NCBI GenBank assembly: GCA_913057775.1
Contig: CAJXOG010000004.1
Location: 124,001 to 188,000, forward strand
Reading direction: 5' to 3'
DNA from: an uncultured Fodinibius sp.
GTDB lineage: Bacteria; Bacteroidota; Rhodothermia; Balneolales; Balneolaceae
DNA: 64,000 nt
In this document: positions 1 to 64,000 of the stretch, in pieces
Layout of the letters: every line of letters begins with the position of its first letter
Numbering within the stretch: position 1 is the first letter of the stretch
The notes under the pieces: generated by a model
What the model saw: only the letters and a program-made list of their open reading frames with translations
What the model was told of the DNA's origin: nothing
Database searches by the model: none
Position numbers and translations under genes: made by a program

Positions 1-501
1 GTTATAAATGATAGCGATTTCCACAAGTTTGTTGAGCGGAACTTTCCCTTCGTTAGTGATAGCGTCTCTGTTTTGGAGAGCAGTTTTAGCATCATCGTGA
101 TGGGACTCATCAATATAAGGGAGCAGAAAACGGTCTGTTTTGTCGAGCGAGATCAATTCATCGGAATCGATTTTTCCATCTTCTACCAGTCGGGCATAGG
201 TGGTGATAAGAAAGAAGTTTGAGAGCGTCCCCATAGTGCGTGGTTTATCTGCACGGTAGGCGATAGTCGTATCAGGATTAGTTACAGATCGTGAGACAAT
301 GGTCGTGTGCTGTGGATTTGATCCTATATATTGAGTGAGCCCTTTGAGCGAAGTAGCCTTGGAAACCCATTCCTGCCCCTCTTGCAGATCGCCACTGTTA
401 TTATAAAGTGTTTTTAAGGCGTCCAGGTTAAATCCAAATACAATGAAGAAGGTGAGGATGAGGGTGCCTAAAAAGACGCCAATAAATTTCAGAATGCGCA
501 T
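1..501 (-). CDS. Serine beta-lactamase-fold protein, N-terminal part (runs off window)
   Basis: The frame is open from an ATG at 501 to the window edge, giving the first 167 residues. Residues 1-25 form one hydrophobic membrane or signal segment. From about residue 85 the sequence follows the class A beta-lactamase/PBP-like pattern: a helix of the form MGTLSNFFLITTYARLVEDG and a second region with VPLNKLVEIAIIYN just before the edge, where this fold usually has its SDN-type motif. The SxxK motif expected at about residues 92-95 reads TLSN, so the nucleophile and general base both appear replaced. The fold assignment rests on pattern only. It may be a non-catalytic relative or a divergent serine hydrolase; the C-terminal half is not in the window. 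Confidence 0.55.
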   Translation of the reverse strand, partial: MRILKFIGVFLGTLILTFFIVFGFNLDALKTLYNNSGDLQEGQEWVSKATSLKGLTQYIGSNPQHTTIVSRSVTNPDTTIAYRADKPRTMGTLSNFFLITTYARLVEDGKIDSDELISLDKTDRFLLPYIDESHHDDAKTALQNRDAITNEGKVPLNKLVEIAIIYN

Positions 502-646
502 GAATAAATATAGGGAAGTTCTATTTTCTAAGGGTGCTAAATATACGAATAGATCGTCCCTAAATCAGTAGCAAAATAAAAAAGCAAGAAGTGAGAAAGT
601 AGACGAATAAATATTTCAACGTTTCACTTCTTGCCTCGCATTTCTA

Positions 647-1900
647 TTAGCTTACAAACTGCATCATAATGGCACAGATGTAGGCTGCGTATGTTCCAAC
701 GGCATATCCCAAGACCGCTAAGAGTACACCAACGGGAGCAAGGGCCGGATGGAATGCTGAAGCCACAATGGGCGCTGAGGCTGCACCTCCCACATTAGCT
801 TGGCTACCCACAGCAATAAAGAAGAACGGCGCGTTAATGATCTTGGCCACGATAAATAAAATAATCACGTGAATGATAATCCAGAGTAGTCCGATAAGGA
901 AGAAACCGGGACTTTCAAAGATAGCCATCACGTTCATTTTCATTCCAATAGTAGCTACCAGGATATAAAGGAAGAGGCTACCTACTTTTGATGCACCAGC
1001 CCCTTCGAGCTTACGAGCACGAGTAAAGGAAAGAGCTAAACCGCCGGTAGTGGCAATGACAATAATCCAGAAAAATTCAGAATCCAGACTTAAATTACTG
1101 AGTTGGGGAAAGTTTTCGCCAATCCAGGGGGCAATACCGTCAGCACCAAGATGACCAATAGCTGTGATCACAAAGCCAACAGCTACAATAGTTGTAATAT
1201 CAGCGAGGGTGGGTATTTTCGCTACATTGGCGCGATAATCTTCGATCTTTTTTCTGAGTTCCGTAATGGGTGAAGCATCCGCTTTAAACCAGGCGTCAAT
1301 TTTTTCAGAAATCCCTGCTCCATACAACAGAAAGGCCAGCCAGATATTGGCAACGATAATATCTACGGTTACCATGGCCGAAAACAGGTCGGCACTGGGA
1401 TCGAAAACTTCGAACATGGCTGTCTGGTTTGCTCCACCACCAATCCAGCTGCCGGCTATGGTTGAAAGTCCACGCCATAGGGCTTCGGGACCTGCTCCGG
1501 CAGTCATTTCGGGTGCAAAATAACTTACCGTGATAAGAGCCAGTGGACCACCAATCATAATACCTACGGTACCTGCTAAAAACATGATAATCGCTTTGGG
1601 ACCCAGGCCGATAATTCCTTTGAAGTCGATGCTAAGAGTAAGGAGCACCAAACTGGCGGGAAGCAGGTATCGGGAAGCTACAAAATAGAGGTTTGATTCT
1701 TCTCCGGATATTAAACCGAGTGAGTTAAGAATAGATGGAATAAAATAGCAAAGTAGCAGTGAGGGTACGAAGGTATAAAATTTTTGCCATTTGGGGTTAT
1801 CACTGTTTGAGGTGACAAATATGACTGCCAGAATCAGTAACAGAATTCCTAATACGACGGCGTCGTTGGTAAAAACGGGAGCTGCAAATAAGGTATACAT
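647..1900 (-). CDS. DUF819 family integral membrane protein
   Basis: A polytopic inner-membrane protein with about ten hydrophobic helices. The opening (MYTLFAAPVFTNDAVVLGIL), the glycine-rich GGPLALI stretch and the motif IGGGANQTAMFEVF match the DUF819 (YjcL-like) family, whose transported substrate is unknown to me. The reading frame is open upstream to an ATG at 2002. I prefer the ATG at 1900, giving 417 aa: the extra 34 residues are not membrane-like, and the longer start would leave only 28 bp to the divergent dapB, with that gene's likely promoter inside the coding region. The second-half motif GGAASAPIVASAFHPALAPVG is also typical of the family. Family assignment is firm; function and start are not. 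Confidence 0.8.
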   Translation of the reverse strand: MYTLFAAPVFTNDAVVLGILLLILAVIFVTSNSDNPKWQKFYTFVPSLLLCYFIPSILNSLGLISGEESNLYFVASRYLLPASLVLLTLSIDFKGIIGLGPKAIIMFLAGTVGIMIGGPLALITVSYFAPEMTAGAGPEALWRGLSTIAGSWIGGGANQTAMFEVFDPSADLFSAMVTVDIIVANIWLAFLLYGAGISEKIDAWFKADASPITELRKKIEDYRANVAKIPTLADITTIVAVGFVITAIGHLGADGIAPWIGENFPQLSNLSLDSEFFWIIVIATTGGLALSFTRARKLEGAGASKVGSLFLYILVATIGMKMNVMAIFESPGFFLIGLLWIIIHVIILFIVAKIINAPFFFIAVGSQANVGGAASAPIVASAFHPALAPVGVLLAVLGYAVGTYAAYICAIMMQFVS

Positions 1901-1917
1901 ATTTGTTATTTTTTGAA

Positions 1918-1946
1918 TTGTTAAGCCTGAATCTACATTATATTTG
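1918..1946 (+). promoter_or_regulatory. Putative Bacteroidota-type promoter for the dap genes
   Basis: TTG at 1918-1920 is followed after 18 nt by TATATTTG at 1939-1946, a perfect fit to the Bacteroidota -7 word TAnnTTTG. It points towards dapB, whose ATG lies about 85 nt downstream. It lies inside the longer alternative reading of the divergent DUF819 gene, which is one reason to reject that longer start. Transcription from here has not been shown. Confidence 0.4.
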
Positions 1947-2030
1947 GGTAATTGCGCAAATGGATGAAAATAGATGCTGAAAAGGTTATACTTATCACTC
2001 ACTTAGCATTCAACAATAAAAGAAAAAAGT

Positions 2031-2702
2031 ATGAAATTTGCCGTTATAGGCACAGGAAAAACCGGTGGTAAGGTCGTTGAAATATTAAAAGAGGATCAAA
2101 TTGTTGGCCCGTTCGATTCTTCAAATAAACCAACGGTTGAAAAGCTTAAAGAGGCCGATGCCGCTATTTTGTTCGTGCCGGCAGCAGCTGTAGATGAGCT
2201 GATAGATCCGCTTATGGATTCGAAAATTCCCGCTGCATGGGGAACCACCGGTTATGATTGGCCAGACGATTTGGACCATCAGCTTAAAGAGAAAAATATC
2301 AAATGGCTACAGGCTTCGAATTTTAGCTTGGGAATGAATATTGTGCGCAGATGCTTGAATATTATAGGCCAGAGTGCTTCGGTGTTGGATGAGCCGGAAT
2401 TTCATATTCACGAGATCCATCACAAACACAAGCAGGATGCACCCAGCGGTACGGCTATTTCATGGGAGGAATGGTTGGGTAAAGAAGCGAAAATTACATC
2501 GGAACGGAAGGGTGATATAAAAGGAATTCATAAGTTGGAGGTGAAAACAGATGCAGAATCAATCCATCTGGAACACCAGGCGCACGATCGCAAGATATTT
2601 GCCCAAGGCGCCATTTGGGCCGCCGAGCAGCTTGTTAACGGTGATATAAGTCCGGGCTTTCACGATCTTTCAACTATCTTTGACAACGTAATGCAACAAT
2701 AA
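2031..2702 (+). CDS. dapB: 4-hydroxy-tetrahydrodipicolinate reductase
   Basis: Cytosolic enzyme that reduces the DapA product with NAD(P)H in lysine/diaminopimelate synthesis. The N-terminal nucleotide-binding loop GTGKTGGKV is at residues 7-15. The catalytic signature HHKHKQDAPSGTA spans 130-142, with H130 and K134 matching the conserved catalytic His and Lys and GT following as in the family. At 223 aa it is shorter than the usual 240-270 aa, mainly through short loops in the Rossmann domain. It begins the gene set dapB-dapA-dapD; dapA starts two bases after its stop codon, so the two are surely co-transcribed. A Bacteroidota-type promoter sits about 85 nt upstream. Confidence 0.95.
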   Translation: MKFAVIGTGKTGGKVVEILKEDQIVGPFDSSNKPTVEKLKEADAAILFVPAAAVDELIDPLMDSKIPAAWGTTGYDWPDDLDHQLKEKNIKWLQASNFSLGMNIVRRCLNIIGQSASVLDEPEFHIHEIHHKHKQDAPSGTAISWEEWLGKEAKITSERKGDIKGIHKLEVKTDAESIHLEHQAHDRKIFAQGAIWAAEQLVNGDISPGFHDLSTIFDNVMQQ

Positions 2703-2704
2703 TT

Positions 2705-3589
2705 ATGAGTATTACAGATACACCACTTTATACAGCTTTAGTAACCCCCATGAAAGAAAATGGGGATATTCATCTCGATGATTTGGCTTCGCTCATCCAC
2801 AAGCAGAATGAAGCGGGCAACGGTGTGCTTGTTTTGGGCAGTACGGGCGAAGGGTTGGCATTGCCTCTTGAGGATAAAAAGCAGGTTGTTAAAACGGCTG
2901 CAAGCCTCAATGTAGATATTCCAATTATGGTGGGAGTTGGAGGGTTTAATCTCCGCAATCAGATAGAATGGATCGAATATTGTCATCAGTTTGATGTGGA
3001 TTCATTTCTGCTGGTGACTCCGCTCTATGCCAAGCCCGGTCCTAAAGGGCAGGTGGAATGGTTTAAGTCACTACTGGATGCAGCCGACAAGGAGTGCATG
3101 CTTTATAATGTACCGTCACGCACCGGCAGTAAAATGAGTCCATTGGTGTTAAAAGAGTTGGCTGATCATCCCAACTTTATAGCGGTGAAAGAAGCAAGCG
3201 GAAGCATCGAGGATTTTCAGAATTATCGTAAGACGGCTAAAGATATTAAGTTTTACAGCGGTGATGACGGATTACTCCCGTTCTTTGCAATGGCGGGATG
3301 CGACGGACTTGTTTCGGTAGCTTCAAACGTGTGGCCCAAAGCGACGCATCAATATGTAGACTGGTGTTTGGATGGGCGCGGTCCGGAACTGCTTCCGCTT
3401 TGGCAGGAATGTACGGATGCTCTTTTTAGTGGGCCAAATCCTGTTCCGGCAAAAGTGTTGTTGCACGAAAAGGGATGGATAGAAAATACTACGTTGCACC
3501 CACCGCTTGTCGAAGAAGATGTGGAGGATATCACTATCCTCAAAAATGCTGATAATATGATCCAAAGCTGGTATAAAGAAAATAGTTAG
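2705..3589 (+). CDS. dapA: 4-hydroxy-tetrahydrodipicolinate synthase
   Basis: Condenses pyruvate with aspartate semialdehyde, the committed step to lysine and diaminopimelate. It is a TIM-barrel aldolase of the DapA/NanA family, 294 aa as usual. Visible active-site residues are the Schiff-base lysine K162 in AVKEASGS, Y134 and R139 in YNVPSRTG, Y108 in TPLYAKP, and the STGE loop at 46-49 (many relatives have TTGE). It is packed against dapB with a 2-nt gap. The neighbours dapB and dapD make DapA a safer call than the sialate or keto-deoxygluconate aldolases of the same fold. Confidence 0.95.
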   Translation: MSITDTPLYTALVTPMKENGDIHLDDLASLIHKQNEAGNGVLVLGSTGEGLALPLEDKKQVVKTAASLNVDIPIMVGVGGFNLRNQIEWIEYCHQFDVDSFLLVTPLYAKPGPKGQVEWFKSLLDAADKECMLYNVPSRTGSKMSPLVLKELADHPNFIAVKEASGSIEDFQNYRKTAKDIKFYSGDDGLLPFFAMAGCDGLVSVASNVWPKATHQYVDWCLDGRGPELLPLWQECTDALFSGPNPVPAKVLLHEKGWIENTTLHPPLVEEDVEDITILKNADNMIQSWYKENS

Positions 3590-3640
3590 TCTCGAGGATT
3601 TAGGAAGCATTAATTTCAAAATAAATTATTTTAAAAACTG

Positions 3641-4396
3641 ATGAGTGATATTAACTGGGAAGAAATTTTAGATAAACTGGAAACCGGAGAAGTGCGTGCG
3701 GCCGAACCTAAAGGCGATCGGTGGGAAGCAAACCGTGAAGTCAAAGAAGCGATCCTGGCTTCTTTCTCGGCCGGAGAAAATACCGAGTATTCGGGCATCT
3801 ACGATGGATTTGTAGACAAACATAATTTACCTCCTCGCAGATTTTCAGCTGATGAGAATGTGCGTTTGGTACCGGGCGGATCCTCTGTTCGCCGCGGAGC
3901 CTATGTAGCCGAGAATGTTATTATTATGCCTCCGGCTTATGTAAATGTAGGCGGTTATGTGGATGAAGGATCGATGATCGATAGTCATGCCCTGGTAGGT
4001 TCTTGTGCTCAGGTTGGAAAAAATGTTCATTTGTCGGCAGGAGTACAGTTAGGCGGGGTTCTTGAACCTGTTGGATTATCCCCTGTTGTGATAGAAGATG
4101 ATTGCTTTATTGGGGCCGGATCGGTTGTCGTAGAGGGAATTCTTGTCAAAAAAGGAGCCGTCATTGCTCCGGGAGTAACACTTTCAAAATCGATACCGGT
4201 TTATGATTGCGTAAATGAAGAAGTGCTCGGTAAGGGAGCTGATATCCCTGAGCGAGCCGTTGTTGTTCCGGGAACTCGTCCTATGAGCAGCGATTGGGCC
4301 CAAGAGCAGGGACTAAATGTTGCATGTCCGTTGATCGTAAAATATCGTGATGCCGACAGTGATGCTTCACTTGAACTTGAGGATGCATTGCGGTAA
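3641..4396 (+). CDS. dapD: Tetrahydrodipicolinate N-succinyltransferase
   Basis: Transfers succinyl from succinyl-CoA to tetrahydrodipicolinate, so this organism uses the succinylated branch of lysine synthesis. The protein is a left-handed beta-helix acyltransferase: hexapeptide-repeat turns run from about residue 75 to 190, with the DapD-specific stretch RLVPGGSSVRRGAYV followed by a GGYVDEGSMIDSHALVGSCA region. Length 251 aa is slightly under the usual 270. It lies 51 nt after dapA, and a strong hairpin follows its stop, so it probably ends the operon. The next step needs an N-succinyl-DAP aminotransferase; the class III aminotransferase at 13070-14254 is one candidate. Confidence 0.95.
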   Translation: MSDINWEEILDKLETGEVRAAEPKGDRWEANREVKEAILASFSAGENTEYSGIYDGFVDKHNLPPRRFSADENVRLVPGGSSVRRGAYVAENVIIMPPAYVNVGGYVDEGSMIDSHALVGSCAQVGKNVHLSAGVQLGGVLEPVGLSPVVIEDDCFIGAGSVVVEGILVKKGAVIAPGVTLSKSIPVYDCVNEEVLGKGADIPERAVVVPGTRPMSSDWAQEQGLNVACPLIVKYRDADSDASLELEDALR

Positions 4397-4422
4397 AGAA
4401 ATAGAAGCGCTTTAAAACCAAA

Positions 4423-4457
4423 AAAGCCTCTCATACTTTTGAAGTATGAGAGGCTTT
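4423..4457. terminator. Bidirectional terminator between dapD and the thrC-like gene
   Basis: A perfect 16-bp stem, AAAGCCTCTCATACTT, pairs with its complement across a 3-nt loop (4423-4438 with 4442-4457). It has A-rich sequence on the left and T-rich sequence on the right, so it can end transcription from both of the converging genes. Confidence 0.85.
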
Positions 4458-4504
4458 CCTATTTGTATAATATTCAAGTGTTCTAAGTGCCTTAGTGGTT
4501 TATT

Positions 4505-6208
4505 CTAAGTCACCGTAGATTTCATGGCAATTGCCAGTCCTTTGGTAAAAGCCTGAATCACGGCTTCCAATGTATCCGGTGAAGCCCCCTTGGATACCCA
4601 TTCTTGATCGTTGTTAGCCAATGTCAGGGTGACGACAACGAGCGAGTCTGTATCGGGGCTCAGTATTTCTACTTCGTGATTTTTGACTTCAAGGTGGAAA
4701 ACCGAATTGGTTTCAGCACGAATAGCGGATAAAATAGCATCAATGGGACCAACGCCCTTTGATTCTGATATAATTTCTTCTCCCTGTATATCGAGTTTGA
4801 CCGCAGCTTGTACCAAGCCGTGCTTGCGCATGGTTACCTTGTAATCAAGAACTTCAACAGGATATTCAAGATCCAGATCTTCATTAAATATCAGCGATTG
4901 AAGAACTTCGATCTCATTGTTGCTAAGCGTTTTGCCTTTTTTATTGATCTTGGAAACATACTCGTTGTAGAGCTTTTCGTGATCTTCATCCATCTTGAGG
5001 TTTGCCATAAATGTATCACGGGACTTGCCCCAGGAATCCTTCTGCATCTCGATAAAGCCAGACTTAATATAGTTCGTAACTTTGTTTATATCGGGCGAAA
5101 GGACCGGTGAAGACAAGGAGTGCTTGGCCACTACCTTGGTATCTTTAAGGCCTGATCCGGTTAAGATAAATAGGCACTTTTTGTCTTTGAATTTATCGAT
5201 ATTGTTCTTAAAAGCAGCCAACGGAAGGGCACAGGCCGGTTCGGTAAAGTGTCCTTCCTCAACGGCCATCTCTTTGAGTGATTGTAGAATTTCATCTTCG
5301 GTAACGGTATGTGCCGAACCGCCCGATTCTTCAATGCCTAGCATTACTTTATGGAAGTCTACCGGGTCGGAAGCAGCCACAGACTGGGCCATCGTATTAA
5401 CCTGCTTCTTGATAATTTTCTTTTTTTTGAAAATACCTTCTACGACTGGAGAACTTTGCTCTGGTTGGATGGCAATCATTTTGGGCCGATTGGAAATTTT
5501 GCCCGATTCCTTAAGCTCGGTGAATCCTTTCCAGATTGCACCAAAGTTAGTTCCGCATCCCACAGGCACAAAAACGTAATCAAAATCGTCACCATTCTGC
5601 TCCAAAAGTTCATAAGGGAAGGATTTTTGTCCCTCTTCACGGAAAACATAATCGCCGGCTAAATAATAATTGCCTGACTTGGCAAATTCGCGGCAGAGTG
5701 CTTCACAAGTGCTAAAATCTCCTTTTATACGGATGATATTGGCATTGTAAATAGTAGCTTGAGCAATTTTGGCATCCGTCGTTTTTTCAGGGACAAATAC
5801 AAAGCAGGGAATCTTAAAATAGCAAGCGTAAGCTGCCACCGAGGCTGCCATATTTCCGGTTGAGGCAAGGCAAATAGCATCAGCACCAAGTTCGAGAGCT
5901 TTCTGGACTTCGATGTAACTACCGCGATCTTTAAAGCAGCCGGTGGGATGTTCAAATTCGAGCTTGGCCCAGAGATCTGCGCCATAGGTTTCAGACAAGC
6001 GGTCCAGTTTTTTGAGAGCCGAAGGATGAGTTTTCATCGGGTCGGATTTCAGCTCCTTCAGCGGATACTGGATATCATCCGAGGGCTCATCATAGTAGAC
6101 CCGAAGAACACTATCGCATTGGGTGCAATAGGTGGTTGTTTCTTCTTCTGAGTTTAGGTGGCCGTTGGCCACACACTTGAGTTGGTAACCTGTAGTCGCA
6201 CTTGCCAT
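4505..6208 (-). CDS. thrC: Threonine synthase fused to a C-terminal LeuA-type regulatory domain
   Basis: Residues 1-40 hold a zinc-ribbon-like segment (C12, C28, C31). Residues 45-365 are a fold type II PLP enzyme of the threonine synthase group: PLP lysine K93 in PTGCFKDRGS, phosphate-binding STGNMAAS at about 116-123, VGCGTNFGA near 216-224 and the tail motif LTGSGLKDTK at 349-358. Such enzymes make threonine from O-phosphohomoserine. Residues about 400-440 resemble the linker subdomain, and 440-560 the allosteric dimerisation domain, of 2-isopropylmalate/citramalate synthases, with GVGPIDAILSAI and GASPDTLEAVIQAF as the recognisable ends. At 567 aa it is well over the 350-430 aa of this enzyme class. 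I infer feedback by a branched-chain amino acid, most plausibly isoleucine, which is made from threonine. Another PLP lyase activity is possible. Confidence 0.8.
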   Translation of the reverse strand: MASATTGYQLKCVANGHLNSEEETTTYCTQCDSVLRVYYDEPSDDIQYPLKELKSDPMKTHPSALKKLDRLSETYGADLWAKLEFEHPTGCFKDRGSYIEVQKALELGADAICLASTGNMAASVAAYACYFKIPCFVFVPEKTTDAKIAQATIYNANIIRIKGDFSTCEALCREFAKSGNYYLAGDYVFREEGQKSFPYELLEQNGDDFDYVFVPVGCGTNFGAIWKGFTELKESGKISNRPKMIAIQPEQSSPVVEGIFKKKKIIKKQVNTMAQSVAASDPVDFHKVMLGIEESGGSAHTVTEDEILQSLKEMAVEEGHFTEPACALPLAAFKNNIDKFKDKKCLFILTGSGLKDTKVVAKHSLSSPVLSPDINKVTNYIKSGFIEMQKDSWGKSRDTFMANLKMDEDHEKLYNEYVSKINKKGKTLSNNEIEVLQSLIFNEDLDLEYPVEVLDYKVTMRKHGLVQAAVKLDIQGEEIISESKGVGPIDAILSAIRAETNSVFHLEVKNHEVEILSPDTDSLVVVTLTLANNDQEWVSKGASPDTLEAVIQAFTKGLAIAMKSTVT

Positions 6209-6320
6209 AATAAGTAAAACCCTGAGTTATATTTTGAAACGTGTATTTCATTCAAGATACGTGTGAAAATAGGTGATTCCGCCAAGGAATGATATCCTTT
6301 TTCAAAATTTAGAACTTTTA

Positions 6321-6596
6321 TTAATTCTTAAGTGAAATAAGGGAAATTTCATCAAAATCCATGTCGAGCTCATCAAGAACCGGTTCTGCAACTTCAGAAA
6401 TTTCTTCGGCTGAAAGCTCATCTAGCCCTTCAATTTCAATAAATAGGGTATTTAGATGTCCGACTACGCTGTACCTGGCTTTTTCGGCGTTAAAGCACTT
6501 ACGAAGAGTATCGACGAGTAGCTTGATATCCTGTTCGTAAGCTTCGTAATCGGCGTCCTCAAGTTCAGCCATTTTGTGATAAGATTTCAAGTTCAA
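6321..6596 (-). CDS. Small acidic protein of unknown function
   Basis: A 91-aa protein I do not recognise. It is very acidic, mainly helical by composition, with a central strand-like stretch (YSVVGHLNTLFIEIEG) and an EEISEVAEPVLDELDMDFDE tail. It has no signal peptide or membrane segment, so it is probably cytosolic. An internal ATG at residue 9 (MAELEDADYE) is a possible alternative start. It lies between the thrC-like gene and the 300-aa conserved protein on the same strand, about 75 nt after the latter, and could share a transcript. Coding is supported by consistent codon use and an intact frame. Confidence 0.6.
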   Translation of the reverse strand: MNLKSYHKMAELEDADYEAYEQDIKLLVDTLRKCFNAEKARYSVVGHLNTLFIEIEGLDELSAEEISEVAEPVLDELDMDFDEISLISLKN

Positions 6597-6670
6597 ATTT
6601 CATGTGTTACCGAATTATATGCATTAGATGATAGGCAATTAATGGTAGTTGCGAAAGGATCAGATAGACG

Positions 6671-7573
6671 TTAGTCGGAGATGGTGTTTAGTAAATTGTT
6701 GTATTCTTTTATCAACTGCTTACGAATAGGCTGTGCTTTATCAAAAATTGTTCTTTGTTTTTCCATGTATTCCTGCCGTCCTTCATCGGTTTCTATTTTG
6801 ATAGGGGCTAACCCAAAGTCGCGCAGATCATAGGGACTTGCTTTCATATCCATAACACGCGTTTCCAGGGCCAGCTCAAAAGTTTTTCTTATGGTGTTGC
6901 TGGAAATCCAAGGATACATTTTAAACGCCCACTTGTATAGATCCATATTGGTATGCAGGCAGCCAGGCTGTTCCATATCAGCAAACTTCTCACGATTGAG
7001 CTCAAACTTATTTTGGGGTTTGGCCTCATCCGTAAAGAAGCGAAATGCATCATAATGAGTACATACCAGTGGACGTGATTCCACAAACTCAGCTAATTCA
7101 TCTTTATCCATCCGCAGGGATAAATAATCGTGGCGAACCCGATCGGCTTTATATACCATAGCCCATTCGTGCATCCCAAAACAGCCAAATGATGGTTTTC
7201 GGTTCAAGGATTGCTCGAGTACATTTAAAATCCATTTAACAGAAGAAATACGATCCTCATCAAAATAATTGATGTCTAAAAAGGAATCACCATCAGCTGT
7301 TGCCATTTCATCGAATGGCCAATCGTGCGAAGCTCCGTCAATGAGCAGGGTACCGAGTCCCGGTGACCAGCGTTTTAGATAGGAGGGACGAAAGGCGTAA
7401 TACTCGAACAGGAAATCGAGTACGGGATCTTTTTTCTGGTGCGACCGCTTTTCCAGATATTCATCAACAAGATCACTGATCTTTTGCTGGTGATCTTTTT
7501 TTTGAGTTCGCCATTGGTCTGGCGATAATTGGTTACATATATATGAAACTTTTTGGGTCTCGGTTGAAATCAT
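6671..7573 (-). CDS. Conserved protein of a family auto-annotated as 3-methyladenine DNA glycosylase
   Basis: A 300-aa cytosolic protein with the pattern HQKKDPVLDFLFEYYAFRPSYLKRWSPG near residues 45-72, a repeated aromatic-rich core (FGMHEWAMVY) and an H-T-N-M-DLYKWAFKMYPW region. I know this pattern from proteins of actinobacteria and Bacteroidota that databases name '3-methyladenine DNA glycosylase'. I see no helix-hairpin-helix or other known glycosylase motif in it, so the name should be treated as unproven. Conserved His, Asp and Arg residues suggest an enzyme. It is divergent from the UbiA-like gene, with an inverted repeat in the 80-bp space between them. Confidence 0.55.
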   Translation of the reverse strand: MISTETQKVSYICNQLSPDQWRTQKKDHQQKISDLVDEYLEKRSHQKKDPVLDFLFEYYAFRPSYLKRWSPGLGTLLIDGASHDWPFDEMATADGDSFLDINYFDEDRISSVKWILNVLEQSLNRKPSFGCFGMHEWAMVYKADRVRHDYLSLRMDKDELAEFVESRPLVCTHYDAFRFFTDEAKPQNKFELNREKFADMEQPGCLHTNMDLYKWAFKMYPWISSNTIRKTFELALETRVMDMKASPYDLRDFGLAPIKIETDEGRQEYMEKQRTIFDKAQPIRKQLIKEYNNLLNTISD

Positions 7574-7583
7574 AACTCTTAAA

Positions 7584-7624
7584 ATACCAATCTTTTGTTG
7601 GATTGATAAGCCTTAAATTGGTAT
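7584..7624. promoter_or_regulatory. Inverted repeat in a divergent intergenic region
   Basis: ATACCAAT at 7584-7591 is repeated as its exact reverse complement ATTGGTAT at 7617-7624, with 25 nt between the arms. The pair sits in the only 80 bp separating two divergent genes, where operators are common. No regulator can be named, and an 8-bp match could be chance. Confidence 0.25.
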
Positions 7625-7653
7625 GCTGAAATTTTGAATTCCAATAATTTTAG

Positions 7654-8568
7654 ATGATGTCCAAAGTCGGATCTCCAAAATCAAGTGTAGCCACTCAACT
7701 CTGGCATTTTATACTGCACCTGCGCTGGCACTACCAGCTATTTATTTTGTCCGGTGGCTTTTTACTTGGTGGTTTTTTGAGTACTAATCTGGACATATCA
7801 TCATTTCTTCTTCAATTTGCTAACGTACATTTATTGCTATTTGGCGGTGCAACAGCCTATAATTCTTTTTGGGATAAGGATGAGGGGCCGATCGGTGGGC
7901 TCCAATATCCCCCGAAAATGCAACCGTGGATGTGGACTGGCTCACTACTTTTACAGGGGGTTGGAATGGTGATTGCTATTACCCAGGGTTTAGTTTATAG
8001 CAGTATTTATTTGCTTAGCATGCTCTTTTTTTGGTTGTATTCTACGCCGCTGGCACGATGGAAAAGTCATCCTGTTAAAAGTCTTGTGGCAATAGGAGTA
8101 AGTACCGGATTTAATGGGGTGTTGCTGGGCTATCTGGCTGCGGGAAATGAGGGTATTAATATTGCCGTTTGGGTTGCAGCTCTTGGCGTTACCCTGATGC
8201 TTTTGAGCCTGTATCCGATATCGCAAATTTATCAGATTGGGGAAGATCGAATCCGTGGTGACTATACATTTGCTGTTCGATATGAAAAAAAGGGAGTGAC
8301 GCGTTTCTTTGTCGTTTCATTTTTAATCGGACTGATGTTAGTAGGTTTAGCTATTGGAATATCTAACTTTTGGCTTGCTGTTCTCTTTGGCGGGATGGGG
8401 GTTATGGTAGGATTGATTGTTTTTGTACTGCTGAAAGGGTTATCAACAACAAGCGAAGATTATAGCAAGGTTATGTGGATTAAGTACGGTACGTCGATGG
8501 CGTTTGTATTATTTCTTGTGACAGCTTTGATATTGAAGCATTCAAGAATTATGGAATATCTTACGTAG
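7654..8568 (+). CDS. UbiA-like prenyltransferase family membrane protein
   Basis: A 304-aa polytopic membrane protein with eight or nine hydrophobic helices. The UbiA aspartate-rich motif appears as YNSFWDKDEG (N70, D74, D76), and the second acidic loop as QIGEDRIRGDYTFAVRY near residues 192-208, in the usual place between helices. UbiA enzymes join a polyprenyl diphosphate to an aromatic or other acceptor. The third aspartate of the canonical NDxxDxxxD is not in register, so substrate and even activity are uncertain. Two ATG codons are adjacent at the start. It is probably a single-gene unit, divergent from 6671-7573. Confidence 0.65.
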   Translation: MMSKVGSPKSSVATQLWHFILHLRWHYQLFILSGGFLLGGFLSTNLDISSFLLQFANVHLLLFGGATAYNSFWDKDEGPIGGLQYPPKMQPWMWTGSLLLQGVGMVIAITQGLVYSSIYLLSMLFFWLYSTPLARWKSHPVKSLVAIGVSTGFNGVLLGYLAAGNEGINIAVWVAALGVTLMLLSLYPISQIYQIGEDRIRGDYTFAVRYEKKGVTRFFVVSFLIGLMLVGLAIGISNFWLAVLFGGMGVMVGLIVFVLLKGLSTTSEDYSKVMWIKYGTSMAFVLFLVTALILKHSRIMEYLT

Positions 8569-8647
8569 GCTATTTGTTGTTGCAGTAAGCATTTGTGAAC
8601 TAATATCATCTTTAGAAACAACATTAATTTTCAAATCTACAGACAGT

Positions 8648-9265
8648 ATGGAAAATATTGCAGAAAATATTATTGCGCCGGAAATTATTAATGAAGCGAT
8701 GGATTATGATGAGTATCGCCAGATGATTGATAAGTTGGTAGGGCAAGATAAAACCACCGGCGATAATCACTCCGAGGAAATGGTTCATTATACCAAAATG
8801 AATGTGCAGCGAATGAAGCGCCTTGATAAGCGAGTAGAGCTTAGTGATTCACTGGTTGAGGCGCTGAATGATCTTGATGAAGATTGGATTTGGTTGGTGC
8901 TTACTGAGGCATGGTGTGGAGATGCAGCTCAGAATATACCGCCTATTGTAAAGATTGCTGACAAATCCGAGCATATAGATCTACGATTTATTCTTCGAGA
9001 TAAGCATCTGGATATTATGGATGAGTACTTAACCAATGGCGGCCGTTCTATTCCCAAGCTAATTTGTTTGGATGCTGAAACATTTGAAGAAATTGGCACG
9101 TGGGGACCGCGACCGGAAGCAGCACAAGAAAAAGCGATGGAATGGAAAAATGATGACCATATCAGTAAAGAAGAATGGGCTAAAAAACTGCACAAATGGT
9201 ATGCAAAAGATAGAACGAACGAGCTGCAGTCGGAATTTAAAGAGATGATTTCCGAATGGAAGTAA
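8648..9265 (+). CDS. Thioredoxin-family protein with a monothiol-like CGDA site
   Basis: A 205-aa cytosolic protein. Residues 80-145 carry the thioredoxin-fold signature: a strand, TEAWCGDAAQN with C90 at the position of the first catalytic cysteine, and the cis-proline loop RSIPKLI (P136). The second cysteine of CxxC is alanine, so a classical dithiol reductase reaction is not possible. A monothiol, bacilliredoxin-like or non-redox role is more likely. The N-terminal 75 residues are a helical extension, rich in acidic residues, and the C-terminus has a charged helical tail. Its partner is unknown. It ends just before a bidirectional hairpin terminator. Confidence 0.7.
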   Translation: MENIAENIIAPEIINEAMDYDEYRQMIDKLVGQDKTTGDNHSEEMVHYTKMNVQRMKRLDKRVELSDSLVEALNDLDEDWIWLVLTEAWCGDAAQNIPPIVKIADKSEHIDLRFILRDKHLDIMDEYLTNGGRSIPKLICLDAETFEEIGTWGPRPEAAQEKAMEWKNDDHISKEEWAKKLHKWYAKDRTNELQSEFKEMISEWK

Positions 9266-9310
9266 ACAGCTAACAATACAACATTTTTTGAACTTTTAGA
9301 ATGGTGTTAA

Positions 9311-9346
9311 ACACTCTCAGAAAATACAAAAACTTTCTGAGAGTGT
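9311..9346. terminator. Bidirectional terminator
   Basis: ACACTCTCAGAAA at 9311-9323 pairs perfectly with TTTCTGAGAGTGT at 9334-9346 around a 10-nt A-rich loop. It lies between the converging thioredoxin-like and beta-propeller genes and can serve both. Confidence 0.75.
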
Positions 9347-9358
9347 GGTTTCATTCAC

Positions 9359-12300
9359 TTATTTGATGAGCGTCATTTTGTCCGATTCTATGTGAACGTC
9401 ATCATTGGTTACTGCTATAACGCGATAAATATATACTCCGCTTGCAAGTCTGGCCAAATCAACCTTCTGATTGTAAGAACCAGCATTATATCGTTGTTGG
9501 CGAATAGGTTCCAAAACTTTTTGTCCATTCATGTTGTAGATAGCTATCGTAACGCGGCTTAGAGAAGGTACGTCAAACGGGATATTCGTTGATGTCCGAA
9601 ATGGGTTGGGATAATTTGGTTGTATGGCAAAGTTGTTGGGTGGCAAGAGGGTAAAGTTTTGACTTGCACTCGTATTGCCAGAAGTTGTTTTTATTTGAAT
9701 GGTATTGGATTCGGAATCGCGCGGAACGGCCCCTCGTGGAACTTCAACAACGACTTCATTGGTGGTGGCCTCAAGCACACGGGCCATAACTGTACCAAAG
9801 GTTACTTCGTTATCTTCAGGGTTAGTATTAAAGGTGAAGTTTGAGGCCGTTACTGAGACTCTTTCTCCCGCCCGACCTTCGTTAGGATTAACGGATATTG
9901 AAGGGAGGGAAACGGTGCCATCAAAAGAGCCGCGGTACATTCCAAGGCCATGGGTGCCTGCAACAATAGTTCCATCATTATATCGGGCATTTAGCTGTTC
10001 AACTACGGCATAACCAATTTCATCTGTTGCCTCCTGCTCCCAGTTTGTATTTGATCCGTTGAGATTTGTGGTTGAGTAAATGCCGGTGCTGGTTCCAACA
10101 AAGTAGATGTTGCCTTGGTCTCCTGGGATGATTACTGAGGAACGTATTGAAGGTCCTAACTCACTACCATCGCCGAGATTTCCTTCCACGCCAACCCAGG
10201 TTTCTCCACCATCGCTTGAGTGATAAATGCTTTCAACTTCATAATTTGAAATTATTACGGTGATCTCGTCGGCGTTGGTAGGGCTAACTTCTATGTCGTG
10301 TATGTAAGCACCATTAGCAGCATCAGGGATAGATATCTCCTCGGCGCCAGAAGTAGCTTCATGTGAGTTTGTTAGTTTGTAAAGGACCGGCTGTTGATTT
10401 TGGGAAGATCCAGCATAAAATAAAATATTGGCAGGACTTCGTGAAACGGTTAGAGCCGAAATTTCATATCCGGATGGTACACCAAGATCATCCAATTCTA
10501 CCCATCCTTGTGAAGAGCCATCAGCATTGCTTGAATTGGTAATTTTATCGACCTGAGTATTACGCCAGATATTCCAGGTACCTCCTTCTGTGCTGGCTCC
10601 CGGATAGTACATAATACTTTCATCATTCGGGTCTACGATGTACGGATGTACAAATAACTGTTCTTCTACATCAATGGGATCTACATAAGCAAAAGGAGTT
10701 GTGGGATCCCCTCCGTCAGATTTTTGATAACGCAAAATACTTCCATTTTGTCGAGATACAAAAAGATGCGAGGAGGTAAAGTACGCATAACTTCCATCTC
10801 CAAAGGAGATATCGTCTGACGTTGTACTTTGGCTATTTTCACTATCAAACCGAAAAAATGGTGTGCCATTGTCCTGCGTGCCACCCATCACACGATTATC
10901 ACCTATTTCGGAGGAGATAGCCGCTGTATAGAATTGGGTAGTAACGTATCCCTCATTCAGATCCTGCCAGCCCACGGTAGTAGCTGTAAGATTATCGGTG
11001 ACGCTGATGCCTCCGTCGTGGGCCGACCACATCCGGTCTGGATTATTTTGATCAAAGAAAAACTCGTGCTGGTCGGGATGATGATTGGGATATTGGCTCG
11101 CATTATTCTCTTTTGCATATCCACCAATCCAGTATTCGTTTTTGTCATCATCGTCGTAGCCGCCAGAGGGACTTGTTTCGAAGCCGTCACGGGAACGAAA
11201 TAAATTAATACCCCCAACAACTACGAAATCAGGATTGTCGGGCTTTACTGCTACCATCATATTATAGCCGCCCTGAAGTTCCATATCTCCAACCGAACCA
11301 CCTGTAAAGTTTGGTAGATGTTCGGAACGGTCTTCTGAATTTTCCAGTGTTTCTCCTCCAAGATCAAGGTCAAGAAGGTGAAAGCTGATTCCCTGATTGG
11401 TTTCATCTCCTTGTCCCTTGAGGGTCATTATATAAGCCGAGTCTGGTGCAGAGGGTGCAAAGGCTGCAACACTGCGGCGGTGCGTGCCAGGGAAAGTGGA
11501 TGGGGTAACATTTGTCCAGCTGGCACCGTCGTCAATAGATAAATAGATGCCGGGATCATTGGTTTGGTTGGATTCGCCGGCATCAGATTCGGAGATTACT
11601 GCAAGTAAATCCCCATTGGCATTAGTAACAATATCAGTGTATAGATGTTCTCCCGTACCGCCAAGAACCAGCTCAAATTCTTGGGTAGATTCGTTAAGTT
11701 TTAGTACTCCAAAGCCATGGCTGGCAATAAATACCGACCCGGTTACAGGGCTAATGACAACGCGGCTCATAAAATCAAAAGGGCTACTAAATGAAGCATC
11801 GTCATCTTGCGTGGAAGGAATAATAGACCAGCTTTCTCCGTTATCGGTAGATCGATATACTCCTGTTCCGTAATAGGGAGCCGTAAATCCTCGGTCAGAG
11901 GCTGAGTTACCCAAAAATTCACCGGTTACATAATACCATGTGTCTGGATTTGTAGGATCTTGTGCCAATGAAGTAACGCTGAGGTTTGTAAAGTCACTTG
12001 TTTTAAGATTCCAAGAGCTACCTCCGTCGGTAGATTTCCAGATACCGCCCGAGACCCCTCCGGCAATAATGGTATTTGAATTATTGATATCTACGGCCAT
12101 TGCTCGAGTTCGACCACCTACATCAAAAGGACCGGCCTGCTTCCAGGTAAAACTATGAAAGTCCATAAGTCCCTTTTGTTTGTGTGGGAACTGGATATCT
12201 ATGTTTTGACGGGGTGGAATTTGCCTAGCTTTCTGAACTTCTCGCTGGCGGGCGTTGCCGGGAATTTTATTTGTGGCTGGATTTCGCAGCATGCGAAAAT

Positions 12301-12478
12301 AGTACTCACCCCGTGCTGCTTTCTTCTCCAATCGTTCAACCTGTGTGGAGGTAGGCTTTTCAATCTCCTCCGCCTTTTGTTTGTCGGAATTATCTTGAGG
12401 CAAAAACAAAAAAAGAGCAAGCAGGCCAAATAGAAGAAGGGTCGAAAAAAGTACATATTTTGTAGCGTTACGAGTCAT
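9359..12478 (-). CDS. Secreted Asp-box beta-propeller with IPT/TIG domain and T9SS sorting domain
   Basis: A 1039-aa exported protein. Residues 8-27 are a signal or anchor helix. Most of the rest is a sortilin/VPS10-like beta-propeller with Asp-box turns (STDGGSSWN, STDNGESWS, SIDDGASWT, SSDGGETWV). Residues about 857-947 form an IPT/TIG-type immunoglobulin fold, and 948-1039 a type IX secretion tail with PNYPNPF, the GQKV turn and the terminal SGVYIYRV...K pattern. The protein should therefore cross the outer membrane through the T9SS. Propellers of this type are found in glycosidases and adhesins, but I see no catalytic residues to pick one. Its start overlaps the stop of the upstream lipoprotein gene by 11 bp. 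Confidence 0.85.
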   Translation of the reverse strand: MTRNATKYVLFSTLLLFGLLALFLFLPQDNSDKQKAEEIEKPTSTQVERLEKKAARGEYYFRMLRNPATNKIPGNARQREVQKARQIPPRQNIDIQFPHKQKGLMDFHSFTWKQAGPFDVGGRTRAMAVDINNSNTIIAGGVSGGIWKSTDGGSSWNLKTSDFTNLSVTSLAQDPTNPDTWYYVTGEFLGNSASDRGFTAPYYGTGVYRSTDNGESWSIIPSTQDDDASFSSPFDFMSRVVISPVTGSVFIASHGFGVLKLNESTQEFELVLGGTGEHLYTDIVTNANGDLLAVISESDAGESNQTNDPGIYLSIDDGASWTNVTPSTFPGTHRRSVAAFAPSAPDSAYIMTLKGQGDETNQGISFHLLDLDLGGETLENSEDRSEHLPNFTGGSVGDMELQGGYNMMVAVKPDNPDFVVVGGINLFRSRDGFETSPSGGYDDDDKNEYWIGGYAKENNASQYPNHHPDQHEFFFDQNNPDRMWSAHDGGISVTDNLTATTVGWQDLNEGYVTTQFYTAAISSEIGDNRVMGGTQDNGTPFFRFDSENSQSTTSDDISFGDGSYAYFTSSHLFVSRQNGSILRYQKSDGGDPTTPFAYVDPIDVEEQLFVHPYIVDPNDESIMYYPGASTEGGTWNIWRNTQVDKITNSSNADGSSQGWVELDDLGVPSGYEISALTVSRSPANILFYAGSSQNQQPVLYKLTNSHEATSGAEEISIPDAANGAYIHDIEVSPTNADEITVIISNYEVESIYHSSDGGETWVGVEGNLGDGSELGPSIRSSVIIPGDQGNIYFVGTSTGIYSTTNLNGSNTNWEQEATDEIGYAVVEQLNARYNDGTIVAGTHGLGMYRGSFDGTVSLPSISVNPNEGRAGERVSVTASNFTFNTNPEDNEVTFGTVMARVLEATTNEVVVEVPRGAVPRDSESNTIQIKTTSGNTSASQNFTLLPPNNFAIQPNYPNPFRTSTNIPFDVPSLSRVTIAIYNMNGQKVLEPIRQQRYNAGSYNQKVDLARLASGVYIYRVIAVTNDDVHIESDKMTLIK

Positions 12479-12947
12479 CAGACACAGTTTTATTTGAAGA
12501 ATCAGGATTAATTTTGGTAAGAGTCCAGTTTTGAGACTGGTTGCCCAGCGATTGCGTATATCCTATAAAAAGAATGAACTGTTTTCCCTCTTTTAAGTTG
12601 AGGAATTGCTGATTTGCATTTTTTTGAAAGGTGGTGGCATTAACTTTAACAGTCTGTTCTTTCTGGAGTAAAGGTGTAGAAGAACCACGTTGAAGTACTT
12701 GAGTAACTGTAACGTAAATAGTTGCCTCATCTCCGACCTGTTCAATTTTTTCTATAGTCGCTTTTATTTTAGCTGTTCCCGGAGAAAGTGAGGGGGCGGG
12801 AGGTTCTACACCCATAGTATCTTTGTGAGATTGTGTAATAAGAGAATCAGTGTGTTTTTCATCATTTTTGTTTGATATGTCATCTTTTGATGGGGCGCAA
12901 GCTGTAAAAATAAGAAGAAAGCTTAGAATAGTACCAAAAGTTGACAT
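12468..12947 (-). CDS. Lipoprotein of unknown function, co-transcribed with the T9SS propeller
   Basis: A 159-aa protein with a lipoprotein signal peptide ending in the lipobox FTAC, so C17 should be lipidated. A Ser/Asp/Lys-rich linker of about 40 residues follows, then a compact all-beta region from about residue 57 (AKIKATIEKIEQVGDEATIYVTV) that resembles small OB- or Ig-like extracytoplasmic domains. I cannot name a family. Its last 11 bases overlap the start of the propeller gene, which implies translational coupling and perhaps a shared role at the cell surface. Confidence 0.7.
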   Translation of the reverse strand: MSTFGTILSFLLIFTACAPSKDDISNKNDEKHTDSLITQSHKDTMGVEPPAPSLSPGTAKIKATIEKIEQVGDEATIYVTVTQVLQRGSSTPLLQKEQTVKVNATTFQKNANQQFLNLKEGKQFILFIGYTQSLGNQSQNWTLTKINPDSSNKTVSDDS

Positions 12948-13069
12948 GCAACAAAGGATTTTTGATTCAGTTTTAAGATAAAATTTAGATGTCTAAACGC
13001 AATTAAAAAGTTACCTTATTTCTTATAATATTTGATTGAACAAAAAATCATGAAGCCAAGTGGCGTATT

Positions 13070-14254
13070 TTGAACAAGAAAGAGTCTTTCTATAACCACG
13101 TAGCACAGACCAGTGACGCTCCCATGGGACTGGAGATCGAAAGGGCAGAGGGTCCGTTTATCTATACAACCGACGGAAAAAAATATGTAGATTTTATTTC
13201 TGGTATTGCGGTCAGCAGCCTGGGGCACCGTCATCCCAAAGTGGTAGAAGCAGTAAAACGTCAGGTAGATAAACACCTGCATGTGATGGTGTATGGTGAG
13301 TTTATACAGGAGCCACAGTCGAAATATGCCGAATTGCTTACCTCTCAATTACCGGATTCGCTGGATCGTGTATATTTTGTAAACAGCGGTACCGAAGCTA
13401 ATGAGGGGGCACTTAAGCTGGCAAAGAAGCACACCGGGCGTCACAAGTTTGTGGGATTTCACCATGGATATCACGGTGATACGCATGGCTCGCTTAGCGT
13501 TACCGGTCGGGATGTCTATCGTGATCCATACCTTCCGCTGTTGCCTGATGTACACTTTCTGGATTTTAATAGTTTTGATGGATTAGATACGATTGACGAG
13601 GAAACAGCAGCAGTTATCATGGAGCCTATTCAGGGGGAGGGCGGTATTATCCCCGCGAAAAAAGAATGGCTGCGGGCAGTGCGCAAGCGTTGTGATGATG
13701 TCGGGGCACTCCTCATTTTCGATGAAATACAAACGGGATTTTATCGTACGGGTTCGTTGTTTGCTTTCCAGGGATATGGAGTGGTACCCGATATTATGAG
13801 TCTGGCCAAGGCGATGGGCGGCGGTATGCCGATGGGAGCTTTTGTTTCATCATCCGAGATATTTGAATCATTTAAACACGATCCGCCGCTGAATCACGTC
13901 ACTACCTTTGGCGGCCATCCGGTTTCGTGTGCTGCGGCATATGCTACGCTGTCGGAATTGCTTTCTGATGACTACGGCGCGCAGGCCAAAAAAATTGAAC
14001 AAATTATTCGAAAAGAATTATCGGCTGACGGAATTACAGAAATTCGCGGTGTAGGAGCGATGCTGGGGATGGAACTGGAAGATCGTGACCTAACACAGAA
14101 AGTGGTGGAAGAGTGCCTGCAAGAAGGAATTATACTTGGATGGACCCTCCATTCGAATACACTGGTTCGATTGGCCCCTCCTCTTATTATTGAAGAAGAG
14201 TTTTTGCGATCAACCTTGCAGACCATCAATAAAACAGTCAAAAAGTATAGCTGA
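13070..14254 (+). CDS. Class III PLP aminotransferase (GABA- or acylornithine/succinyl-DAP-type)
   Basis: A 394-aa fold type I aminotransferase starting at TTG. Visible motifs are NSGTEANEGALK at 105-116, the aspartate pair FDEIQTG (D218, E219) and PLP lysine K247 in SLAKAMGGGMPMGAF. Omega-amino acid and N-acyl-diamino acid aminotransferases share this pattern. The succinate-semialdehyde dehydrogenase gene 75 nt downstream argues for a GABA or other omega-amino acid substrate. The dapB-A-D set a few genes away lacks its N-succinyl-DAP aminotransferase, the other reasonable role. I cannot decide between the two from sequence alone. No clear promoter is visible in the 122 bp upstream, which are shared with the divergent lipoprotein gene. 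Confidence 0.85.
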   Translation: MNKKESFYNHVAQTSDAPMGLEIERAEGPFIYTTDGKKYVDFISGIAVSSLGHRHPKVVEAVKRQVDKHLHVMVYGEFIQEPQSKYAELLTSQLPDSLDRVYFVNSGTEANEGALKLAKKHTGRHKFVGFHHGYHGDTHGSLSVTGRDVYRDPYLPLLPDVHFLDFNSFDGLDTIDEETAAVIMEPIQGEGGIIPAKKEWLRAVRKRCDDVGALLIFDEIQTGFYRTGSLFAFQGYGVVPDIMSLAKAMGGGMPMGAFVSSSEIFESFKHDPPLNHVTTFGGHPVSCAAAYATLSELLSDDYGAQAKKIEQIIRKELSADGITEIRGVGAMLGMELEDRDLTQKVVEECLQEGIILGWTLHSNTLVRLAPPLIIEEEFLRSTLQTINKTVKKYS

Positions 14255-14328
14255 TAGTTGGTTAAGAGGGTTGCTATTCGTAAACTATTTAGTAGAAAAT
14301 AAATACTAATAATTAAGAAAGAGTAGCT

Positions 14329-15690
14329 ATGAAAATGATTAATCCGGCTGATGGAGAGCTTATTGAAGAGTATGAGCAAATGGATGATGATTCATTAGAT
14401 ACTATTGCAAGTGATGCAGCTACGGCCCAGGAAAAATGGCGCCGAAATTCGTTTTATGAGCGAAGCCTGCTATTGCAGCGAGCTGCTGAATTGTTGGAAG
14501 AGAACAAGGAAAAATATGCCAAATTGATGGCTCGTGAGATGGGCAAGCCACTGGCACAGGGAAAGTCTGAGATCGAAAAATGTGCTTGGGTCTGTAATTA
14601 TTACGCAGATAACACTAAAGACTTTCTTGAGGAAGAAGTTATAAAATCCGATGCCGGAAAAAGTTATGTTACTTTCAATCCACTGGGAACCGTTCTTGCT
14701 ATTATGCCGTGGAATTTTCCATTCTGGCAGTTGTTTCGGTTTGGTGCTCCTGCACTGATGGCAGGCAATGCGGTGATTCTAAAACACGCGCCTAATGTAA
14801 CCGGATGTGCTTTGGCTATAGAAGATTTAATGCATGAGGCCGGAATTCCCGATGATCTTTTTCGTACTGTAACTGCAGATGTGAATCAAACGCAAGATTT
14901 GATTAAAAATCCGGACGTAGCGGCTGTTACTTTGACAGGGAGTACACGTGCCGGAAAAGCAGTAGCGTCAACGGCGGGAAGTGTGCTAAAGAAAACAGTA
15001 CTCGAGCTTGGTGGAAGCGATCCGTATCTCATTTTGGATGACGCCGATGTAGAAAAGGCTGCTGAAACATGTGTGACTTCTCGTCTAATTAATAGCGGAC
15101 AAAGTTGTGTCGCGGCGAAGCGGTTAATTGCTGTTGAAGATATATATGATGAATTCCTCGAAGCGGTATTTCATAAGATGAACGAGAAAAAAATCGGAGA
15201 TCCATTTAATAGTGCTACTGATATTGGTCCTATGGCACGCGAAGATTTGCGGGATAATCTGCATGCGCAGGTCCAAAAAAGTGTAGCAGAAGGAGCGGAG
15301 TGTATTCTTGGAGGATCCGTACCTAATAGAGAGGGTTTCTACTATCCGCCAACAATTCTTACCGAAATTTCAAAGGGTATGCCTGCCTATGAGGAAGAAC
15401 TGTTTGGTCCGGTGGCATCAGTTATCAAGGTGAAAGATACCCGTGAAGCTATTAAAGTAGCGAATGACAGTAATTACGGGTTGGGTGCGGCTGTTTTTTC
15501 TGACGACCTTCAACGTGCTGAGGAGATAGCAGCTTATGAGTTGGAAGCTGGTTGTTGTTTTGTTAATGAGTTTGTGAAATCCGATCCCCGACTACCATTT
15601 GGGGGTATTAAAGAATCGGGCTATGGTCGTGAGCTATCGCACTTCGGGATTAAAGAATTCGTTAATGTTAAAACAGTATATAGGGCATAA
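14329..15690 (+). CDS. NAD(P)-dependent succinate-semialdehyde dehydrogenase
   Basis: An aldehyde dehydrogenase of 453 aa that most resembles the short succinate-semialdehyde dehydrogenases. The catalytic set is complete: N129 in MPWNFPFWQ, K152, E226 in LELGGSDPYLI and nucleophile C260 in NSGQSCVAAKR. The tail FGGIKESGYGREL is characteristic of this subgroup. It should oxidise succinic semialdehyde to succinate in the cytosol, completing a GABA-shunt type pathway with the aminotransferase upstream. A purine-rich AAGAAAGAG precedes the ATG as ribosome binding site. Other small aldehydes, including glutarate semialdehyde from lysine breakdown, are possible substrates given the lysine 6-aminotransferase at 31267-32616. 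Confidence 0.88.
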   Translation: MKMINPADGELIEEYEQMDDDSLDTIASDAATAQEKWRRNSFYERSLLLQRAAELLEENKEKYAKLMAREMGKPLAQGKSEIEKCAWVCNYYADNTKDFLEEEVIKSDAGKSYVTFNPLGTVLAIMPWNFPFWQLFRFGAPALMAGNAVILKHAPNVTGCALAIEDLMHEAGIPDDLFRTVTADVNQTQDLIKNPDVAAVTLTGSTRAGKAVASTAGSVLKKTVLELGGSDPYLILDDADVEKAAETCVTSRLINSGQSCVAAKRLIAVEDIYDEFLEAVFHKMNEKKIGDPFNSATDIGPMAREDLRDNLHAQVQKSVAEGAECILGGSVPNREGFYYPPTILTEISKGMPAYEEELFGPVASVIKVKDTREAIKVANDSNYGLGAAVFSDDLQRAEEIAAYELEAGCCFVNEFVKSDPRLPFGGIKESGYGRELSHFGIKEFVNVKTVYRA

Positions 15691-15822
15691 GAAATTTTTA
15701 GTAATAATTTTGTATTCTGGGATCATATCTACTAGAGAGGAGTAAATAATACATAGTTGTTGATCCTATTTTATCAACGATGTCGTATTATAAATTGAAC
15801 AAAAAACTTAATTTAAGAGGGA

Positions 15823-16632
15823 ATGAAAATGTATCAATAGTTTAAATATGTATTACTTATTGGATTAATGGTTGGCCTTATGGCCTGTGGAGATAGTACG
15901 GGGCCTGATGGACCGGATGTGGGGGAAGCTCCGGCTATACCAAGTCTTGAAAATGCTCAGCCGGATGTTTCCTATTTCCAGACAACAAACCAAGAGAATA
16001 CTGCTACTACTGCTTCGTCAGTCGCGTTTTCTTCTGCACAGAGTATGGTGATGGGGTTTAGCATGTTGTCAAGCATGTCTCAGATCTATCAACCATTTTT
16101 TCAAGATGCCCAGGGAGTTGAGGCAACTTTTAATAATGGTGTTTGGGAATAGAGTTATACGGCCACCCATATGGGAACCGAAGCAACAATCCGTCTAACG
16201 GCTGAAGAGGAATCAAACGGCATATTTTGGGATATGTTTTTAACTGTTGATTCTCCGGAGATAAGTTTCGAGGATTATAATATGATCTCCGGATTTGTTA
16301 ATAATAATGGGAATGAAGGATTTTGGAATCTAAATACCATCTTTAACGACACGGGTTCTGAACAGCTGCTTCTTGAGTCTGTCTGGGAGGTTATAAGTGA
16401 CGACGAAAGCACTCTTGATATGACCATTTATAATGAACAGGGAGAAGCCGACGGCACCGTTACTTACAGTAAAAATGTACCGGTTCACGAAATGGTAATT
16501 AACTCTTCGACTGTTATCTACTGGAATACAGAAGATGAGATCGGATATATTAGTGACGATGGAGAAAAGATGTGCTGGGAAGGTCGAGGCACAACGGCAT
16601 CTGATGTAGAATGTTCTGAAGTCGGTCTGTAA
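15823..16632 (+). pseudogene. Lipoprotein gene interrupted by two in-frame amber codons
   Basis: One frame runs from the ATG at 15823, preceded by a good AAGAGGG ribosome binding site, to the TAA at 16630-16632. It is broken only by TAG at codon 6 (15838-15840) and TAG at codon 110 (16150-16152). Reading through, the product starts with a lipoprotein signal peptide (KYVLLIGLMVGLMAC, C22) and continues as a 269-residue acidic extracytoplasmic protein of no family I recognise. The pieces left as plain reading frames are 15868-16152 and 16171-16632. Both stops would be explained by a TGG-to-TAG change, and the second falls in a W-E-[W]-S-Y context. TAG ends other genes here, for example at 3589 and 8568, so it is a real stop in this genome. 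Most likely a recent pseudogene; suppression or sequence error are alternatives. Confidence 0.7.
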
Positions 16633-16651
16633 TAAGGTTTATTTCTTTTGG

Positions 16652-16685
16652 AAAGCCTGATTTATAAAATTGGGCTTTTTTTATT
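16652..16685 (+). terminator. Intrinsic terminator after the amber-interrupted lipoprotein gene
   Basis: AAAGCCTGATTT (16652-16663) pairs with AAATTGGGCTTT (16667-16678) over 12 bp with two G-T wobbles and a 3-nt loop. The T-rich tail TTTTATTT follows. The terminator is intact although the gene it serves is interrupted. Confidence 0.8.
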
Positions 16686-16705
16686 TAAGAAAGATTGCAA
16701 ATTGG

Positions 16706-16725
16706 AATGACACGACGCTGTCATT
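16706..16725. promoter_or_regulatory. Perfect inverted repeat upstream of the radical SAM gene
   Basis: AATGACA and TGTCATT form exact 7-bp arms around CGACGC, 54 bp before the radical SAM start codon. The size and spacing suit a dimeric repressor operator. It is not followed by a T-run, so a terminator is unlikely. The regulator is unknown. Confidence 0.3.
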
Positions 16726-16779
16726 AGAGATGTTATATTGATAAGCAGATTGATATAACTAAAAAAAGATTGAGCTTTT

Positions 16780-17841
16780 ATGCATCAGAATGAGAAAAAT
16801 CCCATTCGGGGTCGCGGGGCTTCAGACAACCCGGCCAATCGCTTTGAGGGAAAGTATATCGATTATGAGCTTGATGAAGAAACAGGAGAGAAACCTGCGC
16901 AGGATACCAAGCTTATTCCCGATGATACGAAAGAAATTTTGTCCAAGAACGACAGTCCCGATATTCCATTTACCTATGGGTTAAATCCATACCGGGGATG
17001 TGAGCATGGCTGTATTTATTGCTATGCGCGTCCCACGCACGAATTCTTGGGATTTTCAGCTGGACTCGATTTTGAATCGCGGATTATGGTGAAATATGAC
17101 GCCGCAGAAAAACTGCGATCCAAATTCGCTTCCACAAAATGGAAGCCCGAACCCATCGCATTGAGCGGCGTCACTGATCCCTTTCAACCTATTGAGAGAA
17201 AGCTTGAGATTACGAGAAGCTGTCTGGAAGTTTTTGCCGAGGCGCGTAATCCGGTAGGCATAATCACAAAAAACTATTTGGTAACGCGTGATATCGATCT
17301 TTTGAAAGAGCTCGCTAAATATGATGCTGTTCATATAACGCTATCGATTACCACGCTGGATCGCGATTTGGCCCGCGTAATGGAGCCGCGAACATCACAG
17401 CCCAACCGAAGGCTCAAGGCCATTGAGGAATTATCAAAGCGGGGCATTTCAGTGGGCGTTAATGTGGCACCCATTATACCTGGACTTACCGATCATGAGT
17501 GTCCTCAAATTTTAGAACAAGCAAGAGATGCAGGTGCGACTCAGGCTTCTTACACCATTGTTCGACTGCCGCATGGCGTAAAGGATCTTTTTAAAGAATG
17601 GCTTGAACAACATTTTCCAGATCGTAAGGAGAAGGTATTAAATAGGATACGTGACATCAGGGATGGCAAATTAAATGAAAGTGAATTTGGAGAACGCTTT
17701 CATGGTAAGGGCGAATTTGCCAGTCAAATAAGAAAAATGTTTAATATTAATGTTGAAAAGCTAGGTTTGAACAAGAAAGAACTGCGACTTTCGACGAAAT
17801 ACTTTCAGCGCCCCCAAGAGGGGCAACTTAAATTGTTTTAA
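16780..17841 (+). CDS. PA0069-family radical SAM protein
   Basis: A 353-aa cytosolic iron-sulfur enzyme. The cluster motif is CEHGCIYC with C74, C78 and C81 (CxxxCxxC), preceded by the family-typical GLNPYRG and followed by YARPTHE. The N-terminal RGRGASDNPANRFE segment is also a hallmark of this PA0069/spore-photoproduct-lyase-like group. The reaction of the family is not known to me; some members are encoded near DNA repair genes, but nothing here points to a substrate. It appears to be a single-gene unit between two terminators, with a palindrome upstream that may control it. Confidence 0.88.
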   Translation: MHQNEKNPIRGRGASDNPANRFEGKYIDYELDEETGEKPAQDTKLIPDDTKEILSKNDSPDIPFTYGLNPYRGCEHGCIYCYARPTHEFLGFSAGLDFESRIMVKYDAAEKLRSKFASTKWKPEPIALSGVTDPFQPIERKLEITRSCLEVFAEARNPVGIITKNYLVTRDIDLLKELAKYDAVHITLSITTLDRDLARVMEPRTSQPNRRLKAIEELSKRGISVGVNVAPIIPGLTDHECPQILEQARDAGATQASYTIVRLPHGVKDLFKEWLEQHFPDRKEKVLNRIRDIRDGKLNESEFGERFHGKGEFASQIRKMFNINVEKLGLNKKELRLSTKYFQRPQEGQLKLF

Positions 17842-17893
17842 GTGTAACATTTTGTATAGATATCCGTTTAATACGATCAGAGATAGTACCTTC

Positions 17894-17969
17894 AGCCCGA
17901 TATCTGCGAACAGGAATTTCGTAAATTATTATAGCCCTGATTTGTTATGCAGATATCGGGCTTTTTTTA
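17894..17969 (+). terminator. Terminator-like hairpin with a 41-nt loop
   Basis: AGCCCGATATCTGC at 17894-17907 pairs perfectly over 14 bp with GCAGATATCGGGCT at 17949-17962, followed by a run of seven T. The 41-nt loop is far larger than usual and contains a second copy-like AGCCCTGA. It follows the radical SAM gene and probably ends its transcript. Confidence 0.65.
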
Positions 17970-18073
17970 TTCATTTTCCCTTTCATTTCGCATATATTCA
18001 CTGAACATAAAACGGCTAAATTTTGTACGTTCAGTCTGAATATAAAGTATAAATCCAAATAACGATTTTCGCT

Positions 18074-18655
18074 ATGTCTAATACTCCTTCTACAATGATG
18101 GAACTTGGCACAGAAGCACCAGATTTTAAATTATTTGATACGGTTAATAATCAATTGGTTTCGCTTGATGATTTCAATAATGCCAAAGGATTACTAGTAG
18201 TGTTTATGTGCAACCACTGTCCTTTTGTAAAGCATATCCTGGATGAGCTTGTTATAGCAACAAGAGATCTGCAGCAGAAAGGTATTGGTGTTGTTGCAAT
18301 AAGTTCGAACGATGTCGAAAATTATCCCGACGACAGTCCGGTTAAGATGGCTTCCTTAGCTCGTGAAAAGCAATTTTCATTTCCTTATTTGTACGATGGC
18401 ACACAGGAAGTTGCAAAAGCTTATAAGGCTGCCTGTACTCCAGACTTCTTCTTGTTTGATGAGAATGATGAGTTGGTTTATCGCGGACAATTTGATGACA
18501 GCCGTCCGGGTAATGACAAGCCAGTTACGGGCAATGACATTCGCGAAGCTGCAGATCTGATTTTTGATGGCGAAGTGAAAGAGGACCAAAAGCCAAGCAT
18601 GGGCTGTAATATCAAGTGGAAAAAAGGAAATGCTCCTGAATATTTTGACGGATAG
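18074..18655 (+). CDS. Thioredoxin-like redoxin (AhpC/TSA superfamily)
   Basis: A 193-aa protein without signal peptide. It has the redoxin layout: LGTEAPDFKLFD at 11-22, a dithiol site MCNHCPFVKH with C46 and C49, then the AISSND and TPDFFLFDENDELVYRGQFDD strands with the cis-proline at the TPDFF turn. The CNHCPFV motif defines a common bacterial subgroup annotated as thioredoxin family protein or thiol-disulfide isomerase. It likely reduces peroxides or protein disulfides in the cytosol; the substrate is not known. It starts the run redoxin-pdxH-trmB, with pdxH beginning 8 nt after its stop. Confidence 0.88.
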   Translation: MSNTPSTMMELGTEAPDFKLFDTVNNQLVSLDDFNNAKGLLVVFMCNHCPFVKHILDELVIATRDLQQKGIGVVAISSNDVENYPDDSPVKMASLAREKQFSFPYLYDGTQEVAKAYKAACTPDFFLFDENDELVYRGQFDDSRPGNDKPVTGNDIREAADLIFDGEVKEDQKPSMGCNIKWKKGNAPEYFDG

Positions 18656-18663
18656 CATCTATC

Positions 18664-19323
18664 ATGTCTGAAGGTAGCCAATCTAAAAAAAGCATAGCAG
18701 CATTACGGCGCGAGTATTCCCAGCAGGCATTGGCGAAGTCAGAGGTTTGTGAGGATCCAATCGATCAATTCACTGAATGGTTTGAGCAAGCCTTTTCCGC
18801 TGATCTTCTGGATGTTAATGCTATGACTCTATCTACAACTACAAAGCAGGGAAAGCCATCATCTCGCATTGTATTGCTCAAAGGGGTAGATGAGGCCGGA
18901 TTCAGGTTTTATACCAATTATGGAAGCAGAAAAGGACGCGAGTTGAATAATAATCCCTATGCTGCTTTATGTTTTTACTGGGCACCTTTGGAGAGACAGG
19001 TCCGCATCGAAGGTGAGGTTGAGCGGTTAAGCCGATCAGCATCAGAGGATTATTTTAAGCAGCGACCCCGAGAGAGCAAATTAGGAGCTTGGGCATCAAA
19101 GCAGAGCAATAAAGTTAGCTCGAGAGAAGAATTGGAAAAACGATTTCGAGAGATTAAAGAAAGATTTGAGAATCAGGAAATTCCGCTGCCAGACTTTTGG
19201 GGTGGATTCCTCTTGCGTCCACAACGAATAGAGTTTTGGCAGGGTCGCGAGAGCAGAATGCACGATCGTATCTGCTATGAACAATCAGGTAGTGAATGGA
19301 ATATTTTCAGACTCGCACCTTGA
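18664..19323 (+). CDS. pdxH: Pyridoxamine 5'-phosphate oxidase
   Basis: FMN-dependent oxidase that turns pyridoxine or pyridoxamine phosphate into PLP, the cofactor used by many enzymes of this window. The 219-aa length is normal. The FMN and substrate motifs are complete: SSRIVLLKGVDEAGFRFYTN, the LERQVRIEGEVERLS stretch, and the C-terminal EFWQGRESRMHDRI with the closing W-x-I-x-RLAP. It lies 8 nt downstream of the redoxin gene and 38 nt before trmB on the same strand, a likely operon. Confidence 0.96.
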   Translation: MSEGSQSKKSIAALRREYSQQALAKSEVCEDPIDQFTEWFEQAFSADLLDVNAMTLSTTTKQGKPSSRIVLLKGVDEAGFRFYTNYGSRKGRELNNNPYAALCFYWAPLERQVRIEGEVERLSRSASEDYFKQRPRESKLGAWASKQSNKVSSREELEKRFREIKERFENQEIPLPDFWGGFLLRPQRIEFWQGRESRMHDRICYEQSGSEWNIFRLAP

Positions 19324-19361
19324 GAAAGCATTTCTAACACTAGATCATTAAATTATTTAGA

Positions 19362-20054
19362 ATGAGTAAGGGCAAGCTGGAAAAATTTAAAGAGATAACA
19401 GCATTTCGGAATACGTTGGAGCTTACCGACTTTCAAGAAGAGGAGTCACAAAAACCAAAGGGACGCTGGCACTCCGATATATTTGAAAATGATAACCCGA
19501 TTGTCTTAGAACTGGCCTGCGGTAAGGGGGCGTACACAGTAGAGTTGGCCCGACGGTATCCCGATAAAAATTTTGTTGGAGTTGATATAAAGGGCGATCG
19601 CATTTGGAAGGGAGCTAAACAGGCAGTGACAGAAGGATTGAGTAATGTGTGTTTTTTACGGATATATATCGATCACTTGGATGAATATTTTGCTTCGAAT
19701 GAAGTTGATGATATTTGGATTACCTTTCCCGATCCGTATCCTCGTTATTCAGACAGAAATAATCGATTATCGGGTCCAAAATTTCTTAAGATTTATCAGC
19801 GTGTATTAAAATCTGATGGGACAATACATTTTAAAACGGATAGTGATGATCTCTTTTCATTCACTAAGGAATCGCTAGCAAAATCTGACTGTAAAGTCCA
19901 TGATGTTGTTGAGAATATTTATCAGGAGTGTCCCGATAATAAATTGCTAACAATTCAAACCCATTACGAAGCTCATTATCTGCAAGAAGGACGATCCATC
20001 TCGTTCATTAAGTTCTCTCTTCCCAACGTAGATATAAGCTGGGAACTTGATTAA
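19362..20054 (+). CDS. trmB: tRNA (guanine-N7-)-methyltransferase
   Basis: SAM-dependent enzyme that methylates G46 in the variable loop of tRNAs. The 230-aa sequence has the Rossmann SAM motif LELACGKGAYT at about 48-58, the acidic GVDIKGDRIW and the TrmB signature ITFPDPYPR, where most relatives have FPDPWPK. The conserved KTD motif of the family appears as HFKTDSDDLF. It is the third gene in a run with the redoxin and pdxH genes and ends just upstream of the tetR gene and its palindromic control region. Confidence 0.92.
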   Translation: MSKGKLEKFKEITAFRNTLELTDFQEEESQKPKGRWHSDIFENDNPIVLELACGKGAYTVELARRYPDKNFVGVDIKGDRIWKGAKQAVTEGLSNVCFLRIYIDHLDEYFASNEVDDIWITFPDPYPRYSDRNNRLSGPKFLKIYQRVLKSDGTIHFKTDSDDLFSFTKESLAKSDCKVHDVVENIYQECPDNKLLTIQTHYEAHYLQEGRSISFIKFSLPNVDISWELD

Positions 20055-20116
20055 GGGTTGAATACCATCTGAAAATAGTTTTATTCCCCTATTGCTTTAT
20101 CGCATTAAGAATGTTT

Positions 20117-20141
20117 ACTTACATAAGTTAACACTGTTAAC
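20117..20141. promoter_or_regulatory. Overlapping palindromes, likely operator of the TetR gene
   Basis: Two symmetric sites overlap: ACTTA-CA-TAAGT at 20117-20128, and GTTAACA-C-TGTTAAC at 20127-20141 with perfect 7-bp arms. They end 10 nt before the ATG at 20152. TetR-type repressors bind such sites and commonly repress their own gene. They also lie inside the longer reading of that gene, which supports the downstream start. Confidence 0.5.
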
Positions 20142-20151
20142 CTGTACGCAT

Positions 20152-20769
20152 ATGAGTAAAACCAAGGAATTGAGTCTTAAAGAGCAAATTATCGAGGCCG
20201 CACGCCAAGTTCTTCTTTCAGAAGGATATCGTAATTTCTCTCTGCGCAAAATTGCCCGTGAAATTGATGTAAGTGCCACGAGCATTTATCTACACTTTGA
20301 AAATAAAGATGATCTGATTCATACATTAATGGAACAGGCTATTGAACGACTAAATGATCAGCTGCAACAAGTAGCTGCTGAAGCAGATGGTCCGATAGCA
20401 AAACTTGAAGCAGTGGCATATGAATATATTCGATTTGCACTCAAAAATCAGCGAGAATATCAGATAATTCATTTGACGAGCTCGGATGAGATGACCCGGT
20501 ATCCCAAAGAAAAATTCCGTAAGGCTCGTAAAGGTTACGAAATTATAAGCAGTGTATTACAAGAAGGTGTTAATGCTGATCTCATTGCCGAGGACAAGCC
20601 TCGAATGGCAGCATATACGTTTTGGGCACAGCTGCACGGCGTAATGTCGGTAGTCTTGTCAAAGCGATTGGATACCCGTATCGACCAGCAAGAATTTATT
20701 GATGAGGCTATAGAGCATATTATTGATGGATATAAGGTCAGAACGGCTTTACAAACAAATAACAAGTAA
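20152..20769 (+). CDS. TetR/AcrR-family transcriptional regulator
   Basis: Residues 8-55 are a classical TetR helix-turn-helix (LSEGYRNFSLRKIAREIDVS, then STSIYLHFENKDDLI with the family YxHFxxKxxL pattern). A helical ligand-binding half follows; the total is 205 aa from the ATG at 20152. An upstream start at 20092 would read through the operator-like palindromes and add a non-conserved 20 residues, so I reject it. The gene is 27 nt upstream of an acyl-CoA dehydrogenase. By analogy with FadR-type TetR regulators it may sense acyl-CoA and repress fatty-acid degradation and itself. The ligand is inference. Confidence 0.85.
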   Translation: MSKTKELSLKEQIIEAARQVLLSEGYRNFSLRKIAREIDVSATSIYLHFENKDDLIHTLMEQAIERLNDQLQQVAAEADGPIAKLEAVAYEYIRFALKNQREYQIIHLTSSDEMTRYPKEKFRKARKGYEIISSVLQEGVNADLIAEDKPRMAAYTFWAQLHGVMSVVLSKRLDTRIDQQEFIDEAIEHIIDGYKVRTALQTNNK

Positions 20770-20796
20770 GCGCGATTTAATTTATAGGTGACTGAT

Positions 20797-23292
20797 ATGG
20801 AATTTTTAAATGAAAGTTTGGGATTTTTATTCCAATATCCGCTCTGGGCAGTAATCGTGGGCATGATATTGGCGGCAACATTACTGGCCTTCTGGGGAAC
20901 TTCGCTTTGGGTTTGGGCCGCTGCCGGATTTGTAGCGCTTTGGGGCTTTTCGGCGCCCACTTGGCTTTTTGTAGTCTTTGCCACATTGGTGGTCGTCTTT
21001 AATGTAAAACCTATTCGTCGCACGTTGCTTACGGGGCCATTGATGAAGATGTTGGATGCGATGAATTTCTTGCCTCAAATTTCTGAGACTGAGCGTACTG
21101 CTATTGAGGCTGGTAATGTGTGGGTGGATGCGGAGCTTTTTTCGGGAAAACCGAATCTAAAAAGGTTGGCCAATGAATCTTATCCTGATTTAACGGAAGA
21201 TGAACAGGCGTTCTTGGATGGTCCCGTTGAAGAACTTTGTTCAATGGTTGATGATTGGGATGTTTTTGTTCGTAAAGGATTTACGGATGAAGTCTGGGAA
21301 TTTATGCGTGAGCATAAGTTCTTTGGATTAATTATCCCTGAAAAATATGGCGGACTTGAATTTTCTGCGTCTGCCCATAGTGCCATTGTCACTAAGCTTG
21401 CATCACGATGCGGCCCTTTGGCAACAACGGTGATGGTACCTAATTCATTAGGACCTGCTGAATTGTTGATGCATTATGGGACTGACGAGCAGAAAGATCA
21501 ATATCTGCCAAAGCTGGCCACCGGAGAGGAGATGCCCTGTTTCGCACTGACAGAGCCGACTGCTGGATCTGATGCTGGGGCAATGACGGCCGAAGGAGAG
21601 GTATTCAAAGGAGATGACGGGGAACTTTATATCCGCCTGAACTTTACTAAACGATATATAACCCTTGCGGCTATCTCAACACTGATAGGACTCGCCTTTA
21701 AGTTGCGCGACCCGGAGAATCATCTTGGAAAGGGAGAATATCTTGGTATTACCTGTGCGCTAATTCCCAGTGATACCGATGGCATTATTTTAGGACGTCG
21801 CCATGATCCATTGGGGGTGCCATTCTATAACTGTCCCATTGATGGAGAAGATGCTGTTGTGTCTGTTAATCAGATTATCGGGGGACCTGAACAAGCCGGT
21901 AACGGCTGGCGAATGCTGATGGAATCGCTTGGTGTAGGACGTGGTATCTCACTTCCTGCACAAAGTATGGGCGGTGCGAAAGTAGCTACAAGAGCACTCG
22001 GTGCCTATACCGCTGTTCGAAAACAGTTCGGTATTAATATCGGAAAGTTCGAAGGAATCGAAGAGCCGATGGCACGAATCGGTGGATTTACCTATCTGAT
22101 GGATGCGGCTCGACGTTATACCTGTGCAGGTCTGGACATTGGAGAAAAGCCCTCGGTGGTAACAGCAATTGCCAAATACAACTTTACAGAGTTGGGTCGT
22201 CAGATTATTAATGATGCGATGGATATACAGGGTGGAGCTGGAATATCGCGAGGTCCTCGGAATATTTTTGCACATGGATATATTTCATTGCCTATTGCTA
22301 TTACGGTTGAAGGAGCAAATATTTTGACTCGAAGCCTTATGATCTTTGGTCAGGGCGCTATTCGTTGTCATCCCTATGCCTATGACGAAATTGATGCACT
22401 AACACGCGGAGACGTCAAAGCTTTTGATGATGTATTTTGGAAGCATATCGGTCATGTTGTACAAAATATGTCACGCTCTATGCTGATGAGTCTGACACGT
22501 GGAAAAATTGCATCATCACCAGTTGGCGGACCTGCAAAAAAATATTACAAGAAGCTTTCGTGGGCGTCTGCTTCATTTGCATTCCTGGCAGATATTGCTC
22601 TTGGTTCGTATGGCGGCGGACTTAAAATCAAGGAAAAAATAAGTGGACGCTTTGCTGATATTTTAAGCTGGATGTATCTTGCTACGGCAACCCTGCGAAG
22701 ATATGATGCCGAGGGTCAGAGCAAAGAAGATCAGATCTTTTTTGAATGGTCGATGGATTATGCTTTTGCTCAGATTCAGGAAGCCTTTGATGCCATTTAT
22801 CGCGAAATTAAAGTTCCCGGACTTAGCTGGTTGTTTCGCGGTCCTATAGCTTTATGGTCTCGCATGAATCGTATTGGTAGCAGCCCATCAGATAAGCTTG
22901 GTCATAAGGTGGCGCAGGCTATGCAGCAAACGGGAGAGCAACGAGATCGTATAACAGACGGAATCTATATTCCTGAAGATCAAGAGCAAGCACTTGGACG
23001 ATATGAATATGCATTGCGTCTTTCAGAAGAGGCCGCTCCGGTTTACAAGAAAATTTACAAAGCGACCAAAAAGAAAGAATTACCTAAAACTCAGGCACGT
23101 TTTGTTATCGACCAAGCAGTGGAGAAAGGCATTATCACCGATGATGAAGCCGAACTGTTGCGAAAAGCCGAAGATGCGCGTATCGATATGGTGCAGGTAG
23201 ATGAGTTTACACTCGAAGAGTATGAGGATCTTATGACCCCCTCAACCCCAAAACTCAAAGATAGTGCTGAGGCCGAAAATATAGCCGGATAA
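20797..23292 (+). CDS. fadE: FadE-type acyl-CoA dehydrogenase, membrane-anchored
   Basis: An 831-aa FAD enzyme for the first step of fatty-acid beta-oxidation. Residues 1-75 contain two or three hydrophobic helices, as in E. coli FadE. The acyl-CoA dehydrogenase core covers about 90-480 (FALTEPTAGSDAGAMT, GGAGISRGPRN, EGANILTRSLMIFGQGA), and the remainder is the DUF1974-type C-terminal region of the bacterial long form. I chose the ATG at 20797 because AGGTGA sits 5 nt before it; a GTG at 20788 inside that sequence is the alternative. It follows the TetR gene directly and is the obvious target of that regulator. A terminator follows. Confidence 0.9.
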   Translation: MEFLNESLGFLFQYPLWAVIVGMILAATLLAFWGTSLWVWAAAGFVALWGFSAPTWLFVVFATLVVVFNVKPIRRTLLTGPLMKMLDAMNFLPQISETERTAIEAGNVWVDAELFSGKPNLKRLANESYPDLTEDEQAFLDGPVEELCSMVDDWDVFVRKGFTDEVWEFMREHKFFGLIIPEKYGGLEFSASAHSAIVTKLASRCGPLATTVMVPNSLGPAELLMHYGTDEQKDQYLPKLATGEEMPCFALTEPTAGSDAGAMTAEGEVFKGDDGELYIRLNFTKRYITLAAISTLIGLAFKLRDPENHLGKGEYLGITCALIPSDTDGIILGRRHDPLGVPFYNCPIDGEDAVVSVNQIIGGPEQAGNGWRMLMESLGVGRGISLPAQSMGGAKVATRALGAYTAVRKQFGINIGKFEGIEEPMARIGGFTYLMDAARRYTCAGLDIGEKPSVVTAIAKYNFTELGRQIINDAMDIQGGAGISRGPRNIFAHGYISLPIAITVEGANILTRSLMIFGQGAIRCHPYAYDEIDALTRGDVKAFDDVFWKHIGHVVQNMSRSMLMSLTRGKIASSPVGGPAKKYYKKLSWASASFAFLADIALGSYGGGLKIKEKISGRFADILSWMYLATATLRRYDAEGQSKEDQIFFEWSMDYAFAQIQEAFDAIYREIKVPGLSWLFRGPIALWSRMNRIGSSPSDKLGHKVAQAMQQTGEQRDRITDGIYIPEDQEQALGRYEYALRLSEEAAPVYKKIYKATKKKELPKTQARFVIDQAVEKGIITDDEAELLRKAEDARIDMVQVDEFTLEEYEDLMTPSTPKLKDSAEAENIAG

Positions 23293-23322
23293 AATTTCTA
23301 ATCAATTTCCCTGAGTGTTAGG

Positions 23323-23358
23323 AGTCCTGTCAGCTTTGTAACTGGCGGGACTTTTTTG
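23323..23358 (+). terminator. Intrinsic terminator after fadE
   Basis: AGTCCTGTCAG (23323-23333) pairs with CTGGCGGGACT (23342-23352) over 11 bp with two G-T wobbles. The loop is 8 nt and a TTTTTT run follows. Confidence 0.8.
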
Positions 23359-23397
23359 TTTTAGTATTTTATGTTGATTTAATCGGAATATTTGGGT

Positions 23398-23423
23398 TAA
23401 TTAAACTATAAATAGTTTATTAA
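23398..23423. promoter_or_regulatory. AT-rich palindrome upstream of the Lrp-type gene
   Basis: AAACTAT-AA-ATAGTTT at 23403-23418 is a perfect palindrome that extends outwards, with one bulged base, to TTAAT/ATTAA. AT-rich symmetric sites of this kind are typical targets of Lrp/AsnC proteins, which usually autoregulate. It lies about 50 bp before the start codon. Confidence 0.4.
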
Positions 23424-23469
23424 GTAGTTAAAAATACTAATAATATTAAATTAATTGACATATTATTAT

Positions 23470-23958
23470 ATGCCCAATTCGAATTTAGATCATATTGACC
23501 GAAAGATATTATCTATTCTTCAGCAAGACGGTCGTATCGCGAATAATAAGCTGGCTGAAAAAGTGGGTCTTACCACAACACCAACACTGGAGCGCGTTAA
23601 GCGGTTGGAGCGAGAAGGTATCATAAAGGGATATAGTGCTCGTGTTGATGAAGAAGCGATTGGAAAAAGCCTGGTCGTTTTTTGTTCACTGCGATTGGCG
23701 GTGCACCAGATGCATACACTGGATGAAGTGTGTGACCAGATTAACGAAATGTCCGAGATTCAGTCATGTTATCATATAACCGGCGATTCTGATTTTTTGC
23801 TGAAAATTGTTGTTGCAGACATGCCTGCTTATGAAAAGTTCATGCACGATAAATTAACGCGTCTTCCGGGCATTGAGCGTATTTACAGCAACATCGTCCT
23901 GTCCACCAAAAAAGAAAATTTTCATATACCAATAGACGAGGACCAAGATCATGGATAA
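23470..23958 (+). CDS. Lrp/AsnC-family regulator, probable controller of methionine gamma-lyase
   Basis: A 162-aa regulator. Residues 5-65 form the AsnC-type helix-turn-helix (HIDRKILSILQQDGRIANNK, then VGLTTTPTLERVKRLEREG). Residues 70-150 are the RAM ligand-binding domain (ITGDSDFLLKIVVADMPAYEKF). I use the ATG at 23470; a TTG at 23455 is in frame but adds only five residues. Its last 8 bases overlap the start of the methionine gamma-lyase gene, so the two are translationally linked. Pseudomonas MdeR, an Lrp-type activator of the lyase gene mdeA, is a known parallel. Methionine as effector is inference. Confidence 0.88.
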   Translation: MPNSNLDHIDRKILSILQQDGRIANNKLAEKVGLTTTPTLERVKRLEREGIIKGYSARVDEEAIGKSLVVFCSLRLAVHQMHTLDEVCDQINEMSEIQSCYHITGDSDFLLKIVVADMPAYEKFMHDKLTRLPGIERIYSNIVLSTKKENFHIPIDEDQDHG

Positions 23959-25186
23959 ATCAAAATTACATATCGAAAGTGAAACAGTCCATGCCGATCA
24001 TCCGACAAACGACCCGTTTGGTTCGCATGTGATGCCAATTTACCAGACATCAACCTTTCGGTTTAATTCGGTAGAAGATGGACGCAGGTTTTTTGCACAT
24101 GAAGAGGGTGGTGCAACACATTCTTATTCACGTTTAGGAAATCCTACGGTAGATAGACTGGAAGCCATACTTGCAAGAATGGAGGGAAATGGTCTTCCGG
24201 ATTCTGATGATATCTCTGCCTTGGCTTTTAGCAGCGGGATGGCGGCAATAAGTACCGCGTTAATTGCTATGGGACAGGGAGGATCTATCATAGCTCAGCC
24301 GGCATTGTATGGCTGTACCGGTCAGTTTCTTAAGGAAGAAGCACCCAAGCTGGGGATGCAAACTCATTTTATAGATCTAAATGATTTGGAAGTCCTTGAT
24401 CAGACACTAATGGATAACCCCGATATAGAGGTTATTTATGCTGAGACGATAGCAAATCCGACCATGGAAGTGGCAAATATTTCTGCCATCGCAGATTTTG
24501 CTAAAACTCATGATGTGATATTTATGGTTGATAATACATTTGCGACACCGTATCACCTGCGCCCGATGGAGCATGGGGCGGACATCGTTTTGCATTCAGC
24601 AACTAAATATTTAAATGGACACGGAACTCTTATTGGAGGAGCACTTGTAGGACGAAATGCGATGTTGGATCAGTACAATTTGGCAACATATCGCAAGAAC
24701 TTGGGAGGTGTCATGAGTCCATTTGAGGCTTGGTTACTGTTGAATGGGTTAAAAACATTTAATTTGCGGATGGAGCGTCATGCCGAGAATACCATGAAGG
24801 TGGCAGAATACCTGGAAGCACATGACGCAGTTAAAGAGGTTTACTATCCCGGTTTAGAATCACATCCGAATAATAAATTAGCCCAAAAGCTTTTTGAACA
24901 AGGGTTTGGTGGAATATTAAGCTTTGAGTTACAAGGTGGTTTTGATGCCGGTGTTCATCTTATGGATAATGTGGAGCTTTGTACATTGGCTGTAAGCTTG
25001 GGCACGGCTGATACGCTTATCCAGCATCCCGCTTCGATGACACATTCGGTAATGGATGAAGAGCTTCGATTACAAGCGGGTATCACAGATGGATTGGTCC
25101 GCTTGGCTGTCGGCATTGAAAATATTGATGATATTATTGCTGATTTAAATCAGGCACTGGCTGAAATTGAGCCGGCAATGGTATAA
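23951..25186 (+). CDS. megL: Methionine gamma-lyase
   Basis: A Cys/Met-metabolism PLP enzyme of 411 aa. PLP lysine K219 is in HSATKYLNGHG, the SSGMAAI loop binds phosphate, and the active-site loop carries YGCT with C122. A cysteine in this position is the mark of methionine gamma-lyases, which release methanethiol, 2-oxobutyrate and ammonia; cystathionine gamma-synthases usually have another residue there. The N-terminal PIYQTSTFRF is standard for the superfamily. It overlaps the Lrp-type regulator gene by 8 bp. O-acetylhomoserine sulfhydrylase is the main alternative but less likely because of C122 and the regulator. Confidence 0.82.
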   Translation: MDKSKLHIESETVHADHPTNDPFGSHVMPIYQTSTFRFNSVEDGRRFFAHEEGGATHSYSRLGNPTVDRLEAILARMEGNGLPDSDDISALAFSSGMAAISTALIAMGQGGSIIAQPALYGCTGQFLKEEAPKLGMQTHFIDLNDLEVLDQTLMDNPDIEVIYAETIANPTMEVANISAIADFAKTHDVIFMVDNTFATPYHLRPMEHGADIVLHSATKYLNGHGTLIGGALVGRNAMLDQYNLATYRKNLGGVMSPFEAWLLLNGLKTFNLRMERHAENTMKVAEYLEAHDAVKEVYYPGLESHPNNKLAQKLFEQGFGGILSFELQGGFDAGVHLMDNVELCTLAVSLGTADTLIQHPASMTHSVMDEELRLQAGITDGLVRLAVGIENIDDIIADLNQALAEIEPAMV

Positions 25187-25219
25187 ATGCTCGTGCTTAA
25201 AAGTGACGGGCATTTTATT
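25186..25219. terminator. Hairpin between the converging methionine gamma-lyase and TPM genes
   Basis: AATGCTCGT (25186-25194) pairs with ACGGGCATT (25206-25214) over 9 bp with one wobble. A TTTATTTTAG run follows on the plus strand. The left arm begins on the last base of the stop codon. Confidence 0.6.
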
Positions 25220-25235
25220 TTAGTTTTTAATTGCT

Positions 25236-26012
25236 CTACCAGCCGCCGCTGGCACCACCGCCGCCGGAGCCGAATCCGCCACCGCCGCTGAATCCACCGA
25301 ACCCACCGCCGGAAGAGCCACCGCTAAAACCGCCTCCACCGCCGAGAAAGATAAATCCACCGGGACCGAGTGTACGACGTTTTTTGCGTTTACCTCGACC
25401 TTTACCACCGCCGCGAGAAGAGGAATAAAAGACAAAGAACAGAAATAGTAAGAAAATGATAAAATCTGCGGTGTTACTGCCATCAGATGTTTGTTCATCG
25501 GCCAATTGGCCTTGGAACTCTCCACTTGCTAACTGAATGATAGCCGAAGTTGCACGATCCAATCCACCATAGTAATCAGAAAGTTTAAAGTTGGGGGTTA
25601 AAATCTCACGTATAATTCGCCCGGCCATCACATCGGGAATGGCCCCTTCGAGTCCGTAACCAACCTCAATCCGCATTTTCCGTTCTTGCTGAGCAATGAC
25701 AATAAGGACACCATTATCCTTATTGTCTTCCCATATTTTCCAATCATTAAAAAGCGTGGTTGCAGCTTCTTCAATGGAAATCCCACCCAAGTTATCAAGG
25801 ATAGCAACTGATATTACTGTGGTTGTGGTATCGCGGTAATTACGAAGTTTTTGTTCGAGCTGTTGACGTTCACCCGATGTAAGCATTTTGGCAAAATCGT
25901 TAACGTGTCCCACAGGTTCGGAGGGTAGATCCTGCGCCGTCACCAAGCTGGGTAGCAGGAAAAGTGCGATCAAAAAAGTTATGACAAATGATGTGTGTTT
26001 GTTAGCAAACAT
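25236..26012 (-). CDS. TPM-domain membrane protein with glycine-rich tail (YgcG family)
   Basis: A 258-aa protein with a signal peptide at 1-26 (cleavage after VTAQ). A TPM domain covers about 33-165, a membrane helix about 182-197 (FIIFLLFLFFVFYSS), then a basic KGRGKRKKRR stretch and a tail made almost only of Gly and Ser with a final GW. The TPM domain probably faces the periplasm, with the Gly-rich tail beyond the membrane helix. Members of this family lie next to LemA genes in many bacteria, as here; their task in envelope or membrane-protein maintenance is not settled. It is the last of the three minus-strand genes. Confidence 0.9.
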   Translation of the reverse strand: MFANKHTSFVITFLIALFLLPSLVTAQDLPSEPVGHVNDFAKMLTSGERQQLEQKLRNYRDTTTTVISVAILDNLGGISIEEAATTLFNDWKIWEDNKDNGVLIVIAQQERKMRIEVGYGLEGAIPDVMAGRIIREILTPNFKLSDYYGGLDRATSAIIQLASGEFQGQLADEQTSDGSNTADFIIFLLFLFFVFYSSSRGGGKGRGKRKKRRTLGPGGFIFLGGGGGFSGGSSGGGFGGFSGGGGFGSGGGGASGGW

Positions 26013-26035
26013 GGAGACTGTTCTAAAATTAAAAC

Positions 26036-26485
26036 CTAATTTTTGTTGTCGTGAAAGCTGATCTCATTCGAAAGCTCATCGAGATCCCCTTTCTGGCGAT
26101 AGGGGAATAGTTCCTCCAGTTTATTACCCACCTTATGGACGGCTTCCTCTATGCCCTGTTCATATTCCTCTTGTTTAAAATGAGTGATAAGGATTTGCAA
26201 CACATCATTCCAGAATCCCTCTTCGACTTCACGGTGAATGCCTTTGCCCGCATAGACGGATGCTTTGTGATCTTCGGTAGCAATATAAATTAAAACACCG
26301 TTTTCCAGTTTGGTTTCATCCATCCCCAGATCATGAAAAATTTGTGCTGCACGATCTAACGCATCTCCATCGCAGTGATGCTCAAGATGTATACGGACTT
26401 CCCCGGAGGTTTTTTGTTCGGCAGTATTTATCGCTTCAACAATTTGCTGCTCTTCTTGTTCGGTTAAAAATTGTCTGGCAGGCAT
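26036..26485 (-). CDS. Short TPM-domain protein
   Basis: A 149-aa protein consisting of one TPM domain (about 8-135: QFLTEQEEQQIVEAINTAEQ, then SGEVRIHLEHHC and GVLIYIATEDHKASVYAGKGI) and no signal peptide or membrane segment. It is the middle gene of the LemA-TPM-TPM set, 18 nt after lemA and 23 nt before the longer TPM gene. The GVLIYIA motif is shared with its larger neighbour, showing that both carry the same fold. The biochemical role is unknown. Confidence 0.88.
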   Translation of the reverse strand: MPARQFLTEQEEQQIVEAINTAEQKTSGEVRIHLEHHCDGDALDRAAQIFHDLGMDETKLENGVLIYIATEDHKASVYAGKGIHREVEEGFWNDVLQILITHFKQEEYEQGIEEAVHKVGNKLEELFPYRQKGDLDELSNEISFHDNKN

Positions 26486-26503
26486 AAAGTGATTGATCTG
26501 TAA

Positions 26504-27088
26504 TTAGAAATTAACTTCTGGGACTTCCTCGGCACCTTCATCAGCTTCAAAATAGGCTTTTTGACCAAATCCGAATATACCCGCAAATACATTATTGGGA
26601 AACTGCTGAACGTTGGTATTATAGCTTTGCACGGCCTCGTTAAACCGCTGCCGTTCGGTTGATATTCGATTTTCAGTTCCTTCCAGCTGGACTTGAAGAT
26701 CCCTGAAATTCTGATTGGCTTTGAGCTCAGGATATTTTTCCACGGTTAAAAGCATGCGCGATAAGGCACCGGAAAGTTGTTGCTGTGCTTGCTGGAACTG
26801 CTGAATCTTTTGTGGATTGTTAAGGTCATCAGCTGATATCTGTATGGAACTGGCTTTGCTGCGCGCTTCAGTGACTTCGGTTAATGTTTCCTGCTCAAAA
26901 TCCGCAGCACCTTTTACCGTATTCACTAAGTTAGGTACCAGGTCGGCTCGCCGCTGGTATTGATTTTCAACTTGAGCCCAGGACTGTTCTACGGTTTGTT
27001 CCTGCTCAACCAGTGTATTGTACTTTCCAATTCCTACAAAAACTAATAAGGCAATAACGCCTAATCCGATGAGAGTCTTAATATTCAT
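26504..27088 (-). CDS. lemA: LemA family protein
   Basis: A 194-aa protein with one N-terminal membrane helix (TLIGLGVIALLVFVGIG) followed by the LemA helical domain: VEQSWAQVENQYQRRADLVP at about 38-57, LVNTVKGAADFE, and KYPELKANQNFRDLQVQLEG followed by ENRISTERQRFNEAVQSYN. These are the most conserved LemA motifs, and the domain end FGFGQKAYFEADEGAE also fits. The bulk should lie outside the membrane helix as a coiled helical bundle. It leads a three-gene minus-strand operon with two TPM-domain proteins, an arrangement seen widely in bacteria. Confidence 0.95.
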   Translation of the reverse strand: MNIKTLIGLGVIALLVFVGIGKYNTLVEQEQTVEQSWAQVENQYQRRADLVPNLVNTVKGAADFEQETLTEVTEARSKASSIQISADDLNNPQKIQQFQQAQQQLSGALSRMLLTVEKYPELKANQNFRDLQVQLEGTENRISTERQRFNEAVQSYNTNVQQFPNNVFAGIFGFGQKAYFEADEGAEEVPEVNF

Positions 27089-27241
27089 ATTGGCAATTCT
27101 TTGGTTAATAATTTATAGGTAACGAATATACGAAAGCCGCAATAAATTGATGCATATTATATGAATATTAAAAATTTAAGATTTATAGAGAAGGGCAAAT
27201 ATTTTGAGGGTTTCATTTTTAAATCTTAGCAATCAAATTCC

Positions 27242-27249
27242 TATCTTTG
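27242..27249 (+). promoter_or_regulatory. Putative -7 promoter element of the yjjG gene
   Basis: TATCTTTG fits the Bacteroidota TAnnTTTG word exactly; a TTG at the usual upstream distance is not clear. If used, transcription starts near 27254, after the TTG at 27247 that would otherwise be the first start codon. The element therefore argues for the later TTG at 27283. Confidence 0.35.
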
Positions 27250-27282
27250 AGCGAAATATTTTCAACTTACATATCCACACTT

Positions 27283-27975
27283 TTGTCTTACGAATTTATC
27301 TACTTTGATCTGGATGACACGCTGCTCGATCACAAATCAGCTGAAGCGGCTGGTTTAAAAGATATTCATGCTCATTTTGATTTTTTTGATGAGGTCAGTG
27401 CTGAGAAATTGATTAATGTATATCACCAGGTAAACAGCAGGCAGTGGAGCTTATATAGCCAGGCAAAAGTCAGCCGTGAAGAATTGCAACGCAATCGATT
27501 TGAGCTGACATTAAAAGAACTTGGCTTGAATTCAGCTCGATATGAAGAGGTGGGCAATCAATATATGCAGTTCTATCGTAATCACTGGCAGTGGATTGAC
27601 GGGGCCAAAGAAGCATTTTATAAGATCGTTGAGAAATATCCCGTCGGAATTTTGACGAATGGCTTTGCTGAAACCCAGCGCAAAAAGTTTGAAGCCTTCG
27701 ATCTGTATCATTCTGCAGAAACAACGGTCATTTCTGAAGAAGTTGGAGTGTTGAAACCTCATCCTGACGTATTCAATCATGCTACTGAGCTTGCAGGTGT
27801 GGATTCCGATAATATTTTATATGTGGGTGATTCCTTTGGTTCTGATGTAATAGGTGGCACGAAGTTCGGCTGGAATGTTGCCTGGTTTACTGAGAATGGT
27901 GAGCCGGAAAAGCACGAAAAAGCACACTTTGTTTTTAATGATTTTATAAAATTAAAGAATTTGTTGAAGGTTTAA
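27283..27975 (+). CDS. yjjG: YjjG-type HAD-superfamily nucleotidase
   Basis: A haloacid-dehalogenase hydrolase of about 230 aa. Motif I is YFDLDDTLLDH right at the N-terminus, motif II is GILTNGF, motif III the VLKPHPDVF lysine and motif IV VGDSFGSDVIGG. The overall order and the YFDLDDTL opening match YjjG, a 5'-nucleotidase that clears non-canonical pyrimidine nucleotides. The frame is open to a TTG at 27247. I prefer the TTG at 27283, because the motif I strand should begin within a few residues of the start and a promoter word overlaps the earlier TTG. It is directly upstream of purL. Confidence 0.8.
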   Translation: MSYEFIYFDLDDTLLDHKSAEAAGLKDIHAHFDFFDEVSAEKLINVYHQVNSRQWSLYSQAKVSREELQRNRFELTLKELGLNSARYEEVGNQYMQFYRNHWQWIDGAKEAFYKIVEKYPVGILTNGFAETQRKKFEAFDLYHSAETTVISEEVGVLKPHPDVFNHATELAGVDSDNILYVGDSFGSDVIGGTKFGWNVAWFTENGEPEKHEKAHFVFNDFIKLKNLLKV

Positions 27976-28025
27976 AGTTTAAGGTTGAGGGTTAGATCTC
28001 TATTTAACCTTGAACCTTCAACTTT
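27974..28025. repeat. Imperfect inverted repeat between yjjG and purL
   Basis: The left arm 27974-27996 begins AAAGTTTAAGGTTGAGGGTTA. The right arm, read on the other strand, begins AAAGTTGAAGGTTCAAGGTTA, with three mismatches over about 21 bp and a short centre. It starts on the yjjG stop codon and fills most of the space to purL. It may act as a weak terminator, a leader hairpin for purL or a mobile repeat. Confidence 0.5.
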
Positions 28026-28047
28026 CCATCATATAATAAAAAGCCCA

Positions 28048-30306
28048 ATGTCTGACAAAACGATGAAGGAGCCGGAAGTAACACTCGAATTAGCCAAAGA
28101 TCATGGACTGACTGAAGAAGAGTTCGAGATGATTAAAGATTATCTCGGACGCACTCCCAATTTTACGGAGCTGGGGGTATATTCGGTGATGTGGAGCGAA
28201 CACTGCTCGTATAAAAACTCCATCCTCGAGATCAAGAAACTACCGAATGAAGGTCCGCAGATGCTTGTTGGAGCCGGAGAAGAAAATGCCGGATTGGTGG
28301 ATATTGGCGACGGACTTGGCTGCGTGTTCAAAGTTGAGAGTCATAACCACCCGTCAGCAATTGAGCCTTATGAAGGGGCTGCTACCGGTGTTGGAGGCAT
28401 TCATCGTGATATTTTTACGATGGGAGCACGTCCAGTTGCCAGCCTCAATTCATTGCGCTTTGGCGATATGGATACCCCCCGTGTTCGATTTCTGTTGGAT
28501 GGGGTGGTGCGTGGTATTGCGGACTACGGTAATTCCTTCGGAGTGCCGATGGTGGGCGGCGAAATCTATTTTGATGAGAAGTACGAAGGTAATCCACTGG
28601 TAAATGCCATGAGTGTTGGAATAGTGAAAGAAGATCAGACCGCTTCCGCGATTGCTGAAGGCGTTGGTAATCCGGTAATTATTGTGGGATCTGAAACGGG
28701 ACGCGATGGTATTCACGGAGCGACCTTCGCATCCGAAGAGATTAGCGAAGAAAGTGAGGACAAGCGTCCAAGTGTACAAGTGGGAGATCCTTTTTCGGAA
28801 AAATTATTGCTCGAGGCCACGCTTGAAGTGATTAAAAATGGCGGTATTGTTGGTATCCAGGATATGGGTGCGGCTGGAATCAGCTGTTCTTCATCCGAGA
28901 TGACCGCAAAGGGGGGCGTGGGAATGCGACTGGACCTGGACAAAGTACCGGCCCGTGAAGATGGTATGACGGCCTACGAACTGTTGCTGTCGGAAAGCCA
29001 GGAGCGAATGCTGGTGGTCGCCGAAAAGGGCCGTGAGCAAGAAATTATTGATATTTATGAAAAGTGGGATCTCAATGCCGTTGTGATCGGTGATGTAGTA
29101 GAAGGCGAAAATGTGACCTATCATAAAGATGGGGAAGTGAAGGCTGATATTCCAGCCGATAGTTTAGTACTGGGCGGTGGAGCTCCACAGTACAAACGTG
29201 AGGCAAAAAGACCCGAGTACCTTGATGAGGTCCAGTCGTTTGATATAAATTCATTGGATCATCCTGAAAATCATAATGAGATCGTTAAACAGTTGCTCGG
29301 ATCGCCAAATATTGCTTCCAAACGATGGGCTTATGAGCAGTATGATACGATGGTCCGCACGAATACAGTTAATGGACCGGGTGCCTCTGATTCTGGTGTT
29401 GTACGTATTAAAGGCACGAAAAAAGGTCTGGCTGTTAAGACTGACTGTAATGGTCGGTATGTATATTTGAATCCGCGCAAAGGTGGACAAATTGCCGTAG
29501 CCGAGGCAGCACGAAATGTGGTGTGCAGCGGAGCCAGGCCGATGGCCATAACGAACTGTCTAAACTTTGGAAATCCGTATAAGCCGGAAGTGTATTGGAC
29601 GTTTAAGGAAGCACTTGCGGGGATGGGAGATGCCTGCCGATTTTTTAATACGCCGGTGACCGGTGGAAATGTAAGTTTCTATAATGAAAACCCTGAGATG
29701 GCTATTTTTCCGACGCCGGTGATTGGTATGCTTGGATTGATTGAGGACGTTGAAAATCATCGAATGACGCCGGAGTTCAAGAATATATCTGATGTCATTT
29801 ACTACATCGGAGCTCCCCGAAAAGGACTGGGTGGCAGTGAATATCTGCATACGATTCATGACTTGACGACCGGTGATGCCCCGTATATGGATCTTGAGTT
29901 TGAGGCAGGGCTGCAGTCAGCATTACTTGATGCAATTCAGCAGAACTTGGTGAATGCTGTTCACGATATTTCTGATGGCGGGTTGGCGATGACACTTGCC
30001 GAAATGGCGATATTCTCAGGGAAAGGGGCGGATCTTTCGGTGGATGATCTTGGAGAAAACAAGCATGAAGTGCTTTACAGCGAGGCGCAATCCGGAGTGG
30101 TTGTAAGCTGTGATTCAGAATCTCAGAAAGGTGTTGAATCTCATTTCAGTGATAAGGATATACCTTTTATCAAGTTAGGAAAGGTGACCGATTCAACATC
30201 ATTAAATATTGATGAGATCGTAAGCTTGTCGGTAGATGCGATGTATGAAATCTACGACAATGTTATTGAGCGCGCTATGAAACAAAAGGAAGATGTGGTA
30301 GCGTAG
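28048..30306 (+). CDS. purL: Phosphoribosylformylglycinamidine synthase subunit PurL (small form)
   Basis: ATP-dependent enzyme of purine synthesis that converts FGAR to FGAM with ammonia supplied by the PurQ-PurS partners. The 752-aa length fits the small PurL used with separate PurS and PurQ. Motifs include [14 protein letters not shown] near residue 40, [20 protein letters not shown] at about 92-111, and the second-half [11 protein letters not shown] and [10 protein letters not shown]. The start is the ATG at 28048; an upstream TTG at 27985 would run through the inverted repeat and is rejected. PurQ and PurS are not in the window. The gene follows yjjG with an intervening hairpin. Confidence 0.95.
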
Positions 30307-30334
30307 TTTCTCTTGTAATAAGATTAAAGGGTAG

Positions 30335-30375
30335 AGGCTGTTGGTAATATATTTGCTGGCAGCCTATTTATTTTG
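30335..30375 (+). terminator. Probable terminator after purL
   Basis: AGGCTGTT pairs with GGCAGCCT (8 bp, two wobbles; left arm from 30335, right arm ending at 30365) and is followed by ATTTATTTT. The loop of about 15 nt and the interrupted T-run make it moderate. Confidence 0.5.
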
Positions 30376-30473
30376 AACGAAAGTTCAGCTAATTCTATTC
30401 ATTTATCTTACCATCAATGAATTAATAATCAGTGCAGATCAGTGAAAAATCTGCAGCAATAAATTAATCTGTT

Positions 30474-31193
30474 ATGAAAGATAAAATTGTACTTATCGTT
30501 GGCGGATCGGGAGGAATAGGAAGTGCATGCGGACGTGTATTTGCAAAGGCCGGGGCAAAGGTTGTACTTGCTGCGCGAAATCAGGAGAAAGCCGAACAGG
30601 TCGCAAAAGAAATTAATGATTCCGGTGGAGATGCCTTTGTTATTGGAGTAGATGTAACGGACCTGGCATCCGTTTCGAAGATGGCCCGCGAAGTAACTGA
30701 AGATCTGGGAGCTATTGATGTATTGGTCAATGCCTTTGGGACAGCGATAATACAACCGCTGCTTGATATTAATCCCGAGCAAGCCAAAGAGATGTTGGAT
30801 GTGAATGTATATGGCACCTTTTTGGTGACCCAGACCGTGGTACGTTACATGGCCACTGAGAAAAAAGGTCGCGTAATTATGTTTCCGGGCAGCGTCGGAA
30901 AGTATCCGATGAAAAATTCGTCGGTATATTCTGCGTCAAAATTTGCAATCACGGGCTTCACCAAATCACTGGTTGAGGAACACAAGAGAAGTGGTGTTAA
31001 ATTTACGCTCATGCATTTGGGCGGTGTGGATACACCGATGTGGGACAGTGATACCGTTGACATGCGTGTCCAGACAGATAAAATGCTTACGCCCGAGGAA
31101 GTTGCAAAGTCGGTATATTATGCTGCCAATCAGCCCGAGGGATCCGTACTCAACGAGATTACAATTCAGCCGGAATCACACCAGATGGTGTAA
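30474..31193 (+). CDS. Short-chain dehydrogenase/reductase
   Basis: A 239-aa classical SDR. It has the cofactor loop GGSGGIGSACG at 10-20, DVTDLASV near 60-67 and the NAFGT motif in place of NNAG. The catalytic residues are a serine in FPGSVGKYP, Y and K in YSASKFAITG, and the Asn of DVNVYGTF. ARN after the second strand suggests NADPH preference. The fourth-residue pattern is closest to 3-oxoacyl-ACP reductase/sepiapterin reductase-like members, but the substrate cannot be set from sequence. It stands alone between purL and the converging lysine aminotransferase gene. Confidence 0.85.
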   Translation: MKDKIVLIVGGSGGIGSACGRVFAKAGAKVVLAARNQEKAEQVAKEINDSGGDAFVIGVDVTDLASVSKMAREVTEDLGAIDVLVNAFGTAIIQPLLDINPEQAKEMLDVNVYGTFLVTQTVVRYMATEKKGRVIMFPGSVGKYPMKNSSVYSASKFAITGFTKSLVEEHKRSGVKFTLMHLGGVDTPMWDSDTVDMRVQTDKMLTPEEVAKSVYYAANQPEGSVLNEITIQPESHQMV

Positions 31194-31210
31194 CTTCAGG
31201 AAACATAAAA

Positions 31211-31261
31211 CAGTTGGCAGTAGTACCCTTGAGATTATTAAAAAGTGTTACTGTCAAGCTG
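31211..31261. terminator. Weak hairpin between converging genes
   Basis: CAGTTGGCAGTA (31211-31222) and TACTGTCAAGCTG (31249-31261) pair with one bulge and one wobble across a 26-nt loop. It sits in the 73 bp between the short-chain dehydrogenase and lysine aminotransferase stop codons. There is no clear T-run on either side. Confidence 0.3.
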
Positions 31262-31266
31262 CATGT

Positions 31267-32616
31267 TTAACTTTTAAGAGCGGGACATTTGTCCATAACA
31301 GATTTAATGGACTTTTGTATAATATCCATTCCCTCATCGATCTGTTGGTTGTTAACCGTAAGCGGCGGACGGAAACGCATGGTTTGTTCACCACACGAAA
31401 GAATCATTAGGTTATTATTGAAGCACTCTTTGATGACCGAATCGCGTGCGTGGGTATTTGGAAAGTCAACGGCACAGAAAAGTCCTTTTCCACGTGGATT
31501 CGTTACATGTTCAAACTGATCGGATAGAGTCTCGATTTTATTCTGCAGATAATTTCCAACGGTAGCAGCATTCTTAACAAGATTATCTTCTTCAATTACT
31601 TGTAAAATACGACCGAATCGAACCATATCTACCAAGTTGCCACCCCAGGTTGAGTTGATGCGTGAGGAAACGTGAAAGCAGTTTGTCTCGATATCATCGA
31701 CGCGCTTGCTGGCAAGAATACCGCATACTTGAGCCTTTTTGCCAAACGCTAAAATATCGGGCTTTACATAGTGTTCGTGTGCCCAGAATTTACCTGTGAG
31801 TCCGACTCCGGTTTGTACCTCATCATAAATGAGCAGCGCTTCGTGTTTATCTGCCAAATCTCTTAGTGCTTGATGAAACTCCTTCCGAAAATGACGATCG
31901 CCGCCTTCTCCTTGAATAGGCTCGAGAATGATACAGGCGATTTCATCTTTATATATCTCAAAATAACGCTCTGCTTGAGCGATAGCCCGCTCCTCATCTG
32001 CTATTGTTTTTTGAATGCGTTCTTCTGTAGCAGGATAGGTCATGGCCGGTGAAATGATTCGGGGCCAGTCAAATTTCGGGAAATACTTTACTTTTTTGGG
32101 ATCAGTATTGGTCAATGACATCGTATATCCGGTGCGCCCGTGAAATGCCTGTTCGAGATGGAGGACTTTATGTCCTTTTTCCTGGCGATAGCCCTTTTGG
32201 AAATTCTTTTGCACTTTCCAGTCAAAAGCAACTTTTAGCGCGTTCTCAACGGCCAGTGCTCCACCGGAGATAAAGAAGGAGTAGGGTAGATAATCGGGAA
32301 TGCCGACACGATCAAAATTGTCCACAAATTCGGCCATCTCTTCGGTATAAACATCCGAGTTCGACGGTTTGTTGATTGCCACTTTTCCAATTTTATTGCG
32401 GAACTCTTCATTTGCCAGTTGTGGATGGTTCATTCCCAGAGGATTGGAGGCAAAAAAGGTAAAGAAATCCAGGTAGCGTTCTCCCGTTTTCGCATCGAAT
32501 AAATGTATGCCTTCACTCTTTTCAAGATCGAGCACAATATCGTAACCGTCGGTTAAAATATGTTTTTGTAATACATCGTGTACTTGTGCGGGAGCAACTG
32601 TGTTATTCGTGGACAT
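31267..32616 (-). CDS. lat: L-lysine 6-aminotransferase
   Basis: A 449-aa class III aminotransferase with the distinctive pattern of lysine epsilon-aminotransferases: FFTFFASNPLGMNHP at 51-65, INKPSNSDVYT near 81-91, ILEPIQGEGGDRHFR, and the PLP lysine K293 within AFGKKAQVCGI. The reaction passes the epsilon-amino group of lysine to 2-oxoglutarate, giving 2-aminoadipate semialdehyde (cyclising to piperideine carboxylate). This starts lysine breakdown. No dehydrogenase for the next step is adjacent; the aldehyde dehydrogenase at 14329-15690 is a distant candidate. The ornithine aminotransferase gene lies on the same strand beyond a tRNA gene. Confidence 0.92.
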   Translation of the reverse strand: MSTNNTVAPAQVHDVLQKHILTDGYDIVLDLEKSEGIHLFDAKTGERYLDFFTFFASNPLGMNHPQLANEEFRNKIGKVAINKPSNSDVYTEEMAEFVDNFDRVGIPDYLPYSFFISGGALAVENALKVAFDWKVQKNFQKGYRQEKGHKVLHLEQAFHGRTGYTMSLTNTDPKKVKYFPKFDWPRIISPAMTYPATEERIQKTIADEERAIAQAERYFEIYKDEIACIILEPIQGEGGDRHFRKEFHQALRDLADKHEALLIYDEVQTGVGLTGKFWAHEHYVKPDILAFGKKAQVCGILASKRVDDIETNCFHVSSRINSTWGGNLVDMVRFGRILQVIEEDNLVKNAATVGNYLQNKIETLSDQFEHVTNPRGKGLFCAVDFPNTHARDSVIKECFNNNLMILSCGEQTMRFRPPLTVNNQQIDEGMDIIQKSIKSVMDKCPALKS

Positions 32617-32687
32617 AAGCCTCCTAATAGTATTTAATTGGTGTTTATGTTCCGCTGTCTAATCGGGAAAGAATTTTGAATTTACTA

Positions 32688-32716
32688 TTGACAAATACCC
32701 ATGTCAAGCCTTATTA
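32688..32716 (+). promoter_or_regulatory. Putative promoter of the initiator tRNA gene
   Basis: TTGACA at 32688-32693 is followed after 17 nt by TTATTA at 32711-32716, close to a housekeeping -35/-10 pair. It lies 15-20 nt before the mature tRNA 5' end, a suitable distance for a short leader. Confidence 0.45.
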
Positions 32717-32730
32717 TTACCGACTCACAT

Positions 32731-32803
<73 letters not shown>

Positions 32804-32809
32804 CTACCG

Positions 32810-32846
32810 AAAGCGACTTTCTGAGGTTCAGAAGGTCGCTTTTTTT
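32810..32846 (+). terminator. Strong terminator of the tRNA gene
   Basis: AAAGCGACTTTCTGA (32810-32824) pairs with TCAGAAGGTCGCTTT (32828-32842) over 15 bp with one wobble and a 3-nt loop. The T-run continues beyond the stem. It is the clearest rho-independent terminator in the window after the one at 4423. Confidence 0.9.
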
Positions 32847-32885
32847 ATTTTAGGCCAATCATTTATTTGAAAAGAAAACTTTTGG

Positions 32886-34121
32886 TTAGGCAGTGACTTT
32901 TGTGTAGGCATGAATGGTATCTCTAATAATTGAGATACAATCCTGCAGCTGTTCTTCAGTCATAACAAGTGGCGGTGCAAACCGGATGATATTACCATGA
33001 GTAGGTTTGGCAAGCAGTCCGTTTTCTTTCAGCTTTAGACAAATATTCCATGCTGTCTTGCTGTCTTCAGAATCGTTAATGACGATAGCGTTCAGGAGCC
33101 CTTTGCCGCGCACAAGCTTTACCAGTTCTGATTCTTCCACAAGGTTGTTCATTTCTTCTCTGAAAATTTTCCCAAGCCTAACAGCGTTTTCAGCCAAATC
33201 TTCATCTTCTACCACTTTAAGTGCTTCCATGGCCACGGCACATGCCAATGGATTTCCGCCATAGGTTGAGCCGTGTTCACCGGGCCGTAAGCATTCCATG
33301 ATGTCATCATCAGCCATTACTGCCGAAACGGGATAAGCACCACCGGAGAGAGCTTTCCCCAAAATTACAATATCAGGGCGCACATTTTCGTGATCTACAC
33401 ACAGCATCTTACCTGTTCGTGCTATGCCCGTTTGAATTTCATCAGCAATAAACAGTGTGTTGTATTTTTTGCATAATTCGCCGGCCTTTTTAAGATAACC
33501 ATCATCGGGAACGACAACACCGGCTTCGCCTTGGATAGGTTCTACCAGAAATCCGGCCACATCTTTCTCTTGTAATGCTTCCTCGAGGGCATCCAAATCG
33601 TTATATGGAATAGAAACGAAGCCTGGGGTATAAGGACCAAAATTTTTGCGAGCAACCGGGTCGTTGGAAAATGAAATAATACTGGTTGTTCGTCCGTGGA
33701 AATTGCCTTTGGCAACAATGATCGTTGCTTTTTCAGGGGTCAGGTTTTTCTTTTCGTATGACCATTTTCGGCAGAGTTTAATAGCCGTTTCAACACCTTC
33801 GGCCCCTGTATTCATGGGCAAAAGCTTGTCATAACCAAACAGATCATGCATATATTTTTCATAAGCTCCAAGCTGGTCGCTGTGGAAAGCCCGGGAAACC
33901 AAGTTCAGCTTTTCGGCATGTTCTTTTAATGTGTTAATAATTCTTGGATGGCAATGTCCCTGATTTACGGCCGAGTATGCAGACAGAAAATCGTAATATT
34001 TATTTCCTTCCGGATCCCAAACATAAACTCCTTCGCCTTCAGATAATACAACCGGTAGGGGATGATAATTATGTGCGCCATATTGATCTTCGAGTTCTAT
34101 AGCTTGGGAAGTTGAAATCAT
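32886..34121 (-). CDS. rocD: Ornithine delta-aminotransferase
   Basis: A 411-aa class III aminotransferase. The signature [15 protein letters not shown] at 45-59 is specific for ornithine aminotransferases; Y49 matches the tyrosine that selects ornithine in the human enzyme. PLP lysine is K256 in [18 protein letters not shown], with the acidic ADEIQTG pair before it. The enzyme converts ornithine and 2-oxoglutarate to glutamate semialdehyde (pyrroline-carboxylate) and glutamate, linking arginine/ornithine and proline metabolism. Together with the lysine 6-aminotransferase and the ornithine/alanine-racemase-like gene at 36721-37794 it suggests active use of basic amino acids. Confidence 0.95.
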
Positions 34122-34297
34122 GGAAGATTCTATTTTTACATTAACTTTGTGTTTGCCGATCGTAAAATAGGGCGTATGTGTATTAAGATAAATTAATTTT
34201 TGAAATTAGTGGGCTGAAATTTTGAGAGACTGCAAAGAAAAATCTTATTATATCAGCAGGAGTGATTTAACCGATACTAAAACTTGGCTTTATTAGG

Positions 34298-34654
34298 GTG
34301 GACAATAATAAAACTATTATCAGCAAAAATACTCTTTTTGAGGGAGAAATTTCTGCTGCATCTATCACTATTGAAGGTAAAGTGATTGGTAACCTTCAGG
34401 CTACCTCATCCATTTTGATTAAAGAAGATGGATGGGTTAAGGGAAATATTCAGGCTCCCAATATATATTTGGCAAAAGGTTGTCATCACGAGGGGGATAT
34501 CTATTTAGATAGTTTAGAAAAAGCCTCATCAGCAAAGATAGATATGAACCAGTTTGAGTTTAAGTCCGATGATGTCAATGAAGGGAAAGCCAAAGAAAAT
34601 AAAACGCCGAGCGAACAACCAGTTTCAAACCGTACAGAAGGCGAGTTGAGGTAA
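34298..34654 (+). CDS. Bactofilin (polymer-forming cytoskeletal protein)
   Basis: A 118-aa protein beginning at GTG. Residues 5-80 form the bactofilin core of short beta-helix repeats: ISKNTLFEGEISAASITIEG, VIGNLQATSSILIKEDGWV and KGNIQAPNIYLAKG. Such proteins polymerise without nucleotides and organise cell-wall enzymes and cell shape. The C-terminal 35 residues are charged and probably disordered. It may be linked with wall processing, and an M23 peptidase gene lies a few genes away, but a strong terminator separates it from the next gene, so they are not one operon. Confidence 0.88.
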   Translation: MDNNKTIISKNTLFEGEISAASITIEGKVIGNLQATSSILIKEDGWVKGNIQAPNIYLAKGCHHEGDIYLDSLEKASSAKIDMNQFEFKSDDVNEGKAKENKTPSEQPVSNRTEGELR

Positions 34655-34715
34655 CCCTTAAATGGTTTGCACTATACAGCATTTATAAGGTATATTAACC
34701 TATTGGAAAATAGGA

Positions 34716-34748
34716 ACCCTTGAGTGTAATAACTCAAGGGTATTTTTT
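34716..34748 (+). terminator. Intrinsic terminator after the bactofilin gene
   Basis: ACCCTTGAGT (34716-34725) pairs perfectly with ACTCAAGGGT (34732-34741) around a 6-nt loop. ATTTTTTATT follows. Confidence 0.85.
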
Positions 34749-34789
34749 ATTATAAATGAAAGTCCAATTCAATTACAGAGTAATAGGAT

Positions 34790-36274
34790 ATGCATTGGAT
34801 TGACCTGACGATCTTTCTCCTATATATGATAGGAATGTTGGGATTTGGCGTCTTTTTCCTTCAAAGAAATGAAGGTGCCGATGATTATTATGTGGGCGGA
34901 CGTAATATGAACAGTCTACATATTGGCCTTTCTGTTGTTGCAACTGATGTAGGTGGGGGATTTTCCATCGGATTAGGTGGCCTTGGTTTTGTGATGGGCT
35001 TATCTGGTTCCTGGATGCTTTTTACCGGTTTGCTCGGAGCCTGGTTAGCAGCTGTTTTTCTTATCCCAAAAGTAAAAGGGAACTCCGTTTTTGATAAAGC
35101 TTTTACCTTTCCCGAAGTATTTGAGCATTACTTTACCCCACGAGTAGCGCTTGTTGCAGGTATTATTTCTGCGATTGGCTATGCCGGCTTTACAAGCTCA
35201 CAGATTTTAGCTGGGGCCAAGTTGGCTACCGGCACTTTTGCCGATCTCGATCTGCAAACGGCGTTAATTATCATGGGGTCTGTGGCCGTTATCTATACCG
35301 TAATGGGCGGACTTAAAGCTGTTATTTACACCGATACGGTGCAATGGACGATTCTTATGATCGGACTCATTTTTATCGGCATTCCTATTTCCTACACAGC
35401 TGTTGGCGGGTGGGAAGCGATTTCCAAAACGGTTGATCCCGCATTACTTTCGATGACCAATATTTCTTGGCAGGATGTGATATATTGGACCGTGACAATT
35501 ATCCCCATCTGGTTTGTTGGTATGACACTATACCAACGAATTTATGCCTGCAATGATGAACAGACTGCTAAACGTGCGTGGTACTTGGCCGGTGTTTTTG
35601 AATGGCCCATTATGGCTTTTATGGGCGTTTCGCTTGGGCTTTTTGCGAAAGTGGGTGCCGAACAAGGCATGTTTGCATATTTGGGCGCTGCCGATGTATC
35701 TGAAACCGATCCTGAAACCGGCCTGCCGATGTTGCTTCGTACGGTATTACCCGTCGGGCTTATGGGGATTATGATGAGTGCTTATTTCTCGGCTATACTT
35801 TCCACCGCAGACAGTTGTTTAATGGCGGCATCCGGTAATGTAGTTTCCGATATTATTGGGTATTTTAGAGATATTGATCATGATAGCGATACCTTTTTGC
35901 GGTTTTCACAGATCACAACACTTGTACTCGGAACATTTGCTCTCTTGATTGCTACAACAATGACGAATGTGCTTGACTTGATGCTTTATTCTTATGCGTT
36001 TATGGTATCAGGGCTTTTTGTTCCGATTATTGGCGCTTTATATTGGCCAAAGAGTAGCAGTATAGGTGCCATAGCCGCTATGATTTTCGGTGGTTCAACT
36101 ACGGTCTCATTAGAGTTATTTATGGAAAATCTACCGGCCGGGTTAGATGCTAATGTTTTTGGAATTACGGTATCGGCTATTGTGTTTATTGCCGTTTCGT
36201 TGGCCTTTCCTGATGAAAATACCGAGAATATGACTAGTAAATCAGTAGACAATGTTAATGCTATAAATCAATAA
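34790..36274 (+). CDS. Sodium:solute symporter family protein
   Basis: A 494-aa inner-membrane transporter of the SSS family (LeuT fold, about 13 helices). It opens with a hydrophobic helix, then the family motif GADDYYVGGRNM near 29-40, a glycine-rich GGGFSIGLGGLGFVMG segment, and ends of helices carrying the conserved sodium-site region ILSTADSCLMAASGNVVSDI at about 337-356. SSS members bring sugars, amino acids, acylated sugars or organic acids in with sodium. The substrate is best read from the genes that follow: a GNAT one base later, a racemase-like enzyme, a peptidase, an amidohydrolase and an alanine racemase. I infer an amino-acid derivative. Confidence 0.88.
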   Translation: MHWIDLTIFLLYMIGMLGFGVFFLQRNEGADDYYVGGRNMNSLHIGLSVVATDVGGGFSIGLGGLGFVMGLSGSWMLFTGLLGAWLAAVFLIPKVKGNSVFDKAFTFPEVFEHYFTPRVALVAGIISAIGYAGFTSSQILAGAKLATGTFADLDLQTALIIMGSVAVIYTVMGGLKAVIYTDTVQWTILMIGLIFIGIPISYTAVGGWEAISKTVDPALLSMTNISWQDVIYWTVTIIPIWFVGMTLYQRIYACNDEQTAKRAWYLAGVFEWPIMAFMGVSLGLFAKVGAEQGMFAYLGAADVSETDPETGLPMLLRTVLPVGLMGIMMSAYFSAILSTADSCLMAASGNVVSDIIGYFRDIDHDSDTFLRFSQITTLVLGTFALLIATTMTNVLDLMLYSYAFMVSGLFVPIIGALYWPKSSSIGAIAAMIFGGSTTVSLELFMENLPAGLDANVFGITVSAIVFIAVSLAFPDENTENMTSKSVDNVNAINQ

Positions 36275-36717
36275 TGATTGAATTTGATTTAGTACACTCT
36301 GATATCGAAAATCCGACGACATTCAGTCGAGAGGATATTGCTAATTTTCTTTACGAGCATCTGGATGAATATGGAGATGAAAAGAAACATATTTTGTCGT
36401 CTATTGCCTATGCTTACGGAGATGGAGAAGGACAGGATGGATTTATATTAGTTGCTCACGAAAAAGATCAAATTGTGGGAGCTGTTATTATTAATCATAC
36501 CAATATGGGAGGATTTATTCCCGAACATATTTTGGTGTATATTGCCGTACATGGCGATTACCGCGGTGAAGGACTTGGCAAAGATTTGATGGAGCATATT
36601 ATTGATGCAACAGAAGGAGATATTGCGTTGCATGTTGAGCCCGATAATCCCGCCAAATATCTGTATGAGAAATACGGGTTTACGAACAAATATCTTGAAA
36701 TGCGACTGAGCAAATAG
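36274..36717 (+). CDS. GNAT-family N-acetyltransferase
   Basis: A 147-aa acetyltransferase of the GNAT fold. The acetyl-CoA loop is HGDYRGEGLGKDLMEHII at about 90-107 (R/Q-x-x-G-x-G/A), preceded by the strand ILVYIAV and followed by HVEPDNPAKYLYEKYGF, the usual last elements. Its ATG shares one base with the stop codon of the symporter gene (TAATG), so the two are translated together, and the racemase-like gene begins 3 nt after it. The acceptor is not predictable. Acetylation of an imported amino acid or amine, to be reversed or used by the amidohydrolase further down, is inference from context. Confidence 0.85.
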   Translation: MIEFDLVHSDIENPTTFSREDIANFLYEHLDEYGDEKKHILSSIAYAYGDGEGQDGFILVAHEKDQIVGAVIINHTNMGGFIPEHILVYIAVHGDYRGEGLGKDLMEHIIDATEGDIALHVEPDNPAKYLYEKYGFTNKYLEMRLSK

Positions 36718-36720
36718 GGA

Positions 36721-37794
36721 ATGGCCTATTTAAAATTATATAGAGACAAGCTTCGTCATAATTATAACTATCTGGATACCCTTTTTAAGGACAATGATAT
36801 CAAGTGGGGCATTACCACCAAGCTACTCTGCGGGCATGAAGAATACTTGAAGGAGGTAGCTGATTTAGGGATTGGAGAGATGCTGGATTCTCGCATCAGC
36901 AATCTTAAAAAGATTAAAGAGATCGATCCCAATACGCTTACCACCTATATCAAGCCGCCGCCCAAAGATATTATTGATTCTGTGGTAAAGTATGCCGATG
37001 TGAGCCTGAATACGGAGCTATCAACGCTGCACGCCCTGTCAGAAGAAGCCCAGAAACAGGATAAGGTCCACAAGGTTATCATTATGATTGAGTTGGGTGA
37101 TCTGCGCGAAGGAGTGATCCGTGAAAATCTGATCGATTTTTATGAGAAGGTATTTAGGCTGTCGAATATTGAAGTGATCGGCATTGGGGCAAACCTGAAC
37201 TGCATGCATGGGGTGATGCCGGATGAGGATAAACTCATTCAACTATCACTGTATAAGCAGATTATTGAACTACGCTTCAATAAAGAAATTCCACTGGTAT
37301 CAGGAGGCACCACGGTTACTATTCCTCTGCTTTTGCGGAACCAGCTGCCAAGCGGCGTTAATCACTTTCGAGTGGGGGAGGCACTTTTCTTTGGGAAAAA
37401 TCTATTTACCGATGGCACTATTGAAGGGATGCACAATGATGTGATGGAGCTGTATTCTCAAGTCATTGAAATTGCCGAAAAGCCCAAAGTGCCGAGCGGA
37501 GAACTGGGTATGAATCCCCAGGGCGAAGTGGCCGATATTGATAAAGAAGAATATGGGAAAACCTCATATCGGGCTATTCTGGATATCGGTTATCTCGATA
37601 TTAATCCTGATCATCTCATTAATATGGATGATAATGTAAAAATTGCCGATGCCAGTTCAGATATGCTCATTTTGGATGTCGGTGATAATAAAGCCGGATA
37701 CGAAGTGGGTGATTTTATCCGTTTTCGCATGAAGTATATGGGCGCATTAGGGATCATGAATTCTGATTACATTGATAAAATAGTCGAAGAGTAA
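36721..37794 (+). CDS. Alanine/ornithine racemase-family PLP enzyme
   Basis: A 357-aa protein with the alanine-racemase-type TIM barrel. PLP lysine is K34 in GITTKLLCGHEEYLKE, which replaces the canonical VKANAYGHG, and the phosphate-binding loop LVSGGTTVT is near 195-203. The pattern matches the group of ornithine racemase-like enzymes that interconvert L- and D-ornithine or related amino acids. It is larger than the YggS group and has a C-terminal beta domain from about residue 240. It begins 3 nt after the GNAT gene. With ornithine aminotransferase encoded 2.6 kb away, ornithine is a reasonable substrate, though alanine and others remain possible. Confidence 0.8.
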   Translation: MAYLKLYRDKLRHNYNYLDTLFKDNDIKWGITTKLLCGHEEYLKEVADLGIGEMLDSRISNLKKIKEIDPNTLTTYIKPPPKDIIDSVVKYADVSLNTELSTLHALSEEAQKQDKVHKVIIMIELGDLREGVIRENLIDFYEKVFRLSNIEVIGIGANLNCMHGVMPDEDKLIQLSLYKQIIELRFNKEIPLVSGGTTVTIPLLLRNQLPSGVNHFRVGEALFFGKNLFTDGTIEGMHNDVMELYSQVIEIAEKPKVPSGELGMNPQGEVADIDKEEYGKTSYRAILDIGYLDINPDHLINMDDNVKIADASSDMLILDVGDNKAGYEVGDFIRFRMKYMGALGIMNSDYIDKIVEE

Positions 37795-37905
37795 TTTAGA
37801 GACATATCTCCCTTGTAATATTTGAAGTTGGATAATAGTTTAGGAGAGAATTTTATCCACTGCTAACTAAGGCCTATCTATCCTGAAAATATTTGAGGAA
37901 CTGTA

Positions 37906-38502
37906 ATGAAAACATATTCCGATTATAATTTTGCCAAAATAATGGATTATCCCGATAACAGGGATGAGCTATTTGTATTTGATTTTACCAAAGGATATGA
38001 TACCGACTTTATACGGTCAAAAGAGTGGGGTATTGGTAAGTACAACGAAAAGCGCTCAAATATGTATTTGGAATCGATGTATAATAATGAGCGCAATGTG
38101 CATATGGGAGTTGATATTTGGACTCAATCGGGAGCACCGGTTTTTTCATTTTGGGATGGGATAGTTGCTTATATTCAGAATAATGATCAGCCTGGGGATT
38201 ACGGTCCCACGATGGTAATTAAATACGAGCTGAATGATTCCCCCCTCTACGCTCTTTACGGACATTTGTCTAAGGAATCGCTTACAATGGTTTCGATTGG
38301 GCAAGAAATAAAAAAAGGACAGAAAATAGCCACGCTTGGCGGTGAACAAGTGAACGGCGGGTGGGCGCCTCACCTCCATTTTCAGCTTTCGGTAGAAGAT
38401 CCCCAAGAAGCCGATATGCCTGGCGTTGTAGCAGCTGAAAATGGGGAGGAGGCTTTACGAACCTATCCCGATCCCAGAATAGTGCTGGGAAATTTGTATT
38501 GA
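37906..38502 (+). CDS. M23-family metallopeptidase without signal peptide
   Basis: A 198-aa protein with the zinc-site residues of LytM/M23 endopeptidases: H66 and D70 in HMGVD, H120 in LYGHLS, and H156 and H158 in HLHFQL. Only the peptidase domain is present. There is no signal peptide, membrane helix or cell-wall-binding domain at the N-terminus, so the protein should be cytosolic, which is unusual for a family that normally cuts peptidoglycan stem peptides outside the cell. It lies 111 nt after the racemase-like gene. It could hydrolyse imported muropeptides or small Gly-rich peptides. Secretion by a non-classical route is the alternative. Confidence 0.85.
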   Translation: MKTYSDYNFAKIMDYPDNRDELFVFDFTKGYDTDFIRSKEWGIGKYNEKRSNMYLESMYNNERNVHMGVDIWTQSGAPVFSFWDGIVAYIQNNDQPGDYGPTMVIKYELNDSPLYALYGHLSKESLTMVSIGQEIKKGQKIATLGGEQVNGGWAPHLHFQLSVEDPQEADMPGVVAAENGEEALRTYPDPRIVLGNLY

Positions 38503-38513
38503 AATGATAATTC

Positions 38514-38590
38514 GTTGCTCGAGAGTACAACTCTCTCGCAACTTGGGGGAAGAGTTTCTACTTTTAGTTTTGAGGGAGTTGTACTCCCGA
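38514..38590. repeat. Paired hairpin repeats, locus 1 (order A-B)
   Basis: Hairpin A at 38514-38542 has outer arms GTTGC/GCAAC and inner arms GAGAGT/ACTCTC around ACA. Hairpin B at 38574-38588 is GGGAGT-TGT-ACTCCC. Both recur with few changes at 41124-41190 in the opposite order. They lie between the M23 and M20 genes, with no T-run after either. Confidence 0.65.
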
Positions 38591-38691
38591 AGAACTGAGA
38601 ACTGAGAAATAGGGCAGAATAATGATTGGAAATTCTGCTTGAAAATCCACTAATTGTGCCTTGCATAAATTGTTATTTAGGAATTTTCGGC

Positions 38692-39855
38692 ATGCCCTCC
38701 AATTTTGATATAAAAACACATCTGCCCGAGCTACAAAAGCTACGCCACCGGTTACATGCTGCGGCTGAAGTATCTGGAGAGGAGCAAAAAACAGCAGAAA
38801 TTATCACTGATTTTTTATCAGCTACCAGTCCCGATGAGTTGCAGAAAAATATTGGTGGGCACGGATTGTTAGCAACCTATGATTCTGAAGAACCCGGGCC
38901 ACATGTATTGATTCGCTGTGAGCTTGATGGATTGCCAATATCGGATAAGATCGAAGCCGACTACGAATCTGAAACAGACGGCGTCGGTCATAAGTGCGGT
39001 CACGATGGACACATGGCTGTTGTTGCCGGTGTGGCAAAACTTTTGGGAAAGCAGCAATCGCGAGCGGGAAAGGTGACACTGCTCTTTCAACCGGCTGAGG
39101 AAACCGGGGAAGGGGCAGCACGTGTAATTCAAGATTCGCAATTTCAGAATTTATCCCCTGATTATTATTTTGCCCTTCATAACTTGCCGGGGTTTCCAAA
39201 ACACCAGGTTGTTGTCAGAAATGATACCTTTGCTGCAGCCTCGGTAGGACTGATTATTCGTTTTGAAGGAGCGACAGCTCATGCCGCTCATCCCGAAGAA
39301 GGAAATAGCCCGGCGTTGGCAGTGGCACAAACCATCCAGTCATTTTCGGCAGTTCCGCAATTTCAGGTGCCGTTGGAAAAATCCGCCAAAGTAACCGTCA
39401 TTCATGCTGCGTTGGGAGAGCGTGCTTTTGGAACCTCCCCGGGTAACGGTACGGTAATGGCAACGCTACGAACTTATGAAGATGAGCTGTTAGCAAAGCT
39501 GAAAGATCACTGCATCCAGATAGCAGAAGGATATGCCGATACGTTTGATCTCGGGATTGATGTTGAGTGGGTTGAGGAGTTTCCTGCCACGGTAAATAAC
39601 GCTGAGGCAGTGAAAATAATTGAGGCCGCAACGGATAAAGCAGGATCTGAAATTTATCATAAAAAAGAGCCGTTTAGCTGGTCGGAAGATTTTGGTCATT
39701 TTACCAAGAAGTATAAGGGTGCAATGTTTGGATTGGGGGCAGGAAAGAATCATCCCGCTTTGCATGCTCAGACCTATGACTTTCCCGATGAAATTATAGC
39801 TACCGGCATTTCAATGTTCATGCAAATTATAAACGAAACGATTGACAGGTCATGA
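38692..39855 (+). CDS. M20-family amidohydrolase (N-acyl-amino acid hydrolase)
   Basis: A cytosolic zinc enzyme of 387 aa from the ATG at 38692; an open TTG 66 nt earlier adds a non-conserved 22 residues and is rejected. Family motifs are LRHRLHAAAEVSGEE, the metal region VGHKCGHDGHMAV, FQPAEETGEGAARVI and, in the last third, WSEDFGHFTKKYKGAMFGLGAG. This is the hippurate hydrolase/aminoacylase subgroup, which removes acyl groups from amino acids. Its last four bases overlap the alanine racemase start (ATGA), a strong sign that both act on the same compounds, for example an N-acyl-D-amino acid that is deacylated and then racemised. Confidence 0.9.
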   Translation: MPSNFDIKTHLPELQKLRHRLHAAAEVSGEEQKTAEIITDFLSATSPDELQKNIGGHGLLATYDSEEPGPHVLIRCELDGLPISDKIEADYESETDGVGHKCGHDGHMAVVAGVAKLLGKQQSRAGKVTLLFQPAEETGEGAARVIQDSQFQNLSPDYYFALHNLPGFPKHQVVVRNDTFAAASVGLIIRFEGATAHAAHPEEGNSPALAVAQTIQSFSAVPQFQVPLEKSAKVTVIHAALGERAFGTSPGNGTVMATLRTYEDELLAKLKDHCIQIAEGYADTFDLGIDVEWVEEFPATVNNAEAVKIIEAATDKAGSEIYHKKEPFSWSEDFGHFTKKYKGAMFGLGAGKNHPALHAQTYDFPDEIIATGISMFMQIINETIDRS

Positions 39856-41024
39856 ATCACGAGTTATATCCTTCATGGATTGAATTAAGCAAGCAGGCCT
39901 TTGAGAAAAATATCACTTTTTTGAGGGATTACATTGGCAAAGACACAGTGTTTAGCTCTGTTATTAAGGGAAATGCTTATGGACACGGCATAGGTCATTT
40001 TGTACCGATGGCGGAGAAATGCGGTGTTCGTCACTTTTCGGTTTTCAGTTCAGATGAAGCACGTCAGGCTGCTCGGGCAAGCACGGAGGAAGATACTCAT
40101 ATTATGATTATGGGTATGATAAATAATAAAGCACTGGGATGGGCTATAGAGCGTGATATCTCGTTCTTTATTTTTGAATTGGATCGTCTTAAAAATGCAG
40201 TTATGGAAGCAGAGCGCATTGGGAAGCCGGCGCGGATTCATCTCCATCTCGAAACAGGAATGAATCGACTGGGATTGGAAAAAGACAAGTTTGAAGAGGC
40301 TGTGCGCATAATCAAAGAGAATAGTCGACATCTGCAGGTGGATGGGTTATGCACCCATTATGCCGGGGCAGAAAGTGTAAGTAACTATGTGAGAATTCAG
40401 GAACAAATTGAGAATTTTGAAGAATACTGTACTTGGTTTGAAGATCAGGGTGTTGAAGCCAAACATCACCATACCGCCTGTTCGGCCTCGGCACTAAATT
40501 ATCCGGAAACGATTATGGATTTAGTTCGTTTTGGGATTTCACAGTACGGTTTTTGGCCAAACCGGGAAACCTATATGAATTTTGTAAAAAAGCACCCAGA
40601 TATTAGCAAGGAGCATAAAGATCCCCTGGAGCGAGTCATGAGCTGGAAAAGCAGGGTGATGAGCATTAAAGAGGTTGCAGCCGGTGAATTTGTGGGCTAT
40701 GGAAATGTATATTTGACTAATCGCGATGAGAAAATTGCCAGCATTCCCATTGGCTATTCCCAGGGATTTGCCCGAAACCTTACGAATGTGGGCATTGTGC
40801 TCATTAATGGTCAACGCGCACCAGTTACAGGTCTTGTTAATATGAATTTGCTCAGCGTAGATATAACAGATATTTCTGACGTGGACAAAGGCGATGAGGT
40901 AGTAATTATTGGCAAGCAAGGCGAACAGGAGATGACAGTTTCGTCTTTCAGTAATATGAGAGATAACCTGAACTATGAAGTGCTGGTACAGATACCGTCT
41001 CGCATTCCACGAAGTATTGTTTGA
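39852..41024 (+). CDS. alr: Alanine racemase-type enzyme, catabolic candidate
   Basis: A 390-aa fold type III PLP enzyme. K39 in SVIKGNAYGHG binds PLP, and the second catalytic residue is the tyrosine of VGYGNVYLT. The usual GYADGYPR reads GYSQGFAR, and the usual RxCMDQ region reads LVNMNLL, so the substrate pocket may differ from a housekeeping racemase. The gene overlaps the amidohydrolase gene by 4 bp. A second gene with fully canonical racemase motifs begins at 63786, so this copy is probably dedicated to catabolism or to another amino acid. Broad-specificity racemase is a fair alternative name. Confidence 0.88.
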   Translation: MNHELYPSWIELSKQAFEKNITFLRDYIGKDTVFSSVIKGNAYGHGIGHFVPMAEKCGVRHFSVFSSDEARQAARASTEEDTHIMIMGMINNKALGWAIERDISFFIFELDRLKNAVMEAERIGKPARIHLHLETGMNRLGLEKDKFEEAVRIIKENSRHLQVDGLCTHYAGAESVSNYVRIQEQIENFEEYCTWFEDQGVEAKHHHTACSASALNYPETIMDLVRFGISQYGFWPNRETYMNFVKKHPDISKEHKDPLERVMSWKSRVMSIKEVAAGEFVGYGNVYLTNRDEKIASIPIGYSQGFARNLTNVGIVLINGQRAPVTGLVNMNLLSVDITDISDVDKGDEVVIIGKQGEQEMTVSSFSNMRDNLNYEVLVQIPSRIPRSIV

Positions 41025-41123
41025 AAAGTGATTAAGTGAGAAAATAACGAAGTGATCCCAATCCTCGTTTTCCTGTTGTCTACCTAACCAGATCTTTTAG
41101 TTAAAGGGTGTTTCTTTAGTTCC

Positions 41124-41190
41124 GAGGGAGTTGCACTCCCGAAAGGAAGGGCTTTAAATAGTTGTTTGAGAGTATAACTCTCTCACAACT
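41124..41190. repeat. Paired hairpin repeats, locus 2 (order B-A)
   Basis: Hairpin B at 41126-41140 is GGGAGT-TGC-ACTCCC, one base different in the loop from the copy at 38574. Hairpin A at 41160-41190 has arms AGTTGT/ACAACT and GAGAGT/ACTCTC. The B copies point the same way at both loci, but the A/B order is swapped. It lies between converging genes and may also terminate them, though T-runs are lacking. Confidence 0.65.
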
Positions 41191-41256
41191 ATGGGTAGTC
41201 TCTGTGACTTTGTAACTTGGAAACTCAGATACTTTGTCACTCTGTAACTTATTTGG

Positions 41257-42693
41257 CTAGATTCGTCGCTGTAAGATGCGTCCGCTAAGCCACAACTGTT
41301 TTTGGTAATAATACCTGTTGTGATAGTACCGCTGCCGTTGAAGAACATAATGATCGAAGGGAAAAAACTTATTATTGAGTTTAGGTTGCTCGAACCGGAA
41401 TTGATATTCAGGATCGGTCATATTGTAAGAGTAATACCAGCTGACCCGCTTTAGCCGATCACGGGTATACCAAGGTTCGCCAAACAGCACGTAAATCATT
41501 CCGCGATCAGTTTTCCAGCCTTCTTTAAAGTTTGAAAATTGCTTGTTGGCTTCCTCAACACGATTATAAAATAGTTCGATTACGTGTTGAGCCGTTTTTT
41601 TGTTGCCGATGTTCCGCAGCCAGAAACGATCGATAGTCTGTTTTAGGGAATCGGTATCTTCAATGTTCATCATCGCCTCGTAATCGTCCTCATCCATTAA
41701 ATAAACCAAGGGACGAGCAAGTTCTTGCGCACTCTTTATGGTGGGAAAGTTGGAACTCTTGACGCCAAACGCTCGTGCTTTAAACTTCTTGGTTTCTTCA
41801 GTTTCTTCGTTATCAGTACGGTCTTTTTGCGTATTTACCTCAAAGCGATAGTTGCCGCGGGCTTTATTTTCGAACTTATACTCCACAAAGGTACTGCTGT
41901 AATCAGACAATACCCTGCGATTGGATTGCAATTCCGTTTCCTCATCATATTCAATACCCTTATACTCAATAGTTGAAGTGGAGTAATTATTGAGGCTGAT
42001 GGATCGAGGTAAGCCCGTATCACTTTTGATTTTAATAAGACGTGTATTAATTATAAGAGACTCACTTGATTGTGGACTAATAATTTGGAAGATAAATCGC
42101 AATGAATCGACACTGCTCTGCACATTGTAATTGGTGATGGGCGTCCAGGAGGAATCCCCATTGGTTTTTCCAGCCATCTGAATTGAGCTCAGGGCATAGG
42201 TATTGCTTGTTGCTTTTGGGATATAGGTTTCGGTCGTATTCGATAACTTTCGACCTGAATGGTGGTCCTCAACAACCACAGTAATCCGGTAGTTGCTGGG
42301 TGGCACTTGTTGGTGATAAGAAAGGTTGATGGTTTCTCGGCTGCTGTTAATGTTTTGGTCGGTAGTTGTAACTGTTCTTGAGATACGTTTGCTCTTTATT
42401 ATATTATCACCGTTATCGAGATCAATAATTTGGATATCAGCTGTAACGTTAGCTGAAAGCGAATCCTCGAACTGTTTATAGGTTAGGCTTCCTTTAATAA
42501 TATCGGTGGTCACTTCAATAACGGCCTCCTGTTTGTTGTTGATATACCCAAAAGAATTCATATAAAATTCGGGAAAGCCGGGTTTGTACTTTATTTCTGT
42601 ACCTTGCTGGGTGTTGGCAATTCTTGACGGGCCACACGACATCACAAAAAGTGCGATAGCAACCGTAAAAAGGAATGTTGAAAAATATCGCAT
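41257..42693 (-). CDS. GWxTD-domain lipoprotein, paralogue 1
   Basis: A 478-aa exported protein with lipobox VMSC (C20). Residues about 40-330 are beta-rich, and 335-470 hold the GWxTD domain: helices around FWLRNIGNKKTAQHVIELFY, then FNRVEEANKQFSNFKEGWKTD-like sequence with GWKTD, and MIYVLFGEPWY. The domain is common in Balneolota, Chlorobi and relatives, and its function is unknown to me. The domain order and the last residues (QLWLSGRILQRR) match the second paralogue at 49397-50836. The two genes bracket the SusC/SusD genes. A promoter-like pair lies 32-64 bp upstream. Confidence 0.88.
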   Translation of the reverse strand: MRYFSTFLFTVAIALFVMSCGPSRIANTQQGTEIKYKPGFPEFYMNSFGYINNKQEAVIEVTTDIIKGSLTYKQFEDSLSANVTADIQIIDLDNGDNIIKSKRISRTVTTTDQNINSSRETINLSYHQQVPPSNYRITVVVEDHHSGRKLSNTTETYIPKATSNTYALSSIQMAGKTNGDSSWTPITNYNVQSSVDSLRFIFQIISPQSSESLIINTRLIKIKSDTGLPRSISLNNYSTSTIEYKGIEYDEETELQSNRRVLSDYSSTFVEYKFENKARGNYRFEVNTQKDRTDNEETEETKKFKARAFGVKSSNFPTIKSAQELARPLVYLMDEDDYEAMMNIEDTDSLKQTIDRFWLRNIGNKKTAQHVIELFYNRVEEANKQFSNFKEGWKTDRGMIYVLFGEPWYTRDRLKRVSWYYSYNMTDPEYQFRFEQPKLNNKFFPFDHYVLQRQRYYHNRYYYQKQLWLSGRILQRRI

Positions 42694-43112
42694 AAATAAA
42701 ACTTTGATCTTAATCGTTTGTAAGAAAAATATAACAGACTTGGAGTATAAAGTTCAACGCTATCAACATAACAACGGTTTCACAAAAGGGAAATATTTTA
42801 ATTGACAAGTAGCATTGAAATCCTTAATGTTGAATAGTTCATTACTTGGTTAAAGAACTAAGGAAATGACATCACACATCTAAATACTTATTTTGATTTG
42901 GGAATAAAGGCTATTATTAATTTATTGCGTTGCTTTTTAAAGTTTAATTTTCTAAAACGGAATTAAGGCATGCTTATTCAGTATGTCTTATATTATCACA
43001 TAAATCCTTCTAATGTTGCTTTTTCAATCACGGCTTATGCTATTAACTTGTAAGTTGTTTTAAAAAAAAGTGGCATTACGAGGCTAATCATCTAATCTAA
43101 AACTATCTAATT
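42694..43112. other. 419-bp AT-rich divergent intergenic region
   Basis: Space between the divergent GWxTD and SusC genes. It contains the minus-strand promoter candidate described separately. On the plus strand there are near-matches to TAnnTTTG but none convincing for SusC, which starts after an A-rich run and AATCTAAAACTATCTAATT. No frame with coding character and no RNA-like structure is seen. Confidence 0.5.
42726..42757 (-). promoter_or_regulatory. Possible promoter of GWxTD gene 1
   Basis: Read on the minus strand, TTG (42755-42757) is followed after 21 nt by TATATTTT (42726-42733), seven of eight positions of TAnnTTTG. It lies about 33 bp before the start codon. Confidence 0.3.
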
Positions 43113-46100
43113 ATGAAGTTGAAGGTACTATCTTTATTGGTATGTGCTTTCGGTTTGATGTTTGCCACCTCGGCATCTGCACAAGACGTTACCGTTTCGG
43201 GTACCGTTGTAGATGCTGTTGATGGGGAACCATTACCGGGAGTTACTGTTATGATACAAGGAACTAGTCAGGGTACGGCTACCGACCCCAATGGGACCTA
43301 TGAAATTGAGGCGCCCTCCGACGGTGTGCTCACATTTTCTTATGTTGGGTATATCCAACAAGAAATTGCCATTGAAGGGCGAACAACAATTGACGTTGAA
43401 TTGGAGGCCGATGTCTCTGAGCTTGACGAGGTTGTTGTAACTGGATATGGTGGAATGCAAACCAAGCGAGAGCTTACCGGTTCTATTACTTCGGTAAGTT
43501 CCGACGACATTGAAAATATGCCTGTACAAAGTACAGGAAGTTTGCTTCAAGGTCGTGCTGCTGGTGTTCAGGTAGCTACAACAAGTGGTACACCTGGTGG
43601 TGGCTTTGATATCAACATTCGTGGACAAGGTTCTATTAATGCTGAAACTCAGCCGCTATACATTGTTGACGGTGTTCAAATGAGTTTCTCCAACCAGAAT
43701 AACACAAATGACAACACCCCATTGAATGCGATTCCACCTGAAAATATTCAGTCTATTGAGGTTCTGAAGGATGCTGCTGCTGCTTCTATTTATGGAGCAC
43801 AAGCTGCCAACGGTGTTGTAATTATTACAACCAAGCGTGGTGTTGAAGGAACTACTCAGGTATCTGCATCTATTGAACGCGGGGTTACCCAACAGATCAA
43901 CAGCGTTGAATATTTTAACAGAGATCAATTTATCCAGTACTTCCAGGAAGCTATCGCGTATGATAACTTTGGAACGACTACTGGATTTGATGAATCTACG
44001 CGAACGGCCATTGATAATTTTTTCCGTCAAAACTACTTGCCACTTTGGGGATACGATGCTAGTACTCCCTATAACGAAGTAGCGAATACCGACTGGTATG
44101 ACTTCATTTCTCGAGAAGGAGTGAGTCAAAACTACAATGTTACGGTGAGCGGTGGTAATGAAGCAAGTCAGTATCGCATTTCAGCCAATTATGAAGATAC
44201 AGAAGGTTGGATTGACGGTAACGATTATTCGAACTATAGCTTGAATGGTAACTTTGACCAACAAATTACTGATAAATTCTCGACTCAGATGAATATTAAT
44301 CTGTCGAGTCAAGAATTTATTGGTCCATGCCAGGACGGATTTTTCATTAACTGTCCGGTATCTCAGGCATCATTTTCTTCCCCATTGACTCGTCCTTATA
44401 ATGATGATGGAAGCTACAGTCGTAACTTCCCTATTATTGGGCAAGCAAATAACCCTGCTATTGTAAAGAATGAGCAGGTACGAAGCACCGATGTACTGCA
44501 GATTATTGGTAGTTTGTCCGGTACTTACCAGTTTACCGATTGGTTGAGCCTGCGAACGCAAGCTAGCATGGACTACCGAAAAGAAGATGAGCGTGATTTC
44601 CGTAATCCTATTGCTGCTCCCGGTGATGGAGGTAGTTTGACTGAAATTACGGCTCCTACTTCCAACTTTCAGATTAGTTCAGTCTTAAACTTTGATCGTA
44701 CGCTGTATGAAGATCACAACGTTTCTGGTCTGGTTGGTTTTGAATATCGCCGAGACTTTACCAAGCAGTTTGCAACACGTGGTATTGGATTCCCGAATGA
44801 GTTGTTTACCCAGCTTAACTCAACGGCAACGCCTACTACGGCTGCTGGTTTTACCGACGAATTCCGACAAACGGGATACTTTGCGAACCTTAAGTACAAC
44901 TTTAACCAGAAGTACTTTGTTAGCTTGACGGGTCGTTACGACGGTTCTTCCAGATTCGGGGAAAATAATCGATTTGGATTCTTTCCTGCAGCATCTGTTG
45001 GTTGGAACATTAATGAGGAAGACTTCTTCAACGCTGATTTTGTTGACCTGTTGAAGCTTCGAGTAAGCTATGGTGAAACAGGAAACTCCGAAATTGGGCG
45101 TTATGCAGCAAGAGGTCTTTACGGAACTTCAGGTTCTTACTTAGGCGGAACTGGTTTGCGGCCTTCTCAGTTGGCTAATCAAAACCTGACCTGGGAAGAG
45201 TCTTCTCAGATTAACCTTGGTGTGGATTATAACCTGTTTGGAGATCGCATAACTGGTGCTATCGATGTATATCGAAAAGATAACACTGGTCTGCTTCTTA
45301 ATCAGCCATTGCCTAACGACAGTGGATTTGGTTCCATTACTCGAAACGTCGGTGAAGTACGAAATGATGGTGTCGAGTTTGAAATTCGCACTATGAATAT
45401 CAGTACCCGTGACTTCTCATGGAGTACAAACTTTAATATTGCTGTAAACAGAAACGAAGTCATGAAGCTGACTGAAGGCCAGGATGCACTTAATCCTAAT
45501 GGACTACAACCTGTTGCTGTTGGTCATTCCATTGAAGCATGGCAGGTAATTCCTTACGGTGGTGTAAACCCTGCTGACGGCCGACCCATGTGGAAAGACG
45601 CTGATGGAAACTTGACCTATAATCCTGATCCGGTAGACGATCTTCGCTTTTATGATGGAGCTGAGGAAGATCTGATTGGTGGATTTGGAACAAATCTTCA
45701 ATATAAAGGACTGTCACTGCGAGCATTCTTCCAGTACAGTTTTGGTCAAACAGCACTGCCTGAGCACGTTGTTGTATGGGGTATTAACCAGACCGGTGGT
45801 AGTTTAACCAACGGTATTGATCGACGCTTGGAAGAAGCATGGAAAGAACCAGGTGATATGGCCCAATTCCCAGCACCAACAACTGCTTTTACTTATCCCA
45901 ACTCAGAAGCAGGTTACTTTACTACTGCTACGGATAAGTTCTATGACGCTAGTTACATTCGTTTGAAAAATGTGACGTTGTCGTACAGCTTGCCTCCATC
46001 GGTAACTGATGCTGCAAACATTGGGAACGTCCGTTTGTATGTTACAGGATTGAACCTCGTTACCTGGACCAATTATCTTGGATATGACCCCGAGGTAGCT

Positions 46101-46172
46101 GGTGATGGTATTACGCAGGCATCTGTGCCGGTAGGACGTACCGTTAATGCTGGTATTGAAGTACAGTTTTAA
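43113..46172 (+). CDS. susC: SusC/RagA-family TonB-dependent outer-membrane transporter
   Basis: A 1019-aa outer-membrane channel. It has a signal peptide at 1-23 (SASAQ), a carboxypeptidase-regulatory-like beta-sandwich at about 27-100, TonB box LDEVVVTGYG at 104-113, and a plug domain to about residue 245 (IRGQGSINAETQPLYIVDG, VLKDAAAASIYGAQAANGV). A 22-strand barrel follows to the end with the RKDNTGLLLNQPLP and YDASYIRLKNVTLSY motifs typical of SusC. It pairs with the SusD lipoprotein 25 nt downstream as a pedal-bin importer energised by TonB. Without a hydrolase gene alongside, the ligand cannot be named; an amino-acid or peptide substrate would fit the window. Confidence 0.95.
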   Translation: MKLKVLSLLVCAFGLMFATSASAQDVTVSGTVVDAVDGEPLPGVTVMIQGTSQGTATDPNGTYEIEAPSDGVLTFSYVGYIQQEIAIEGRTTIDVELEADVSELDEVVVTGYGGMQTKRELTGSITSVSSDDIENMPVQSTGSLLQGRAAGVQVATTSGTPGGGFDINIRGQGSINAETQPLYIVDGVQMSFSNQNNTNDNTPLNAIPPENIQSIEVLKDAAAASIYGAQAANGVVIITTKRGVEGTTQVSASIERGVTQQINSVEYFNRDQFIQYFQEAIAYDNFGTTTGFDESTRTAIDNFFRQNYLPLWGYDASTPYNEVANTDWYDFISREGVSQNYNVTVSGGNEASQYRISANYEDTEGWIDGNDYSNYSLNGNFDQQITDKFSTQMNINLSSQEFIGPCQDGFFINCPVSQASFSSPLTRPYNDDGSYSRNFPIIGQANNPAIVKNEQVRSTDVLQIIGSLSGTYQFTDWLSLRTQASMDYRKEDERDFRNPIAAPGDGGSLTEITAPTSNFQISSVLNFDRTLYEDHNVSGLVGFEYRRDFTKQFATRGIGFPNELFTQLNSTATPTTAAGFTDEFRQTGYFANLKYNFNQKYFVSLTGRYDGSSRFGENNRFGFFPAASVGWNINEEDFFNADFVDLLKLRVSYGETGNSEIGRYAARGLYGTSGSYLGGTGLRPSQLANQNLTWEESSQINLGVDYNLFGDRITGAIDVYRKDNTGLLLNQPLPNDSGFGSITRNVGEVRNDGVEFEIRTMNISTRDFSWSTNFNIAVNRNEVMKLTEGQDALNPNGLQPVAVGHSIEAWQVIPYGGVNPADGRPMWKDADGNLTYNPDPVDDLRFYDGAEEDLIGGFGTNLQYKGLSLRAFFQYSFGQTALPEHVVVWGINQTGGSLTNGIDRRLEEAWKEPGDMAQFPAPTTAFTYPNSEAGYFTTATDKFYDASYIRLKNVTLSYSLPPSVTDAANIGNVRLYVTGLNLVTWTNYLGYDPEVAGDGITQASVPVGRTVNAGIEVQF

Positions 46173-46197
46173 ATAAAGAATTTAAAAATAATTTATT

Positions 46198-47688
46198 ATG
46201 AGATTTTTAAAATTATCATTAGTCGCAGTATTTGCTTTAACGCTGTTCTCTTGCGAGGACGTGTTGGACAATGCTGAGCCATCGACAGCAATTTCTCAGG
46301 AGAATGCACTTTCTAGTGCCGGAGGAGTTGATGCGATTAGAAATAGTATGTACAATCGTTTACAGTCATTTAGCTATGCCACTCAATATATGTTGGGGCC
46401 ATCAGCGCTGGCTGACGATTTAGCAAGTCGAACAGGATCAACCCGTCTTCTTGGGTATGTTGAAAATTCCAACGGTGTTGGAATGAGTAGTTGGGCGACA
46501 TCGTATGATCTTATCAACGATGCCAACCTGATTATCAACGGTATTGAAGATGGCGTGCTGGATCAAGCCGTTCAGGATCAATATCAAGGTGAAGCATATA
46601 TGCTGCGTGCATTTGCCTATCACCACTTGGTTAGAACGTTTGGATACGAGCCGGGCATGACACCATCTTCTGGTGGCGGAGCTGGCTGGGAACTCGGTGT
46701 TATCATCCGATCTATGCCCACCCTTTCTGACACCGATGCTTCGTACCGACCACGGAAACCTGTTAGCCAAGTTTATAGCCTCATCAGAGATGATCTTGAC
46801 CAAGCTATCTCATTACTGAGCAATGGCGATGCTGGACAGCGTTCGTATGTTACACTTGCAGCAGTCCAAGCGCTGCGTGCCCGTGTAGAACTGTACGCTG
46901 GTAATGACCAGGCTGCAGACGACTACGCATCTGATGCGTTGTCGAACACTTCTGCTTCCATAGCTTCAGCAGGCCAGGTAGACGGTATGTTCGATGAAAC
47001 AAGTGGATTGAATCCCGAAAGTATCTTTGAAGTTGTCGTCGATCCTAGTACTGAATCGTTGGGAGTGAATGACGCGCTGAGCGTTTACACCTCTCAACAA
47101 TACAATGCAATAGTGCCATCACAAGACGTTATGGATCTTTATGACACCAATGACGCGCGTTTAGCATGGTTCGGTCCCTGCTTTGATGAGCTGAGTGGTG
47201 CAACAGGTTCAGCAGTAAGTGGATGCTTAGCTACCCACCCATCTATTGCAGGTGGAAGCGAAGAGCTTGAGCTTCAAAAGTGGGAAGCAGAACAAGGTCA
47301 ATATGCTGATAACATTCCATTCTTCCGTGTGTCTGAGATGTATCTCATTCAAGCAGAAGCACGTGTTGGTGATGCAACTGGAGATCCTTTAACTCCCTTG
47401 AACACTGTTAGAACCAATCGTGGTCTTGCAGCACTTACAGGTGCGGTAACACTTGATGATGTACTTGAAGAGAAGCGGAGAGAGTTTATTGGCGAAGGTC
47501 AACGATTCTTCGACTTGAAAAGATTAGGACGAACAATTCGAAAGCCACCTGAAATTACGAACACTAATGTTCAGGATGTACCCTATACCGATTATAAGGT
47601 CTTGGATAACATCCCATACAACCAGGTCAGTTTGTCTGAGTCTAATGCTCCCGCGGATTCTGTATTGATTCAAAATCCCGGATACTAA
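46198..47688 (+). CDS. susD: RagB/SusD-family nutrient-binding lipoprotein
   Basis: A 496-aa surface lipoprotein with lipobox LFSC (C19). It shows the SusD plan of TPR-like helices with an inserted binding region: NDANLIINGIEDG near 100-112, MLRAFAYHHLVRTFG at about 133-147, and the C-terminal FFRVSEMYLIQAEARVG and LEEKRREFIGEGQRFFDLKRLGR signatures, the latter at about 420-442. It caps the SusC channel on the outside and binds the imported ligand. It follows susC by 25 nt and precedes a small lipoprotein by 40 nt; the three should form one transcript ending at the strong hairpin at 48221. Confidence 0.95.
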   Translation: MRFLKLSLVAVFALTLFSCEDVLDNAEPSTAISQENALSSAGGVDAIRNSMYNRLQSFSYATQYMLGPSALADDLASRTGSTRLLGYVENSNGVGMSSWATSYDLINDANLIINGIEDGVLDQAVQDQYQGEAYMLRAFAYHHLVRTFGYEPGMTPSSGGGAGWELGVIIRSMPTLSDTDASYRPRKPVSQVYSLIRDDLDQAISLLSNGDAGQRSYVTLAAVQALRARVELYAGNDQAADDYASDALSNTSASIASAGQVDGMFDETSGLNPESIFEVVVDPSTESLGVNDALSVYTSQQYNAIVPSQDVMDLYDTNDARLAWFGPCFDELSGATGSAVSGCLATHPSIAGGSEELELQKWEAEQGQYADNIPFFRVSEMYLIQAEARVGDATGDPLTPLNTVRTNRGLAALTGAVTLDDVLEEKRREFIGEGQRFFDLKRLGRTIRKPPEITNTNVQDVPYTDYKVLDNIPYNQVSLSESNAPADSVLIQNPGY

Positions 47689-47728
47689 TATTGACCAATT
47701 CTAAAATGAAATTTAAAAATGTTTAATT

Positions 47729-48193
47729 ATGATATTTAAAAAACTAGGTTCACACTTATTGATAGCTGCCTTGTTGGTAGTATCAGTATCAAGTTGTGAT
47801 GATTTATTTAAAAAGCATGATAATTCTTATCAGGGACCTGATAAGGTAGAGTTCACTCCACTGTCAACCGTTTTACAAATCGGTGCTGGCCAGTCAACTA
47901 CAGCAAGTACGACTGCTCAACTGATTGGAGAGCAGCGAGATAGTGATCTTACCTTTGATGTGATTGTAGTTGACAGCTTAACGACTGCAGATCAGGATGA
48001 TTACTCCTTGCCTGCAAATTCAGTTACCATTGAAGCCAACTCAAGTGCTGCTCCATTTGACGTATTAGTCAATGGAGACAACTTGAACGCTGGTGAAGTT
48101 GTTGACATAGCTGTTCAACTGCAGGGTACAGATGGTGTTGAGCCAGCTGAAAACCTCAAGACATTTACGGTGACCCTCCAAAGTACCAACTAG
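47729..48193 (+). CDS. Small surface lipoprotein of the SusCD set
   Basis: A 154-aa lipoprotein (lipobox region SVSSC, C23) with a single beta-sandwich from about residue 40 to the end. The pattern DQDDYSLPANSVTIEANSS, with ALTVxVxG-like strands (APFDVLVNGDNLNAGEVVDI), resembles the DUF1735/DUF4843/BACON-like Ig domains that often accompany SusD proteins. It is third in the susC-susD order and probably sits on the outer leaflet with them. The exact family is uncertain, and no enzyme motif is present. Confidence 0.75.
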   Translation: MIFKKLGSHLLIAALLVVSVSSCDDLFKKHDNSYQGPDKVEFTPLSTVLQIGAGQSTTASTTAQLIGEQRDSDLTFDVIVVDSLTTADQDDYSLPANSVTIEANSSAAPFDVLVNGDNLNAGEVVDIAVQLQGTDGVEPAENLKTFTVTLQSTN

Positions 48194-48220
48194 GTCATAC
48201 GTAACGTCTGTTAATTATTT

Positions 48221-48252
48221 AAGCCGCCTCGATTTCGAGGCGGCTTTTTTTA
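48221..48252 (+). terminator. Strong terminator of the susCD operon
   Basis: AAGCCGCCTCG (48221-48231) pairs perfectly with CGAGGCGGCTT (48236-48246) around ATTT, followed by TTTTTTTATT. Confidence 0.9.
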
Positions 48253-48546
48253 TTGCCGCTTATACCAACATAATTCGTCTTATAACACGTGCATTGATTT
48301 TCAACCTATTTCTAAAAAGGTTGGCATCGACTTTGGGATCAGGGATACTCCCAAACACTTTTACAATTAAACCAGGGCTCCAGAATTATAATGCGTACCC
48401 CCCCTTATGGGGCTCTAACACAAGTTTACGTATAAAAACCAGGGCTACTCATGTTGTCTGTTTGAAATAGTCAGGCGGGCAATACGATCTATGTATATCA
48501 ATGCATGGGTCCGTTTAACTATAACAGTAAGTAAACGAGGTAGTCT
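48253..48546. other. Leader region upstream of the truncated SusC
   Basis: About 290 bp without coding character. It holds a 7-bp hairpin TTTGGGA/TCCCAAA (48332-48355), CAACC/GGTTG around the preceding run, a CCCC-TTAT-GGGG hairpin near 48398-48412, and AACCAGGGCT twice (48370 and 48437). It may be an untranslated leader of the following gene. No promoter word is convincing. Confidence 0.4.
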
Positions 48547-49386
48547 ATGTTTAAAAAGTTACTTTTAATAGTAATGGCTTGTCTTGTTTCGTTTGGATCT
48601 ACTTTTGCGCAGTCCGGAACGATAACAGGTACAGTAACCGATCAAAGTTCGGGTGAAACATTACCCAGCGTAAACGTCTTTATCGTTGAATTGCAGCGGG
48701 GAGCTGCTACCAACGCTCAGGGTGAGTTTACGATCGAAGGAGTTGACTACGGTACCTATACCGTACGCGCCAGCTTTGTTGGGTATGATACGTTCGAACA
48801 ACAGGTCACAGTTGATCGGTCAACAGTCACGCTCGATATTCCACTCGCATCTACAATGCAGCAGCTTGATGATGTTGTTGTGACAGCTTACGGTGTTGAG
48901 CAGGATATGAATGATCTTCCTTATTCTGCCGAGCAGGTGGACGGTGAGATTGTTGCTGAAAATCGAAGCGATAACTTTGTAAGTTCCTTGAGCGGCCGTG
49001 TTTCCGGTCTTAAAGTAAGTCAATCAAACGGAATGGGCGGTTCCACGAATATTGTAATGCGCGGGTACAAGTCTATTTCCGGAAATAAACAGGTGCTCTT
49101 CGTCGTTGACGGCGTTCCCTATGCAAACCAGGAGTTCAACAATGATGACGTTGAAGCTGGCTTTGCAGCATACGACTATGGGAGCACCGGTATTGACGTA
49201 AACCCGGATAACATTGCATCCGTAAACGTGTTGAAAGGACCAGCTGCAGCAGCGTTGTATGGTTCTCGTGCATCAAACGGTGCAATTGTTATTCAAACCA
49301 AGACCGGCCAAAAGGGCAATCGTCCTGTTGAGGTAACCTTTAACTCCAGCGCTACGGTCAATAAGGTTAATCCCAATACATACTAA
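48547..49386 (+). CDS. SusC-like protein ending after its plug domain (barrel missing)
   Basis: 279 aa with a normal start and stop. It has a signal peptide at 1-22 (STFAQ), a regulatory-like beta-sandwich at about 24-100, TonB box LDDVVVTAYG at 107-116, and a plug domain to about 262 (VMRGYKSISGNKQVLFVVDG, VLKGPAAAALYGSRASNGAIV). It stops at the point where the first barrel strand of a SusC should begin (VEVTFNSSATVNKVN). About 700 residues are absent compared with the intact SusC at 43113-46172. The stop codon is only 10 bp from that of the converging GWxTD gene, with no terminator, which suggests a deletion junction. It could be a remnant or a plug-only decoy that still reaches TonB. I treat it as truncated. 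Confidence 0.8.
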   Translation: MFKKLLLIVMACLVSFGSTFAQSGTITGTVTDQSSGETLPSVNVFIVELQRGAATNAQGEFTIEGVDYGTYTVRASFVGYDTFEQQVTVDRSTVTLDIPLASTMQQLDDVVVTAYGVEQDMNDLPYSAEQVDGEIVAENRSDNFVSSLSGRVSGLKVSQSNGMGGSTNIVMRGYKSISGNKQVLFVVDGVPYANQEFNNDDVEAGFAAYDYGSTGIDVNPDNIASVNVLKGPAAAALYGSRASNGAIVIQTKTGQKGNRPVEVTFNSSATVNKVNPNTY

Positions 49387-49396
49387 CTAAATCACC

Positions 49397-50836
49397 TTAC
49401 AAGTTCCGGCGCATAATAGATCCTGATAACCACAATTCAACTTGCTGATATTGGAGATTAAAGTATGACTGTGACCGCCTGAGAATATAGTGATCAAATG
49501 GAAAGAATTCGGTTTTATTTCGAGGCTCAAAGAAATAAAAGTTTCTCTCCGGATCAGATCGGTTATATGAATATGACCAATACATTTCGTCTAATCGTTC
49601 ATCAACATACCAGGGCGGACCCAAGAGAATATACATCATTCCCGGATCCGTTTTCCAGCCCTCTTTAAAGTTTGAAAACTGCTTGTTAGCTTCTTCCACC
49701 CGATTATAAAACTTCTTGAGTACACTTTTGGTACGACTCTTATTACCAATATTTTTCAGCCAAAATCGGTCAACAGAAGCTTTTAGCGAGTCGGGATCAT
49801 TAATAGCCATTAAGTTCTCATACTCCTTCTCGCGCATTAAATAAACCAGGGGCTGGGCCAATTCTCGAGCCGACTTTATTGAGGGATAGTTTTTACTTTT
49901 GACTGCAAAATCACGGGCTTTATATGCTTCATCAGATTCCTCAGAAGAGATATTAGTCTGCACTTCAAAACGGTAGTTACCACGCTGCTGATTTCCAAAG
50001 GTAAATTCAATAAGTACATTTCCGGGCTCTATCAATTTACGCTGGGTAGATTGGATAACTTCTTCTTCGTTATAGTCAATGCCTTTGTATTGAATGCTCG
50101 AGGGGCTGTAATTATTGTAGTGCATGGGTCGGGCGTACGACGTATCTGATTCAAAGCTAAGTAGCTGTGAATCAATGACCAGCGGTTCGCTGGAGTTATT
50201 ATTGGTAACTTGGAATACAAACTTCAGTGAATCCACGCGGCCGGGCACATCATAAGTGGTTATGGGAGACCAAGACGGATTTTCTGAACTCATATTTTTT
50301 CCTTCCATCCGAATATTTGTGAGGTTAGATACATTGCTTTCGGGGTTAGGAAGGTAGGTTTCAGTAGAGTGTGTGATTTTTTTATCCGAGCTTTTATCAG
50401 TGAGAGTAAAATTAATGGTGTATCGTCCCGGCCCTACGTCAAGTGTCTGCTGAAAAGTATGAATCTGCTGGCTGTATACGATATTGGGATCTTCTTTTTC
50501 GATATCAACTTCATACTGCTTTGATCCAATAATATTATCAGGATTGGTTTGATTTATAACTTGAACGTTAATAGAAAGGTTAGAAATATATTTGTCACCC
50601 TCTTTGTTATAAATAAGGCTTCCCAATACAATATCAGCTGCAATATCGATTTTAGGCTCTCCTTGATTGTCGATTAATCCGATGGCAGAAAAACGAACTT
50701 CAGGATATCCATCTCTGAAATTATAGTCTGACCCGCGCTCAATGTCGGGATTCATGGATTTGGCACATCCCATTAATCCAATCACAAGGATCAAAAGATA
50801 TTTAAGGAACCACGTTTTTTGTATATATGAATTCAT
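49397..50836 (-). CDS. GWxTD-domain lipoprotein, paralogue 2
   Basis: A 479-aa paralogue of 41257-42693 with lipobox LMGC (C24). The same layout is present: a beta-rich region to about 330, then the GWxTD domain with FWLKNIGNKSRTKSVLKKFY, SNFKEGWKTDPGMMYILLG and the closing VELWLSGSIMRR. Long stretches around the domain are nearly identical between the two (RVEEANKQFSNFKEGWKTD), while the N-terminal beta region has diverged. This indicates an old duplication rather than a recent copy. Its 3' end abuts the truncated SusC gene. Function is unknown; surface or periplasmic localisation follows from the signal. Confidence 0.88.
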   Translation of the reverse strand: MNSYIQKTWFLKYLLILVIGLMGCAKSMNPDIERGSDYNFRDGYPEVRFSAIGLIDNQGEPKIDIAADIVLGSLIYNKEGDKYISNLSINVQVINQTNPDNIIGSKQYEVDIEKEDPNIVYSQQIHTFQQTLDVGPGRYTINFTLTDKSSDKKITHSTETYLPNPESNVSNLTNIRMEGKNMSSENPSWSPITTYDVPGRVDSLKFVFQVTNNNSSEPLVIDSQLLSFESDTSYARPMHYNNYSPSSIQYKGIDYNEEEVIQSTQRKLIEPGNVLIEFTFGNQQRGNYRFEVQTNISSEESDEAYKARDFAVKSKNYPSIKSARELAQPLVYLMREKEYENLMAINDPDSLKASVDRFWLKNIGNKSRTKSVLKKFYNRVEEANKQFSNFKEGWKTDPGMMYILLGPPWYVDERLDEMYWSYSYNRSDPERNFYFFEPRNKTEFFPFDHYILRRSQSYFNLQYQQVELWLSGSIMRRNL

Positions 50837-51074
50837 AAAAGATACAGTTAAAAGATATTGGAAAGACTTAATACAGCATCCAAATTTTAATATACCAATT
50901 GCTTAAAACTTTTAAAGTATTAGTTCTGTTTTATAATCAGTTGTCTATATGCGATAACGTTTATAGTTATAATTTCATACATTGGTATGTTTTTAAATAA
51001 AACTATTATATACGGCAAAACATTTCTCAGCATATTTAGAAAGAATAAATTTTACAGTAAAAGAAAAGAATTAA

Positions 51075-52508
51075 ATGAGTATTAGCGAACGACGAACGAA
51101 AATTGTTTGCACCCTTGGTCCCAGCAGTAATACAGAGGAAAAAATCGATAAGCTGGTGAGAAATGGGATGAATATTGCCCGGATTAACTTTTCTCACGGC
51201 ACGCACGAAGAAAATGGCAAAGTCATCCAAAATGTAAGAAAAGTAGCTGATCGGTATGGGATTAGTCTCCCTATTTTAGCGGATCTGCAGGGTCCGAAAA
51301 TCCGCATTGGAACGATGAAAGATGGGGGACAGGAGGTAGAGTCCGGAGATTATGTTACGCTAACAACGGAAGACGTCGAGGGTACTTCTGAAACCATTCC
51401 CGTTGATTATAAGGGGTTAATCAATGATGCCATAGAAGGTAACCGACTGCTGATTGATGATGGATTGCTTGAGCTCAAAGTGATTAAAAAAAATGAATCA
51501 TCATTGGTAGCACAGGTGGTTGTCGGCGGATTATTAAAATCGCGCAAAGGGCTTAATTTGCCGGATGTAGATTTGTCGATGTCTTCACTCACCGAGAAGG
51601 ATATTGAGGATCTTGAATATGCAATTTCACAAGGTGTGGATTATGTGGCTATGTCCTTTGTTCGTTCTGCTGATGATATTCAGGAGGTTATTTCGAGGGT
51701 ACGGGCTAAAGGTTCCAACGCCGGCATTGTCGCAAAGATCGAGAAGCCCGAAGCAGTTACGGTTATTGATGATATCATCGAAGAGTCCAGCGGTATTATG
51801 GTTGCCCGGGGTGATCTTGGGATAGAAATAGCCAGTGAAAGGGTCCCCATGGTGCAAAAAAATATTATTGATAAATGTCGTCAGGCTGGGAAACCGGTAA
51901 TTACCGCTACACAAATGCTCGACTCGATGATCGAAAATCCCCGACCAACACGTGCTGAAAGCTCAGATGTAGCTAATGCCGTACTCGATGGGACCGATGC
52001 GGTAATGCTTTCCGGCGAAACCGCTGCGGGAGATTACCCGGTGGAAGCCGTTAAGACAATGGATAAAATTTGTGGCTTGGTAGAGAAAGATGCCGACCAT
52101 ATCTACAATAGCTTGGAGTATCGCAAACCTGAGTGGAAAGAGAAACAGGTGATTGAATCGCTGGCGTATTCCTGTGTTATGTTAGCGGAAAATGTGGATG
52201 CAAAAGTCATTAGCACTATTACACATTCCGGCAGTACCGCCCGGCGTATTGCCAAGTTTAGGCCGAGGGTTCCCATTGTTGCGTTTACCGAGAGTGATGA
52301 AGTACGTAAGCAGCTGGGCATGGTTTGGGGGGTACAACCCATAAAAATTGATGAAATATTTGATACCGATAAGAGTGTAAAATTAATGGAAGAACATCTC
52401 AAAAATCATGGATTGGTAAATAAAGATGACCGTGCAATAATTGCAACGGGTATGCCAATTGCAAAGAAGGGTCGTACGAATATGATTAAAGTGAGTACGA
52501 TCGAATAA
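51075..52508 (+). CDS. pyk: Pyruvate kinase
   Basis: A 477-aa glycolytic enzyme making pyruvate and ATP from phosphoenolpyruvate. Diagnostic segments are RRTKIVCTLGPSS at 6-18, MNIARINFSHG near 36-46, the catalytic lysine in IVAKIEKPEAV, the metal-binding MVARGDLGIEI, and the ADP loop AATQMLDSMIENPRPTRAE-type sequence ending in SSDVANAVLDGTDAVMLSGE. The C-terminal allosteric domain is of standard length. The following TTG-started gene begins 21 nt after the stop, so the two may share a transcript. Confidence 0.97.
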   Translation: MSISERRTKIVCTLGPSSNTEEKIDKLVRNGMNIARINFSHGTHEENGKVIQNVRKVADRYGISLPILADLQGPKIRIGTMKDGGQEVESGDYVTLTTEDVEGTSETIPVDYKGLINDAIEGNRLLIDDGLLELKVIKKNESSLVAQVVVGGLLKSRKGLNLPDVDLSMSSLTEKDIEDLEYAISQGVDYVAMSFVRSADDIQEVISRVRAKGSNAGIVAKIEKPEAVTVIDDIIEESSGIMVARGDLGIEIASERVPMVQKNIIDKCRQAGKPVITATQMLDSMIENPRPTRAESSDVANAVLDGTDAVMLSGETAAGDYPVEAVKTMDKICGLVEKDADHIYNSLEYRKPEWKEKQVIESLAYSCVMLAENVDAKVISTITHSGSTARRIAKFRPRVPIVAFTESDEVRKQLGMVWGVQPIKIDEIFDTDKSVKLMEEHLKNHGLVNKDDRAIIATGMPIAKKGRTNMIKVSTIE

Positions 52509-52529
52509 CAGAAAATTAATGATTAAACT

Positions 52530-55124
52530 TTGAGGAAGTTTCTTCTCATACTGTTGACAGGTATATTTTTAGTGGGATGTGGAAGTTCCCTGAAAAGTTC
52601 CTGGAATAACTTTACTGCTTATTATAATACCTTTTATAATGCCCGGGAGAGCTTTAAGTCTGGATTAAAAAAAATCAAGAACCAGCCTGTTACCATTGAT
52701 CCTTCTTCACCGGTTCGTATCCATGCTGCTCCCAATAAAGCCGGTTATAATGATTTTCAAAATGCGATCGATAAAGGGGCACAGGTGCTGCGCAAGTTTC
52801 CCGAATCGAAATGGGTGGATGACGCCATTCTACTAATTGGGAAATCAAATTATTATCGCCAGGAGTTTTATCCGGCACTCCAAAAATTTGAAGAACTCAT
52901 AAATGCGGGTTCGTCTCCCGAAATGATTTCACGAGCCATAATTTGGAAAAGCAGGACACAACTTGATTTAAAGCAGTATACGGCCGGAGCAAGTTTTGTA
53001 GAATCTGAGCTTGAACAATATCCGGCAAAGTGGCCTCGAAAATACAGGGGAGCGATACAGGCCTTGGCCGGCCAGCACCACGTTATGCTAGAAAACTTTG
53101 AGGAAGCCGTCGGCTATTTATTTGATGCAACTGCGAATATACAAGAGAAACCGTTACTTGGACGAACGTATTTTTTGCTTGGACAGGTATTGGAGTTGCA
53201 GGAACGATATGGAGAGGCTTTTAATGCTTTTCGAGAGGTTGAAAATAATTTCCAGGACTTTGAATATCTCTACTGGACGCAGTTTAAGCAGGCTGATATT
53301 GCCAGGAAAGCCAAACGATTTGATCTGGCTCTTGATATTTTTCAAACCTTGCGAAATGATGATAAAAATCTTGACCGTCGTGGTCGACTTTTGTTTGAGA
53401 TAGCCAGAACGTATAATATGATGGGAGAGGCCGGGCAGGCCGAAAAAATGTTTAAGAATCTTTTGTATGGTACCGAAAGCCAGCAGCCACGTGCTTTAAA
53501 AGCTGATATTTATTTTCAACTCGGAAAAATATATAGCGATCAGTATGATCAGTACCAAGTTGCAGCTGCTTATTTCGACTCCTCATCAACGATAAATAAT
53601 TCTTCTCCATCTGGCAGTGATTCAGTAAGTCCGGCTGAATTAGCGGATACGTATGGTGAATATACCGAATTGCAAAATTTGATAACTCGAGCGGATAGCT
53701 TGTTGCGGTTAGGTTTTCTTTCAGAACAGGAGCTAGACTCGGCGCTGACTGCTATAAGAGTGCAAAAGCAACGGGAGCTGGAAGAGGATGAAGGAGAGGA
53801 ATCAACAGTTATTACCAATACTGAAGTGACAGGAGAGGAGAATGCCGGTACTTCTGAGATTCCCACCCGATATGGTTATCTCAATTACAAAAACGCGCAG
53901 CTTGTAAGCCAATACAAAACGCAGTTTAGATTGCGTTGGGGTGATCGTCCACTTGTTGATAACTGGCGCAGAGCAGAAGCGATTAGAGGGGCGGAAAGAC
54001 AAGAGGATTTTGAAGTTACTGATAATAGCCAAGCAGCAAATAGTTTGGAAAATACAGAATCGGTTGTGGAGTTGAATCTCGAGGAAATACCCCGAACAAC
54101 AGAACAAAAAAATAAGCTGAGAACTGAGAAGGCCAATGCCCAATATGAATTGGGAAATTTGTTATTTCTGAAGTTGAATATGCCCGATAGTGCTCGGCAT
54201 TATTTTCACAGGGTTCTCAAAAATGATATCGCCCAAAAGCTGCATCCTCCGGCGATGTATTCTCTTTTCGAAATATTTTCGACCAAAGATAATACCGATA
54301 GCCTTCAGTATTGGGGAAAAACAATTCAGGAAAAATATTCTGATACACGGTATGCGCGGAGGGCGAAGATTAGGATGGGAGATGTATCGGAGGATGCTTT
54401 TGAACAGGATACGACGACAAAATTGTTAGATCAGTATTATCGACACTTGGAGGATACGACATCCCATAAGCCGTTAAGATTAAGAAAATTAGCACTGAAT
54501 AATCGCTCTTCTGATTTGGCCCCCTATATATTTTACCAATCTATTGAGGCCTATATCGAGCGGGCCAAAAATGATACTGCTTTTGTTGATTCATCCCAGA
54601 ACCGCTCTTTAATGGATAGTTTGAGTCATAAATCAGGGATTGATTCGGTTAAAACATCAGCCATCTTAGAACGGCAGCTGGAATTTTCTGGCGCTTCCTG
54701 GGATAGCGTGCGATTTGCTATTCAACAGTTTGATACCACTTTTCCTAATGCTCAACAGCAGCAAAGGGTCGATAAGTTGAAGAAGCTACTGGAAGAGCAA
54801 AAAATGGAATCACAAGAGAGTTCGACGTGTAAAAGATTGGGAATTTCGCTGAGTGTAGATCCGAGCATGAAGTCGTTTTTATCGCAGGTATCCTATCCAA
54901 AGAAATTAGAAGGGACCTCATTATCAGGAAAGGTAATTTATTCATTTGCGGTCACAAAAGAAGGAGAAGTCAAATCATATGAATTAATCTCAGAAAAAAC
55001 CTCGCTGGGTATAGAAGAGGCTTTTGAAGAAGCTTTTGATGAACATTTACAGTTTGCACCATTAGAGGTAGAGCAAGCTCCCGATGAAATTACATGCCGG
55101 GTATCGTTTCCCATCCAGCGTTAG
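52530..55124 (+). CDS. SprE/PorW-like TPR lipoprotein with C-terminal TonB-like domain
   Basis: An 864-aa exported protein beginning at TTG, with lipobox LVGC (C17). The region right after the lipid (SWNNFTAYYNTFYNARESFKSG) resembles the start of SprE/PorW, a lipoprotein needed by the type IX secretion machine. TPR-like helical repeats run from about residue 70 to 330 and again around 540-620, with an acidic spacer between. Residues about 775-864 form a TonB C-terminal-type domain (GKVIYSFAVTKEGEVKSYELI, FEEAFDEHLQFAPLEVEQ). The T9SS tail on the propeller at 9359-12478 shows such a machine should exist here. Equating it with SprE is inference from the N-terminal pattern. Confidence 0.7.
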   Translation: MRKFLLILLTGIFLVGCGSSLKSSWNNFTAYYNTFYNARESFKSGLKKIKNQPVTIDPSSPVRIHAAPNKAGYNDFQNAIDKGAQVLRKFPESKWVDDAILLIGKSNYYRQEFYPALQKFEELINAGSSPEMISRAIIWKSRTQLDLKQYTAGASFVESELEQYPAKWPRKYRGAIQALAGQHHVMLENFEEAVGYLFDATANIQEKPLLGRTYFLLGQVLELQERYGEAFNAFREVENNFQDFEYLYWTQFKQADIARKAKRFDLALDIFQTLRNDDKNLDRRGRLLFEIARTYNMMGEAGQAEKMFKNLLYGTESQQPRALKADIYFQLGKIYSDQYDQYQVAAAYFDSSSTINNSSPSGSDSVSPAELADTYGEYTELQNLITRADSLLRLGFLSEQELDSALTAIRVQKQRELEEDEGEESTVITNTEVTGEENAGTSEIPTRYGYLNYKNAQLVSQYKTQFRLRWGDRPLVDNWRRAEAIRGAERQEDFEVTDNSQAANSLENTESVVELNLEEIPRTTEQKNKLRTEKANAQYELGNLLFLKLNMPDSARHYFHRVLKNDIAQKLHPPAMYSLFEIFSTKDNTDSLQYWGKTIQEKYSDTRYARRAKIRMGDVSEDAFEQDTTTKLLDQYYRHLEDTTSHKPLRLRKLALNNRSSDLAPYIFYQSIEAYIERAKNDTAFVDSSQNRSLMDSLSHKSGIDSVKTSAILERQLEFSGASWDSVRFAIQQFDTTFPNAQQQQRVDKLKKLLEEQKMESQESSTCKRLGISLSVDPSMKSFLSQVSYPKKLEGTSLSGKVIYSFAVTKEGEVKSYELISEKTSLGIEEAFEEAFDEHLQFAPLEVEQAPDEITCRVSFPIQR

Positions 55125-56206
55125 TCGAATGCTTTTACCAGCTGATGGATGGATTTGATATTCAGCTCGTCTAATTCGTGTAACAGCTGACGGTTGATCG
55201 ATTTTATAAGTCCGGGGCCTTCATAAATTAGTCCGGTATACATTTGTAGTAAGTCTGCTCCGGCTAATAGCATCTTAAGAGCTGTACTAAAATTATCAAT
55301 ACCCCCTACGCCAATAATTGGCTTTTGTCCTTTGGTCGCCTCGCTGATCCATTCAACAATTTGAATGCTTTTGTTAGCAATTGGTTTGCCACTTAGTCCG
55401 CCCTGACCAATATTATTGAGCTCAGCTTCACTTGTTTGTAATACTTCCCGTGATGCGGAACTATTGCATGCGACATACCCGTGGATACGATGATTTTCAC
55501 AAATTTCTAAGAGCTGTAATAGCTGATCTTTGGTGAGATCGGAAGAAAATTTCACGGTTGTAGGCACTACACGGGCATCATCACGTATTTTTAGGGCTGA
55601 GAGCAGTTCATCCAAAGCTGAGGGATCTTCAAATGTTTTTCCCTCTGCGGTATTGGGACACGAAATGTTAACAGTAATATAGTCGGCTACTTTTTTGGCC
55701 TCTTTGAAGCTTTGCACATAATCCCGGATTGCTACATCACCCATGATTTTGGGATCGTGAGTTTTGGCAATATTAACGCCGAGTGGAATGGACAGGTCTT
55801 TATTTTTTAATCTTTTTACGACCGTTTGAGCTCCGTCATTATTCAATCCCATTCTGTTGATAATTGCCCTATCTTTGGGCAAGCGGAAGGCTCGGGGTTT
55901 GGGATTTCCGGTATTGGGATTGGCGGTAATGCTGCCCACTTCTACAAAGCCGAATCCCAGCGCCTCCATTATTTCAGGAATTTGCCCATTTTTGTCGAAA
56001 CCCGCTGCAAGCCCAATAGGATTTCTAAATGTTAATCCCCATATTTGTTGACTTAATTTCGCAGATTGATAATTGTATAAACTCTTTGCCAAAGCTTTCA
56101 ACATACTACTATCCGATGCTGTCTCAGCAAAGCGATGGATAGCAGAGTGGGCTTGCTCGGCGTCAAGCTTGAATAAAAGTGATTTAACCAACGAATTATA
56201 AATCAT
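55121..56206 (-). CDS. pyrD: Quinone-type dihydroorotate dehydrogenase with a cysteine base
   Basis: A 361-aa FMN enzyme of pyrimidine synthesis. The N-terminal 40-residue helical extension (FKLDAEQAHSAIHRF) and WGLTFRNPIGLAAGFDKNG at about 56-74 are those of class 2 enzymes, which sit on the inner membrane and reduce quinone. In the active-site motif NISCPNTAEG the base position is C183; class 2 enzymes of E. coli and human have serine there, and class 1 enzymes cysteine. The FMN loops GVGGIDNF and AGADLLQMYTGLIYEGP are intact. Its stop codon overlaps that of the converging TPR gene by four bases. Confidence 0.93.
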   Translation of the reverse strand: MIYNSLVKSLLFKLDAEQAHSAIHRFAETASDSSMLKALAKSLYNYQSAKLSQQIWGLTFRNPIGLAAGFDKNGQIPEIMEALGFGFVEVGSITANPNTGNPKPRAFRLPKDRAIINRMGLNNDGAQTVVKRLKNKDLSIPLGVNIAKTHDPKIMGDVAIRDYVQSFKEAKKVADYITVNISCPNTAEGKTFEDPSALDELLSALKIRDDARVVPTTVKFSSDLTKDQLLQLLEICENHRIHGYVACNSSASREVLQTSEAELNNIGQGGLSGKPIANKSIQIVEWISEATKGQKPIIGVGGIDNFSTALKMLLAGADLLQMYTGLIYEGPGLIKSINRQLLHELDELNIKSIHQLVKAFD

Positions 56207-56290
56207 AATATATGACGAGCGATATTTTGCCTTCGCAAAGTAAAGAGCTTTTTTCTAAGAACGAAATTAAAACGATTAAATTCAGCTTCA

Positions 56291-57574
56291 ATGCGTTTTA
56301 AGTCGCTACAATCCGTTCAAGAGTATCTCGAGAACATACCTAAATTTCAATCCAAGGGGTCTTCTGCAGCTAAGTTTGATTTATCGCGGTTTCGAAATTT
56401 TTGTGATATGATAGGTAACCCACACGCGGAATTTGACTCCATTCATGTAGCGGGCACAAACGGAAAAGGAAGTACATGCAACATATTGGCTTCTGTATTC
56501 CAAAAGGCTGGTTATAAGACAGGAGTATATACGTCACCGCATATCATCACTTTTGATGAGCGTTTTCGCATCAATAATGATGTTATATCGAGTGATGAAC
56601 TTCTGCAGTTTTTTAATACATATATAGATATTATTGAAAAGTATGAGCTGACCTATTTTGAGATAAGTACGGCGATTGCCTTTTGGTGGTTTGCCCGTTC
56701 TAGTGTGGATATAGCCTGTATCGAGGTTGGGCTCGGTGGTCGATTAGATGCTACCAATATCGTCGATCCGGAAATAAGTGTGATAACCAGTATTTCGCTG
56801 GATCATACCGATATCCTCGGGGATAGTATTACTGCAATCACCCGGGAAAAGGCGGGTATTTTAAAAGAAGGTCGTCCTGTAGTGATAGGAGAGTTACCCA
56901 TGGAAGCCCAAAATGAAATTGTTGAAATCGCCGAACAGAAAGAGTGCCCATTATATACGATTGGTGATTTAAATCCGGAATACATAAGACCCGGCCACTA
57001 CCAGTTAACAGTTGATGATAGAACGATTAATATCTCGAGCAATTTAACTTCGCCGATACAGGCAAAAAATATGGCAGTTGCCTGGCAGGTTTGTTCTGTA
57101 CTTGGGGATAAGTATGGAAGAATAACAGAAGAGAACTTTATAAGTGGTCTGGAGCGTGTTAATACCGGTTTTGGGAGGTTTGAGCAACTTGTTGATGGTA
57201 AGCAGTGGTACTTCGATGGGGGGCATAACCTGGAAGCGGTGAAAGTGTTAAAAGAGTCAATAAAAATGGTGGGTAATACTGAGAATTCAACGTTGGTGCT
57301 TTCATTGATGCGTGATAAAATTCGGGAGGAAGTGATGGCAGAATTTTTAGAATTCAAAAATATCTATTATTATTCCCTAGACCTTGAACGGGCAGCAACT
57401 TTTGACGATATTAAACAATGGTTGCCCAAAGCAAATCCCTTTCCTGCTTCTGATGAAGATCGAAAAAAACTAATGCAAGACGATTTTGATTCGGAATTAG
57501 TAATATTTTCAGGAAGTTTTTACTTTTATGAAACAGTTCGGGACTGGGTTTCAACTTTTGCTTTAAACCAATAA
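56291..57574 (+). CDS. folC: Folylpolyglutamate/dihydrofolate synthase
   Basis: A 427-aa Mur-ligase-fold enzyme that adds glutamate to folates. It shows the P-loop HVAGTNGKGSTCNIL near residue 52-66, the YTSPHIITFDERFRIN segment, EVGLGGRLDATN for the second nucleotide motif, SLDHTDILGDSI, and REKAGILKEGRPVVIG. A C-terminal domain with FDGGHNLEAVKVL follows. These are the standard FolC signatures, and the length is normal. Dihydrofolate synthase activity in addition is likely but not provable from sequence. It is divergent from pyrD with an 84-bp space and precedes rho on the same strand by 129 nt. Confidence 0.95.
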   Translation: MRFKSLQSVQEYLENIPKFQSKGSSAAKFDLSRFRNFCDMIGNPHAEFDSIHVAGTNGKGSTCNILASVFQKAGYKTGVYTSPHIITFDERFRINNDVISSDELLQFFNTYIDIIEKYELTYFEISTAIAFWWFARSSVDIACIEVGLGGRLDATNIVDPEISVITSISLDHTDILGDSITAITREKAGILKEGRPVVIGELPMEAQNEIVEIAEQKECPLYTIGDLNPEYIRPGHYQLTVDDRTINISSNLTSPIQAKNMAVAWQVCSVLGDKYGRITEENFISGLERVNTGFGRFEQLVDGKQWYFDGGHNLEAVKVLKESIKMVGNTENSTLVLSLMRDKIREEVMAEFLEFKNIYYYSLDLERAATFDDIKQWLPKANPFPASDEDRKKLMQDDFDSELVIFSGSFYFYETVRDWVSTFALNQ

Positions 57575-57703
57575 TTCATATCTACCTGAATTTGCTCCCT
57601 TTTTATAGCGTAGATCTATTCTCTATAGCTTCTGACAAAAGATTATAGGATCATTTTATTCATCGTAACCCATTTTCATATTTAAAATAGATAGAAGAAC
57701 ATT

Positions 57704-59179
57704 ATGTCGGATTACCAAACCGATGGAGTTTCTCTTGAAGAAATAGATACTCTTCAGGAAAAAACAGTTAAGGAACTTCGTTATTTAGCCCGTGAACAGG
57801 GATTAAGTTCGGTATCAGACTTGCGAAAGCAAGAACTGATTAATCGTATTACACAATCAGTACGCGACAAAGCAAGAGCTCGAGGAGAGTTGGATGAGGA
57901 TGGTAGTGACCATCGGTCTAATAATAATGGCAGTCGCAATAATTCCGCCGATTCCGACAATAATCGAAGCAAGAAAAAGAAGAAAAAAAGTGTCCACGAT
58001 ATTCTGCCTGAATCGGATGCCCCAACGCTTGATGAACGACTGGCTGAGATTCAACCCGAATTAGGTCCTTATCTAATACAGGAGGGGACGCTGGAAATTC
58101 TGCCTGATGGATACGGTTTTCTGCGATCCGTGAATTATAATTACAAGGCTAGTCCCGATGATATTTATGTATCGCCTTCTCAGATAAAGAGATTCCGGCT
58201 TAGGCAGGGCGATTGTGTGATTGGAATTATTCGTCCTCCGAAAGTTGGAGAACGATATTTTGCCCTTCTGCGCGTGGATGGGGTAAATGGAAAAATTCCT
58301 CGCGATATGGATAACCGTGAGGATTTTGAGGATCTTATGCCGATTTATCCAGAAGATCGTTTTAAGCTAGAGCATAACCCAACGGAATATACTACGCGTA
58401 CTCTGGATCTGTTTGCGCCGATGGGGAAGGGACAGCGCGGTCTTATAGTAGCGCAACCCAAAACGGGTAAAACGACCATTCTGCGTAATATTGCAAATGC
58501 CGTCAATGAGAATAATCCTGAGACAAAGATCATTATTCTACTCATTGACGAGCGTCCTGAGGAAGTAACCGAAATGGAGCGGAATGTAGAAAATGCGGAG
58601 GTGGTAGCATCTACGTTTGATGAAAAGCCGGAAAATCATATAGGTCTTTCTGAGATTGTTTTTGAGAAAAGTAAGCGTCTTGTAGAAAGTGGCCACGATG
58701 TATTAGTATTGTTGGATTCTATTACTAGGTTGGCGCGTGCATACAATATATGCCAGCCTTCATCTGGCCGAACAATGTCTGGTGGTATAGATTCAGAAGC
58801 GCTTAAAGCGCCGCGGCAGCTTTTTAGCTCAGCCCGTAATATTGAAAATGGCGGTAGCCTTTCTATTCTTGCTACAGCATTGGTTCAGACTGGTTCTCGC
58901 ATGGATGATCTGATCTTTGAAGAGTTTAAAGGAACCGGTAACATGGAAATTGTGCTGGACCGTAACCTTTCTGAGCGTAGAATTTATCCGGCGATGGATA
59001 TCTTTAAAAGCGGTACGCGGCGCGAGGAACTGATTGTGCCCGAATCCGAACATGAAAAAGTAGTACTCTTACGACGTTATCTGAATCGCATGAATAGTTT
59101 TGAGGCGATGGAATTTGTGCTCGATAAGATGAAGGGAACCGAAGATAACGAAGAATTCTTGCTCTCCATGAATAAATAG
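57704..59179 (+). CDS. rho: Transcription termination factor Rho
   Basis: A 491-aa hexameric RNA helicase. Residues 10-55 are the Rho N-terminal helical domain ([20 protein letters not shown]). Residues 60-105 are a Ser/Asn/Asp- then Lys-rich disordered insert of the sort common in Bacteroidota. The cold-shock-like RNA-binding domain is at about 120-200 ([18 protein letters not shown]), and the ATPase has Walker [11 protein letters not shown], followed by [15 protein letters not shown] and the Q/R-loop residues. The insert makes it longer than the 419-aa E. coli protein. Downstream comes a large intergenic inverted repeat rather than a simple terminator. Confidence 0.97.
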
Positions 59180-59200
59180 CCAATCTTATTAACCTGGATT

Positions 59201-59349
59201 ATTCACCAAGAAATTTGGTTTTGGACAAGGCGCAGATGAAATATCAAACGAAACGGATCAGGATACGTCGAATGCGATATTTTAGCAGCAACACAGTCCA
59301 CGATCAAATTTCGTAGTCTTTGATTACCCAAATTTGGGCTATTGAATAT
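59201..59349. repeat. Long imperfect inverted-repeat element downstream of rho
   Basis: The left arm at 59210-59245 and right arm at 59276-59312 share GAAATTTG/CAAATTTC, TGGAC/GTCCA and AAATATC/GATATTT in the same order and near-equal spacing, around a loop of about 30 nt. Outside lie CACCAAGAAATTTGG-type and CCCAAATTTGGG palindromic sequences and TATTCA/TGAATA. This is the build of a REP- or MITE-like intergenic element. It could form a 100-nt hairpin in the rho transcript. Confidence 0.55.
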
Positions 59350-59416
59350 TTTCATGCAACTATAATAAAATTATATGCTTAATATATATTTTGACCTATT
59401 GTTGTGAATAATTCGG

Positions 59417-60268
59417 TTAGGGTAGCTGTTTTGCTAACACATATTTTTTATCGTCATCCTTGAATAGATGACCTGCTTGTCCATTTCCGGAATGATAGAA
59501 AAGTAATAGCGCTTTTTCATCGCAGGCTTGTTGCAGAAGCCGAACTTTCTTTTTCTTGGCTTCAAGTGGATAGATATCTGCCTTTTCCATGGCATACTCA
59601 TTAAGCTGATATTCCGTCGGTAGCAAATCTCCCATGTAGTAGGCTTTCTCACCATCGCTTTCGATGATCACAATTTGATGCCCGGGCGTATGTCCACCTG
59701 TTTTTACCACCGTTATGCCATTCATAATTTCCGTAATATCATCCGATAAAAAATTGATTCGATTATCACTGACTAATCGGTAAAAGTCATCCAGGCGATA
59801 CCGTTCGCTGTATGATAGTTGCTGTCCTTTACTTTGTTCAAGAGCAAAGTCCCACTCCATTTGGTGTACATAGTATGTAGCATTTGGGAAAGTAGGCTGC
59901 GTTTTGGCTTCTGTATTCGTAAAGGAGGAACCGGCAGCGTGATCGTAATGCAAATGGGTTAGAACTACATCGGTAATATCCTCAGGTGTTAGCCCAAAAA
60001 TCTGTAGATTCGTGCATACGTTAGAAACGTCTGTATATTGGCTTCCCGCATCTAATCCCCAGCCCAGACCGGTATCGAGTAAAATATTTTGTTCTCCCGA
60101 TTGTACTAAAATGGGATTGATCCCAGCCATAACAGAGTTGCTATCGCTGGGATCTTTGTGTGTTGAAGCCGAATGTGCAATTCTTTTGGATCGGTTGATA
60201 TGTCCATCTTTGAAAAGCTCAAAGTGACCTTCGCTTAGCACTTCTACCGTAAAAGAACCAATATCCAT
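59417..60268 (-). CDS. Metallo-beta-lactamase-fold hydrolase
   Basis: A 283-aa MBL-superfamily protein with the metal motif THLHYDHAAG (H105, H107, D109, H110), LLDTGLGWG before it, the metal ligand histidine in TGGHTPGHQIV, and YMGDLLPTE for the bridging aspartate. The HTPGH and GDLLP pattern is that of the general hydrolase group annotated as MBL-fold metallo-hydrolase (lactonases, phosphodiesterases and others). No signal peptide is present. It is 9 nt downstream of sppA on the same strand, probably co-transcribed. The substrate is unknown. Confidence 0.88.
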   Translation of the reverse strand: MDIGSFTVEVLSEGHFELFKDGHINRSKRIAHSASTHKDPSDSNSVMAGINPILVQSGEQNILLDTGLGWGLDAGSQYTDVSNVCTNLQIFGLTPEDITDVVLTHLHYDHAAGSSFTNTEAKTQPTFPNATYYVHQMEWDFALEQSKGQQLSYSERYRLDDFYRLVSDNRINFLSDDITEIMNGITVVKTGGHTPGHQIVIIESDGEKAYYMGDLLPTEYQLNEYAMEKADIYPLEAKKKKVRLLQQACDEKALLLFYHSGNGQAGHLFKDDDKKYVLAKQLP

Positions 60269-60277
60269 GTCGGTAAT

Positions 60278-62068
60278 TTATTGAATACTAATTTCGTAAG
60301 GAAATAATGTTAATGCATCGCGACGTTTGAGAACAGAAAACTGTTGTTCGACATCTTGTATCTCATTAGAGAAAAACCAGGTGTTAGGTAGTAGCGCTTT
60401 TGCCTGAGTAGCGGCAGATCCCATAAACAATTCATAGAATGATTTCGGTTTGGGGAATTTGGCAATTTTGTAATCGCTGATTTCGGCTTTTTCAGCTGCT
60501 AAGCTCAATGCTTTTTCGAGGCCGCCCAACTCATCTACCAGACCATTTTCATGGGCGTCAGCCCCAACCCAGACACGTCCCTGGGCAAGCTCGTCCATCT
60601 GATCCACTTCCATATCTCGACCTTTAGCTGCTTTGGTGATAAAGGTTTGGTAGAAGTTGTCGATATACTGTTGAAAGGCTTTCTCTTCAGATGATGTAAA
60701 CTCCCGTGTCGGAAGCAGCCAATCGGCGTGTTCATGTGTTTTTACCTCATCGAAGGTGATGCCCAGCTTGTCATTCATTAATTGTTTGGTATTAAATTTA
60801 GTGCCGAATACGCCAATGGATCCCGTAATAGTTGTCGGTTCGGCAACAATGGAGTCACCGGCCATGGCTATATAATATCCACCGGAAGCAGCAACACCGC
60901 CCATGGAAATAATGACTGGGATATCTTTCTTGGTTTCTTGCAGCATACGCCAGATTGCATCAGAAGTACTACCAGAACCGCCCGGACTGTTGATACGTAA
61001 TACTAATGCTTTAATGTCGTCATCCTCACGAATTTCTTCGAGTTGTTCTTCTATAAAATCAACGGTAATCTGTGGCTGATTGTTGAATGGGGAGTTGGAA
61101 CCTATATCCGGCATAATAGGACCATTCGCATATACTACCGCAATTTTATCTGAAGTTGATGGGGTGGAAAGTCCGGCTGAGGATGATGAGACTTTTGAAT
61201 ATCGGTTGAAGTTAACGGTATTGAAAGAAGCACTTTCGTCGAGACCCATTCTGTTTTTCATATGAGCAACTAACTCATCCGTATAAACCAGAGAGTCTAT
61301 CAGTTGATTTTCGAAACCGAATTGGGTAGTCAAGTTAGGCTGACTGTTTAGCAGTTGGTTCAGCTCTTCGGTAGAATGTCCGGTCTTGGCACCAACCGCA
61401 TCCAAAAAGGTGGTGCTTGTTTGATTTAATATCTGGGTTAGCTGATATTCATTTTCATCGGATAGATCTTTTCTGAAAAAGGGTTCAACAGCGCCTTTAT
61501 ATTTCCCATGTCGGATGACTTCCGCATCTACGCCCAGCTTTTCAAACATCCCATCGAAAAATGTCACCTGGCTGAAAAATCCATCAAATTCGAAGAATGT
61601 TTCTGGCGGAGCAAAAACAGAGTCAGCCGCTGTTGCTAAGTAATACCCCTTTTCGTTGTAACCGAGATCGTTGGTACTGGCGTATATGAACTTGTCAGAA
61701 CTGTCGCGAAAAGCACTGATTAATCGGTGTGCCTCTTGAAGGTTTGCCCAGCTTTCGCTCATAAAATCGATCTCAAGCCAAATGCCTTCGACATTATTGT
61801 GAACTTGGGCTTTGGCCAAATTTTCTTTTAATCTTTCCAGTGAGACCTTATCATTGTTTGACTGATTCAAGAGTTCATCCAATGGATTCTGAGAATCTTG
61901 GCTGGGTAACGTCCCGCTAAGAGAAATTTTTAGCACGGAATTACTCTGGATGTATGGTTCTGGTTGCTGCGAACTTGTTGAAACGGTTATAATGGCAATA
62001 AAAAAGACCAGCAGCAGTGCGATAAGTGTACCCAGTGTAGCGGCAATAAGTGTTTTGAAGAAGTTCAT
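60278..62068 (-). CDS. sppA: Signal peptide peptidase SppA, 67-kDa type
   Basis: A 596-aa membrane-anchored serine protease that clears cleaved signal peptides. The N-terminal helix is at 5-30. The tandem ClpP-like domains supply the Lys/Ser dyad: K191 in RHGKYKGAVEPFF in the first domain and S395 in GGVAASGGYYIAMAGD in the second, spaced as in the E. coli enzyme (K209, S409). The oxyanion segment INSPGGSGSTSDAIW is at about 359-373. It is upstream of the MBL-fold gene on the same strand and divergent from the phytoene-desaturase-like gene. Confidence 0.95.
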   Translation of the reverse strand: MNFFKTLIAATLGTLIALLLVFFIAIITVSTSSQQPEPYIQSNSVLKISLSGTLPSQDSQNPLDELLNQSNNDKVSLERLKENLAKAQVHNNVEGIWLEIDFMSESWANLQEAHRLISAFRDSSDKFIYASTNDLGYNEKGYYLATAADSVFAPPETFFEFDGFFSQVTFFDGMFEKLGVDAEVIRHGKYKGAVEPFFRKDLSDENEYQLTQILNQTSTTFLDAVGAKTGHSTEELNQLLNSQPNLTTQFGFENQLIDSLVYTDELVAHMKNRMGLDESASFNTVNFNRYSKVSSSSAGLSTPSTSDKIAVVYANGPIMPDIGSNSPFNNQPQITVDFIEEQLEEIREDDDIKALVLRINSPGGSGSTSDAIWRMLQETKKDIPVIISMGGVAASGGYYIAMAGDSIVAEPTTITGSIGVFGTKFNTKQLMNDKLGITFDEVKTHEHADWLLPTREFTSSEEKAFQQYIDNFYQTFITKAAKGRDMEVDQMDELAQGRVWVGADAHENGLVDELGGLEKALSLAAEKAEISDYKIAKFPKPKSFYELFMGSAATQAKALLPNTWFFSNEIQDVEQQFSVLKRRDALTLFPYEISIQ

Positions 62069-62174
62069 AAAATTAAACCAAGTATGTTATTCAGAATTAA
62101 TTGCGGTGATGAATTGTTAAAATCCCTGTACGTTAAATTTTTAAGTATGTTATCAAAAGTGAGTGTTATAAACA

Positions 62175-63773
62175 ATGTCTAAACAAGATGTTATAATTAT
62201 TGGTTCAGGTCATAACGGCTTGGTTACAGGTTGCTATTTAGCCAAAGAAGGCTATTCTGTAAAAGTGCTTGAGCGTCAGGATCAGCTGGGAGGGGCGGTG
62301 AGTACTGAGACAATGTTCAAGTCTGAGAAATACCCGCAGGGTTTTCGGATGGATGTAGGGTCCTCTGTGCATATAATGATTCATCAGACCGGAATTTTGG
62401 AAGAGCTTGAGCTGGAGAACTATGGGTTGGACTATATTGAGATGGATCCTATTATGTCGTACCCGGTGCCCGATGGGAAGGGCGTTATCCATTTTTTTAA
62501 GGATTTAGAACGGACCTTGGATTCCATTGCTAAAGTAGCCCCAGAAGATGTCGAAAACTATCGTGAATTTGTGGAATTCTGGGGACGTATTAACAAGGGG
62601 GTTTTAAAAGCATTTATGGTTCCGCCCAGCGGAAAGAATATTATTACTGAACTTGCAAAGGGACAGGTTCGGGATGGAGGAATGTTCGAAAAAGGAAAGC
62701 AGCTTGGCGGTCTTCAGAAAATACTGAGCAGCTATGGAAAAGTCATTGATGATGCGTTCGAAAATCCCCGTATGAAGGCGGCATTGATGTGGTTCGCGGC
62801 CCAGTCGGGACCCACGCCCGATCATCCTGCTACGGGCGATTTTGCGGGTTGGCAGTCGATGTTACACCAGAGTGGGGCTAAGCATCCGCGCGGTGGAAGC
62901 GGAATGCTAACGCAGGCGATGGCACGATTTATTGAGGCGCATGGAGGAGAGATTATTACCGGATCGCCTGTTGAAAATATTATTATTGAGGATGGAAAAG
63001 CACTCGGAGTTCTGACGGAAGGGGAAGAATATCGGGCTGATACTATTATCTCAAATGCGCACGTGCAAACGACCATGATGAAATTGGTAGGGCGTGATCA
63101 TCTTCCGATTTCTACCTATAAAAAAGTGGAAAATATAAATGTCGGTAATGGTTTTGGAATGGTCATCCGCTGTGCGGTGGAGGAGCTGCCTCGTTATACG
63201 GCTTGTCCGGATGACTCCTATATCCATAATGGAATGCAGCTGTTGGCGCCATCTGTTCAGTATATGAATAATGCTATTGGTGATTACCAGCAGAAAAAGC
63301 CACCGGCGGATCCAGCTGTGCTGGCTATGACGTTTTCACAAATTGATCCGGATGTGGCACCCAGCGGGGGGCATACCCTTTTTGCCTGGGCACAGTGGCA
63401 TCCCTATGAACTGCAGAATGATCTGCATTGGGATGATATTCGGGAACGGGAAGCCCAAAAAATTTATGATGTAGTAACACGCTATGCGCCGAACATGGAA
63501 GACAAGCTCATAGATTGGTACATACAGTCGCCGCTCGATATTGAACGCAAGCATGGATTATTGCGAGGTAACGTAATGCATGTGGAGATGAGTTTTGACC
63601 AAATGTTTATGTTTCGCCCCATTCCCGAGATGAGCGAGTATAAAACTCCCATTGAGAATTTGTATCTATCATCGGCCTCATGTCATCCGGGCGGAGGAGT
63701 TTTTGGTGCAGCAGGATATAATGCTGCAAACGTAATTTTAAAAGACAAAAAGAAATCTTGGTTTAATTTTTAA
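62175..63773 (+). CDS. Phytoene desaturase-like FAD oxidoreductase (PYROXD2-like)
   Basis: A 532-aa flavoprotein. The FAD motif VIIIGSGHNGLVTGCYLAKEG starts at residue 6, followed by KVLERQDQLGGAVSTE, and the C-terminal FAD segment is YLSSASCHPGGGVFGAAGYNAA at about 498-519. This is the pattern of CrtI-related oxidoreductases; the HNGL and CHPGG words match the PYROXD2-like branch more than carotenoid CrtI. No carotenoid genes lie nearby, so pigment synthesis should not be assumed. Amine, lipid or other polyene substrates are all possible. It is followed after 12 nt by an alanine racemase gene. Confidence 0.82.
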   Translation: MSKQDVIIIGSGHNGLVTGCYLAKEGYSVKVLERQDQLGGAVSTETMFKSEKYPQGFRMDVGSSVHIMIHQTGILEELELENYGLDYIEMDPIMSYPVPDGKGVIHFFKDLERTLDSIAKVAPEDVENYREFVEFWGRINKGVLKAFMVPPSGKNIITELAKGQVRDGGMFEKGKQLGGLQKILSSYGKVIDDAFENPRMKAALMWFAAQSGPTPDHPATGDFAGWQSMLHQSGAKHPRGGSGMLTQAMARFIEAHGGEIITGSPVENIIIEDGKALGVLTEGEEYRADTIISNAHVQTTMMKLVGRDHLPISTYKKVENINVGNGFGMVIRCAVEELPRYTACPDDSYIHNGMQLLAPSVQYMNNAIGDYQQKKPPADPAVLAMTFSQIDPDVAPSGGHTLFAWAQWHPYELQNDLHWDDIREREAQKIYDVVTRYAPNMEDKLIDWYIQSPLDIERKHGLLRGNVMHVEMSFDQMFMFRPIPEMSEYKTPIENLYLSSASCHPGGGVFGAAGYNAANVILKDKKKSWFNF

Positions 63774-63785
63774 TAGTACTGTTTT

Positions 63786-64000
63786 ATGATTCATAAATCG
63801 AATGCAACAGTTGAAATTAATCTTGCCAAGCTCAAACAAAATTTGCAGACATTACGCACTTATTTGGATGAAGATACTCGTGTGATGTCTGTGGTAAAAG
63901 CGGATGCCTATGGGCATGGCGCCGTGGAGGTAGCCAGTACACTGGAACCCATGGTGGAAGCTTTTGCTGTTAATGATATCCACGAAGGTATTGAGCTGCG
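63786..64000 (+). CDS. alr: Alanine racemase, N-terminal part (runs off window)
   Basis: The first 71 residues are visible. The opening NATVEINLAKLKQNLQTLR and the PLP motif VMSVVKADAYGHGAVEV, with the lysine near residue 38, are textbook for biosynthetic alanine racemase, which supplies D-alanine for peptidoglycan. The motif KADAYGHG is closer to the canonical form than that of the gene at 39852-41024 (KGNAYGHG). It starts 12 nt after the FAD oxidoreductase gene, so co-transcription is likely. The C-terminal domain is outside the window. Confidence 0.93.
   Translation, partial: MIHKSNATVEINLAKLKQNLQTLRTYLDEDTRVMSVVKADAYGHGAVEVASTLEPMVEAFAVNDIHEGIEL

Follow-up and report, generated by a model that had tools for sequence, protein, structure and literature searches.

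Six plus-strand open reading frames at positions 34790-41024 of the 64,000-nucleotide stretch of DNA analysed here (the window), which comes from a halophilic bacterium, form a conserved gene cluster, the core of which is an acetyltransferase-racemase couple and the symporter of which has exchanged partners with the AblA-AblB pathway of N-epsilon-acetyl-beta-lysine synthesis. The cluster may be devoted to a compatible solute that consists of an N-acetylated diamino acid, a reading that we favour at somewhat short of even confidence. Literature searches returned no description of such a gene set, in agreement with a first-pass annotation that knew of no described pathway.

Inspection of reading frames and motifs found all six genes present with intact catalytic motifs, and Pfam and NCBIfam bore out the families first assigned to their products. 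The cluster opens with a Na+/solute symporter of the SSS/SSF family (SSS; 34790-36274; PF00474, E 2e-49), followed by a GNAT N-acetyltransferase (36274-36717; PF13508/PF00583), a predicted PLP fold-type III racemase related to the ornithine racemase Orr (36721-37794; PF01168), an M23 metallopeptidase-family protein (37906-38502; PF01551), an M20D amidohydrolase/N-acyl-amino-acid deacylase (M20; 38626-39855) and an alanine-racemase-family enzyme (Alr; 39852-41024). The genes, all on one strand, had been called tightly spaced, which holds for two blocks, namely SSS-GNAT-Orr (1-nt overlap, then a 3-nt gap) and M20-Alr (4-nt overlap), and not for the 111- and 123-nt gaps on either side of M23; the latter grows to 189 nt if M20, whose start codon is TTG, begins at the in-frame ATG at 38692 (387 aa). 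In family f3 (locus L078), every gap within the cluster is 54 nt or less, and a compact putative six-gene operon therefore exists outside the window genome.

The first-pass annotation had staked its proposal on gene order being kept in close relatives, and it is kept: the six-gene order is maintained across the Balneolales. Outside this order, in the same phylum, the same families are clustered in differing arrangements, and since they remain together regardless, their association is functional. Dozens of genomes from several families repeat the order and membership of the cluster, beyond chance, and the proposal of a functional unit in which a solute symporter is joined with acetyl transfer, a pair of PLP racemases and an N-acyl-amino-acid hydrolase stands.

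Co-occurrence was counted in 394 genomes of the phylum and 146 of the class, figures that include shared ancestry among genomes. GNAT and the Orr-like racemase are both present in 60 of the 394, at a median gap of 3 nt, and many carriers hold this pair alone, without SSS, M20 or Alr. Only one phylum genome has the GNAT without Orr, while Orr lacks the cluster-type GNAT in two cases only: the Orr of ornithine fermentation, and an Orr whose partner is a DgcN-like acetyltransferase of DUF1611. The GNAT is, then, a near-obligate partner of the Orr-like racemase. A DUF1611 gene directly precedes Orr relatives in Vibrio (three records), Phaeobacter, Ruegeria and a Bacteroidota genome (G404, with a DgcN-like copy); the same racemase family therefore stands next to an unrelated partner from an acetyltransferase family as well.

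The structure model of the GNAT (pLDDT 93) has the GNAT fold, its fold search returned generic GNATs only, and comparison with AblB detected no relationship. A GNAT match in Acetoanaerobium noterae was set aside, since it covers only 60% of the query and is not linked to Orr. The model of the Orr-like protein (pLDDT 87) found its best PDB fold matches in Alr, VanT, lysine racemase and BsrV (TM ~0.7-0.77), with no match in a PDB sequence search; this Alr-like fold, together with the invariant K34 as the conserved PLP lysine, predicts a PLP fold-type III racemase. The protein is 40% identical to the Orr of A. noterae, which passes the NF040742 cut-off of 480 with 549.6 bits, whereas the window protein fails it with 318.4 bits and reads SSDM in place of SSDH. 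OraS/OraE-like neighbours, recognised by eye as aminomutases from their sequences, were seen at loci L121 and L157 and at none of the GNAT-type loci.

The symporter (494 aa, nine hydrophobic segments) is the most conserved cluster member, with orthologs 50-97% identical, and these accompany either GNAT-Orr or AblA-AblB. Those without GNAT-Orr lie mostly in operons with ablA and ablB, the genes for synthesis of the osmolyte N-epsilon-acetyl-beta-lysine, where SSS is flanked by AblA (TIGR03820, 781 bits against a cut-off of 525) and AblB (TIGR03827, 327 bits against 205.1) with 4-nt overlaps at the junctions; in family f10, SSS lies downstream of AblA-like and AblB-like genes. An AblB above the TIGR03827 cut-off was found in 9 of the 14 SSS genomes lacking GNAT-Orr (two more have AblB-like proteins of 190-194 bits) and in none of the 60 GNAT-Orr genomes; the best match in the window's own genome reaches 21.8 bits. 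SSS therefore pairs with an aminomutase-acetyltransferase or with a racemase-acetyltransferase, and three Balneolaceae genomes carry it with neither pair. The window SSS is 50-61% identical to the ablAB-linked copies, which are interleaved with the racemase-linked ones in the SSS tree. Two f10 copies, of which one was seen in an ablAB setting, group within the racemase-linked clade, and partners have therefore been exchanged. Since SSS otherwise stands beside N-acetyl-beta-lysine synthesis genes, the unit is probably devoted to a related salt protectant, which it would make, take up and recycle, and the GNAT-Orr core with AblA/AblB as the alternative argues for an acetylated diamino-acid solute, rather than breakdown, as its main function. 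An SSS that transports free lysine would be just as compatible with these findings.

M20 scores 223.9 bits against the TIGR01891 cut-off of 153.75 and retains invariant metal-site residues (C124, H126, E158, E159, H185 and H380), from which membership of this family is predicted; its nearest solved structure is YxeP (1ysj). Membership of TIGR00492 is likewise predicted for Alr from its score (274.7 bits, cut-off 168) and invariant K39 and Y283, with the subfamily motifs KGNAYGH, AGAES and NMN also invariant. The Asn of NMN, in place of Asp, was rejected as evidence for broad specificity, since the genome's other Alr has Asn there as well, and the inner-gate position is variable and so gives no indication of the substrate. 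The cluster Alr is 26-27% identical to that other Alr and, among the class genomes, occurs only in those bearing Orr; it is probably a second, non-housekeeping enzyme of its family. M20 and Alr are tightly coupled and optional, which matches the expectation for a turnover arm.

In the compatible-solute reading, the Orr-like racemase would isomerise a basic diamino acid, with lysine the likeliest and ornithine a possible substrate, much as AblA converts lysine to beta-lysine, and the GNAT would acetylate the isomer, as AblB does, to give a neutral zwitterion. A product such as N-epsilon-acetyl-D-lysine would be kept out of protein synthesis. SSS would serve in uptake or retention of the solute, M20 would strip the acetyl group, and Alr would turn the liberated amino acid back into its L form, to be reused or degraded via the lysine or ornithine aminotransferases. 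The narrower proposal, that the solute is based on a D-amino acid, with a PLP racemase and GNAT replacing AblA-AblB, a dedicated symporter and recycling by a deacetylase and a racemase, is possible and rather doubtful. N-acetyl-lysines are known osmolytes or thermolytes, and one of them, N-alpha-acetyl-alpha-lysine, occurs in Salinibacter ruber too, a member of the class to which the window genome belongs (PMC4685198).

Breakdown or salvage would give the same genes other roles. D-amino-acid salvage through an acetyl tag, along the lines of the N-succinylamino-acid racemase or DgcN-DgcA pathways, would have SSS import the substrate, the racemases turn D into L forms, and GNAT and M20 acetylate and deacetylate; it is a reading of lower probability than an acetylated solute. 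The joint presence of GNAT, M20 and two racemases suits it, as do the DUF1611 genes adjoining Orr relatives and the position of the gene for L-lysine 6-aminotransferase (LAT), which lies no more than 20 kb away in 22 of the 24 genomes with both on one contig. PLP racemases, however, require a free alpha-amine, which puts N-alpha-acyl amino acids out of their reach; the cluster has no enolase-type racemase, GNAT-Orr lacks M20 in many genomes, and the alternative partners AblA-AblB are left unaccounted for. Somewhat less probable still is the scavenging of neighbours' acetylated lysine osmolytes, imported by SSS, deacetylated by M20 and degraded by the racemases and LAT. The company of SSS with AblA-AblB, the near-universal LAT of the class and a genome (G082, L190) with M20 directly after SSS and away from GNAT-Orr would fit, yet the near-obligate GNAT beside Orr goes unexplained, and loci L101, L104, L106 and L112 are SSS-GNAT-Orr clusters without M20.

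That the enzyme is a true ornithine racemase, supplying a breakdown of ornithine via ornithine aminotransferase (OAT), is improbable. The identity with A. noterae Orr and the OAT gene adjoining the cluster speak for it; against these stand the failed NF040742 cut-off, SSDM, the lack of ornithine aminomutase genes nearby and the lack of OAT in Orr-bearing families f2, f3 and f5. Least probable, by a small step, is the original proposal that peptides and D-amino acids from peptidoglycan are imported and broken down. Some M20 family members are dipeptidases, the cluster has two racemases, and the M23 metal site (HxxxD and HxH; H66, D70, H156 and H158) is intact and invariant. This proposal nevertheless leaves the GNAT core unaccounted for, and nothing in the cluster, which has no muropeptide transporter, is muropeptide-specific. 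The absence of an export signal from M23 was confirmed, the window copy and its homologs lacking a hydrophobic N-terminus, and outside the Balneolales no member is less constant than M23, which is usually absent there. In NCBIfam it best matches the M23 domain of PRK06148, a kinase-M23-aminotransferase fusion, and its nearest relatives are domains of such fusions, found with hydroxyproline or galactokinase genes. M23 receives no role in the compatible-solute model, which we count against that model.

OAT (32886-34121) and LAT (31267-32616) are divergent from the cluster, and a bactofilin gene separates OAT from SSS. OAT is next door, as first noted, but does not belong to the unit: it is present in many genomes without Orr, and its absence from f2, f3 and f5 makes it dispensable. 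LAT occurs in 143 of the 146 class genomes, and neither gene was retained as a cluster member.

Several known systems resemble the cluster in part. The AblA-AblB pathway likewise unites an isomerase, an acetyltransferase and, by our own criterion, an orthologous SSS transporter in one operon; the cluster instead has a PLP racemase for the radical-SAM aminomutase and a small GNAT in the place of AblB, and adds M20-Alr and M23. The Geobacillus N-succinylamino-acid racemase pathway comprises a GNAT, an enolase-type racemase and an M20 L-desuccinylase, a similar set, whereas the cluster racemases are PLP enzymes and the symporter and second racemase are extra. DgcN-DgcA, the D-glutamate pathway, also pairs an N-acetyltransferase with a racemase, but the cluster lacks both DUF1611 and DgcA; Pfam/NCBIfam scans of the cluster's six proteins and of four neighbouring ones found neither a DUF1611 acetyltransferase nor an enolase-superfamily racemase domain. 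Orr of ornithine fermentation is of the same family, with an aminomutase operon that the cluster lacks. A heat-induced Salinicoccus cluster linked to N-alpha-acetyl-alpha-lysine accumulation, like the staphylococcal dap operon, has M20 followed by an Alr2-type racemase, but inside a lysine biosynthesis operon for which GNAT-Orr or SSS is not described (PMC4685198). In the Bacillus subtilis S-(2-succino)cysteine (scm) cluster, a conversion that involves a monooxygenase and no racemases is framed by the acetyltransferase ScmL on one side and the M20 deacetylase ScmP on the other (PMC12757645).

Were the proposal true, it would assign a role to a racemase-acetyltransferase pair that is widespread and uncharacterised, add a second enzymatic path to osmolytes of the acetylated-lysine type, and supply concrete candidates for the transporter of acetyl-lysine solutes and for the route of their recycling; it would also suggest that D-amino acids are orthogonal osmolytes in bacteria. 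Caution is warranted in annotating the cluster proteins as 'ornithine racemase' and 'alanine racemase'. Several named carriers are, judging by name, halophiles or saline-site MAGs, a weak habitat argument because the Balneolales are saline as a whole.

A sequence scan found no strong terminators within the six-gene cluster. A terminator-like hairpin with a T run on the plus strand (34716-34741; a 10-pair stem plus ATTTTTTATT, matching the consensus only) lies between the bactofilin gene and the cluster. The M23-M20 gap holds a dispersed palindromic repeat with no strand (38520-38589), in which GAGGGAGTTGYACTCCCG stands at 38520-38537 and 38572-38589; these are two of its 15 genome sites at two or fewer mismatches.

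Six plus-strand genes at window positions 34790-41024 were borne out as ORFs of the families that the first-pass annotation had assigned to them: an SSS Na+/solute symporter, a GNAT acetyltransferase, a PLP racemase resembling ornithine racemase (Orr), an M23 protein, an M20 amidohydrolase and an alanine racemase-type protein (Alr). The 3.1-Mb source genome (G000:C4:124001-188000) has Aliifodinibius/Fodinibius (Balneolaceae) as its closest named genomes. The tight spacing claimed for the set holds for SSS-GNAT-Orr (-1 and +3 nt) and M20-Alr (-4 nt), but not for Orr-M23 (111 nt) or M23-M20 (123 nt, rising to 189 nt if M20 starts at an in-frame ATG). A terminator-like hairpin sits upstream of the cluster, and a dispersed palindromic repeat, GAGGGAGTTGYACTCCCG, with 15 genome sites allowing up to 2 mismatches, occupies 38520-38589 in the M23-M20 gap and 41124-41141 beyond Alr. 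M23, M20 and Alr show no variation at their catalytic or metal residues, and the GNAT retains its CoA-loop glycines.

Among 84,980 species genomes searched, 37 loci were recovered, mostly from Balneolaceae, and the six-gene order is kept in most of those with sufficient flank. The cluster persists in the order-level families f3 and f5, where Orr identity is ~64%, and every intergenic gap in f3 is at most 54 nt. Elsewhere in the phylum the same families are grouped in different arrangements: SSS-GNAT-M20-Alr-Orr (L103 and a Persicobacter plasmid, L161), GNAT-Orr-SSS-M20-Alr (L116, L126), M23-GNAT-Orr-SSS-M20-Alr (L114), GNAT-M20-Alr-Orr (L035), SSS-GNAT-Orr (L101, L104, L106, L112, L119) or GNAT-SSS-Orr (L107); some loci have just GNAT-Orr. 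Even a genome of the same genus (G066, L083) is reshuffled to M23, OAT (ornithine aminotransferase, opposite strand), M20, Alr, SSS, GNAT, Orr. Since membership is kept while order varies, these sequence comparisons indicate functional association rather than inherited synteny.

The best-conserved protein of the cluster is SSS, with orthologs (E <= 1e-125) in 61 phylum genomes, 47 of which have GNAT-Orr. SSS lies directly 3' of AblA in genome G404 and in those family f27 loci that were read; where the locus is best resolved (L187, L195, L185), AblB follows immediately. AblA and AblB exceed their equivalog cut-offs in the loci scanned (L187, L185). AblA-AblB produce the osmolyte N-epsilon-acetyl-beta-lysine (PMC1224877; PMC4685198). 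None of 60 GNAT-Orr genomes has AblB over cut-off; among the 14 SSS genomes without GNAT-Orr, nine do, two fall just under and three have neither pair. Family f10 (L183) has the order AblA-like (270 bits), AblB-like (193 bits), SSS, each score being under cut-off, and in the SSS tree both f10 copies nest in the racemase-linked clade (100/100), which shows that the partner pair was exchanged. Because SSS occurs alternately with AblA-AblB or GNAT-Orr, isomerase, acetyltransferase and SSS form a repeated design, of which GNAT-Orr, judged from sequence, is the racemase version. Three Balneolaceae genomes (G015, G078, G084; L180-L182) carry SSS orthologs 73-74% identical, without GNAT-Orr and without AblB.

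Among 394 phylum genomes, Orr occurs in 62, this GNAT in 61 and both in 60 (raw counts, kinship ignored). GNAT stands without Orr in G203, and Orr without GNAT in G263, where it is read as part of an ornithine-fermentation operon, and in G404, where a DUF1611 (DgcN-type acetyltransferase) gene is directly upstream. Orr-family genes lie directly 3' of, and overlap, a DUF1611 gene in Vibrio, Phaeobacter and Ruegeria plasmids as well as Bacteroidota G404 (L122, L160, L162, L165, L166, L167); the V. parahaemolyticus partner is Pfam-verified, and the G404 copy matches the NCBI N-acetyltransferase DgcN model under its cut-off. DUF1611 and an Orr-family racemase form a second acetyltransferase-racemase couple. 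Finding one racemase family next to acetyltransferases of two different families suggests a coupling between racemisation and acetylation.

The Orr-like protein model (pLDDT 87) matches alanine, serine, lysine and broad-spectrum racemases in fold. As an authentic Orr it was rejected, scoring 318 against a cut-off of 480, while the Acetoanaerobium noterae Orr reaches 550. It carries SSDM, and the compared fermentation-type (L121) and DUF1611-partnered (L122) copies carry SSDH. The 2.6-Mb record NZ_CP154629.1 (L157), listed as an A. noterae plasmid, is probably a chromosome; the ornithine fermentation operon is encoded on it.

Across 146 class genomes (kinship ignored), cluster Alr occurs in 39, all with Orr, and standalone M23 in 44, of which 42 have Orr; in family f2, Alr is present yet unlinked. 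Neither aminotransferase of the neighbourhood is diagnostic, since L-lysine 6-aminotransferase (LAT) is nearly universal (143 of 146) and the Orr-positive families f2, f3 and f5 lack OAT. Where LAT and Orr share a contig, they lie within 20 kb in 22 of 24 genomes.

In the proposed scheme, the Orr-like racemase and GNAT would synthesise an N-acetylated isomer of a diamino acid, SSS would mediate uptake or retention of this solute, and M20 deacetylase with Alr racemase, a tightly coupled optional pair, would turn it over, LAT or OAT, where encoded, giving entry into central metabolism. We infer the diamino-acid substrate, the product chirality and the physiological role. A PLP racemase requires a free alpha-amine, so the acetyl group, if there during racemisation, must sit on the side chain. 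Acetyl-lysines are established solutes; among them, N-alpha-acetyl-alpha-lysine also occurs in Salinibacter ruber, and its accumulation in Salinicoccus is linked to a heat-induced cluster whose products include an M20 hydrolase and a racemase of the Alr2 type (PMC4685198). Beta-amino acids suit this role because they are kept out of protein (PMC1224877); a D-amino acid would likewise stay outside protein.

The nearest relatives of the cluster M23 are domains within APH-M23-class III aminotransferase fusions (PRK06148-like). In related genomes, one type of fusion neighbourhood holds proline/4-hydroxyproline-racemase-family, DAO-type oxidoreductase, DHDPS-family and GntR-like genes, and the other a DHDPS-family gene, plus galactokinase in some (L143, L147, L153, L155; L145, L148, L149, L151). 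Given the known hydroxylysine kinase and phospho-lyase activities, this context suggests that the fusions may act in breaking down collagen hydroxylysine; the cluster M23 may therefore also take part in lysine-type chemistry.

A conserved trio of genes (L169-L172, L174, L176) encodes an ATP-grasp protein, a ~660-aa protein with no significant Pfam or NCBIfam match and, in third place, a paralog of the cluster Alr (about 45-49%); the L176 contig shows the last two only. This trio looks like an undescribed biosynthetic locus.
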